Source of the DNA: a virus
Reading direction: 5' to 3' (one strand)
IMG/VR virus record: IMGVR_UViG_3300030012_000629
Span: 1 to 29,762 of that record
DNA: 29,762 bases
Part shown: positions 1-29,762 of the stretch, piece after piece
How the letters are laid out: every line of letters begins with the position of its first letter
How positions within the stretch are numbered: position 1 is the stretch's first letter
Position numbers and translations under genes: made by a program
Notes under the pieces: generated by a model
Databases searched by the model: none
What the model saw: only the letters and a program-made list of their open reading frames with translations
Told to the model about the DNA's origin: nothing

Positions 1-833
1 ATTATACCTTTTCTGTTTATTTAAAAAATAAAAATATAGCTAACCCTTCACAAGTTTATTTAGGTTATAGTCAGACTGCACAAGGAGAACATATAACTAT
101 TACAAATGAATGGCAAAGATATTCAATTACAGTAGCTGCTAATGCAACATCAGAGTACCCAAGAATAAATTCTGATGATGCTGGAAGTTTATATGCTTAT
201 GGTGCTCAATTTGAACAGCAATCATATCCAACAAGCCTAATACACACTTCAGGAAGTGCAGTTACTCGTGATGCAGATTCAGCATACAACGCAGGAAACA
301 GCGACTTAATAAGCTCTACAGAGGGGGTGCTTTATGTAGAAGCATCTTCAAATTACGATAGCTCTCACACAAATAGAATTGCACTTTCTGACGGAACATC
401 AAGCAATAGAATTTCTTTAGAATGGGATGAAACTACAGAAAATAGAATAAGAGTGCATTTAAACACACATTCTTTATTATCCTATGATGCAGTTGATTTA
501 TCTATTCAAAATAAAGTGGCTGTTAAATATGCTGCAAATGACTACGCTATTTGGTTTAATGGTAGAGAAGTTGTAACACAAGCATCAGGGGCTTTACCAA
601 CAGGAATGGATATGTTAGAGTTAAGGGGTGTAGGTTTAGGTTCAGCAGGTAGTTTTTACGGAAACGCTAAAAGTGTAGTGGTATTTAAAGAAGCTCTTAC
701 TGACTTAGAATTAGAGAAACTAACAGGCTACAACAACCACGAACTATATATGAATTATTACAATAGATTAAGCTATTTAGGTTTAGTAGAAGAATACAAT
801 GTAGAATCCGATATAAACAATTATATATTATGA
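1..833 (+). CDS. Tail fibre/adhesin with LamG-like C-terminal domain (5' partial)
   Basis: The reading frame is open from base 3 to the TGA at 831-833 (276 visible residues), so the gene enters from the left edge; a GTG at 327 is internal. It is a paralogue of the next two genes. It has the linker 'SYPTSLIHTSGSAVTRDAD', which in all three proteins joins an upstream beta-rich module to a C-terminal concanavalin-A/LamG-like domain starting 'STEGVLYVEASS'. The conserved late motif 'FNGREVV...GALPTGMD' and the ending 'TDLELEKLTGY' match the paralogues. Known for the family: such modules occur in phage tail fibres and bacterial surface proteins that bind sugars. Inferred: a distal tail protein touching host polysaccharide. 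The stop overlaps the next start (ATGA). Confidence 0.7.
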   Translation, partial: YTFSVYLKNKNIANPSQVYLGYSQTAQGEHITITNEWQRYSITVAANATSEYPRINSDDAGSLYAYGAQFEQQSYPTSLIHTSGSAVTRDADSAYNAGNSDLISSTEGVLYVEASSNYDSSHTNRIALSDGTSSNRISLEWDETTENRIRVHLNTHSLLSYDAVDLSIQNKVAVKYAANDYAIWFNGREVVTQASGALPTGMDMLELRGVGLGSAGSFYGNAKSVVVFKEALTDLELEKLTGYNNHELYMNYYNRLSYLGLVEEYNVESDINNYIL

Positions 834-2794
834 TACCAAGTTTATTACAAATACCAAGTGCTGTAAGCGATTCTAAGCTACATTCAGTTTTACCTAATAA
901 TGGTAAAGGCGATTTTACGTTTGATAGATCAACAGGTGCAACAAGAATCAACAAAGATGGCTTAATAGAAGAAGTAGGATATTTCTCAAGTGAGTTAGTA
1001 CAAAACGGAAACTTTAGTGAATTAGGAAGCGAGTTAGTAACTAACGGAGATTTCAGTAACGGCAGTTCTAATTGGAACATACAGGCAGGTACAGTAGTTT
1101 TTATAAATAACACTGTTGAATTACAAGGAGCTTCTATTATAAATCAATCAGGAGTAACATCCCCAAGTACAAAGACATACAAAGTAACATATACTGTTAA
1201 ATCTACAAGTGGTAATCCTGTTTTAAAATTGTATAATGGCTCTTGGTTTACAGTAAACTCTACAATCGGAACACATACTGAATATTTTGTGCCTAATTCA
1301 GTAACTTTCTATTTGAGAAATGATAGTTCTGATAATATAACAATAGACAACGTATCAGTAAAACAAGTAGATCCTAATGATAGATGGCAAACAAGCTCTT
1401 GGTGGACTTTTAATTCTTTAGGCGCATACCATCCACCCACAACTGACCACAAACCTTTGTATCAAGAAACTTGTGTTGTAGGAAAAAAATATTTAATAAC
1501 ATTTGATTTAAATGTAATACAAGGTGCTGCTAAATTTTCTATTGGCTCAAACACAGGCTCAACCACACAAGTTATTGCGACAGCTTTACTGTCAGGTAGT
1601 TATAGATATGAGGTTACTGCTGCTGCAACACATATAATTTTTAACAGAAACTTTACAGGCACTAACAATGAATATTATGTAGATAATGTAAGCGTAGTAG
1701 AAGTACAAGGCGATAGACCAAGATTAAGTTACGATATAACAAATGGAGTAGTAGAAAAGCAACCACATTTACTTTTAGAGCCGAGTTCTACGAATTTCTT
1801 AACCTTTAGTAATGATTTCAGTAATACAGGATGGACTAAAGGCAATTCAACAATTACTGCTAATAATACAACTTCTCCTGAGGGTTTATTGAACGCTTCA
1901 AAATTAACAGAAAATACTGCAACATCTTCACATAGAGTAGAAGAAACTGTAACTGTTTCAAATGGTGCTACAGTAGCTTGTTCTGTATTTGTAAAAAAAG
2001 GAGAAAGAAAGTTTGTATTACTATTTGAATCTAATTGTGCTGATGGCGCATATTTTAATTTAGACACAGGCGAATTTGTGAGAACAGATGGAACGCCTGT
2101 AGATTATAACATACAAGATATGAAAAATGGATGGTATAGATGTTCTATTGTAGTAACTGTGCCATCAACAAGTTGTAGGTTTCAAATATATATGACAGAA
2201 ACAAGTAGTACAAGTGCTTATACAGGAGATGGAAGTTCATCTATGTTTTTGTATGGTGCGCAAGTTGAAGAGCAAACATACGCTACATCATACATACCCA
2301 CAGCAGGAACAACTATCACAAGAGCTGCTGAAACTTGTAACAATTCTAAACCAAGTGTAAATAGTACAGAGGGTGTGTTTTATCTTGAAGTAGCTGCACT
2401 ATCAAACGATTTAACAGCAAGATATATTGCAATAAATGATGGCTCAAGTGTCAACAGAGTAAGACTTGGTTATAATGCAAGTGTATCTAACAGATTTAGA
2501 GCCTTAGTGGTCAGTGGTGGTAGTATTACTGCTGATTTAAATGATACTGACACAACATTATCAGACATAACACAATATAACAAAATTGCTTTTAAATATA
2601 AGGCTAACGACTTTGCTTTATATTTTAACGGAACAGAAGTAAAAACTGACACAAGTGGTGCTGTGCCAACAGGTATGAATCAATTAGATTTTCACAATGG
2701 AGCAGGAACAAATGATTTTTATGGAAAAGTAAAAGGTTTAGCAGTATATAACGAAGCATTAACAGATGCACAATTAATAGAATTAACAAGTTAG
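830..2794 (+). CDS. Multidomain tail fibre/adhesin with two CBM-like modules and LamG-like domain
   Basis: 654 residues. Order: an N-terminal segment (1-48, 'GKGDFTFDRSTGATRINKDG') shared with the next gene; two beta-sandwich modules resembling carbohydrate-binding modules (about 52-294), each ending in a 'DNVSV' strand; a 'PRLSYDITNG...LLLEPSSTN' segment starting a third module; the linker 'YATSYIPTAGTTITRAAE'; and a C-terminal LamG-like domain ('STEGVFYLEVAALS'). The repeated starts 'ELVQNGNF' and 'ELVTNGDF' suggest a partial duplication at the first module. It overlaps the upstream paralogue by four bases and lies two bases before the next. Inferred role: host-surface polysaccharide binding. 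No catalytic motif for a depolymerase was seen. Confidence 0.72.
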   Translation: MIPSLLQIPSAVSDSKLHSVLPNNGKGDFTFDRSTGATRINKDGLIEEVGYFSSELVQNGNFSELGSELVTNGDFSNGSSNWNIQAGTVVFINNTVELQGASIINQSGVTSPSTKTYKVTYTVKSTSGNPVLKLYNGSWFTVNSTIGTHTEYFVPNSVTFYLRNDSSDNITIDNVSVKQVDPNDRWQTSSWWTFNSLGAYHPPTTDHKPLYQETCVVGKKYLITFDLNVIQGAAKFSIGSNTGSTTQVIATALLSGSYRYEVTAAATHIIFNRNFTGTNNEYYVDNVSVVEVQGDRPRLSYDITNGVVEKQPHLLLEPSSTNFLTFSNDFSNTGWTKGNSTITANNTTSPEGLLNASKLTENTATSSHRVEETVTVSNGATVACSVFVKKGERKFVLLFESNCADGAYFNLDTGEFVRTDGTPVDYNIQDMKNGWYRCSIVVTVPSTSCRFQIYMTETSSTSAYTGDGSSSMFLYGAQVEEQTYATSYIPTAGTTITRAAETCNNSKPSVNSTEGVFYLEVAALSNDLTARYIAINDGSSVNRVRLGYNASVSNRFRALVVSGGSITADLNDTDTTLSDITQYNKIAFKYKANDFALYFNGTEVKTDTSGAVPTGMNQLDFHNGAGTNDFYGKVKGLAVYNEALTDAQLIELTS

Positions 2795-2796
2795 AT

Positions 2797-4074
2797 ATGG
2801 AACAACCTAATTTAGCAATGATACCTTCTGGTGTAAAAGCCACAAAAGTTTACTCCATTATGCCTGAATCAGGTGTTGGAGATTTTACTTTTGCAAGAAG
2901 TTCTACTGCTTATAGAATAAACAAAAACGGTTTATGGGAAACATCTGCTAGTAATTTACCTAGATTACATTATGATCTAACAAATGGAAATCCTGATAGT
3001 TGCCCTTGTTTATTATTAGAACCAGCATCTACTAACATATTAGGATACAGCGAAACTTTTTCTAGTTGGGGACAAACAAGAAGCGATATAACTCTTAATT
3101 CTTTAACAAGCCCAGACGGAACTGTGAACGCATCTAAGATGACTGATGATGGTAGTACAGGAACAGACACATCACAAAGGTTTTTATCAGTAACGGTAGA
3201 AGAAGATGAGGACTATCATTTTAGCGTATTTGCTAAGAAAGGTAGTATGGACTTTATAGCTTTAAGAACAGGCAGTTTTTCAGATGGAGGGGGTACTGGC
3301 GAAACATTCTTTAATTTAGCTACAGGTGCAGTAGGAACTACTTATGCTAATCATACAGCAAGTATAGAGAAATACCCTAATGAATGGTATAGATGTATTA
3401 TTAAGTTTACATCAGGCACAGATCTAAATGGAACATTACTAATCAGGCAAGCATCATCAAATGGAACAAGCACAGTACCTTTAGACGGTAATTCTTTTAT
3501 CTATTTATGGGGAGCGCAGTTTGAAAAAAGCACATTTGTTACAAGCTATATAAAAAGCGACTCTAACAGTCAAACCACAAGAAGTGCAGAGACTTGTAAT
3601 GGCGCAGGAGATGCTAATACATTTAACTCAGAGCAAGGTATATTGTTTGCAGAGTTGGCAGCTTTTTCTGACACAGTTGAAAGTGGTAGAATATCGCTAA
3701 GTAAAAACAACTCAAACAATGATTATATAAGTTTTGATTATAGAGCAACCAGTAACACATTTAGAATAGTTTACAATGTAGGGGGAAGCAATATTATTGC
3801 AACAAGTCATAATATATCATCACCATCAAACGCATTTAACAAAGTTGCGTTTAAATTTAAAGCAGGTAGCCAAGAGCTTTATGTTAATGGAAATTTAATC
3901 ACAACAAGTTTAAGCTCTTCAGTTTATTCATCAGGTACTTTGTCTCAAATACAATTTAGTTTGCCATCAGGAGGAAGTGTTTTTAAGGGAAAATGCAAAG
4001 ATTTAAGATATTACGATACAGAGGGTATGACAGATACCGAAATAACAAATTTATTAACACAATTAACAAAATAA
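2797..4074 (+). CDS. Tail fibre/adhesin, short paralogue with LamG-like domain
   Basis: 425 residues. The N-terminus 'GVGDFTFARSSTAYRINKNG' aligns with residues ~26-45 of the upstream protein. It then runs directly into 'LPRLHYDLTNG...LLLEPASTN', skipping the ~245-residue CBM-like insert of that paralogue. The linker 'FVTSYIKSDSNSQTTRSAE' precedes the LamG-like domain ('SEQGILFAELAAFSD', then 'KVAFKFKAGSQELYVNG'). No signal peptide or membrane segment. The three genes look like a tandem family that diversified by module gain and loss. Inferred role: receptor-binding or accessory fibre. Family-level assignment is reasonably firm; receptor and exact virion location are unknown. Confidence 0.7.
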   Translation: MEQPNLAMIPSGVKATKVYSIMPESGVGDFTFARSSTAYRINKNGLWETSASNLPRLHYDLTNGNPDSCPCLLLEPASTNILGYSETFSSWGQTRSDITLNSLTSPDGTVNASKMTDDGSTGTDTSQRFLSVTVEEDEDYHFSVFAKKGSMDFIALRTGSFSDGGGTGETFFNLATGAVGTTYANHTASIEKYPNEWYRCIIKFTSGTDLNGTLLIRQASSNGTSTVPLDGNSFIYLWGAQFEKSTFVTSYIKSDSNSQTTRSAETCNGAGDANTFNSEQGILFAELAAFSDTVESGRISLSKNNSNNDYISFDYRATSNTFRIVYNVGGSNIIATSHNISSPSNAFNKVAFKFKAGSQELYVNGNLITTSLSSSVYSSGTLSQIQFSLPSGGSVFKGKCKDLRYYDTEGMTDTEITNLLTQLTK

Positions 4075-4076
4075 AA

Positions 4077-4442
4077 ATGGGAATAAGAATAAGTAAATAT
4101 GAATTTAATGATGAAGCTAGTGCTTTATCAAAGATTAATGCTTTGCCAAGTGTAAAAGATGAAGAGGGCAATGACGTTCCTGCACATATGCATACTATTG
4201 TCAAGCTAGGTAACATTGTTATTGAGCAAGGCGAGTATGATGCAGATGGCGAAGAAACTAAAGCACCTGTTCTTTCTGACAAATATCACGTTGACGTTCT
4301 TTGGAAAAATTTAGAAGAAGTTGACGAAGAGGGTAACGTAAGTGTAGATCATCCTTACGGATGGAAGAGCTTTGCAATAGACATTGATAACGAGGGTATG
4401 CACGGATTTATGGGCGTGTCTTACTTAGAAAATAAAATGTAA
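4077..4442 (+). CDS. Small acidic protein of unknown function
   Basis: 121 residues from ATG 4077 (MGIRISKYEF), two bases after the upstream stop. The frame is open further upstream to 3993, but that would overlap the fibre gene by 80 bases with an unrelated basic peptide, so I reject the longer form. The protein is rich in Asp/Glu, with a central 'VPAHMHTIVKLGNIV' and a late 'HPYGWKSFAID' stretch. I see no signal peptide, membrane segment or known catalytic motif. It sits between the fibre genes and the host-exit region and its stop overlaps the next ATG by one base. It could be a minor tail protein or fibre chaperone; neither is shown by the sequence. Confidence 0.6.
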   Translation: MGIRISKYEFNDEASALSKINALPSVKDEEGNDVPAHMHTIVKLGNIVIEQGEYDADGEETKAPVLSDKYHVDVLWKNLEEVDEEGNVSVDHPYGWKSFAIDIDNEGMHGFMGVSYLENKM

Positions 4443-4756
4443 TGGCAGATTTAAATCCAGAAAGCAAGTTTAGTTTATCTCTTAAAGAGATTATAGGAGC
4501 AGTTGTGGGGCTTTCTAGTTTGTTTGGTATATACTTCACTTTACAAGCTAGTGTGGATGCTAATACAGAAGATATAGAAAGTTTAAAATCTGATGGGGTA
4601 TCTAGTGTCGAATTTCAATACAAGGATGAACTGGTGCGATCTACAATACAGCGTATTGAAGAAAAGCAAGAAGTGATGGGTGATGATGTAAAAGAGGTAA
4701 AAGAACAGCTTTCTAAGATAGATGAAAGGTTATATCAAATAAGTAAAAATAGATGA
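4442..4756 (+). CDS. Membrane-anchored coiled-coil protein, lysis-region
   Basis: 104 residues. A hydrophobic helix at about residues 15-35 (IIGAVVGLSSLFGIYFTLQ) is followed by a heptad-rich, charged segment (about 40-104) typical of a coiled coil. This layout, one N-terminal anchor plus a long helix, is seen in XhlA-like haemolysin/holin helpers and i-spanins, but also in other phage membrane proteins. Position beside endolysin and holin genes supports a role in envelope disruption; this is inference. No lipobox or cysteine pair that would mark a spanin was found. It overlaps its downstream neighbour by four bases (ATGA). Confidence 0.6.
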   Translation: MADLNPESKFSLSLKEIIGAVVGLSSLFGIYFTLQASVDANTEDIESLKSDGVSSVEFQYKDELVRSTIQRIEEKQEVMGDDVKEVKEQLSKIDERLYQISKNR

Positions 4757-5088
4757 GATTATGTGTAATGGTTGTTTATTTCCTGACTTATGTTGCTTCT
4801 GCGCAAGTTAAGGATGGGATTAGTGTAGTGCAATACTCAGCAGGGTTTACTAAAAGTAATGAAATATCTTTGAATAAATTTAAAGATTATAACATACAAA
4901 CTCTGTATATGAGCAAAGCAAAAGATATATTTAAAAAAGAAAACATTAAATATATACCAACTGTAATATTATACAGTGATGGGGAAGTAATGCTTAAAAT
5001 AGAAAGTGGTATTAGTTTAGAGCTTCCAGATAATACAGAAAAGCTAATACAAGAAAAAATTGATGAACTATTAAATGAAAGGTTTTAA
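4753..5088 (+). CDS. Secreted thioredoxin-fold protein lacking CXXC
   Basis: 111 residues with a short Sec signal peptide (MRLCVMVVYFLTYVASAQ, likely cut after residue 17 or 18). The mature part has the thioredoxin-like rhythm: a first strand 'ISVVQYSAGF', a central region, then 'YIPTVILYSDGEV', the typical cis-proline strand-turn-strand. The active-site CXXC is absent ('YSAGFTKSN' occupies that place), so disulfide chemistry is unlikely and a binding or chaperone role is more plausible. It is followed directly by another secreted protein. From memory, comparable pairs recur in marine Bacteroidota phages; I could not check this here. Confidence 0.6.
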   Translation: MRLCVMVVYFLTYVASAQVKDGISVVQYSAGFTKSNEISLNKFKDYNIQTLYMSKAKDIFKKENIKYIPTVILYSDGEVMLKIESGISLELPDNTEKLIQEKIDELLNERF

Positions 5089-5089
5089 T

Positions 5090-6163
5090 ATGGAAAAAAA
5101 TATACTTATTTTATTTATGCTATCTACTAGCATATTATTCTCACAAAACATTTTCAAGAAAACTTTTAAATATTCTACTATTTATGGGGCATATAGTCAA
5201 ACAAATGCAATCCAGGATAATAAAAGCTTTTATGTAACACAAGAAAATGATCTAATAGAAACAACAGAAAGAAATCCAGCTGATTATATTTGGAGCATAG
5301 GTTGGAGAAAGTTAGCTAATTTTCAGTATGAGGATCGCAATAAGTTTTATGATGGATCAGAAAATAATGTAGGAACAAGAAGTAATATAGGAAACACAAA
5401 AGGTTTAGAATATTTATTTGAATATAGCAAGGGCAGACAGCAAGGTGATTTATTTGAAAACAAAGAAGCTTTTGTGAGATACTTAGCAAAATGGTGGTTA
5501 GTAAAGGGGGAGTATAAGGTTAATGAATTAGTAGATATTGATTATACTTCAGCAGAAGCAAGGTTTAGAATACCATTAGGAAAAAAATTAAGCTTATCAT
5601 CTGGGGTAATTTATCGTAAAGCACAGAAAGCATATGGGCATAACCCTATACAAAAATACTTAGAAGACCAGCCTTGGTGGGTATTAGCTTACGATTTTGC
5701 AGGGCACACAGATATGGTTTATGAAATGATAGATCCAATAACTGGTGCAAGTTTAGGCTACGATTACCAATGGTTTGATCAGCAAGGTAATTTAATTAGC
5801 AGTTCAGATCTAGATTATAGAAATAATATTTTTGAAGATGTGGTTAATGCGTATAATGAAATAGAGTTAGCAAAAATAGCACCACACGAGTATGCTAGTA
5901 TTATTGCAGGTTTAGATTTTTATCACTATCGTAAAAGTTTTTGGTTACACGCATATGGAAATGTTTTGCCTAAACATAAATTAATTAGTGGTGATGAAAG
6001 ATATTGGTATGGGAGAAATGGTGATGATTGGTTGGATTATTCTTTTGGTGGTGTGTTTGGATTTAAGGTTGGCAAGGTTGGTGTATTTAGTGAATTAAAT
6101 ATGCAAAGATATTGGGGTAAAGAAATTAAAATAATTAAGTGTGGTTTGAATTTTAGATTATGA
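5090..6163 (+). CDS. Secreted outer-membrane beta-barrel-like protein
   Basis: I chose ATG 5090 (MEKNILILFMLSTSILFSQ): it gives a clean signal peptide and starts just after the upstream stop. An in-frame ATG at 5075 would add five residues and overlap that gene. The 357-residue product has alternating aromatic/polar strands, many Tyr/Trp ('YEDRNKFYDG', 'FYHYRKSFWLHAYGN', 'FGGVFGFKVGKVGVFSEL') and ends in 'GLNFRL', an aromatic-rich terminal strand of the kind that outer-membrane barrels use for BAM insertion. Inferred: placed in the host outer membrane late in infection, perhaps for superinfection exclusion or lysis. A tail-associated role is the alternative. Its stop overlaps the endolysin start. 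Confidence 0.6.
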   Translation: MEKNILILFMLSTSILFSQNIFKKTFKYSTIYGAYSQTNAIQDNKSFYVTQENDLIETTERNPADYIWSIGWRKLANFQYEDRNKFYDGSENNVGTRSNIGNTKGLEYLFEYSKGRQQGDLFENKEAFVRYLAKWWLVKGEYKVNELVDIDYTSAEARFRIPLGKKLSLSSGVIYRKAQKAYGHNPIQKYLEDQPWWVLAYDFAGHTDMVYEMIDPITGASLGYDYQWFDQQGNLISSSDLDYRNNIFEDVVNAYNEIELAKIAPHEYASIIAGLDFYHYRKSFWLHAYGNVLPKHKLISGDERYWYGRNGDDWLDYSFGGVFGFKVGKVGVFSELNMQRYWGKEIKIIKCGLNFRL

Positions 6164-6615
6164 AAATAAGCGATCATATTACATATAAAGAAGCGATACA
6201 TTCTAACACAGCTAAAAGATTAGGAATAGAAAATAAACCTAATAATCAGCAAATGCAAAATATGCAGATTATAGCAGAAAAGGTGTTTGAGCCATTACGT
6301 AAGTGGGTAGGTGGACCAATAAAGGTCAGTAGTTTTTTTAGATCTCCAGAAACTAATAAAGCTATTGGTGGTGTCAGTTCTAGTCAGCATTGTAAAGGTC
6401 AGGCAATAGATATAGATGATGTTTATGGGCATAAAACAAATGCGGAGATGTTTGAGTTTGTAAAAGAAAATCTAGAGTTTGACCAAATGATATGGGAGTT
6501 CGGGGATGATAAAAATCCTAACTGGTTGCATATTAGTTATGTAGAGGGTAAAAACAGAAATAGATTACTAAGAGCAGAAAAAAAAAATGGTAGAACAGCA
6601 TATAGAATAATATGA
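6160..6615 (+). CDS. Endolysin, peptidase M15-type (zinc DD-/LD-peptidase)
   Basis: 151 residues. It carries the M15 signature: 'SSQHCKGQAIDID' (H77, D84 as zinc ligands) and 'NWLHISY' (H124 as third ligand), with E113 ('IWEFG') a plausible catalytic base region. 'VSSFFRSPETNKAIGG' matches the substrate-side loop common to VanX/DD-carboxypeptidase-like and M15_3 phage lysins. Reaction: hydrolysis of peptide bonds in peptidoglycan stem peptides or cross-links. It has no signal peptide, so it needs the holin for release. Overlapping its neighbours and standing two genes before a holin, it is clearly the lysis enzyme. Confidence 0.85.
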   Translation: MKISDHITYKEAIHSNTAKRLGIENKPNNQQMQNMQIIAEKVFEPLRKWVGGPIKVSSFFRSPETNKAIGGVSSSQHCKGQAIDIDDVYGHKTNAEMFEFVKENLEFDQMIWEFGDDKNPNWLHISYVEGKNRNRLLRAEKKNGRTAYRII

Positions 6616-6758
6616 CAATAGCTATAATAGATAGAAGCCTTACAGGTGTTTTATTAGGTTTTAGCTATCATCCTAAAGATAAATTAATGGAATGGGATGA
6701 ATTAAATATTTATTTGTTTTTAATATGCATACATATAAAATGGAATGAAAAAGTTTAA
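6612..6758 (+). CDS. Small hydrophobic protein between endolysin and holin
   Basis: 48 residues (MTIAIIDRSLTGVLLG...). The ATG overlaps the endolysin stop as ATGA and the 3' end overlaps the holin start by 14 bases, so it is translationally embedded in the lysis operon. It contains 'GVLLGFSYHPKD', an acidic 'MEWDELNIY' and a hydrophobic 'LFLICIHIKW' tail. The length is too small for a full membrane protein with loops, but the C-terminal hydrophobic strand could associate with membrane. I recall similar short 'EWxELxIYL' proteins beside lysis genes in other Bacteroidota phages, function unknown. Confidence 0.55.
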   Translation: MTIAIIDRSLTGVLLGFSYHPKDKLMEWDELNIYLFLICIHIKWNEKV

Positions 6759-7191
6759 AGACAGTAAAGTAGGTAAATTTTTATTAGACAAAGGCAGTGG
6801 CATTGTTAACTTAGTTGGTGATGTATTGCCTAATAATGGTGCATTAGGGGTTTTAAAGGGCTTAATTCAGCAAGACAAGGATTTGCCCCAAGAAGATAAA
6901 GAAACTGCTTTAAAACTCTTAGAAATGGATGCTATCGAAATGCAAGAAGTATCTAAAAGATGGGATAGTGATATGAAAAGTGATAGTTGGTTAAGTAAAA
7001 ACACAAGACCGATGTCATTAATATTCTTAACTACCAGTATGGTTTTTTTAATAATCCTGGATAGCTTTGATATTGGATTTGATGTAGATAAAAGCTGGGT
7101 AGATCTTTTAAAAAATTTATTAGTTACGGTTTATGTAGCTTACTTTGGTAGTAGAGGTGTAGAAAAATTTAGAAAAATAAAAAATGGATAG
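6745..7191 (+). CDS. Holin, 3TM/GTA-type-like
   Basis: 148 residues. An N-terminal amphipathic/charged region (1-85) precedes 'KNTRPMSLIFLTTSMVFLI', a first membrane helix at ~92-110, and a second at ~121-138 ending 'YFGSRGVEK'. The 'RP' before the first helix and 'YFGxRxxEK' after the last are typical of the 'holin of 3TMs' family, known from phages and gene-transfer agents. Role: forms lesions in the inner membrane that let the M15 endolysin reach peptidoglycan. It overlaps the small upstream gene and, by eight bases, the downstream gene. Confidence 0.75.
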   Translation: MKKFKDSKVGKFLLDKGSGIVNLVGDVLPNNGALGVLKGLIQQDKDLPQEDKETALKLLEMDAIEMQEVSKRWDSDMKSDSWLSKNTRPMSLIFLTTSMVFLIILDSFDIGFDVDKSWVDLLKNLLVTVYVAYFGSRGVEKFRKIKNG

Positions 7192-8197
7192 TATAATTAT
7201 ATTTGAGTTAATGGAGTTATTAAGAATAGATCTTAAAACTTATAGTGATTACCCTGCAGCAGCAAGGAATAATGCTAGACGTGCATTGAAATGGAAAAAA
7301 GAAAATGGAAGTAGTTGTGGCACACCTGTTGGATGGAACAGAGCAAACCAACTTGCTAGTGGTGAAGCACTTACGAGATCTACTATAGCAAGAATGGCTA
7401 GTTTCAAAAGACATCAGCAAAATAAAGATGTGCCTTATTCTGAGGGATGCGGTGGTTTAATGTGGGATGCTTGGGGTGGTAGTGCAGGTGTTAACTGGGC
7501 TATATCTAAGCTAAAACAAATAGACAAAAAGAAATTAGCTAAAGAGTATATAAAGGTAAATGATGATTATGCTGTAATAAATGGAAGATTAGCTTATAGC
7601 ACCAAAGAAAAAGCAGAACAGATTGCAGAAGATATTGGATGCAAAGGACATCACACACACGAACAAGATGATAAGGTTTGGTATATGCCTTGTGAACAAC
7701 ACGAGTTATATGAAAAATCTAGAAAATGCCCTAAAGGTTATGTTAAGAGAAAAGGTAAATGTGTTAAAAAAGATAGCTATGCTAAGGTAGGAAAAAGAGG
7801 TGGCATAGTTAAATCACCTAAAGCACCAGGATCTGGAACACCGAACAAAAACCCTAAAGGCAAAGGAAGTGCAGGTGGTAGTGCTAAAGGAAAAACAGGG
7901 GCTAAACCGAAAGCAAAAGATAAAGCAACTCTACAGAAAAAAGCTAATGACTTCAATAAAAGATACAAAGAAAAATTAGGTTATGGTGTAACGGTAGGTA
8001 TGTTATCTAGTGTTTTTCAAAGAGGATTAGGAGCTTTTAACACTTCGCATAGCCCTAATGTAAAAAGCCCTAGTCAATGGGCATTTGCTAGGGTTAATGC
8101 ATTTTTATATTTAGTAAAAAACGGAAGACCTCAGAATCCTAAATATACTAATGATTATGATTTGTTACCTAAAAAACATCCTAAGAGTAGTAAGTAA
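7184..8197 (+). CDS. Multidomain phage protein with DUF5824-like C-terminus
   Basis: 337 residues with three parts. Residues ~20-115 ('YPAAARNNARRALKWKKENG', 'GWNRANQLASGEALTRSTIARM', 'WDAWGGSAGVNWA') form a helical domain I know from many phage proteins near head or portal genes. Residues ~125-175 hold a small mixed domain with His/Cys ('CKGHHTHEQDDKVWYMPCEQH'), followed by 'CPKGYVKRKGKCVKK' and a Lys/Gly/Pro-rich linker (~200-245). Residues ~250-337 ('KLGYGVTVGMLSSVFQRGLGAF', 'SPSQWAFARVNAFLYLVKNG') resemble DUF5824. No enzymatic motif was recognised. Elsewhere these domains occur as parts of virion or maturation proteins, so a structural role is possible. Confidence 0.6.
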   Translation: MDSIIIFELMELLRIDLKTYSDYPAAARNNARRALKWKKENGSSCGTPVGWNRANQLASGEALTRSTIARMASFKRHQQNKDVPYSEGCGGLMWDAWGGSAGVNWAISKLKQIDKKKLAKEYIKVNDDYAVINGRLAYSTKEKAEQIAEDIGCKGHHTHEQDDKVWYMPCEQHELYEKSRKCPKGYVKRKGKCVKKDSYAKVGKRGGIVKSPKAPGSGTPNKNPKGKGSAGGSAKGKTGAKPKAKDKATLQKKANDFNKRYKEKLGYGVTVGMLSSVFQRGLGAFNTSHSPNVKSPSQWAFARVNAFLYLVKNGRPQNPKYTNDYDLLPKKHPKSSK

Positions 8198-8325
8198 TGG
8201 CTAGAAAAATACAGATAGCAATATATAGAAAACCAAAACGTAAAAGTCATCCACATAGTAAAAACCAATCTAGATTAAAAAGTTCCAAAGGTTACAAAAA
8301 AAAATATATAGGACAAGGGAAGTAA
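8197..8325 (+). CDS. Very basic 42-residue protein
   Basis: 42 residues; the ATG shares a base with the upstream TAA. Lys/Arg make up about a third of the protein, with Ser and His ('KPKRKSHPHSKNQSRLKSS', ending 'YKKKYIGQGK'). The 'KNYKKxYxGQG' type of ending is, from memory, a recurrent phage mini-protein. Composition suggests nucleic-acid binding, for example DNA condensation in the head or ribosome/RNA association, but nothing in the sequence proves it. It is the last gene before the AT-only spacer, so it closes the late transcription unit. Confidence 0.6.
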   Translation: MARKIQIAIYRKPKRKSHPHSKNQSRLKSSKGYKKKYIGQGK

Positions 8326-8454
8326 TTTTTTTCTTTATTATATATATAATATATATATTATTATTATTAATAATAAAGTATATATAATATACTTATATAT
8401 ATATACATATATAACTATATAAAATATTAAATTTTTTTTATAACTTTATAAAAA
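8326..8454 (+). promoter_or_regulatory. AT-only intergenic spacer with nested inverted repeats
   Basis: About 129 bases, nearly all A/T. Arms CTTTATTA (8333-8340) and TAATAAAG (8371-8378) can pair; a perfect dyad TTATTATT/AATAATAA lies at 8361-8376; a third inverted repeat AAGTATAT-ata-ATATACTT is at 8376-8394. It separates the lysis/late genes from the replication genes, so it may hold a terminator, a promoter or an easily melted origin. I cannot distinguish these. Low-complexity AT sequence makes chance palindromes common. Confidence 0.4.
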
Positions 8455-8835
8455 ATGAGAAAAATATCTAGAAAAGGATTAGTTAGAAAACTAGATACTG
8501 CTTTTAGTAAATACATCAGAACAAGATTAGCTAAAAATGAACAAGTGCAATGCGTTACTTGTGGAGTTAGAAAACATTGGAAAGAAGTAGATGCAGGGCA
8601 TTTTGTTTCTAGGAGACATTATGCAACTAGGTGGAACGCACAAAACGTACACGTGCAATGCAAAAGCTGTAATGGATTTCACGCAGGGCAAAATTATTTA
8701 ATGGGTAAATATATTGATCGTATTTATGGAATAGGCACTGCAGATGAGTTAATTAATATGTCCAGACAAATAAAAAAATTTACTAATAAAGATTTGGAAG
8801 AATTAATTTATCATTATAAAAATTTGATAGATTAA
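8455..8835 (+). CDS. ninG: NinG/Rap-like recombination nuclease
   Basis: 126 residues. It shows the lambda NinG (Rap) pattern: 'CVTCG' (C33, C36), 'DAGHFVSRRHYATRW' (H49), 'NVHVQCKSCN' (C69, C72) and a following 'HAGQN'. The two CxxC pairs bind zinc and the His-rich core resembles HNH/His-Me nucleases. Known for the family: cleavage of branched DNA such as Holliday junctions and D-loops in recombination-dependent replication. The partner here is probably the RecE-like exonuclease further right. The gene stands alone, flanked by an AT-only spacer and a strong terminator. Confidence 0.75.
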   Translation: MRKISRKGLVRKLDTAFSKYIRTRLAKNEQVQCVTCGVRKHWKEVDAGHFVSRRHYATRWNAQNVHVQCKSCNGFHAGQNYLMGKYIDRIYGIGTADELINMSRQIKKFTNKDLEELIYHYKNLID

Positions 8836-8901
8836 TATAAATGACTATATTTAAGTGTTTTTAAATAAGTTGAATTTTCTTATAATTTGAGTTTGGTTAG
8901 C

Positions 8902-8932
8902 AAGGGTGGATTAATTTTCACCCTTTTTTTTT
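8902..8932 (+). terminator. Rho-independent terminator after the NinG-like gene
   Basis: Stem AAGGGTG (8902-8908) pairs with CACCCTT (8919-8925) around a ~10-base AT loop, followed by a run of T to 8932. This is a classic intrinsic terminator on the + strand and ends the unit that carries the NinG-like gene. Confidence 0.85.
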
Positions 8933-8980
8933 AGTTTTTATTAAAAATTTTTTATAATTTTATATAAATTAATAATAATT
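8933..8980 (+). promoter_or_regulatory. AT-rich leader with TTTATATA element
   Basis: After the terminator, this leader contains TTTATATA at 8959-8966, 14 bases before the ATG at 8981. The same octamer stands exactly five bases before four other starts in the window. Being the first gene after a terminator, it needs a promoter here; the octamer is a candidate core, although the different spacing weakens the match. Confidence 0.4.
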
Positions 8981-9187
8981 ATGGAAAATATATTTAAAAA
9001 ACAATACACGACAGATGATATACTTAAAGTAAAATTAAGCATATTTGAATTAGATCTAATTAGAGAATCATTAATACATAGTGTTAAGACAGGTGACTGG
9101 GATTTAGAATACGATGCAGAAGCACAGACATTAATAAAAATGATTAATAATAAACTTTCTAAATTTAAACTAGATGCCGATAACTAA
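8981..9187 (+). CDS. Small protein of unknown function
   Basis: 68 residues, first gene of a five-gene run that includes the SSB-like protein. The sequence is mostly helical and charged ('KVKLSIFELDLIRESLIHSV', 'DAEAQTLIKMINNKLSKF') with no cysteine, membrane segment or known motif. It overlaps the next gene by 14 bases, which supports it being translated. No function can be assigned. Confidence 0.55.
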   Translation: MENIFKKQYTTDDILKVKLSIFELDLIRESLIHSVKTGDWDLEYDAEAQTLIKMINNKLSKFKLDADN

Positions 9188-9377
9188 TGAAATATTTGAA
9201 GCCTTTAGATTAAAAGAAAGGATAAAAAAACAAGCGATAGATTCTACAGCTAAAGATGAATTAATAGATCTTTACTATCATAGGGTAAACGCTATGTTAA
9301 AAAGAATTGAATACTTAGAATCAGAGATTAAATTATGTAAAACACAAATAGAGAATTATGAGAAAATCAAAAATTAA
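9174..9377 (+). CDS. Small coiled-coil protein of unknown function
   Basis: 67 residues. The second half ('YYHRVNAMLKRIEYLESEI...') has a leucine/isoleucine heptad pattern typical of a short coiled coil, so it may dimerise or bind a partner. It overlaps upstream by 14 bases and downstream by 20 bases. No catalytic or nucleic-acid-binding motif is visible. Confidence 0.55.
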   Translation: MPITNEIFEAFRLKERIKKQAIDSTAKDELIDLYYHRVNAMLKRIEYLESEIKLCKTQIENYEKIKN

Positions 9378-9726
9378 ATTTATTAAAAATGAAAAAGGTT
9401 GGACTTCTAAAAAAGATTTAAAGGAGTTTAACAAAGTATCTGTTACATTTGAAAATGGTGATGTATATGGATTCAGTACACCAAAGCCTGAATTATTTAC
9501 CTACAAGGTAGGTGATAACATAAAATATGAAGTAACTAATGAAAGTGTTAAATCAGCAAAGGCATTAGGAAAAGCAGAGTTTGATTATAAAAAACCAATG
9601 AGCACTAATGATAGTATTATTAGACAAGTGGCATTTAAAGGTGCAATAGAACTTGCGAGTAGAGGTGTTATAAACATAAAGGACATAGGAGAATTTACTA
9701 ATGAATTTAATAATATTTTAAAATGA
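9358..9726 (+). CDS. Putative OB-fold replication accessory protein
   Basis: 122 residues. Residues ~25-62 ('VSVTFENGDVYGFSTPKP', 'FTYKVGDNIKYEVTN') alternate short strands as in an OB-fold or SH3-like barrel. Residues ~80-122 ('STNDSIIRQVAFKGAIELASRG') are a helical tail of a type I recall beside phage ssDNA-binding proteins. It immediately precedes the DUF3127 SSB-like gene with a four-base overlap, suggesting a shared role in handling ssDNA or regulating replication. No active-site residues are evident, so this is a context-led call. Confidence 0.45.
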   Translation: MRKSKIKFIKNEKGWTSKKDLKEFNKVSVTFENGDVYGFSTPKPELFTYKVGDNIKYEVTNESVKSAKALGKAEFDYKKPMSTNDSIIRQVAFKGAIELASRGVINIKDIGEFTNEFNNILK

Positions 9727-10049
9727 AATTACAGGGATCAATAGTAGAAATAAACGAAACAGAAACAAGAGGTACTTTTAGTTTTAGAAATTTAGTTCTT
9801 AAAACCTTTGGTGATTATCCACAGTTTCTCACATTACAATTTAGAAAAGATAAATGCAATTTATTGGACAATTATCAGGCTAATGATAAAGTAGATGTGG
9901 AAATAAATTTAATTGGTAAAAAATGGGAAAACCCAAAGAGTAAAGAAATTAAATACTTTAATACGATAGTAGCTTGGAAGATTGGATCTTATGTAGAAGA
10001 AGTTACCGCAGAGGATCAATCTCCAGACAGAGATGACTTACCATTTTAA
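9723..10049 (+). CDS. DUF3127 single-stranded-DNA-binding-like protein
   Basis: 108 residues, a complete match to the DUF3127 pattern: 'LQGSIVEI' start, 'SFRNLVLKTFGDYPQFLTLQ', 'DKVDVEINLIGKKWE' and 'KYFNTIVAWKIG'. It forms an OB-like barrel common in Bacteroidota and their phages. The acidic C-terminus 'DRDDLPF' is the tip that SSBs and T7 gp2.5 use to recruit replication enzymes. Inferred role: coats ssDNA at the phage fork. An intrinsic terminator follows nine bases downstream, so it is the last gene of its unit, and the helicase starts the next. Confidence 0.8.
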   Translation: MKLQGSIVEINETETRGTFSFRNLVLKTFGDYPQFLTLQFRKDKCNLLDNYQANDKVDVEINLIGKKWENPKSKEIKYFNTIVAWKIGSYVEEVTAEDQSPDRDDLPF

Positions 10050-10057
10050 ATTTCAAT

Positions 10058-10084
10058 GAGGGGGTTTTTTTACCCCCTTTTTTT
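10058..10084 (+). terminator. Rho-independent terminator after the SSB-like gene
   Basis: A GGGGG arm (10060-10064) pairs with CCCCC (10073-10077), extended by T-A and A-T pairs, with a T-rich loop and a T7 tail. It separates the SSB-like unit from the helicase unit and could leak, giving stepped expression. Confidence 0.85.
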
Positions 10085-10111
10085 ATTTAAAATATTTTAA
10101 TTAACTTAAGA

Positions 10112-11026
10112 ATGCTAATAAACTTTAAAGAAGAACTAGATAAATTAAACAAAGTAAGAACAGGAAAATTAAAGGAGGGATTAAAACTAGGACACAAAAA
10201 ATTAGATGAACATATAAGATTTAAAAGATCTAATTTCAATGTAATACTAGGACACGCAAATGTAGGTAAAACTACTGTAATTCTTTATTTAATGTTATTA
10301 TACACACTGAAACATAATATACGTTGGTTGGTATATTCAAGCGAAAACGAAGCATATAGTATTATTAGAAAGCTTTGTGAATTTATAGCTTGTGAGCCAA
10401 TAAATAAAATGAGCAAAATGAAGCTTGACAAAGTAAGTGATTATGTAAATAATCATTTTAAATTAGTTCAGGCAGATAAATTATACAGTTATAAGGATTT
10501 GTTAAATTTAGCACAAAATATAAAAGAAGCCTGGGATTATCAAGGTTTATTAATTGATCCTTACAACAGCCTTATCAAAGATAAAAACTTGTTAAATGGC
10601 ATAAATGGACACGAATATGATTACCAAGCAACAAGTGAATTAAGAATTTTCTGTAAACAAAACAACATAACAATATGGCTAAATACACACGCAGCCACAG
10701 AAGCACTAAGAAAGAAACATCCCAAGGGTGATTATTATGAAGGACACCCAATACCACCAATGGCTTCAGATGTTGAGGGTGGGGGTAAGTTTGTAAACAG
10801 AGCAGATGATTTTTTTGTAATACACAGATACATACAGCATCCAACTGAATGGATGTACTCAATGATACACACTAGGAAAATAAAAGATACTGATACAGGA
10901 TCAAGACCTACACCAATAGATGCACCGATTAGGTTAAAGAGCATAATAAATAATGTAGGTTTTGAGATTGATAACGTCAATATAATTAAACAGAAACCTA
11001 GTGCAAAAAAAGAACTACCATTTTAA
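10112..11026 (+). CDS. DnaB-like RecA-fold replicative helicase
   Basis: 304 residues. Walker A 'GHANVGKTT' (47-55), Walker B 'GLLIDPYNS' (145-153), a sensor 'IWLNTHAA' (188-195) and 'VEGGGKFVNRADDFFVIHR' (221-239) follow the DnaB/RecA C-terminal core order. The DnaB N-terminal primase-binding domain is missing, which fits short phage helicases. Role: ATP-driven unwinding at the fork. It ends in 'KKELPF', like the SSB's 'DDLPF'. It begins a new unit after a terminator, and its 3' end overlaps the sigma-like gene by 26 bases. Confidence 0.8.
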   Translation: MLINFKEELDKLNKVRTGKLKEGLKLGHKKLDEHIRFKRSNFNVILGHANVGKTTVILYLMLLYTLKHNIRWLVYSSENEAYSIIRKLCEFIACEPINKMSKMKLDKVSDYVNNHFKLVQADKLYSYKDLLNLAQNIKEAWDYQGLLIDPYNSLIKDKNLLNGINGHEYDYQATSELRIFCKQNNITIWLNTHAATEALRKKHPKGDYYEGHPIPPMASDVEGGGKFVNRADDFFVIHRYIQHPTEWMYSMIHTRKIKDTDTGSRPTPIDAPIRLKSIINNVGFEIDNVNIIKQKPSAKKELPF

Positions 11027-11516
11027 TGTTGTAGAAAAAGCCTTTAAAAAACACAATGACTGGATAAATGTTTTAAAATCCTTTGGTTGTAATGAAGTTG
11101 TAGCAGAAGATATCTGCCAGGAAATGTATATACAATTACAACAAGATGTAGAGAAAGGGCTAAATATTACTTTCGATGATGATGTAAATTATTATTACAT
11201 CTACAAAATATTAAGGGGAATGTACTTAAATCTTCACAAGGTAGAATCTAGAATAAAAAAAATACCCTTAGATTACGTAGATCAAAGCAAAATGACTGAA
11301 ATAGTAGGTGTTAATGAACAAGAGTATCAAATGATGCAAGATAAATTAAATAATGAATTATCTGAAATGTATTGGTATGATAAAAAAGTTTTCACTATTG
11401 TAGCTACAGGAACTAGCATAAGCAAATTAAGTAGGGAAAGCAAAATAAGTTATTATAGTTTATATAATACATATAGGAATGTAAAACAATATTTAAAAGA
11501 TAAATTATGCGATTAG
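11001..11516 (+). CDS. Sigma-70-like protein (regions 2 and 4)
   Basis: 171 residues from GTG 11001; no usable ATG lies downstream before conserved sequence, and the ATG at 11026 is in a frame that stops at once. 'VVAEDICQEMYIQL' (~34-47) resembles sigma region 2.1, and 'SISKLSRESKISYYSLYNTYRNVKQYLKDKL' near the C-terminus resembles the region 4 helix-turn-helix (described here by its ends). The middle is diverged. Known for family: directs host RNA polymerase to specific promoters. Inferred here: switching to phage middle or late genes, perhaps via the TTTATATA leaders. It could instead be a sigma-derived regulator. Confidence 0.5.
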   Translation: MQKKNYHFNVVEKAFKKHNDWINVLKSFGCNEVVAEDICQEMYIQLQQDVEKGLNITFDDDVNYYYIYKILRGMYLNLHKVESRIKKIPLDYVDQSKMTEIVGVNEQEYQMMQDKLNNELSEMYWYDKKVFTIVATGTSISKLSRESKISYYSLYNTYRNVKQYLKDKLCD

Positions 11517-11644
11517 GAGATTTAGTAGAAAAAATTACAACAATGACAGGTATTAAGTGGTTGGTAAAAAAAATATGGGGTGAAGATTGTGGGTGTGAAG
11601 AAAGAAAAAATTTTCTCAATAATATGAAAATAAAAAGAAAATAA
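11507..11644 (+). CDS. Small CGC-motif protein of unknown function
   Basis: 45 residues starting inside the 3' end of the sigma-like gene and sharing one base with the next start. Pattern: 'LGDLVEKITTMTGIKWLVKKI' then 'WGEDCGCEERKNFLN'. The 'GEDCGCxxRxxxLN' ending is, from memory, a recurrent mini-protein in Bacteroidota phages. The two closely spaced cysteines could bind metal or form a redox pair. No function known to me. Confidence 0.6.
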   Translation: MRLGDLVEKITTMTGIKWLVKKIWGEDCGCEERKNFLNNMKIKRK

Positions 11645-11856
11645 TGGATCATATAGATTACACGGACTGGACAACATTTAGGAATAATCAAAGTCCAAAT
11701 AGAATATCTAAAGATGAATTAGAATTAATTAGCAGGTTGCACGCAAAGTATATGAATCACAGATATGAATATGTGGGTGGTTGTAATTGTAAGGGAACTA
11801 TAAAAAAGGTACAGGGGTGGATAAACGATCTAAATAAAATTTATGAAGATAGATAA
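11644..11856 (+). CDS. Small Cys-containing protein of unknown function
   Basis: 70 residues: an N-terminal variable part, 'ISKDELELISRLHAKYMNH', a 'GGCNCKGT' cysteine pair and 'VQGWINDLNKIYE'. It looks like a companion of the preceding CGC protein, with one-base and 14-base overlaps tying the three genes together. The CxC could bind zinc when dimerised. I recognise the pattern from other phage genomes but not a function. Confidence 0.55.
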   Translation: MDHIDYTDWTTFRNNQSPNRISKDELELISRLHAKYMNHRYEYVGGCNCKGTIKKVQGWINDLNKIYEDR

Positions 11857-12253
11857 TGTTCATCAATGGGAACAAGCAATAGTTTCTCTTCTAAACTTAG
11901 ATGGTTGGAAATTAGAATGGTGTGGAGGGGGCTATGAGCATTATGATGCAAAGGGATATACACCAAAAGGTAAATGCTGTGTAATAGAAATGAAGTTTAG
12001 AAAAACACACTATAAAGATAAAATGATAGAAAAATACAAATATGAAAAACTTATTAAAGAAGATTGCGTGGCATTATATTTTGTTAATGATCCTGGTGGC
12101 AATTATATTTTTTGGCTAAATGATTTAGATATGCCAAAAGAAGTTAGTATGTTTTGCCCAGATACTACATTATGGACAAAAAAAAAGATACAAAAGCCTT
12201 GTTATTTAATTCCAGAAGATCTAGCCCATAGAGTACAATCCTACAATAATTAA
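11843..12253 (+). CDS. Putative PD-(D/E)XK nuclease-fold protein
   Basis: 136 residues. 'HYDAKGYTPKGKCCVIEMKFRK' holds D35 and E49-x-K51, arranged as the PD-(D/E)XK core (acidic residue, hairpin, then E-x-K on the next strand). A helix rich in Lys/Tyr ('MIEKYKYEKLI') and a strand 'ALYFVNDPGGNYIFWL' follow, as in VRR-NUC or Holliday-resolvase-like folds. Inferred role: endonuclease in recombination or host DNA degradation. It is the last gene before a 74-base leader. Fold assignment is from pattern alone. Confidence 0.45.
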   Translation: MKIDNVHQWEQAIVSLLNLDGWKLEWCGGGYEHYDAKGYTPKGKCCVIEMKFRKTHYKDKMIEKYKYEKLIKEDCVALYFVNDPGGNYIFWLNDLDMPKEVSMFCPDTTLWTKKKIQKPCYLIPEDLAHRVQSYNN

Positions 12254-12327
12254 AATTTTTTAATAATTATTAGGTTTATATTATAATATTTATTAAATTT
12301 ATTTAATAACTAATAAAAATTATAATT
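12254..12327 (+). promoter_or_regulatory. AT-rich leader before a run of small early genes
   Basis: 74 bases, almost all A/T, between two gene blocks. It contains TTTATATT at about 12273, distant from the ATG, but no clear Bacteroidota -33/-7 pair (TTTG and TAnnTTTG) and no terminator hairpin. A promoter here is likely only because of the gap in an otherwise overlapping gene array. Confidence 0.3.
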
Positions 12328-12507
12328 ATGAAAGAAAGAAAACAATTTACACACAATCCTTCTACTAGAACAATTTTCAAATTTGATTCTAAAGACTTGG
12401 ACAAGATGACACAACACCAAAAGAGAGAAGCTCTTAATGACCTAGAAGAAGTTAAGGAGTTACTAAAATTTAGTATTAAGTTAGAAAAATTTAAGACCTT
12501 TATATAA
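12328..12507 (+). CDS. Small charged helical protein of unknown function
   Basis: 59 residues (MKERKQFTHNPST...). The N-terminus is basic and polar; residues ~26-55 ('MTQHQKREALNDLEEVKELLKFSIK') form a probable amphipathic helix. The stop shares a base with the next ATG, in keeping with a real gene. No known motif; small early phage proteins of this kind often modify host functions, which is only a possibility here. Confidence 0.5.
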   Translation: MKERKQFTHNPSTRTIFKFDSKDLDKMTQHQKREALNDLEEVKELLKFSIKLEKFKTFI

Positions 12508-12794
12508 TGGAAAATAAAATTAAATTTGATCTAGATAAAATGGGCTACCAAGATATTGAATCTATGAAATTAATTATAGATGCTTGGTACAATTTACCTG
12601 ATAGAGATATTATGTATGAGGGAACAGGCTTTAACACAATGAGTGGCTATGTGTATATAGCTTTAGAAAATGGTATTACAATATGTTCTTGTTTTGGTCA
12701 AGAAGTAGAATATTTAGTTACTGACTATGATACAGGAGAAGAATATTTTTTTGAAACTTATGAGGAAGCAGAAATAAAATTACAAGCCTTATGA
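12507..12794 (+). CDS. Acidic protein of unknown function
   Basis: 95 residues, strongly acidic (many Asp/Glu and Tyr). Motifs seen: 'GFNTMSGYVYIALENGITICSCFGQEVEYLV' region (two nearby cysteines, C-S-C) and 'YDTGEEYFFETYEEAE'. Such acidic, tyrosine-rich small phage proteins can mimic DNA, but this one has a strand-rich centre and no decisive feature. Overlaps both neighbours by one and four bases. Confidence 0.5.
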   Translation: MENKIKFDLDKMGYQDIESMKLIIDAWYNLPDRDIMYEGTGFNTMSGYVYIALENGITICSCFGQEVEYLVTDYDTGEEYFFETYEEAEIKLQAL

Positions 12795-13024
12795 AAGAAT
12801 ATATAGTAAACAGAACAATAAGCCTTAGTCAGTCGCCTGGAGTTTTACATATAGAAGCAGAGGTTTCTGATTGGTCGGATGGAGAAAAAACTATTTATAT
12901 GGAATGGGATGCCAATGCAATGTTAGATGATATTCCAGCTTTATATGAATTTGCAGTAAAGGCTAAAGAGGGATGGGAAAAAGCAAGAGAAAAGAAATAC
13001 AAACAATTAAAAAACAAATTATAA
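12791..13024 (+). CDS. Small protein of unknown function
   Basis: 77 residues. A strand-rich N-terminal half ('EYIVNRTISLSQSPGVLHIEAEVSD') followed by a helical, Lys-rich tail ('AVKAKEGWEKAREKKYKQLKN'). Overlaps the upstream stop (ATGA). No recognised domain; sits in a row of small early genes. Confidence 0.5.
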   Translation: MKEYIVNRTISLSQSPGVLHIEAEVSDWSDGEKTIYMEWDANAMLDDIPALYEFAVKAKEGWEKAREKKYKQLKNKL

Positions 13025-13025
13025 A

Positions 13026-13175
13026 ATGAGAACACAATTAGATGATTTAAAAGCAGAAGTAAGATTATGTGAAATAAATAAAAAGATAGCAATAGAAGAA
13101 AAGGATGTAGATAAATGGAGATATTGGCAAGACAAAGAAAATCAAGCTAGAACATTTATTTATAATATAAAATGA
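13026..13175 (+). CDS. Very small coiled-coil-like protein
   Basis: 49 residues (MRTQLDDLKAEVRLCEINKK...). Highly charged, with a heptad-like N-terminal half and one cysteine. One base separates it from the upstream stop and the next ATG overlaps its TGA. Function not recognised. Confidence 0.5.
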   Translation: MRTQLDDLKAEVRLCEINKKIAIEEKDVDKWRYWQDKENQARTFIYNIK

Positions 13176-13465
13176 AAAGGGATCTATCAACCCTACAAGC
13201 TAACGCAGATCTTCACGCAGTATTAGAATTATTAAAAAGGTGGAGGGATAAAAGTGATAATGAAGATCTGAAAGAGTTTGAAAAGATGATGATAAATATT
13301 AGTTTATATATCTGGCAGTTACAGAATGAAAGAAAAACCTTTGATAATATTATAGATAGATTAAGAAGTAATAAACTAAGAGCAATAGAAAGAGCAAGGA
13401 GGGTTGAAGAAAAATTAGAAGAATATGAAAAAATACAGACAAAAAATGATAGCATTAGCATTTAG
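13172..13465 (+). CDS. Coiled-coil protein of unknown function
   Basis: 97 residues, almost wholly helical. 'LKEFEKMMINISLYIWQLQNERKTF' and 'RLRSNKLRAIERARRVEEKLEEYEKI' give two long heptad segments, so it probably forms an oligomeric rod. The 'RAIERAR..EEKLEE' block seems familiar from other phage early regions, without function. Overlaps upstream (ATGA) and a tiny hydrophobic reading frame downstream. Confidence 0.55.
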   Translation: MKRDLSTLQANADLHAVLELLKRWRDKSDNEDLKEFEKMMINISLYIWQLQNERKTFDNIIDRLRSNKLRAIERARRVEEKLEEYEKIQTKNDSISI

Positions 13466-13514
13466 CTATCTAGGTTTAATTTTAACTTTATTATATGTTT
13501 ATTTATTTAGATAA
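13446..13514 (+). CDS. Possible 22-residue membrane peptide
   Basis: The frame MIALAFSYLGLILTLLYVYLFR starts in the 3' end of the coiled-coil gene and overlaps the next small gene. It would be a single hydrophobic helix with a C-terminal Arg, like other phage membrane micropeptides. The overlap layout (20 bases on each side) fits the rest of the array, but 22 codons can be open by chance, so this is tentative. Confidence 0.3.
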   Translation: MIALAFSYLGLILTLLYVYLFR

Positions 13515-13614
13515 TCCTTACGAGGATAAATATGAGTGCGGAGTATGTGGCAAAGATATGGAAGAACAAAAACCATATTGTTGCATAGATTGTTTTAGAG
13601 CTGATATGAGATGA
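13495..13614 (+). CDS. Small zinc-ribbon-like protein
   Basis: 39 residues with 'CGVCGK' (C15, C18) and 'CCIDC' (C29, C30, C33), a spacing suited to one tetrahedral zinc site. Such mini zinc ribbons bind DNA, RNA or a protein partner. The TGA overlaps the exonuclease start as ATGA, linking expression of the two. Start chosen at ATG 13495 because it is the only one before the first cysteine pair. Confidence 0.55.
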   Translation: MFIYLDNPYEDKYECGVCGKDMEEQKPYCCIDCFRADMR

Positions 13615-14378
13615 TACAATTATTGAATGGGGAATATTACGAAGAAGAAGATCTAATTAATAAAATGTATAATGATGATTTTTATTATGGTGAACTTAAT
13701 CATTTAGCATTATCTAGTTCCAGTATTAAGCTTTTATTAAGTAGCCCTAAAACTTATAAGTATGTTTTAAAGTATGGCAATGCACAAACACAAGCCCTAA
13801 GGGATGGGTGGTTATTTCACACAGCAATTTTAGAGCCAGATCTATTTGAGAAACAAATCTTTGTAGATGTGCAATCAAAGAACACGAAGGCTTATAAGTT
13901 AGCAAAAGAAAAATATGGAAAAGTATTTACAATAAAAGAAAAGAAAGATGCAGAGAAACTAGCAGATGCTTTTTTAAGAAATGAAACAGCTTTAAAAATG
14001 ATTAATGACAGTATATTTGAACAGCCTATGATTAAAATAATAGATGGTTACCCTTTTAGGGGCAAGGCAGATGTATTGGGAAGATATTATATTTGTGATC
14101 TGAAAACTACAACTGATATAAAAAACTTTCATCATAGTGCAAATAGATATTCTTATGATGTGCAATGTTATTTATATTGTAATTTATTTGATAGATCTTA
14201 TAAAGATTTTAAATTTGTAGTTATTGATAAGGGCAGTTTAGATATTGGGGTGTGGGATTGTAGCGAAGATTTTTATTTAAGAGGTCAGGAAAAAGTAAAG
14301 AAAGCATTAGAGATATTTGAAACTTATTTTATTGATGGGGTAGATATAGATAACTATTATATTAGTGGAACATTATGA
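13611..14378 (+). CDS. RecE-like PD-(D/E)XK exonuclease (DUF3799 type)
   Basis: 255 residues. 'LSSSSIKLLLSSPKTYKY', 'LRDGWLFHTAILEP' (H70), 'GKADVLGRYYICDLKTT' (D154, D163, K165) and 'DVQCYLYC' (QxxxY, Q185/Y189) give the full RecB/RecE-type nuclease signature. Reaction: degrades a DNA strand from an end to leave ssDNA for annealing or recombination. No annealase was recognised next to it; the SSB-like and NinG-like genes are candidate partners. The last 29 codons have a diverged twin about 480 bases downstream, part of a recombination scar. ATGA overlaps on both sides. Confidence 0.8.
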   Translation: MIQLLNGEYYEEEDLINKMYNDDFYYGELNHLALSSSSIKLLLSSPKTYKYVLKYGNAQTQALRDGWLFHTAILEPDLFEKQIFVDVQSKNTKAYKLAKEKYGKVFTIKEKKDAEKLADAFLRNETALKMINDSIFEQPMIKIIDGYPFRGKADVLGRYYICDLKTTTDIKNFHHSANRYSYDVQCYLYCNLFDRSYKDFKFVVIDKGSLDIGVWDCSEDFYLRGQEKVKKALEIFETYFIDGVDIDNYYISGTL

Positions 14379-14656
14379 AAACAAAAGTAAAAACACCTGA
14401 ATATTATAATGGCGATAATGGATATACAGCAAAGCAAGTAGTGGATAACTTTGAATTAAATTACCATCTTGGCACAGCAGTAACTTATATACTTAGAGCA
14501 TATAAGAAACATAAAACACCTAATCAGGATTTACAAAAAGCAATAGATCATTTAACCTTTGAATTAGAAAAGTTAGAAAGAAAGGATCAATGGAGGGTGG
14601 ACCAATATAATAGGAACAGACACCCATCAGATCACATCATAGCAGGTACAGAATGA
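14375..14656 (+). CDS. DUF3310 protein (T7 gp1.7-like family)
   Basis: 93 residues matching DUF3310: 'YYNGDNGYTAKQVVDNFELNY', 'LGTAVTYILRAYKKHK' and 'DLQKAIDHLTFELEKLE'. T7 gp1.7, related to this family, has been described as a nucleotide kinase. The sequence shows no P-loop, so activity should not be assumed. Overlaps the exonuclease stop and the start of the broken methyltransferase (both ATGA). Confidence 0.7.
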   Translation: MKTKVKTPEYYNGDNGYTAKQVVDNFELNYHLGTAVTYILRAYKKHKTPNQDLQKAIDHLTFELEKLERKDQWRVDQYNRNRHPSDHIIAGTE

Positions 14657-14802
14657 TTTACAACCAAGATTGTATGGAGGCTATGAAAGATATGTCAGAC
14701 AATCAGTTTGACTTAGCTATTGTTGATCCTCCTTATGGTATTGATGTAACCAAAATGAATATGGGGGGTAGAAAAAGTAACCAAAGCAATAGAGACATTT
14801 GA
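14653..14802 (+). pseudogene. Truncated DNA methyltransferase (first ~40 codons)
   Basis: The frame gives 49 residues beginning 'MIYNQDCMEAMKDM' and including 'LAIVDPPYGIDV', the catalytic DPPY motif of N6-adenine/N4-cytosine methyltransferases. It then ends in a short unrelated tail and TGA. The methyltransferase-like part stops near 14770, exactly where sequence homologous to the exonuclease 3' end begins in another frame. The SAM-binding FxGxG motif is missing, so it cannot be active. It is the stump of a resident enzyme replaced by the one downstream. Confidence 0.8.
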
Positions 14803-14860
14803 AACATTTTTTATTAACGGAGCAGACTTAGATAGTTACTGCATAAAAGGAACTTTGTGA
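14771..14860 (+). pseudogene. Remnant of a second exonuclease gene (last 29 codons)
   Basis: Read from 14771 the frame gives 'EKVTKAIETFETFFINGADL' and ends '...YCIKGTL' TGA. The intact exonuclease ends 'EKVKKALEIFETYFIDGVDI...YYISGTL'. By hand count 19 of 29 residues and 68 of 90 bases agree, with no gaps. It is therefore a diverged homologue, not a recent copy. It lacks a start and the catalytic core. In both copies the stop overlaps the start of the next gene, preserving the donor's gene junction. Confidence 0.85.
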
Positions 14861-15507
14861 TACAAATAATAAATAAAGATTTTAGAGATTGTAAAATACC
14901 AAAAGGTTTGACTATTACAGATCCTCCTTACAATCAAGGTTATCATTACAACGGATATAAAGATAGAATCGTAGAAGATGATTATATAGATTTATTATCT
15001 AAAATACCCACTCCTTGTGTTATAATTCATTATCCTGAAGAAACAATAAATCTTTTACCTAAAGCGATAGGTGTAAAATGTGAACAAGTAGTATGTTGGG
15101 TTTACAATAGTAACACAGGTAAGCAAAGTAGATTAATAAGTTGGTGGGGATGCAAACCTGACTTTAGAAAAGTAAGACAACCTTATAAAAACTTAAACGA
15201 TAAACGAATACAAAAAAGAATAGCAGAGGGTAAGACAGGTGCAAAGATTTATGATTGGTGGAATATAAATCAAGTAAAAAATGTTAGTAAGGAAAAAACA
15301 GAACACCCTTGTCAGATACCTGAAGAAGTAATTGGCAAAATAATAAAAACTACAGCAGAAGAAAATCAAACAATAATTGATGTATTTGCAGGAAGTGGCA
15401 CAACAAGCAAAGTAGCTTATGATTTAGGTTATGATACTATAAGTTATGAGGTAGATAAAAAATATTGTGATATAATTAATAAAAGAATTTATGAGAGAGG
15501 CAAATAA
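14857..15507 (+). CDS. DNA methyltransferase (DPPY, N6-adenine/N4-cytosine type)
   Basis: 216 residues from GTG 14857, overlapping the exonuclease-remnant TGA. 'ITDPPYNQGYHY' (DPPY 22-25) precedes 'DVFAGSGTTSKVAYDLGYD' (177-183), giving the beta-class order, with 'EHPCQIPEEVIGKII' as the usual pre-motif-I helix. Reaction: SAM-dependent exocyclic amino methylation of A or C. No endonuclease partner is next to it, so it is an orphan, probably protecting against host restriction. No PC/ENV motifs of C5-methyltransferases are present. It arrived on a foreign segment flanked by two gene remnants. Confidence 0.82.
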   Translation: MIQIINKDFRDCKIPKGLTITDPPYNQGYHYNGYKDRIVEDDYIDLLSKIPTPCVIIHYPEETINLLPKAIGVKCEQVVCWVYNSNTGKQSRLISWWGCKPDFRKVRQPYKNLNDKRIQKRIAEGKTGAKIYDWWNINQVKNVSKEKTEHPCQIPEEVIGKIIKTTAEENQTIIDVFAGSGTTSKVAYDLGYDTISYEVDKKYCDIINKRIYERGK

Positions 15508-15592
15508 AATAGCAAAACATATTATAGATATATCAGGCATTGATGTATTTAAAAACACAAGAAAAAGAAAATATATTGAGGATGAAGAATAA
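15491..15592 (+). pseudogene. Remnant of a second DnaA-like gene (first ~30 codons)
   Basis: The ATG overlaps the methyltransferase end by 17 bases. The 33-residue frame contains 'DISGIDVFKNTRKRKYIE', which matches 'DLSGVDIFEESRSRKHTE' of the intact gene just downstream (8 of 16 identical from the shared SG), then stops after 'DEE'. It is the head of a homologous gene cut at about 15580, where the resident gene's own ATG takes over. It marks the right boundary of the imported methyltransferase segment. Confidence 0.7.
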
Positions 15593-16004
15593 AGAAATAA
15601 AAGACATAGTACAACTATTAAAAGATTTATCTGGGGTGGATATATTTGAAGAAAGCAGAAGCAGAAAACATACAGAGCCTAGATCTTTGTTTAATTTTAT
15701 ATTAAGGAATCATTATAATTTTACTTTATATGACATTAAAGATTTCTATAAAAGTATGGGTAAAAGTTATGATCACGCAACAGCTTTACATAGTTTAAAA
15801 AACTTTGAGGTATATAGAAAGTATAATAAAAAGTTAGATGAATGGTTTGATATTTTTAAGCAAAGATATACTGATGATGAATTAAAAAGATTAAAAAGAG
15901 AAACAATAAAACATAAGATAGATTACATTAGTGATGATTATGTAAATAGAATTTATAGGATAGTAAACCAGTTGCCTATTGAAAATTTAAATAAAAAAAA
16001 TTAA
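15582..16004 (+). CDS. DnaA domain IV-like DNA-binding protein
   Basis: 140 residues from ATG 15582 (MKNKEIKDIV). A longer reading from 15540 would begin with codons belonging to the remnant, so it is rejected. 'RSRKHTEPRSLFNFILRNHY', 'LYDIKDFYKSMGKSYDHATALHSLKNF' (shown by its ends) fits the DnaA C-terminal helix-turn-helix: basic start, 'xxRxxxxYxLR', then 'xxDHxTxLHxxxxx'. The AAA+ domain is absent. Inferred role: binding a phage origin or acting as a regulator. It stands next to a leader element and before the ParB-like gene. Confidence 0.6.
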   Translation: MKNKEIKDIVQLLKDLSGVDIFEESRSRKHTEPRSLFNFILRNHYNFTLYDIKDFYKSMGKSYDHATALHSLKNFEVYRKYNKKLDEWFDIFKQRYTDDELKRLKRETIKHKIDYISDDYVNRIYRIVNQLPIENLNKKN

Positions 16005-16025
16005 ATTAATTTATATATAAATATG
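16003..16025 (+). promoter_or_regulatory. Leader element TTTATATA-N5-ATGAAA before the ParB-like gene
   Basis: TTTATATA at 16010-16017 lies exactly five bases before ATG 16023, which is followed by AAA. The same octamer and spacing precede 19732, 26768 and 27564. The position is too close to the start for an ordinary sigma promoter with a leader, so either the transcript is leaderless or this is a translation element. It opens the block from ParB-like to terminase. Confidence 0.5.
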
Positions 16026-16604
16026 AAACCTATTAAAATAAATATAGATAAAATAAAAAACAACCCTGAAAATCCTAGGGTTATAAAAGATTATAAATTT
16101 AACAAACTTGTAAAAAGCATTAAGGATTTTCCAGAAATGATGCAGTTGCGACCAATTGTTGTGGATGAGAATAATATTATACTGGGTGGCAATATGCGTT
16201 ATAAGGCTGCAGTACAGGCAGGTTTAAAAAATGTTTATGTAATACAGGCAGATGATTTATCAGAAAAGCAAAAAAAAGAATTTGTTATTAAAGATAACAG
16301 TAGCTTTGGAGAATGGGACTGGGATGTATTGGCAAACGAATGGGAGTTAAATGAATTAAAGGAATGGGGATTAGATCTTCCTAGAATATATTTTGATGAG
16401 GACGAGGAGCCTGAACTTGACAAAGATATATTCGACCAGGAATTAGATACCTATATAAACGCAAAGGTTAAACAGATAACTTTATATTTTAATGCAGATG
16501 AGTATGAAAAAGCAGTTAAAGATTTAGAAACAATAAGGCAAAAGGAAAGCCTTACGGACAACACACAGGCATTTAAATTTTTAATTAATAAATATGGATT
16601 ATAA
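16023..16604 (+). CDS. ParB/Srx-fold protein of the base-modification cassette
   Basis: 193 residues. The ParB N-terminal fold is clear: 'NPENPRVIKDYKFNKLVKSI', 'LRPIVVDENNIILGGNMRYKA' (the GGNMR loop corresponds to the GE(R)R-type nucleotide/catalytic loop), and 'KEFVIKDNSSFGEWDWDVLANEW'. The C-terminal part ('KQITLYFNADEYEKAVKDLE') looks like a separate small domain. Known: ParB-fold proteins in phages include nucleases and CTP- or DNA-binding regulators. Next to a TET/JBP enzyme and its glycosyltransferase, it may nick DNA or guide modification; that is inference. It overlaps the glycosyltransferase by 11 bases. Confidence 0.75.
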   Translation: MKPIKINIDKIKNNPENPRVIKDYKFNKLVKSIKDFPEMMQLRPIVVDENNIILGGNMRYKAAVQAGLKNVYVIQADDLSEKQKKEFVIKDNSSFGEWDWDVLANEWELNELKEWGLDLPRIYFDEDEEPELDKDIFDQELDTYINAKVKQITLYFNADEYEKAVKDLETIRQKESLTDNTQAFKFLINKYGL

Positions 16605-17337
16605 AATCGCAATACCATCATATAAGCGACCAGAAACAATAAAAAAGAAAACATTAAAGCTATTATCTGATTATAATATCAGCAAAAATCTAATTACAAT
16701 TTTTGTAGCAGATAAAGAAGAAGAAAAAACATATAAAGAAAGCCTTGAGGAAGATTATAAAATTGTTGTAGGTGTGCCCACTATTGGCAAACAAAGAAAC
16801 TTTATTGAGAAGTATTATCAAGAGGGAACAAGGCTGATGATGTTTGATGATGATATAGAAAAGGTGCAAAGAAAAAAAAAGAATAAGTTAATAGATGTTG
16901 AGGATTTAGAAAAAGAAGTATTTTATAAAGGATTTAATGCTTGTGAGCAAATCAATGCTAAAACCTTTGGTATTTATGCAGCAGGTAATCCCTATTTTAT
17001 GAAGAATAGAATATACACTAAGCTGTGTTATATTATTGCTTCAATGTTTGGTGTTATTGTAGATCACGATAAATTTTTAGATCGTGTTACAAATCACGGA
17101 GAAGATTATGAATACAGCATTAGGCAATACATAAAAAATAAAAGGCTTGTAAGATTAGATTACTTAACAGTTAAATCAAATTATTACAAAGAAGAAGGAG
17201 GGCTACAAGAGATTAGAACAAAACAATATGTATATGATTCTATATATCAAATACAAAGTATGTTCCCTGAATTTTGTAAAATGTATATTAGAAAAACAAC
17301 AGGTAATGCTGAATTAAGATTAAAAGATATGCGATGA
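16594..17337 (+). CDS. TET-associated GT-A glycosyltransferase (TAGT-like)
   Basis: 247 residues. The start 'YKIAIPSYKRPETIKKKTL' and 'GVPTIGKQRNFIEKYY' are GT-A nucleotide-sugar binding segments; 'LMMFDDDIEK' (D85-D87) is the DXD metal site; 'NHGEDYEYSIRQ' (168-178) supplies the ED acceptor-side motif. The whole pattern fits the glycosyltransferases that accompany phage TET/JBP oxygenases. Expected reaction: transfer of a sugar to a hydroxymethylated base in DNA. The stop overlaps the oxygenase start (ATGA), indicating coupled translation. Sugar donor unknown. Confidence 0.78.
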   Translation: MDYKIAIPSYKRPETIKKKTLKLLSDYNISKNLITIFVADKEEEKTYKESLEEDYKIVVGVPTIGKQRNFIEKYYQEGTRLMMFDDDIEKVQRKKKNKLIDVEDLEKEVFYKGFNACEQINAKTFGIYAAGNPYFMKNRIYTKLCYIIASMFGVIVDHDKFLDRVTNHGEDYEYSIRQYIKNKRLVRLDYLTVKSNYYKEEGGLQEIRTKQYVYDSIYQIQSMFPEFCKMYIRKTTGNAELRLKDMR

Positions 17338-18224
17338 AAAGAATAGATGTAGATAGAAAACCGATTGACAAAAAAGATTACATAAGAAGAACAGCGATGT
17401 TATCAGATGTAAGCAGACATATTAAAGATGATGTAATCATATATCACAACGATAAACCTATTTTGCTTTACAGAATTTTGCCAAAGAAACCAAATGATGT
17501 AAGATGGGCTGTCAAGAATATTAAATACGGAACAGGAAAAAGAACACACGGATTAGTCAACACAAGTGCAGTATTTGGCTACAACCCAAGACAAGAAAAC
17601 AAACACGATTATTGTAGTGCAAGTGCAATGGGTACTTCGCATCCTAAACAACATTATGTTATCAGCAGATTTGCAGAAGAAGTATCAAAATATTATCACG
17701 AGTTTTTTCCTGATACATATTACGAACACAAAAATAAATTAAAAGATAAAGTAAAAGATCAATGGGTAATTAAAAACAGTGTATTTACTAGTGGTATAGT
17801 AAACAAAAATAATCAACTGAAATATCATTATGATTCAGGTAACTTTAAAAATGTTTACAGCAATATGGTTGTGTTTAAAGGAGATGTGCAAGGTGGACAT
17901 TTGGTTATACCAGAACTAGACATATCATTAGAGGTGGCAGATAATTCATTAACAATATTTGATGGACAAGATTTACTACACGGAGTTAGCCCTATTGAAT
18001 ATAAAAACAATAAGGCTTATAGGTATAGTGTTGTTTATTATTCACTAGAAAGAATGTGGCAATGCAACACAATAGAAGAAGAGATTGACCGAATAAGAGA
18101 AAAGAAAATGGTGCGTGAAGCTAATCGATTAGATCCTGATCATTTAGATTCATTACGACAAAGAAAAAAAGAAGCAAAAGATTATAAAGATAGTATTGAA
18201 AATGAACAAAACCGAACAGCATAA
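17334..18224 (+). CDS. TET/JBP-family 2-oxoglutarate/Fe(II) DNA base dioxygenase
   Basis: 296 residues. 'LKYHYDSGNF' gives the H-x-D iron pair (H165, D167), 'GQDLLHGVSP' the distal iron ligand (H216), and 'AYRYSVVYYSLERMW' the 2-oxoglutarate-binding Arg (R230). 'KGDVQGGHLVIPELD' and 'DNSLTIFDGQ' are core double-stranded beta-helix strands typical of phage TETs; 'GKRTHGLVNTSAVFGYNPR' (68-86) matches their N-terminal element. Reaction: hydroxylation of 5-methylcytosine, or of thymine in JBP-type enzymes. The C-terminal ~50 residues are a charged helix. The end overlaps the terminase small-subunit start, placing modification just before packaging. Confidence 0.85.
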   Translation: MKRIDVDRKPIDKKDYIRRTAMLSDVSRHIKDDVIIYHNDKPILLYRILPKKPNDVRWAVKNIKYGTGKRTHGLVNTSAVFGYNPRQENKHDYCSASAMGTSHPKQHYVISRFAEEVSKYYHEFFPDTYYEHKNKLKDKVKDQWVIKNSVFTSGIVNKNNQLKYHYDSGNFKNVYSNMVVFKGDVQGGHLVIPELDISLEVADNSLTIFDGQDLLHGVSPIEYKNNKAYRYSVVYYSLERMWQCNTIEEEIDRIREKKMVREANRLDPDHLDSLRQRKKEAKDYKDSIENEQNRTA

Positions 18225-18570
18225 AAAAGCATTATTAGATGCATTGGAAAAATCTCTGGGAGTTGTTACAACTGCTTGTAAGAAAGTAGGAATAGGAAGA
18301 ACTACTTATTATGATTGGTATAACACAGATCCAGAGTTTAAAAAACAAGTAGATGATTTACAGAATGTTGCTTTAGATTTTGCTGAATCACAATTACACA
18401 GACAAATAGCAGAGAACTCAACAAGTGCAACTATATTTTATTTGAAAACAAAAGGAAAGAAAAGAGGATATGTAGAAAGACAGGAGATAACAGGTGCTGA
18501 TGGAATGCCTAACAATTTTCAAGTAGAGATAATTGATAAGACAGAAGATACAGACAAACAAAGTTTATAA
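18202..18570 (+). CDS. terS: Terminase small subunit (HTH type)
   Basis: 122 residues from ATG 18202; a TTG six bases upstream is possible but weaker. 'SLGVVTTACKKVGIGRTTYYDWYNTDPEFKKQV' (described by its ends) is a helix-turn-helix of the phBC6A51-like class, followed by 'LDFAESQLHRQIAENSTSATIFYLKTKGKKRGY', a very common terminase small-subunit signature. Role: recognises the packaging site and loads the large subunit. It overlaps the TET-like gene by 23 bases and the large subunit by 38. Confidence 0.85.
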   Translation: MNKTEQHKKALLDALEKSLGVVTTACKKVGIGRTTYYDWYNTDPEFKKQVDDLQNVALDFAESQLHRQIAENSTSATIFYLKTKGKKRGYVERQEITGADGMPNNFQVEIIDKTEDTDKQSL

Positions 18571-19696
18571 ACACCTAGTAAACAGCAACAAAAAAATAGT
18601 TGTAGAACAGGGTGGAACAAGATCTGGTAAAACATATAATATATTGTTATGGATTATCTTGCAATATTGTGCTAGTAATCAGAACAAAACAATAACAATC
18701 TGCAGAAAAGCATTTCCTAGTTTAAGAGCATCCGTAATGCGTGACTTCTTAGACATACTTCGCAAACTTAATATATATCAAGAAGAGAATCATAATAAAT
18801 CTAATAGTGAATACAAGCTGTTTAATAATCTTGTAGAGTTTATTAGCCTGGATATGCCACAAAAGGTTAGGGGTAGGAAAAGAAATCTATTATTCATTAA
18901 TGAAGCCAACGAACTAAATTGGGAAGATTGGCAGCAACTTATATTTAGAACAGATGGAAAGATAATAATTGACTATAATCCAAGTGATGAATACCATTGG
19001 ATATACGACAAAGTAATACCTAGAGAAGATTGTGATTTCTTCAGAACAACTTATTTAGATAATCCCTTTTTAGAACAAAGCATTAAATCAGAGATAGAAA
19101 GATTAAAAGAAACAGATGAACAATACTGGCAGATATATGGATTAGGTTTAAAAGGTATAAGCAAAGCAACTATATTTAATTATTATGAATGCTCACAAAT
19201 ACCAGAAGATGCTAAGTTTATAGCCTATGGTGCAGATGCAGGATACTCTAATGATCCCTCTACACTTGTAAGTGTCTATAGTTTAGATTATAATCTTTAT
19301 ATTAAAGAACATTTATACAGAACACAAATGACCACTAAAGATCTACACAACACATTTAAAGAAGTAGGGGTTGCAAGAAATCAGTTGTATATGGATAGTA
19401 GTGAGCCTAGATTAATAGAAGAGTTAAGAAGAATGGGTTGGAATATAAGACCAAGCTTAAAGGGTAGGGATAGTATAAATGCAGGTATTGATCTATTAAA
19501 GAGATATAAACTATTTATAACAACAACAAGCAACAATGCAATTCAGGAGTTTAGAAATTATAAATGGAAAGAGGACAAGAGTGGAAAGCTAACAAATATT
19601 CCAGAAGATAAGAACAATCACATAATAGACGCTGTAAGATATGCGACTTATAGTATATTAAGCAGACCTAACTTTGGAAGATATACAATTAATTAG
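18533..19696 (+). CDS. terL: Terminase large subunit
   Basis: 387 residues. TTG 18533 is the best start, since no ATG or GTG occurs in frame before Walker A. ATPase: 'GGTRSGKT' (27-34), 'LLFINEANEL' (119-128, catalytic E124). Nuclease (RNase H fold): 'YGADAGYSNDPST' (D235), 'LYMDSSEPRLIEEL' (D288), 'NHIIDAVRYATYSIL' (D366). This is the PBSX/Terminase_3-like type. It pumps DNA into the prohead and cuts concatemers. It ends the block that began at the ParB-like gene; unusually, no portal gene follows. Confidence 0.93.
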   Translation: MIRQKIQTNKVYKHLVNSNKKIVVEQGGTRSGKTYNILLWIILQYCASNQNKTITICRKAFPSLRASVMRDFLDILRKLNIYQEENHNKSNSEYKLFNNLVEFISLDMPQKVRGRKRNLLFINEANELNWEDWQQLIFRTDGKIIIDYNPSDEYHWIYDKVIPREDCDFFRTTYLDNPFLEQSIKSEIERLKETDEQYWQIYGLGLKGISKATIFNYYECSQIPEDAKFIAYGADAGYSNDPSTLVSVYSLDYNLYIKEHLYRTQMTTKDLHNTFKEVGVARNQLYMDSSEPRLIEELRRMGWNIRPSLKGRDSINAGIDLLKRYKLFITTTSNNAIQEFRNYKWKEDKSGKLTNIPEDKNNHIIDAVRYATYSILSRPNFGRYTIN

Positions 19697-19711
19697 TAAC
19701 AAAAATAATTT

Positions 19712-19734
19712 AAAAAAGTTTATATATTAATATG
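19712..19734 (+). promoter_or_regulatory. Leader element TTTATATA-N5-ATGAAA before the tail gene block
   Basis: TTTATATA at 19719-19726, five bases before ATG 19732, preceded by an A-rich stretch. Same layout as the elements at 16010, 26755 and 27551. It occupies the only gap (35 bases) between terminase and the tail genes. Confidence 0.5.
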
Positions 19735-20376
19735 AAAACTAGCATAACAGTACCGACAAGATTAAATGACATAACCTTAGGGCAATATAAGAAGTTTATG
19801 CAACTGGGTGAATTAGATGATACAAAGCTACAAATTGAAACAATAAAGATATTCTGCAACATACCTTATACAAGTGTAATGCGAATGAGGGCTAGTGATA
19901 TATCTAACATAACTGCTCAGATATTTGAGATACTAGAAACAAAGCAGACACTAATAAATAAATTTAAATTAGATGGGATTGAATATGGGTTTATACCTAA
20001 TCTTGATGATATGACTTTTGGTGAGTATGTAGATCTGGATACTTACATAGGGAAGTGGGATGATATTGAAAAGGCTATGGCTGTATTATATAGACCCATT
20101 ACATTAAAGAAAGGTGATAAATATATCATAGAAGATTATCAGCCTGGTAACTTTGAGATATATAATTATATGCCTTTAGACGTAGTGTTTAGTTCGATTG
20201 TTTTTTTTTACAATTTAGGGATAGACTTATGCAAAGTTATGACCAACTATATTCAGAAAGTGGACAAGGACAACTCGATGGAGCAACAAATTTTACTCGC
20301 AAATATGGATGGTATAACTCCATTTATGCACTCGCTAAAGGAGACATTACAAGATTTGAAAATATCACTAAATTAA
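19732..20376 (+). CDS. Probable tail assembly chaperone (short form)
   Basis: 214 residues. 'LNDITLGQYKKFMQLGE', 'NLDDMTFGEYVDLDTYIGKWDDIEKAM', 'VLYRPITLKKGDKYIIEDY' and 'MPLDVVFSSIVFFYNLG' form a helical protein I recall in flavobacterial phages, usually paired with a short second frame. Two facts support tail assembly chaperone (lambda G/GT-like): a T9 run at codons 157-160 and an overlapping -1 frame that continues for 84 codons. It lies upstream of tail completion and tape-measure genes. The family assignment is by architecture, not by a known domain. Confidence 0.55.
   Translation: MKTSITVPTRLNDITLGQYKKFMQLGELDDTKLQIETIKIFCNIPYTSVMRMRASDISNITAQIFEILETKQTLINKFKLDGIEYGFIPNLDDMTFGEYVDLDTYIGKWDDIEKAMAVLYRPITLKKGDKYIIEDYQPGNFEIYNYMPLDVVFSSIVFFYNLGIDLCKVMTNYIQKVDKDNSMEQQILLANMDGITPFMHSLKETLQDLKISLN
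20200..20210 (+). promoter_or_regulatory. T9 slippery tract, candidate -1 programmed frameshift
   Basis: Nine T in a row (20201-20209), read GTT TTT TTT TAC in the zero frame. Slipping back one base gives TTA CAA TTT AGG GAT..., open through ATG 20229 to the TGA at 20460-20462. The fusion would be about 243 residues. No downstream pseudoknot was identified by eye. Confidence 0.5.
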
Positions 20377-20462
20377 ATATACACAAATGTTTATACTATC
20401 TCACATTTGAAAAAGAGAAACAAGAGATAGAGCAAAGATTAATAAAAAAAAGTTTTAAATGA
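20229..20462 (+). CDS. Tail assembly chaperone second frame / overlapping small protein
   Basis: 77 residues if started at ATG 20229 (MQSYDQLYSES...), or the C-terminal part of a frameshift fusion. 'FTRKYGWYNSIYALAKGDITRFENITKLNIHKCLYYLTFEKEK' (given by its ends) is the conserved-looking core; 'KxGWYxSIYxLAxGDxxxFxxITxxxxxxCLxYLxFEKxK' is a pattern I recall as a phage tail protein. The first 148 bases also encode the end of the upstream protein in another frame, so this DNA is doubly coding. Stop overlaps the next ATG. Confidence 0.6.
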   Translation: MQSYDQLYSESGQGQLDGATNFTRKYGWYNSIYALAKGDITRFENITKLNIHKCLYYLTFEKEKQEIEQRLIKKSFK

Positions 20463-20584
20463 TTGATACAATTAAGCACCTATTAGGATTATGTGGTGAG
20501 CCTCACCTAAATATATATTCTATAATCCTATTAATTATATTATTTAGAATAGCAGTATATAATAACAAAACATATAAAAGATGA
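20459..20584 (+). CDS. Small membrane protein with CGEPH motif
   Basis: 41 residues: 'MIDTIKHLLGLCGEPHLN', then a hydrophobic helix (IYSIILLIILFRIAVY, ~20-35) and a basic tail. It overlaps both neighbours by four bases (ATGA). The 'GxCGExHxN' start with one membrane helix is, from memory, a recurrent mini-protein in the tail region of flavobacterial phages. Function unknown. Confidence 0.6.
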   Translation: MIDTIKHLLGLCGEPHLNIYSIILLIILFRIAVYNNKTYKR

Positions 20585-21051
20585 GCCATAAAGGTATAAG
20601 AGGTTTTTATTTAGTATTAACTAAAATAGAAGAGCAGTTATTATCGGATGTTAATTGTAACACAGTAACCACAGGAGATATTACAGATGTAGATCTAAAC
20701 AAGCAAACTATATTTCCGTTAGCACATATTATTATAAATACTGTATCACAGGAAGATCAAGTGTTAAGATTTAATGTAACAATACTTACAATGGATATTG
20801 TTGATGAAAGTAAAGCAGAGGGTGCAGATAAGTTTGTAGGCAACAATAATGAACACGATATATTAAACACACAGCTAGGTGTAGTAAATAAATTGATAGG
20901 TGTATTAAGGGGTGGAACATTACATACTGATTTATATCAATTAGATGGCATAGCAACTTGTGAGCCCTTTTATGAAAGGTTTGAAAATAGGTTAGCAGGA
21001 TGGGCAAGTAGCTTTGATATATTAATACACAATGATATTACGATATGTTAA
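20581..21051 (+). CDS. Putative tail terminator/completion protein
   Basis: 156 residues of alternating strands and helices: 'GFYLVLTKIEEQLLSDVN', 'FPLAHIIINTVSQEDQVLRFNVTILTMDIVD', 'NNNEHDILNTQLGVVNKLIGVL', 'EPFYERFENRLAGWASSFDI' (segments quoted in short form). The early helix, central strands with 'VTILTMDIVD' and late 'GW...FDI' resemble the small alpha/beta tail terminator proteins that cap the tail tube. Position beside an HK97 gp10-like gene supports this. It overlaps the next gene by seven bases. No sequence family was recognised with certainty. Confidence 0.5.
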   Translation: MSHKGIRGFYLVLTKIEEQLLSDVNCNTVTTGDITDVDLNKQTIFPLAHIIINTVSQEDQVLRFNVTILTMDIVDESKAEGADKFVGNNNEHDILNTQLGVVNKLIGVLRGGTLHTDLYQLDGIATCEPFYERFENRLAGWASSFDILIHNDITIC

Positions 21052-21599
21052 AAGATCCTAAAGAATTAAAAAAGATTCTAAATGGTTATGCTAAGTTTTT
21101 AGTTAATCAAAGCAAGGCAAACTTGAAAGAGGATGGGAGAATAGTGTCTGGTGCACTTTATAACAGTATTAAGAAAGAAGTAAAAACAGGGGTAGGTAGT
21201 TTTGATCTGAGCATATTCGCAAAGGACTATGCTAAGTTTATAGATCAAGGGGTGCAAGGAACTGGGAGTGGCAACAAAGCACCCAACAGCCCATATAGAT
21301 TTGGATCAGGCACAGGAAGAAAAGGTGGACTAACAGAGGGTATAGAGAAATGGATAAAGCGAAGAGGTATAAAAGGCAGAGATAAAAACACAGGTAGGTT
21401 TATCACACAAAAATCATTACAACATTTAATAGTCAGAAGTATTTGGTTTAGAGGTATTGCGCCCAGTATGTTTTTAACAAAGGCTTTAAACCAAGTTATG
21501 AAGTATTTACCAGATGATATACTAAAAGCGTATGCAATAGATCTAGAAGGACAGATATATGATGATATTAAAAACCAAGAAATAAATTTAAATGGCTAA
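21045..21599 (+). CDS. HK97 gp10-like head-tail/tail completion protein
   Basis: 184 residues. 'SGALYNSIKKEVKTG', 'LSIFAKDYAKFIDQGVQGTG' and 'APSMFLTKALNQVMKYLPDDI' reproduce the HK97 gp10 pattern (S-x-L-xxSI, 'YAxFxxxGT'-like segment, then a C-terminal helix after 'xPxxFL'). A 'RGIKGRDKNTGRFITQKSLQ' insert is present. Known role: completes the neck and joins tail to capsid. Overlaps both neighbours. Confidence 0.7.
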   Translation: MLKDPKELKKILNGYAKFLVNQSKANLKEDGRIVSGALYNSIKKEVKTGVGSFDLSIFAKDYAKFIDQGVQGTGSGNKAPNSPYRFGSGTGRKGGLTEGIEKWIKRRGIKGRDKNTGRFITQKSLQHLIVRSIWFRGIAPSMFLTKALNQVMKYLPDDILKAYAIDLEGQIYDDIKNQEINLNG

Positions 21600-22728
21600 G
21601 ATAAATGTAAGAAGCCCATACTTTATAAATGTAAGTGCTACTAATTTAACATCAGCAAAATTAGAGCTTTACATATATACTGGAACTGCAAGTGGCAGTT
21701 GGGGAGGTAGTATAACATATTCATTAACATCAACTGCATATAACGCAAAAGTATCTTTTGAAGTTAGCGAATTAATAAGGGATTATTTAACAACAGGCTT
21801 TGATGGGGAATATACAACAACAGATTTATATTCAACTATTAATGTAGATTACAGGATAACAAAAAGCATTTCAGGAACAGCACAAACTCCTGACACAGCA
21901 GTATTAGGAAATATAGCTTATGATGCCTATGGATATTTTGAAGATGGTGTAAATCCTACTTTATTAGAGGGCTTGTTAATTAGTAACACAACTATATTAA
22001 AACCTGATGATGCACCACTAAGAATACCTGTTGACCCTAATAATACGACTAGTGTAAGTTTTTTTTATAAGGGTAAAGAAATATATACAGATCTTGTAGC
22101 AGATGTAACGGATAGCAAACTGAGAATAGAATACATAACGAATGAATCACAAGCAGGTGCAGATGGTTATGAAGATAGAGTATTGGAAGATGGTGGAACA
22201 TTTGAAGATAGTTTCTGTTTAGAAAGCTTTTTAGGGGAGTTTGGCATTTATGGAGTAGATGAGGTGTTTGTTGATGGAACAGAGGGTGTTACAAAACTGC
22301 GTGTTACAAATATAGAAGAGTGTAAGTATCAGCCTTATAAATTAGTATTTGTAAATAAGTATGGAGCATTACAAGATTTCTGGATGTTTAAAAGATCTAA
22401 TCTATCTATCAACACAACAGAAGAAACTTATAAAAGCAATATAGTTGTAGATGGTAGCTATAATACATATAGCCATCAGAAAAAAATTCTGAGTAAAAAT
22501 GCTACACAAAAGCTTGTTTTAAATAGTGGATATTATCCAGAAGAAAATAATACTATATTTAAAGAACTTATGCTAAGTGAGATGGTATGGATAGATTATG
22601 AGGGCAATAATTTGCCTGTGCATATAACATCTAGCAATTTAGGATACAAAACCAATGTTAATGACAAGTTAATCGATTATACTGTTGAAGTAGAATTTGC
22701 TTTCCAAACTATAAACAACATTCGTTAA
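21592..22728 (+). CDS. Virion structural protein, tail/baseplate region
   Basis: 378 residues, beta-rich. The N-terminal ~95 residues ('SPYFINVSATNLTSAKLELYIYTG', 'VSFEVSELIRDYLTT', 'TINVDYRI') look like an Ig-like or fibronectin-like sandwich. The later part has 'YKLVFVNKYGALQDFWMFKRS' and 'YPEENNTIFKELMLSEMVWI', motifs I associate with structural genes of flavobacterial phages. One base is shared with the next large structural gene. A distal tail or baseplate hub component is likely by position; exact role unknown. Confidence 0.55.
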   Translation: MAKINVRSPYFINVSATNLTSAKLELYIYTGTASGSWGGSITYSLTSTAYNAKVSFEVSELIRDYLTTGFDGEYTTTDLYSTINVDYRITKSISGTAQTPDTAVLGNIAYDAYGYFEDGVNPTLLEGLLISNTTILKPDDAPLRIPVDPNNTTSVSFFYKGKEIYTDLVADVTDSKLRIEYITNESQAGADGYEDRVLEDGGTFEDSFCLESFLGEFGIYGVDEVFVDGTEGVTKLRVTNIEECKYQPYKLVFVNKYGALQDFWMFKRSNLSINTTEETYKSNIVVDGSYNTYSHQKKILSKNATQKLVLNSGYYPEENNTIFKELMLSEMVWIDYEGNNLPVHITSSNLGYKTNVNDKLIDYTVEVEFAFQTINNIR

Positions 22729-24815
22729 TGCAAAACCTTGAACTATATATTGAGGGACAAAGAGTAGATTTGTTTAAAGATGAATCTATTACAGTAACAG
22801 ATACTCTTAAAAATGTAAGAGATATTAAAAAAATATTTACTGCATTCTCACAACAATTCTCATTACCTGCAAGTAGATTAAACAATAAGATCTTTAAACA
22901 TTATTATAATTTTGATATAGACAATGGATTTGATGCAAGAATTAAAAAAGATGCTTTAATAAAATTAAATGGAGTAGATTATAAAAAAGGTAAAATAAAA
23001 TTAAACAATGTAAGTTTAAAGTTTAACAAAGCACATACTTATAAAATAGTTTTCTTTGGCAATACTGTAGATCTAAAAGATTTAATAGGTGAAGATAAAT
23101 TAAATACACTTACAGCTTTAAATTCTAGCAACATAGTTTGGAACTCAGCAAATATAAAATCAAAGCTTACAGCAATACCAAGCCTAACAGATGTGATCGC
23201 CCCTTTAATAACTCATACAGATAGATTGTATTATGATGGAGGAGATACCTCTTCACAAGACACATTTAACTTATATCACCGTACAGGACATAATAGAGGT
23301 GTAATTTGGAATCAACTTAAATACGCCATAAGAGTTAGAAAAATAGTAGAAGCAATAGAAAGTAAATATGGAATAACTTTCTCTAATGATTTTTTTACAG
23401 CAAGTAATGCACCATATAATAGTTTATTTATGTGGTTACACAGAAAGTCAGGCGCACCTACACAAACTGTAAGCACAGGAACAGAGGTACAGTTATTGGA
23501 AACACCTGTAGATAATTGGACACCTACAAGTGGTAGTGACCTTGCAAATATGATTGATAATTCTACACTAAGAATTACTTCTGAATGGGATGAACAAAAT
23601 GACGGATCAATTGGTGATGCTGATATGGATCTTATTATTGAATCAACTGATGGTGTAGCTTATGGGGTTAAGGTTTATAAAGATGGAGTATTAAGGAGGG
23701 AGGAAACAGGATTAACAGCAAACACTTCAATAAGTGCAGAAGAGTTAGGTATATCAGCAGGTCTGTTAGGTGTCGGTAAAACTTTTGCAGCAGGGGATTG
23801 GACTGTAAGTATAATACATTCGGCAGATAAAGCTTTAACAAAATGTAGATGGATAGTTTCTGGAGATACTTTTGGAAGTTCACAAGTATTTGAAGCTGCA
23901 CCTTTTACAGCATTTAGCACATTTGATTTTGTAATTACAGAGCAAATACCTGAAATGAAAGTTATAGATTTTTTAACAGGTTTATTTAAAATGTTTAATC
24001 TTGTTGCATTTGAACAAGATGATGGAACTATATTCGTGAATACTTTAGATGCTTTTAATTCAGCAGGCACGAGTTATAATATTACAGAGTTTGTAGATGT
24101 AAGCTCTAGTCAATCAAATGTAGCTTTGCCTTATAGTGAAATAATATTTAGATTTAAAGGTTTAAAAAGTTTTCTAGCTAATGCTTATAAAGAAATAAAT
24201 AATGAAGAGTGGGGAACACTAAGATATAATCAGGATAATATAAATAACAAAATAGATGGTGGAAGTTATAAAGTAGAAATACCCTTTGAACATTTTATGT
24301 TTGAAAGGTTATTTGATATTAATGATACGACAGGTGCAACTAAAACAGATATACAATGGGGATGGAGTGTAAACGAAGATCAACAGCCTGATAAGGATTT
24401 ACCCTTACTTTTTTATCCTATAAGAATAACAAGCACCTCTAATCCTATTTCTTTTCGAGAATCAGCATCATCAACAGACAGCTTATCGAATTACATAATA
24501 CCATCTAATAGTTTATTTATAAGTAGCAGTTCTGGAACACAAAACATTAACTTCGATTTAATGACAAATGAATATACAGGCACATCAGATTTTACAGGTA
24601 CATTATTTGAGAATTATTATAAAACATACATACAAAATATATTTAATAGAAAAAACAGATTACTAAAATTAAAAGCATATCTACCCCAGAAAATATTAAT
24701 TAATTATAAACTAAATGACATATTTGTAATAAATGGAAAAGAATATAGAATTAATAGTATTAAAACAAATCTATTAACAAACAAAAGTGATTTAGAACTA
24801 ATTGTAAAGATATGA
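22728..24815 (+). CDS. Large tail/baseplate protein
   Basis: 695 residues. N-terminal 'LELYIEGQRVDLFKDESITVTDTLKNVRDIKKIF', then 'FSQQFSLPASRLNNKIFKHYYNFDI' and 'YKIVFFGNTVDLKDLIGEDKL' (ends quoted) form a conserved-looking assembly domain. About residues 240-400 are a beta-rich insert ('WTPTSGSDLANMIDNSTLR' to 'ADKALTKCRWIVSGD'), possibly a carbohydrate-binding decoration. The C-terminus ('YKLNDIFVINGKEYRINSIKTN') ends in short strands like tail hub proteins. Inferred: baseplate or tail-tip hub; the insert may vary between relatives. Confidence 0.55.
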   Translation: MQNLELYIEGQRVDLFKDESITVTDTLKNVRDIKKIFTAFSQQFSLPASRLNNKIFKHYYNFDIDNGFDARIKKDALIKLNGVDYKKGKIKLNNVSLKFNKAHTYKIVFFGNTVDLKDLIGEDKLNTLTALNSSNIVWNSANIKSKLTAIPSLTDVIAPLITHTDRLYYDGGDTSSQDTFNLYHRTGHNRGVIWNQLKYAIRVRKIVEAIESKYGITFSNDFFTASNAPYNSLFMWLHRKSGAPTQTVSTGTEVQLLETPVDNWTPTSGSDLANMIDNSTLRITSEWDEQNDGSIGDADMDLIIESTDGVAYGVKVYKDGVLRREETGLTANTSISAEELGISAGLLGVGKTFAAGDWTVSIIHSADKALTKCRWIVSGDTFGSSQVFEAAPFTAFSTFDFVITEQIPEMKVIDFLTGLFKMFNLVAFEQDDGTIFVNTLDAFNSAGTSYNITEFVDVSSSQSNVALPYSEIIFRFKGLKSFLANAYKEINNEEWGTLRYNQDNINNKIDGGSYKVEIPFEHFMFERLFDINDTTGATKTDIQWGWSVNEDQQPDKDLPLLFYPIRITSTSNPISFRESASSTDSLSNYIIPSNSLFISSSSGTQNINFDLMTNEYTGTSDFTGTLFENYYKTYIQNIFNRKNRLLKLKAYLPQKILINYKLNDIFVINGKEYRINSIKTNLLTNKSDLELIVKI

Positions 24816-24955
24816 TAAAAACAATATTAGAGGGTTTGAAGTTTGCAACAAACGAAACGGAAGAAATAAGAATAGCAAAGGGAAAATATAAAATAGCTAC
24901 AAATATAAAGGAAGCACTTAAACAAATTAAAGATGGCAGAAGAAAGAGTAATTAG
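24812..24955 (+). CDS. Small basic protein upstream of the tape measure
   Basis: 47 residues (MIKTILEGLKFATNETEEIR...) with 'IAKGKYKIATNIKEALKQIKDG'. It overlaps the upstream stop by four bases and the tape-measure start by 23 bases. The pattern 'AKGKYKIATNIxEALKxIK' seems conserved at this position in similar phages (from memory). It may be a tape-measure chaperone or coupling leader; unproven. Confidence 0.55.
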   Translation: MIKTILEGLKFATNETEEIRIAKGKYKIATNIKEALKQIKDGRRKSN

Positions 24956-26732
24956 AATTAGAGGGGATCTGAAACAAGCAGAGCAATCCTTTAAAGAACT
25001 TACAGACACTATATTAGAGCAAAAGAGAATAACTATTGAGTTAGAGGAAGAGCTGCTGAGATTAAAAAGGATTCAAGAAGATATTCCTAAAACACAGTTA
25101 GCTGCAAGACAAAAGGTACAAGCATCTATTGATAGGGTTAGTGATTCGCTAAGAGAACAAAGAATAGCATTAAAAGATTTAAATCTACAAAAGCAAGAAG
25201 CTAAAGCAGATATTAGTTTTCAGAAAAGACAAGGCTTTATTTCTAAAGAATTAATCAAGAGTAGGCAAAATACTGCTGCTCTTAATATGGTAACAGGTGG
25301 ATATTTTGGACAATTAAGAAAAGGTGTAAAACTTTTAAGGCTTACTAGATTAGGATTTATAAGTGCTGCTAGGGGTGTAAGTGTTTTTAGCAAAGCATTG
25401 ATAGCAACTGGTATAGGCGCAATAGTAGTAGCTGTTGGGTTATTAATAGCAAACTTTGATAAAATTAAAAAATTAGTTTCTGGTGTAAGTAGCGAAACAA
25501 CTAATCTTTTAAAGAAACAAACTGATGCTGTTGCAGAAGAAGAAAAAAGATTTAAAGCTATTGAGGGATCTGAAAACATATTAAAGCAACAAGGCAAGAC
25601 AGAGAAAGAAATATTAGGCTTAAAGATAGCTCAAACTAAAGCGGTTATATCACAGTTAGAAGCACAATTAGAAACACAAGAACAAATAAAAAAATCGCAG
25701 GTAGAAACTGCTCAAAGAAATAAAGATATACTACAAGGGATATTATCCTTATTGTCAGCACCATTAACAGCAGTGTTAGTAGTTATAGATGAAATAGGTA
25801 AATTTTTAGGTAAGGATTTTGGATTAAGAGAGGGCTTGTTTGGTGGTATAGCTGGATTAGTATTTGATCCTGAAAAGGTAGAGGAAGAAGCAGACAAATC
25901 TATTGAAACTACACAGAACAAATTAAACACCTTAAAAAATACTTTAGCAGGATTTGAAAATAGTGTAACACAGATAGAAGATAATGAACAAGCTAAAAGA
26001 GATGCAAACGAAATAAAAAGGGAAAAACAAAAGGCATCTGAAATTGAAGCTATTAGACAAGCACTTATTGACACAGATGAAGAAAGACAAGCAGAAGAAA
26101 TTAGAAAGAATGAGGAACATTTTGCTAAACTAAGACAACAAATTATTCGGCATTATGGGATTATGTCACCTTTACTTGCAGAGTTAGATGAAGCAGAAAA
26201 AAAGAAACTAGAGGAAATAAATAAAAAATATAAAAATACAGAAGTAGAGATAGAAGAAGAAACACAGGAAGCTAAGAAAAGTGCTTTAAGTATATTTGCA
26301 GATGCATCCCAAGCAATGAGCAACTTGTTAGGAAAACAAACTGCTGTTGGTAAAGCTTTTGCAATAGCTAGTGCTTTAATGAATACTTATGAAGCAGCAA
26401 ACAAAACATTAAAAGATGAAACAATACCTAATACTTTTGCAAGAATAGCTGCTATGTTTACGGTTATATCTACAGGTATTGGTAATGTTAAAAATATAAT
26501 GGCTGTTAAAGTACCTGGACAAGGTGGTGGTGGTGCATTGCCATCTAGCATAGCACAAGGTACTGCTGCACCTGCATTTAATATAGTAGGTGCTTCACCA
26601 GAAAATCAATTAGCACAAAGCCTAGCAGAGCAAGAACAACAACCAGTACAAGCTTTTGTTGTAAGTCAGGATGTAACCTCTGCACAAAGTTTAGAGAATA
26701 ACATCATAGAGGGAGCAAGTATTGGAGATTAA
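24933..26732 (+). CDS. Tail tape measure protein
   Basis: 599 residues. Long coiled coils at ~1-110 and ~330-455 (Glu/Lys/Gln rich), hydrophobic segments at ~130-172 ('GFISAARGVSVFSKALIATG', 'GAIVVAVGLLIANFDKIKKL') and ~270-310 ('ILSLLSAPLTAVLVVIDEIG'), then 'GKQTAVGKAFAIASALMNTYEAANKTL' (ends quoted) and a Gly-rich C-terminus. This is the usual tape-measure layout. At 0.15 nm per residue, 599 residues suggest a tail of roughly 90 nm, so a siphovirus-like particle is likely. Its stop lies inside the next leader element block. Confidence 0.75.
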   Translation: MAEERVIRIRGDLKQAEQSFKELTDTILEQKRITIELEEELLRLKRIQEDIPKTQLAARQKVQASIDRVSDSLREQRIALKDLNLQKQEAKADISFQKRQGFISKELIKSRQNTAALNMVTGGYFGQLRKGVKLLRLTRLGFISAARGVSVFSKALIATGIGAIVVAVGLLIANFDKIKKLVSGVSSETTNLLKKQTDAVAEEEKRFKAIEGSENILKQQGKTEKEILGLKIAQTKAVISQLEAQLETQEQIKKSQVETAQRNKDILQGILSLLSAPLTAVLVVIDEIGKFLGKDFGLREGLFGGIAGLVFDPEKVEEEADKSIETTQNKLNTLKNTLAGFENSVTQIEDNEQAKRDANEIKREKQKASEIEAIRQALIDTDEERQAEEIRKNEEHFAKLRQQIIRHYGIMSPLLAELDEAEKKKLEEINKKYKNTEVEIEEETQEAKKSALSIFADASQAMSNLLGKQTAVGKAFAIASALMNTYEAANKTLKDETIPNTFARIAAMFTVISTGIGNVKNIMAVKVPGQGGGGALPSSIAQGTAAPAFNIVGASPENQLAQSLAEQEQQPVQAFVVSQDVTSAQSLENNIIEGASIGD

Positions 26733-26767
26733 AATGCAAAAAAAATAAATTTAATTTATATATAATT
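26733..26767 (+). promoter_or_regulatory. Leader element TTTATATA-N5-ATGAAA before the prohead protease
   Basis: TTTATATA at 26755-26762, five bases before ATG 26768. The surrounding 44 bases (26731-26774) match the leader at 27527-27570 at 35 positions by hand count, including AAAATGCAAA at the left and TTAATTTATA in the middle. It separates tail genes from head genes. Confidence 0.55.
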
Positions 26768-27373
26768 ATGAAAGTTATAGAATTAGTAATAGATGAAATG
26801 GATGAACTGGGTGGTATTGAAGCAATATCAGTTGTAGAGAATCCTGCGATAGAAGAAGATTTTATTGCTCTTAAATCACAAGAGGTTAAATTAGCAGAGG
26901 TAGATAATGAGAAAAGAATATTATTAGGTGCTTTGCTAATACCTAACAAACCGATTTATAGAACTAATGGTGCAGAAGAATATTACATATATTTTTCTAA
27001 AGATACGGTGCAGAAAGCATCACAATTATATCTAATGAAAGGCAATCAAAATAAAACAACATTAGAACATCAGCATAGTTTGAATGGTTTGACACTTGTA
27101 GAAAGTTGGATAGTCGAGGATGAAACCCACGACAAATCTAGAAAGTATGATATGAAAGTGCCGATGGGTACTTGGATGGGTGCTGTAAAAGTAAATAACG
27201 ATAAGATCTGGCAAGAGTTTGTAAAAACAGGTAAGGTAAAAGGTTTCTCGATAGAGGGTTACTTTGCAGATAAAATGGAAAGACCAAAGGATAAACCTAA
27301 AAGTGAATTAAGCAAAGAAGATAATGCACAGGGTTTAATAGATCAAATAAAAAATATATTAAGTGCATACTAA
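26768..27373 (+). CDS. XkdF-like prohead serine protease
   Basis: 201 residues. 'GGIEAISVVENPAIEEDFIALK' start, 'LLGALLIPNKPIYR', 'TTLEHQHSLNGLTLVESWI' (H101/H103, catalytic His), 'VPMGTWMGAVKV' and 'GKVKGFSIEGYF' (S161, nucleophile) match the XkdF/S78_2-type phage protease. Role: cleaves scaffold and capsid protein during maturation. It is followed by a scaffold-like protein and the major capsid protein, as expected for a head module. Its 3' end overlaps a Cys-rich mini-gene by 11 bases. Confidence 0.82.
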   Translation: MKVIELVIDEMDELGGIEAISVVENPAIEEDFIALKSQEVKLAEVDNEKRILLGALLIPNKPIYRTNGAEEYYIYFSKDTVQKASQLYLMKGNQNKTTLEHQHSLNGLTLVESWIVEDETHDKSRKYDMKVPMGTWMGAVKVNNDKIWQEFVKTGKVKGFSIEGYFADKMERPKDKPKSELSKEDNAQGLIDQIKNILSAY

Positions 27374-27521
27374 GAGATTTAAAAAAAAGGTAACAGAATT
27401 TGTTACACCAAGTAGAACAAGCCCCTATGGAAGCAGAAAGGGTTGTTTATGTAAGGATGATAGATACCATATAGATTGTTGCGATGGATCATTACACGCA
27501 CAAGGTATTGGAAGAATTTAA
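27363..27521 (+). CDS. Cys-rich mini-protein (GCLC...CCDG motif)
   Basis: 52 residues from GTG 27363, overlapping the protease gene. 'SRKGCLCKDDRYHIDCCDGSLHAQGIG' (ends quoted) has four cysteines as CxC...CC, suitable for a small metal site. The GCLC/CCDGS/AQGIG pattern is, from memory, very widespread in Bacteroidota phages beside head genes. Function unknown; may be a virion or assembly component. Basic N-terminus (KRFKKK). Confidence 0.65.
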   Translation: MHTKRFKKKVTEFVTPSRTSPYGSRKGCLCKDDRYHIDCCDGSLHAQGIGRI

Positions 27522-27526
27522 TAAAC

Positions 27527-27563
27527 AAAATGCAAAATAGTAATTTTTAATTTATATAATAAT
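27527..27563 (+). promoter_or_regulatory. Leader element TTTATATA-N5-ATGAAA before the scaffold-like gene
   Basis: TTTATATA at 27551-27558, five bases before ATG 27564; this copy is nearly the same as that at 26733-26767. Two such elements within 800 bases suggest that protease and scaffold/capsid genes are expressed as separate units. Confidence 0.55.
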
Positions 27564-28124
27564 ATGAAAGCAACAGAAATGTTAAATAAAATCAAGGATG
27601 TAATTAATCCATCCGAAGAGGTTAGATTAGAACAATTAAAGCTAGAGAATGGAACAGTATTAGAAGCTGAGAAGTTTGCATCTGGCAATGAGGTATTTAT
27701 TCTTACAGAAGATACTAAGGTAGCACTACCTGTAGGAGAGTATGAAATGGAATCAGGAGATATGCTGAAGATAGAAGAAGAGGGAATTATTGCTGATCTG
27801 GGTTACGAGAAAAAGGAATATGAAGATAAAAAGGAAGATGAAGAAGAAGAGAAAGAGGATATGAATGAAGAAAAGTACCCTACAAAAGAAGAGTTTGAAG
27901 CTCTAAAAGAAATGGTAATGAAAATGAGAGAATCAATGGGCAAGAAAGAAGAAATGACTAATGAATTACCAGAAGAAGTAGTAGAAGAATTATCACAGCC
28001 TGCGGCAGAGCCTATCAAGCATTCTCCAGAGGTAGTAAGTGAAAAGAAAAAAGTATTGTATTCACAAAATAGAAGTCAGACAACTATGGATAGAGTGCTT
28101 GCAATGATTAATAAAAATAAATAA
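27564..28124 (+). CDS. Capsid scaffold-like protein
   Basis: 186 residues, extremely acidic in the middle ('YEDKKEDEEEEKEDMNEE', ~90-107), with an N-terminal strand-rich part ('LKLENGTVLEAEKFASGNEVFI' then 'VALPVGEYEMESGDML') and a helical 'KEEFEALKEMVMKMRESMGKK'. The C-terminus ('QNRSQTTMDRVLAMINK') is a short helix as in scaffolds that bind capsid protein. It lies between protease and capsid genes, the standard scaffold position. No family was recognised with certainty; the N-terminal part may stay in the virion. Confidence 0.65.
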   Translation: MKATEMLNKIKDVINPSEEVRLEQLKLENGTVLEAEKFASGNEVFILTEDTKVALPVGEYEMESGDMLKIEEEGIIADLGYEKKEYEDKKEDEEEEKEDMNEEKYPTKEEFEALKEMVMKMRESMGKKEEMTNELPEEVVEELSQPAAEPIKHSPEVVSEKKKVLYSQNRSQTTMDRVLAMINKNK

Positions 28125-28145
28125 CAATTAAAATCAATAATTAAA

Positions 28146-29105
28146 ATGAGTACAAGAAAAATTAATTTAGATGTAGATAACTCATTAAACAGCTTAACAA
28201 CAACTTATGCTGGTGAATTTGCAGGAGATTACATTGCTGCTGCACTTTTGAGTGGTGCTACAATTTCTAATGGAGGGATTACTGTAAAGCCTAACATTAA
28301 GTATAAAGAAGTAATTAAAAAGGTTGCATCTAGTGGTATCGTTGCAGATGCTACTTGTGATTTCTCTTTAACTGCTGATGCTCTTACTTTAACAGAAAGA
28401 ATATTACAGCCAGAAGAGTTTCAAGTAAACCTACAATTATGTAAAAAAGATTACAGAAACGACTGGGAAGCAATTGCTATGGGCATTTCAGCTTACGATA
28501 ATATGCCACCTAAGTTTTCAGATTTCTTAATTTCGCACGTTGCTGCAAAAGTAGCAGAGAAAACAGAAGAAACAATCTGGGGTGGAGTAAATGGTAATGC
28601 AGGTGAGTTTGATGGATTTGTAACTTTATTTGGTTCAGATAGTGATGTAGTAACTGTAAGTGCAGGAACTGTAACTGCTGCAAACGTAATCTCAGAATTA
28701 GGAAAAGTAGTTGATGCTATACCGAGCAAAATCTACGGAAAAGAAGATCTATTTATTTACATTCCACAAAACGTTGCTAAAGCTTATGTAAGAGCATTAG
28801 GAGGTTTTGGAGCATCAGGATTAGGTGCTAATGGTGTAAATGCACAAGGAACACAATGGTGGAACAACGGAGCATTATCTTTTGATGGTGTGAATCTATT
28901 TGTAGCACCTGGACTTGCTTCTAACAAAATGGTATGTGCGCAAAAAAGCAACCTATATTTCGGTACTGGTCTTTTATCAGATCACGCAGAGGTTCGCTTA
29001 ATTGACACATCTGAAACTCTTGGAGATCAAAATGTGAGAATCATTATGAGATTTACAAGTGGTGTACAGTATGGCATTGGATCAGAAGTAGTACTATATT
29101 CATAA
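28146..29105 (+). CDS. Major capsid protein, HK97-fold-like
   Basis: 319 residues. Helical N-terminus ('LDVDNSLNSLTTTYAGEFAGDYIAA'), 'PNIKYKEVIKKVASSGIVADATCDF', 'LTLTERILQPEEFQVNLQLCKKDY', a long helix 'FSDFLISHVAAKVAEKTEETIWGG', an A-domain region 'KEDLFIYIPQNVAKAYVRALG' and the end 'VRIIMRFTSGVQYGIGSEVVLY' fit the HK97 fold and its usual length (segments quoted in short form). Context agrees: protease and scaffold upstream, terminator-like hairpin downstream. Builds the icosahedral head. Confidence 0.82.
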   Translation: MSTRKINLDVDNSLNSLTTTYAGEFAGDYIAAALLSGATISNGGITVKPNIKYKEVIKKVASSGIVADATCDFSLTADALTLTERILQPEEFQVNLQLCKKDYRNDWEAIAMGISAYDNMPPKFSDFLISHVAAKVAEKTEETIWGGVNGNAGEFDGFVTLFGSDSDVVTVSAGTVTAANVISELGKVVDAIPSKIYGKEDLFIYIPQNVAKAYVRALGGFGASGLGANGVNAQGTQWWNNGALSFDGVNLFVAPGLASNKMVCAQKSNLYFGTGLLSDHAEVRLIDTSETLGDQNVRIIMRFTSGVQYGIGSEVVLYS

Positions 29106-29109
29106 TATA

Positions 29110-29136
29110 AGAGGGGGTGTAAAAGCCTCCTTTATT
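29110..29136 (+). terminator. Weak terminator-like hairpin after the capsid gene
   Basis: AGGGGG (29112-29117) can pair with CCTCCT (29126-29131), with one G-U pair, then TTATTTA. Weaker than the terminators at 8902 and 10058; it may only reduce read-through into the tail-tube gene. Confidence 0.5.
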
Positions 29137-29160
29137 TAATAATTTTAAAAATAATAAACT

Positions 29161-29718
29161 ATGGCGTGTTTACTAACAACTGGTAGAGGACTACCTTGCA
29201 AATCTGGAGTAGGTGGATTAAAACATATTTACTTTGTTGATTATGGTGGGTTAGGAACTGCTACTGATGATGGCTCTAATGAACCAGATGCATCAGCTTT
29301 TGATGGAACAATTAACAACATAACAGGAACACCAACTGCATATAAGTTTGATATAAAAGGAAATTCTAGTTTAGAAACAACTGTAAATTCTAGTAGAGAA
29401 AATGGAACTACGTTTTACGAAAGTGTTTTAAATCTAACATTACCTTTCTTAGATGCAGCTACTAATCAGGAATTAAAGCTTTTAGCTTATTCTAGACCAC
29501 AGGTAATTGTAGAAGATTACAATGGTAATAGATTTGTTGTTGGTTTGGAAAATGGAGCAGATGTTAATGGGGGTACAATCGTAAGTGGTGCAGCTATGGG
29601 TGACCTTTCAGGATTCACTTTAAGCTTTCAGGCGATGGAAAAATTTCCACCACCATTTATGAATGCAACAGCTTTTGCACAAGTCACAGTATCAGGATCT
29701 CAAATAGCACCGAACTAA
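29161..29718 (+). CDS. Major tail tube protein
   Basis: 185 residues. 'ACLLTTGRGLPCKSGVGGLKHIYF', 'AYKFDIKGNSSLETTVNSSRENGTTFYESVLNLTLPFLDAATNQELKLLAYSRP' and 'VEDYNGNRFVVGLENGADVNGGTIVSGAAMGDLSGFTLSFQAMEKFPP' (segments by their ends) follow a tail-tube pattern: two beta sheets with a long loop and a 'GAxxGDLxGxxLxFxxxE' closing strand. Role: polymerises into the tube through which DNA passes. It lies next to the capsid gene and far from tape measure and chaperone genes, which is unusual. Confidence 0.75.
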   Translation: MACLLTTGRGLPCKSGVGGLKHIYFVDYGGLGTATDDGSNEPDASAFDGTINNITGTPTAYKFDIKGNSSLETTVNSSRENGTTFYESVLNLTLPFLDAATNQELKLLAYSRPQVIVEDYNGNRFVVGLENGADVNGGTIVSGAAMGDLSGFTLSFQAMEKFPPPFMNATAFAQVTVSGSQIAPN

Positions 29719-29742
29719 TATTTTTTAGTGTGTATTTCAAAA

Positions 29743-29762
29743 GAGGGGATGTCAACAGCATC
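29743..29762 (+). terminator. Left part of a hairpin cut by the window edge
   Basis: GATG (29748-29751) pairs with CATC (29759-29762) around TCAACAG, and GAGGG precedes it. If CCCTC and a T-run follow outside the window, this is the terminator of the tail-tube gene. Only half can be seen. Confidence 0.4.

Follow-up and report, generated by a model that had tools for sequence, protein, structure and literature searches.

Evidence for the gain of a methyltransferase gene from another phage lineage, with three gene stumps at the borders of the donor block

The viral record analysed here contains a block of 810 bases that is almost identical to a segment of another phage, L022 (IMGVR_UViG_3300030102_001239), and this block carries a complete methyltransferase gene (MT2) between fragments of genes that were cut at its two ends. 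As far as genome comparison can tell, this shows the gain of MT2 from an L022-like donor. We consider it highly probable that the donor segment was joined non-homologously, at two 8-bp microhomologies, into a gene slot of a resident-type phage, where it truncated a first methyltransferase gene (MT1). The window, by which we mean the whole stretch of 29,762 bases that was analysed, contains tail, lysis, replication, DNA-modification and head genes. The original prediction had described a methyltransferase swap by a foreign segment of ~0.8 kb; all the locus elements that it named were located, with coordinates about as it gave them (Table 1).

Table 1. Coordinates of the features of the methyltransferase locus in the window
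Feature	Position	Strand	Evidence
Resident RecE-like exonuclease, intact (DUF3799 / exonuclease VIII)	13611..14378	+	PF12684 E 5e-17; phrog_412 E 1e-35
DUF3310 gene	14375..14656	+	PF11753 E 1e-4, slightly below the Pfam cut-off
3' tail of the DUF3310 gene	14585-14656		Stretch also present in the gene preceding MT1 in donor-type phages
MT1 stump	14653..14777	+	Beta-class DPPY methyltransferase cut after its first 41 codons, followed by microhomology; phrog_67 E 6e-10
Left junction microhomology AGAAAAAG	14770..14777	+	Common to L102 MT1 (GGTAGAAAAAGAAAC) and L022 exonuclease (AAAAGAAAAAGTAAC)
Donor block	14770..15579	+	809/810 identical to L022 5914-6723; flank identity at chance level
Donor exonuclease stump, 29 C-terminal codons and stop	14771..14860	+	97% aa identity to the L022 tail; 66% (19/29) to the resident tail
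MT2, complete predicted beta-class amino methyltransferase, GTG start	14857..15507	+	PF01555 E 2e-24; 216/216 residues identical to L022 MT2
DnaA-like stump, 33-codon ORF with donor DnaA-like head	15491..15592	+	100% aa identity to L022 over 30 residues (first 30 codons)
Right junction microhomology ATATTGAG	15572..15579	+	Common to L022 DnaA-like coding sequence (AAATATATTGAGATGAGG) and L006 resident leader (AAAAATATTGAGGATGAA)
Resident DnaA-like gene, intact (DnaA domain IV-like)	15582..16004	+	PF08299 E 5e-5, under the Pfam cut-off

The donor block and MT2

L022 was recovered by scanning IMG/VR with the MT2 protein, which it encodes without a single residue change. Its exonuclease, MT2 and DnaA-like genes are all intact, adjacent and overlapping by a few bases, and the block is collinear with them. 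As predicted, the block is foreign: it matches L022 at 809 of 810 bases, the sole difference being at position 14789, and in the 200 bases on each side the identity is 46/200, random pairs averaging 59/200. With only one substitution in 810 bp, the event must be very recent. The limits of the block, first placed at about 14771 and 15580, could be fixed to the base at 14770 and 15579, with 8 ambiguous bases per end. Base composition, which had been proposed as a check of foreign origin, is alike inside the block (GC 0.287) and in its flanks (0.27-0.29) and does not tell them apart. The MT2 cassette is also found in the donor-type contigs L023 to L028, at 85-90% DNA identity, and the gene order expected of the donor, exonuclease-MT2-DnaA-like, is indeed present in L022, L023 and L025 to L028, as well as in L024 at lower identity. 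These comparisons make a recent horizontal transfer from one phage lineage to another the probable source of the block. A recent tandem duplication of the exonuclease tail was rejected, as it had been from the start: the two tails are alike at 68/90 bases and 19/29 residues, exactly as first counted by hand, and the second copy is the donor's.

The three stumps announced at the junctions are all there: MT1 is left with 41 codons, the donor exonuclease with 29, and the donor DnaA-like gene with its head. The MT1 start (14653-14775) runs into 8 foreign codons and ends at a stop at 14802. Could these stumps be conserved small genes or regulatory elements of an old arrangement? The MT1 and DnaA-like stumps are ORFs with start codons, and the latter extends over the start codon that follows it. 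However, no start-to-stop ORF is listed for the donor exonuclease tail, which lies in another frame than the MT1 stump, the arrangement is found in no relative, and the near-perfect match to L022 already refutes an old origin unless L022-like and window phages both carry the arrangement. We therefore find this explanation hardly credible and retain a recent insertion.

MT2 scores 87 bits against the PF01555 profile (cut-off 26.7) and carries the motif TDPPYN near residue 22, followed by DVFAGSGTT near residue 175, of its 216 amino acids; it is accordingly classed as a predicted beta-class amino DNA methyltransferase. The record has no other PF01555 gene, and no restriction partner lies beside it in the window. 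On the model of orphan phage methyltransferases, the most likely role predicted for MT2 is to shield the DNA of the phage against restriction by its host. In the searched set of annotated phage records, no MT2 relative exceeded ~53% identity; solved structures were only distantly related, and six scattered loci in bacterial genomes hold relatives. MT2 copies with 72-85% aa identity occur in many contigs of up to 335 kb, and at L088:1381-2013 and L029:1607-2239 MT2 lies upstream of a different exonuclease, with neither the exonuclease tail nor the DnaA-like head. The gene appears widely mobile, since it is found in these other contexts and in so many contigs. Further along the window (16594-18224), a TET-associated glycosyltransferase gene (PF20691) adjoins a TET/JBP-family oxygenase gene (PF12851), likely a DNA base hypermodification pair; a search of the record for a C5-cytosine methyltransferase gave none.

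The recipient slot and the origin of the MT1 stump

Scans with the DnaA-like protein and the exonuclease of the window recovered seven resident-type contigs, L002 to L008, which match the window at 85-97% DNA identity and all lack the block. Their matches stop at the end of DUF3310 (14654-14656; L003 begins too late to show this gene) and resume from 15560-15562. The resident exonuclease is 96-99% identical in amino acids in L005, L006 and L004, and the DnaA-like protein 94-100% identical in L002-L006. The gene order in these phages is exonuclease-DUF3310-slot-DnaA-like-ParB. The slot is empty in L002, L004, L007 and L008 and holds a Dam-family methyltransferase in L005 and L006 (PF05869 E 9e-23); it is thus variable among close relatives and able to hold full genes. 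A second variable slot was observed between the DnaA-like and ParB-like genes, where some resident-type phages carry a gene for 183 aa (L005:6416-6967, L007:1212-1763, L008:6416-6967 and L003:535-1086; the L005 copy has no Pfam match) that is missing from the window and from L002/L004. The DnaA-like protein itself has 140 aa, a weak domain IV-like match and an NCBIfam DnaA score of 21 of 344 bits, and it does not show the AAA+ ATPase plus domain IV that define the chromosomal DnaA initiator. We regard its gene as coding for a small protein with a predicted domain IV-like region, not for a DnaA initiator.

Did the resident phage carry an intact MT1 before the block arrived? The original prediction had given the resident order with MT1 complete between DUF3310 and the DnaA-like gene, and this order was not recovered: with the stump and DUF3310 as queries, intact MT1 was absent from the slot of all resident-type contigs, and the DUF3310-based scan gave no further relative with MT1 there. 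With no intact MT1 in the slot of any relative, only one half of the proposed swap stands, the gain of MT2 from a named donor; we infer that MT1 was intact in the slot beforehand and that MT2 is expressed, and with this a functional replacement of MT1 by MT2 and an exchange of methylation specificity.

The protein of the stump is 90% identical to the intact MT1 of L102, and beyond codon 30, where the middle region starts, its DVTKMNMGGRK stretch is that of L102 and not that of L022. The MT1 head is closest to genes of the donor clade, in which MT1 sits downstream of the DnaA-like gene. The MT1 head and the DUF3310 tail together are 91% identical to L022 over 159 bp, and the matching upstream gene in L022 is a different one, dATP/dGTP diphosphohydrolase-like (PF18909), whose last 22 residues resemble the DUF3310 tail. 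From 14639 to beyond the MT1 start the window does not differ from L022 at any base, the first part of this common stretch (14639-14656) lying in the DUF3310 tail. Since the DUF3310 tail of the window is that of the resident L005 and is followed by identity to L022, MT1 joined the resident genome within the common stretch that begins at 14639. A crossover deep in the DUF3310 tail had been considered as the source of the MT1 head and was dropped, as L005, with its Dam-family gene, carries the tail of the window. MT1 would therefore have entered the resident genome before the block or together with it; a single donor carrying another MT1 allele may have supplied both at once, or two events may have followed one another.

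The single-donor history is a variant of our main proposal, with which it can be true at the same time, and we hold it possible, though rather doubtful. In this variant, template switching during one recombination or repair event, MT1 was never intact in the phage: copying would have passed from the resident DUF3310 tail to the start of a donor MT1, continued for ~120 bp, jumped back 1.6-1.7 kb inside the donor to its exonuclease tail, run through MT2 and then jumped to the resident leader. The position of MT1 downstream of MT2 in L022, the match of the DUF3310 tail and MT1 head to L022 described above, the lack of an intact MT1 in any resident-type phage and the microhomology at the joints, which suits such switching, are all in its favour. 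On the other hand, the slot can hold full genes, as in L005 and L006, and the 91% identity of the MT1 head contrasts with the 99.9% of the block. Past codon 30 the MT1 head departs from the L022 allele, so that a donor with a different allele is required.

The MT1 genes are themselves diverse. We compared the MT1 of L022 (L022:7561-8187) with 28 further MT1 proteins. Over these 29 distinct proteins the mean identity is 95% in the first 30 residues, 85% in the last 60 and only 42% in the middles (shuffled control, 22%); the set was selected by its conserved start, which biases the N-terminal figure and leaves the contrast between C-terminus and middle unbiased. At 60% identity the middles fall into at least 24 clusters. 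In 14 contigs with both genes, identity at third codon positions is 0.82 and 0.88 for the two MT1 caps against 0.70 for the exonuclease, which fits shared, recently exchanged ends flanking putatively swapped recognition regions. These phages seem to reach new specificities more often by exchanging the MT1 middle than by exchanging whole genes.

The joints and the insertion region of the donor clade

At the left joint, L102 MT1 (GGTAGAAAAAGAAAC) and the donor exonuclease (AAAAGAAAAAGTAACC) have the run AGAAAAAG in common; at the right joint, the donor DnaA-like gene (AAATATATTGAGATGAGG) and the L006 resident leader (AAAAATATTGAGGATGAA) have ATATTGAG. Both runs are 8 bp long, although the parents are proxies (L102, 88% identical in DNA, for MT1 and L006 for the leader) and the lengths may shift by 1-2 bases. 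In these AT-rich sequences a common run of at least 8 bp is expected at a random joint with a frequency of ~6e-4 on the left and ~7e-4 on the right. Given an 8-bp microhomology and no extended homology, both joints point to probable illegitimate, microhomology-mediated joining. Our proposal is thus the following. In a mixed infection or a prophage contact, an L022-like phage would have supplied a segment of ~810 bp around its exonuclease-MT2-DnaA-like cassette, and this segment would have been joined into the methyltransferase slot of a resident-type phage, on the left inside the MT1 gene of the slot and on the right in the leader directly upstream of the resident DnaA-like start codon. The outcome would be a phage that kept its essential resident genes, received an intact MT2 with about 88 bp of donor flank per side, and had its MT1 truncated after 41 codons.

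The main doubt is that both junctions are known from a single contig. An exact search found neither of them in a second IMG/VR contig, near-identical records possibly lying outside the searched set. Two co-occurring phages joined by the assembler, or fused into one molecule during whole-genome amplification, would equally give near-perfect identity to L022, and amplification chimeras have similarly short joints. However, such an artefact needs two joints within 810 bp, the 8-bp overlaps are far under the word sizes of k-mer assemblers, the block contains a real base difference from L022, and the MT1/DUF3310 joint on the left is a third seam with a separate history. We judge an artefact improbable.

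Is the donor junction a preferred site of insertion? Among 56 donor-clade contigs, a sample partly biased because some were retrieved with methyltransferase queries, 38 have the DnaA-like gene 0-12 bp from the exonuclease gene, with nothing inserted, and MT2 lies at the junction in seven, accompanied by an HNH gene in L024. GIY-YIG-type endonuclease-like genes occupy the junction in L188, L185, L152, L195, L211 and L229; the MUG113/T5orf172 profiles, which we take to belong to the GIY-YIG superfamily, were matched in runs on L188 and L152, and the other four are alike by eye. L187 has an HNH gene there, and L207, L218, L222 and L233 have other genes of unknown function. We interpret the junction, from this gene content, as an insertion hot spot. 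In L024 (4152-4697) MT2 is followed by a 42-bp piece of DnaA-like head that continues in frame into an HNH/NUMOD4/AP2 endonuclease gene, and then by the intact DnaA-like gene, an arrangement that we read as an independent analogous scar. Several unrelated cargo genes at the junction terminate in frame in the first DnaA-like codons (ERSK/ERGK stop).

A homing-type transfer, in which an intergenic endonuclease cuts at or near the slot and repair from the donor brings in MT2, is conceivable in view of the HNH genes found in place of or beside MT2 at sister-phage junctions (L187, L024, L125), of the GIY-YIG-type genes listed above and of the nearly equal donor flanks of MT2 (87 and 88 bp). Yet the content of the block is limited to the exonuclease tail, MT2 and the DnaA-like head, with no endonuclease gene; the resident has no exonuclease/DnaA-like junction to be cut; and homing normally joins through flanking homology, not through 8 bp. 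We consider this route unlikely. The broader idea that the exonuclease/DnaA-like region is a dedicated exchange site, where methyltransferases compete with intergenic endonucleases for one insertion point and, as cargo mobilised in trans by homing, exploit the breaks and repair that these cause to move from one phage lineage to another, is a speculation to which we give little weight. Microhomology-mediated joining of a donor segment remains our preferred reading.

Relation to known systems

Our literature search found no report of this locus. The event belongs to the known mosaicism of phages, of which it has left an exceptionally full footprint. As in the modular evolution of tailed phages by illegitimate recombination, the boundaries are sharp and non-homologous, the unit is gene-sized and the essential neighbours are kept. 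Unlike in typical mosaicism, the donor is known at 99.9% identity, the joints are resolved to 8 bp and three gene stumps remain, still to be cleared from the genome.

There is also a likeness to homeologous exchange of the Red/RecET type. According to PMC2327257, RecET has been reported to recombine at homologies of 5-13 bp; with its RecE-like exonuclease the phage possesses one half of a pathway of this kind, and its MT1/DUF3310 seam lies within a 72-bp stretch ~83% identical. The case differs in that the block junctions share only 8 bp and that searches of the record, possibly a fragment, recognised neither a RecT nor an ERF annealing protein.

The donor-clade junction resembles the sites of free-standing intergenic homing endonucleases in that it holds HNH or GIY-YIG genes in some phages, but the cargo here is a methyltransferase and the block carries no endonuclease gene. 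MT2 compares with the orphan N6-adenine/beta-class amino methyltransferases of phages (PF01555; phrog_67; M.RsrI and M.MboIIA are among the structural relatives), with the same motif order, the DPPY motif and no adjacent restriction partner. The MT1 genes, for their part, keep their ends and exchange their middle, as in the movement of target-recognition domains between restriction-modification genes; unlike these, MT1 is a free-standing short phage methyltransferase, with ~24 middles in 29 proteins.

Mosaicism is usually inferred long after the stumps have been deleted. Here the donor, the recipient type, the block limits and the joints are resolved, and the share of microhomology joining as against homologous exchange can therefore be read directly. 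Furthermore, the same region displays two routes of methylation change, the movement of whole methyltransferases between slots and the swapping of middles between conserved ends, so that the connection of methyltransferase turnover with host restriction can be put to the test.

Follow-up and report, generated by a model that had tools for sequence, protein, structure and literature searches.

Short and long tail assembly chaperones of tailed phages are textbook products of ribosomal frameshifting, and the gene encoding such a pair is usually, though not by strict definition, situated between the genes for the major tail protein and the tape measure protein. Chaperones of the lambda G/GT type bind the tape measure and the tube protein, do not occur in virions, and have to be present at a critical ratio. 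In the case of dnaX, two products are formed via the ribosome in E. coli and via the polymerase in Thermus. Polymerase slippage is set by the length of the run that pairs with the template and not by the reading phase. Runs of nine A or nine T are typical of bacterial transcriptional slippage (PMC1088944; PMC5009743), 80% of transcription insertions concern a single nucleotide, and insertions in homopolymers climb steeply with run length (PMC5574713).

The locus studied here belongs to a marine phage and resides on a virus record of 29,762 bases, which is referred to as the window; all coordinates are those of this record. With regard to its layout, the locus resembles the gpG/gpGT system of phage lambda, which has counterparts in HK97, P2 and other tailed phages, in that one gene of the late structural region would provide a short and a -1-extended form sharing an N-terminal domain, while a small C-terminal domain is reached by the shift alone. 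For the window, this arrangement is predicted from the sequence.

Two reading frames meeting at a run of nine T

The features of the locus and of its surroundings are compiled in Table 1. An earlier note on the same DNA had placed nine T at codons 157-160 of ORF1 and had described an open -1 frame extending to 20462, yielding a fusion of about 243 residues as an alternative to the 214-residue short form. Both statements are borne out by the window sequence. Codons 157-160 read GTT TTT TTT TAC, the heptamer T_TTT_TTT lies in frame at 20202-20208, and the -1 frame, preceded by a TAG at 20190-20192, runs without interruption from 20193 until a stop codon whose last base is 20462; the ATG at 20229 lies within it. 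For a slip at the heptamer, the predicted product comprises 159 + 84 = 243 amino acids. Residues 1-159 of ORF1 are common to the short and the long form and residues 160-214 constitute the 0-frame tail. The distance from the ATG at 20229 to the ORF1 stop amounts to 148 nt, while the full stretch read in two frames past the tract covers about 167 nt.

Table 1. Features of the recoded locus and its neighborhood in the window
Feature	Position	Strand	Evidence or remark
ORF1, 0-frame short form, 214 aa	19732..20376	+	conserved in 53 diverse relatives
T9 slip tract, one T either side of the in-frame heptamer	20201..20209	+	run of at least 9 T in 321/321 relatives
-1 frame extension, C-terminal domain of the predicted 243-aa form, 84 aa LQFRDRLM...KKSFK + stop	20208..20462	+	GW motif in -1 frame
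Dual-read stretch, 55 codons of the 0-frame tail	20210..20376	+	suppressed third-position change; openness of 0 frame unexpected from -1 frame alone
TAG closing the +1 (third) frame, two codons past the tract	20216..20218	+	window sequence
ATG in -1 frame	20229..20231	+	restricted to the close clade of the window; ATC, GTC or the like in other relatives
Terminase large subunit (Terminase_3), directly upstream neighbor	18533..19696	+	family match
Small gene	20581-21051	+	downstream neighbor
Small gene, weak match to tail completion/Neck1	21045-21599	+	downstream neighbor
Tape-measure-like protein, presumed client	24933..26732	+	PHROG tail length tape measure

Conservation of the tract and of both frames

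About 460 loci were retrieved from sequence collections, and removal of duplicates left 321 distinct loci. One query consisted of residues 1-133 of a distant member and thus ended upstream of the tract, another contained only sequence downstream of it; hits obtained with such queries are free of selection for the tract. At the junction, the uninterrupted T run comprises nine residues in 252 of the distinct loci, ten in 68 and twelve in one, and it is shorter in none. The GW motif of the second domain is located in the -1 frame at the 316 of 321 loci where it is readable; it was encountered at no locus in the 0 or +1 frame. The same run, at the same place and in the same -1 relation, recurs in all 321 distinct relatives, so that the tract is more than a chance occurrence. 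The +1 frame is closed within three codons of the tract in 317 of the 321 relatives; this is the frame that would result from other indels, but its closure may simply follow from the dual-coded LG/FR motif. Taken together, conservation strongly supports a programmed entry into the -1 frame at the T run, and recoding at this position is very likely.

Relatives lacking the homopolymer but keeping both frames and a conserved separate start, which the earlier note had considered, were not encountered, each of the 321 carrying at least nine T. An error in the T count, also considered there, was rejected: the tract agrees among hundreds of contigs of independent origin and with the genomes of the isolated Nonlabens phages P12024L and P12024S, and both frames are conserved. 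These two phages are the only isolates that were found by sequence. Six contigs from bacterial metagenome-assembled genomes (MAGs) contain the gene, five of them labelled Bacteroidota and one Epsilonproteobacteria. For the relative in the MAG with the latter label (L247, JAHZJZ010000222.1), either the phage DNA was binned wrongly or the host is not a member of the Bacteroidota.

Two separate genes would offer a different account of the locus, with ORF2 translated from the ATG at 20229 or from a nearby codon, overlapping ORF1, and the tract merely encoding Phe-Phe. This ATG does occur in the window and its close clade, and public annotation as well as the PHROGs split the Nonlabens ORFs (phrog_32199 and phrog_38404). 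Between the tract and the GW motif, however, an ATG is present in only 16 of 316 relatives and missing from the other 300, and even when ATG, GTG and TTG are all counted, 77 relatives have such a codon and 239 have none. Most relatives carry ATC or GTC at the position of ATG 20229. Independent initiation is therefore not the general route, and the alternative start at ATG 20229, as originally suggested, is confined to one clade. Furthermore, the -1 frame is conserved as far as the border of the tract (FFLxFR). All 53 representatives (90% identity) have TTT as codons 158 and 159, although 19% of the Phe codons upstream in the same genes are TTC (310 TTT vs. 75 TTC; P ~1e-10, ignoring shared ancestry). 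We consider two separate genes very improbable.

A further alternative is phase variation at the DNA level, in which replication slippage at T9 would toggle ORF1 and ORF2 between a fused and an unfused state. Homopolymers of nine nucleotides are hypermutable in principle, and one locus (L090) combines a change from T9 to T10 with an upstream deletion of one nucleotide. On the other hand, frames fused in the DNA were found at none of the 321 loci, in line with the frame of the GW motif, and T10 forms come with substitutions that preserve the frames. This explanation is likewise very improbable. In L090, compared with L091, the extra T of the tract is accompanied by one base fewer about 25 nt upstream, such that only the short segment between the two sites changes its frame and the frames on either side of it are preserved; this is either a natural compensated pair of indels or an assembly error.

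The stretch downstream of the tract bears the marks of constraint in two frames. Between pairs of relatives, third positions of the -1 frame changed at 0.104 per site from the tract to the ORF1 stop, compared with 0.217 downstream, where the -1 frame alone is read, and 0.283 upstream in ORF1. When the codons of the -1 frame were reshuffled synonymously, only 0.5% of the trials preserved a 0 frame of natural length, and the mean open length was 8 codons vs. 55 observed. As both frames of the overlap are constrained, it is truly dual-coding. Judged by these patterns, purifying selection acts on both frames and the alternative tail of the short form is real in most members. Dual-frame coding had been proposed before and stands in this respect, but it would arise from the slip and not from initiation at ATG 20229.

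Polymerase or ribosome slippage

Counting the Ts that adjoin the in-frame heptamer on its left and right, respectively, we found the states (1,1), (1,2), (2,1) and (0,2) at 242, 53, 14 and 9 of the 321 loci. The states (0,3), (2,0) and (1,4) occur at one locus each, and the sum of both flanks never falls below two. In the (0,2) clade, codon 157 specifies Ser, Asn, Thr, Gly or Ala, and codon 160 is TTG or TTA, giving two Ts; T at the second base of codon 157, where an aliphatic residue is usual, is therefore not demanded by the protein. Conversely, L247 has a codon 160 without T (CTG) and TTT as codon 157 instead. Amino acid constraint was rejected as the full cause of T9, given that codon 157 can encode S, N, T, G or A and codon 160 L, C or F, and that the flanks never fail together.

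When left and right flanks were permuted against each other among 82 clusters at 70% identity, 4.6 runs shorter than nine were expected and none was observed (P = 1e-4), while for 20 clusters at 50% identity 1.7 such runs were expected (P = 0.017). A tree of 137 sequences, constructed from the part of the protein that precedes the tract, implies 16 or more switches of register, and every sampled sequence has nine T or more. The run is kept at a length of at least nine T irrespective of codon phase, and three phases are occupied; the clearest compensations between the flanks stem from few independent events, namely the (0,2) clade, L217 and L247. An alignment of relatives had been suggested as a check for conservation of the homopolymer amid varying flanking codons. 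It proved positive, in a manner that points to a run length of at least nine and not to a ribosomal heptamer.

In other genes of these phages, only two of 27 in-frame T_TTT_TTT runs reach nine T, the remaining 25 comprising seven or eight; a third listed run (L176) is not counted as it represents the recoded gene again. Compared with codon shuffles, long runs are depleted in 484 other genes of these phage contigs, with ratios of 0.19 for A10 and 0.44 for T8, and runs of at least eleven A are absent where 9.3 were expected. The window itself harbors A runs within other ORFs at 6578 (A10), 12178 (A9) and 16872 (A9). Such runs are consequently tolerated, and low-level slippage may occur there.

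These observations have to be weighed against a classical programmed -1 ribosomal frameshift at U_UUU_UUU, as in lambda G/GT, that works without help from the polymerase. T_TTT_TTT is in frame in all 321 relatives, frameshifting is the known route for tail assembly chaperones (PMC5009743), and in some registers the long U run provides additional positions for re-pairing. Seven T would suffice for the ribosome, yet runs of seven or eight are never seen and the flanks compensate across phases. In addition, the core is never replaced by the variants U_UUU_UUA/C/G, and U_UUU_UUU is far less shift-prone than A_AAA_AAG in E. coli (PMC5009743). The usual stimulators also appear to be missing, although some such sites lack these: among structures free of pseudoknots, stable RNA was found neither upstream nor downstream of the tract (downstream mean z ~0) and RNAalifold returned 0 pairs, with no covarying pair, and an SD-like element is located upstream in only 15 of 137 sequences. 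Frameshifting by the ribosome alone hence appears rather unlikely. An intrinsic terminator, i.e., a hairpin followed by a U run, was likewise dismissed, since 19650-20700 lacks any terminator-like site and the RNA upstream of the tract showed no structure.

The Ts outside the heptamer have no evident ribosomal use but would be of use to the polymerase since slippage tracks run length and not phase. Moreover, one extra U leads exactly to the -1 frame used at the tract. As conservation extends beyond the ribosomal heptamer to a run of at least nine, transcriptional slippage is now the better mechanism, and, given recoding, the slip would probably be transcriptional rather than ribosomal. Of the programmed -1 frameshift of the earlier note, recoding at the T tract is thereby retained, while its mechanism is revised in favor of the polymerase. 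The in-frame T_TTT_TTT kept by every relative is nevertheless a ribosomal slip site itself, and both mechanisms may act.

According to the proposed scheme, RNA polymerase would slip back on the template at the nine T and add one U to a fraction of the transcripts. Ordinary translation of these transcripts would enter the -1 frame and give the long form of 243 aa, while transcripts with nine U would give the short form of 214 aa, so that one gene would provide two proteins with residues 1-159 in common. The 55-aa tail of the short form would share its DNA with the start of the extension of the long form. The shared domain would hold the tape measure and the -1 domain would recruit the tail tube protein. 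The two-frame architecture, the run of at least nine T whatever its phase, selection on both frames and, for the most part, the lack of a separate start emerge from the comparison of relatives itself. As a whole, polymerase slippage at T9 yielding a short and a long chaperone-like form is the best explanation, to which we assign a somewhat better than even chance. For a widespread lineage of Bacteroidota phages that would produce two chaperone forms via phase-independent polymerase slippage at nine or more T, combined with a conserved dual-coding tail of about 55 codons, the chances appear evenly balanced.

Protein identity and comparison with known systems

The gene directly follows that for the large terminase subunit. 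The earlier note had spoken of the chaperone upstream of the tape measure, a detail that is off here: the gene for the probable tape measure begins 4.5 kb beyond ORF1, with other structural genes in between. In all 270 relatives in which this could be tested, a homolog of one of the two small downstream genes follows the tract. A repeated AT-rich motif (about AATTTATATATAAnnATATGAAA) is located directly upstream of four gene starts including that of ORF1 (15986-16044, 19697-19741, 26731-26789, 27527-27585) and is possibly a late promoter or a translation-start signal. The protein encoded at 29161-29718 has two homologs in P12024L (L162, 2149-2637 and 5968-6450), which follow the capsid gene and the portal gene, respectively; it represents a duplicated and possibly tube-like protein.

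ORF1 and the -1 domain were modelled separately, with AlphaFold2 used for ORF1. The ORF1 model exhibits an ordered N-domain, a long helix running through the slip site and a poorly ordered 0-frame tail (pLDDT 79, pTM 0.71), and the model of the -1 domain is all helical. Family searches against Pfam, NCBIfam and PDB sequences were empty or at chance level, and structure searches gave a best E of 0.92 with Foldseek against the PDB and a best Z of 4.8 with VIA-align. In the BFVD, ORF1 matched unnamed phage proteins, a protein of Flavobacterium phage 6H and, weakly, one 'Tail assembly chaperone protein' (E 0.085, prob 0.90), while the -1 domain gave unnamed or weak matches only. PHROG families for the gene are of unknown function. 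The match in Flavobacterium phage 6H (E 3e-4) looks like a distant counterpart, with only T6 and with downstream frames broken in a different manner. On the minus strand of this genome (L387), positions 10047-10927 encode a protein of 191 aa that is probably identical with the BFVD match R9VW65. Behind it, a helical stretch resembling a chaperone is divided between two other frames, for which two shifts are apparently needed unless sequencing errors are involved.

Assignment as a tail assembly chaperone, put forward in the earlier note, remains plausible by the short/long layout and the neighborhood, but searches of Pfam, NCBIfam and the PDB gave no match to back it, and the tape measure gene is not a direct neighbor. 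With the same recoding, the protein could instead serve another step of head or tail assembly, as the gene comes after that for the terminase instead of that for the major tail protein, and no sequence or fold match to a characterized chaperone was obtained. Against this speaks that the gene opens the block from tail completion to tape measure in the window and in the Nonlabens phages, that the combination of a shared N-domain and a small, helical -1 domain corresponds to the arrangement of G/GT, and that the sole named relevant BFVD match is the chaperone entry mentioned above. A role in another assembly step is unlikely in our view. Given the G/GT layout and the location within the tail block, a chaperone is the best guess, and by analogy the proteins probably act like lambda gpG/gpGT, the shared domain binding the tape measure and the -1 domain bringing in the tube protein. 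Since the gene lies outside the interval between major tail protein and tape measure, it is likened to the chaperone class and not filed as a member.

Lambda gpG/gpGT are formed by ribosomal frameshifting, whereas at the locus described here a run of at least nine T is conserved independent of phase. In further contrast to lambda, the 0-frame form has its own conserved tail of about 55 aa encoded by the overlap and the gene is placed after that for the terminase; homology at the sequence level was not detected. If the proposed mechanism is true, the locus forms a natural parallel to dnaX, with a chaperone pair arising by polymerase slippage; a literature search found no phage tail chaperone expressed by slippage. 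Heptamer-based frameshift finders and two-gene annotation would then mishandle such loci, whose halves the PHROGs assign to two families without relation to each other. With the 321 aligned loci, a natural set of run registers is at hand, covering three codon phases and 9-12 T, for separating slippage by the polymerase from that by the ribosome.

Among the isolates, the closest likeness is with gp40/gp41 and their counterparts in Nonlabens phages P12024L and P12024S (Inhavirus), which share a homologous ORF1 (27% identity), T9 at the same place, a homologous -1 tail and the same following genes. The 0-frame tail past the tract comprises only 25 aa in P12024L, and gp40 and gp41 are annotated as two unrelated hypothetical proteins. 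As in the A9 run of Thermus dnaX, in Shigella mxiE/spa13 and in IS elements with nine A, a run of about nine A or T is located at the junction of two ORFs, and one inserted base leads into the second ORF, giving two products from one gene. Those examples are chromosomal, plasmid or IS genes, whereas the locus described here is a putative phage tail gene.
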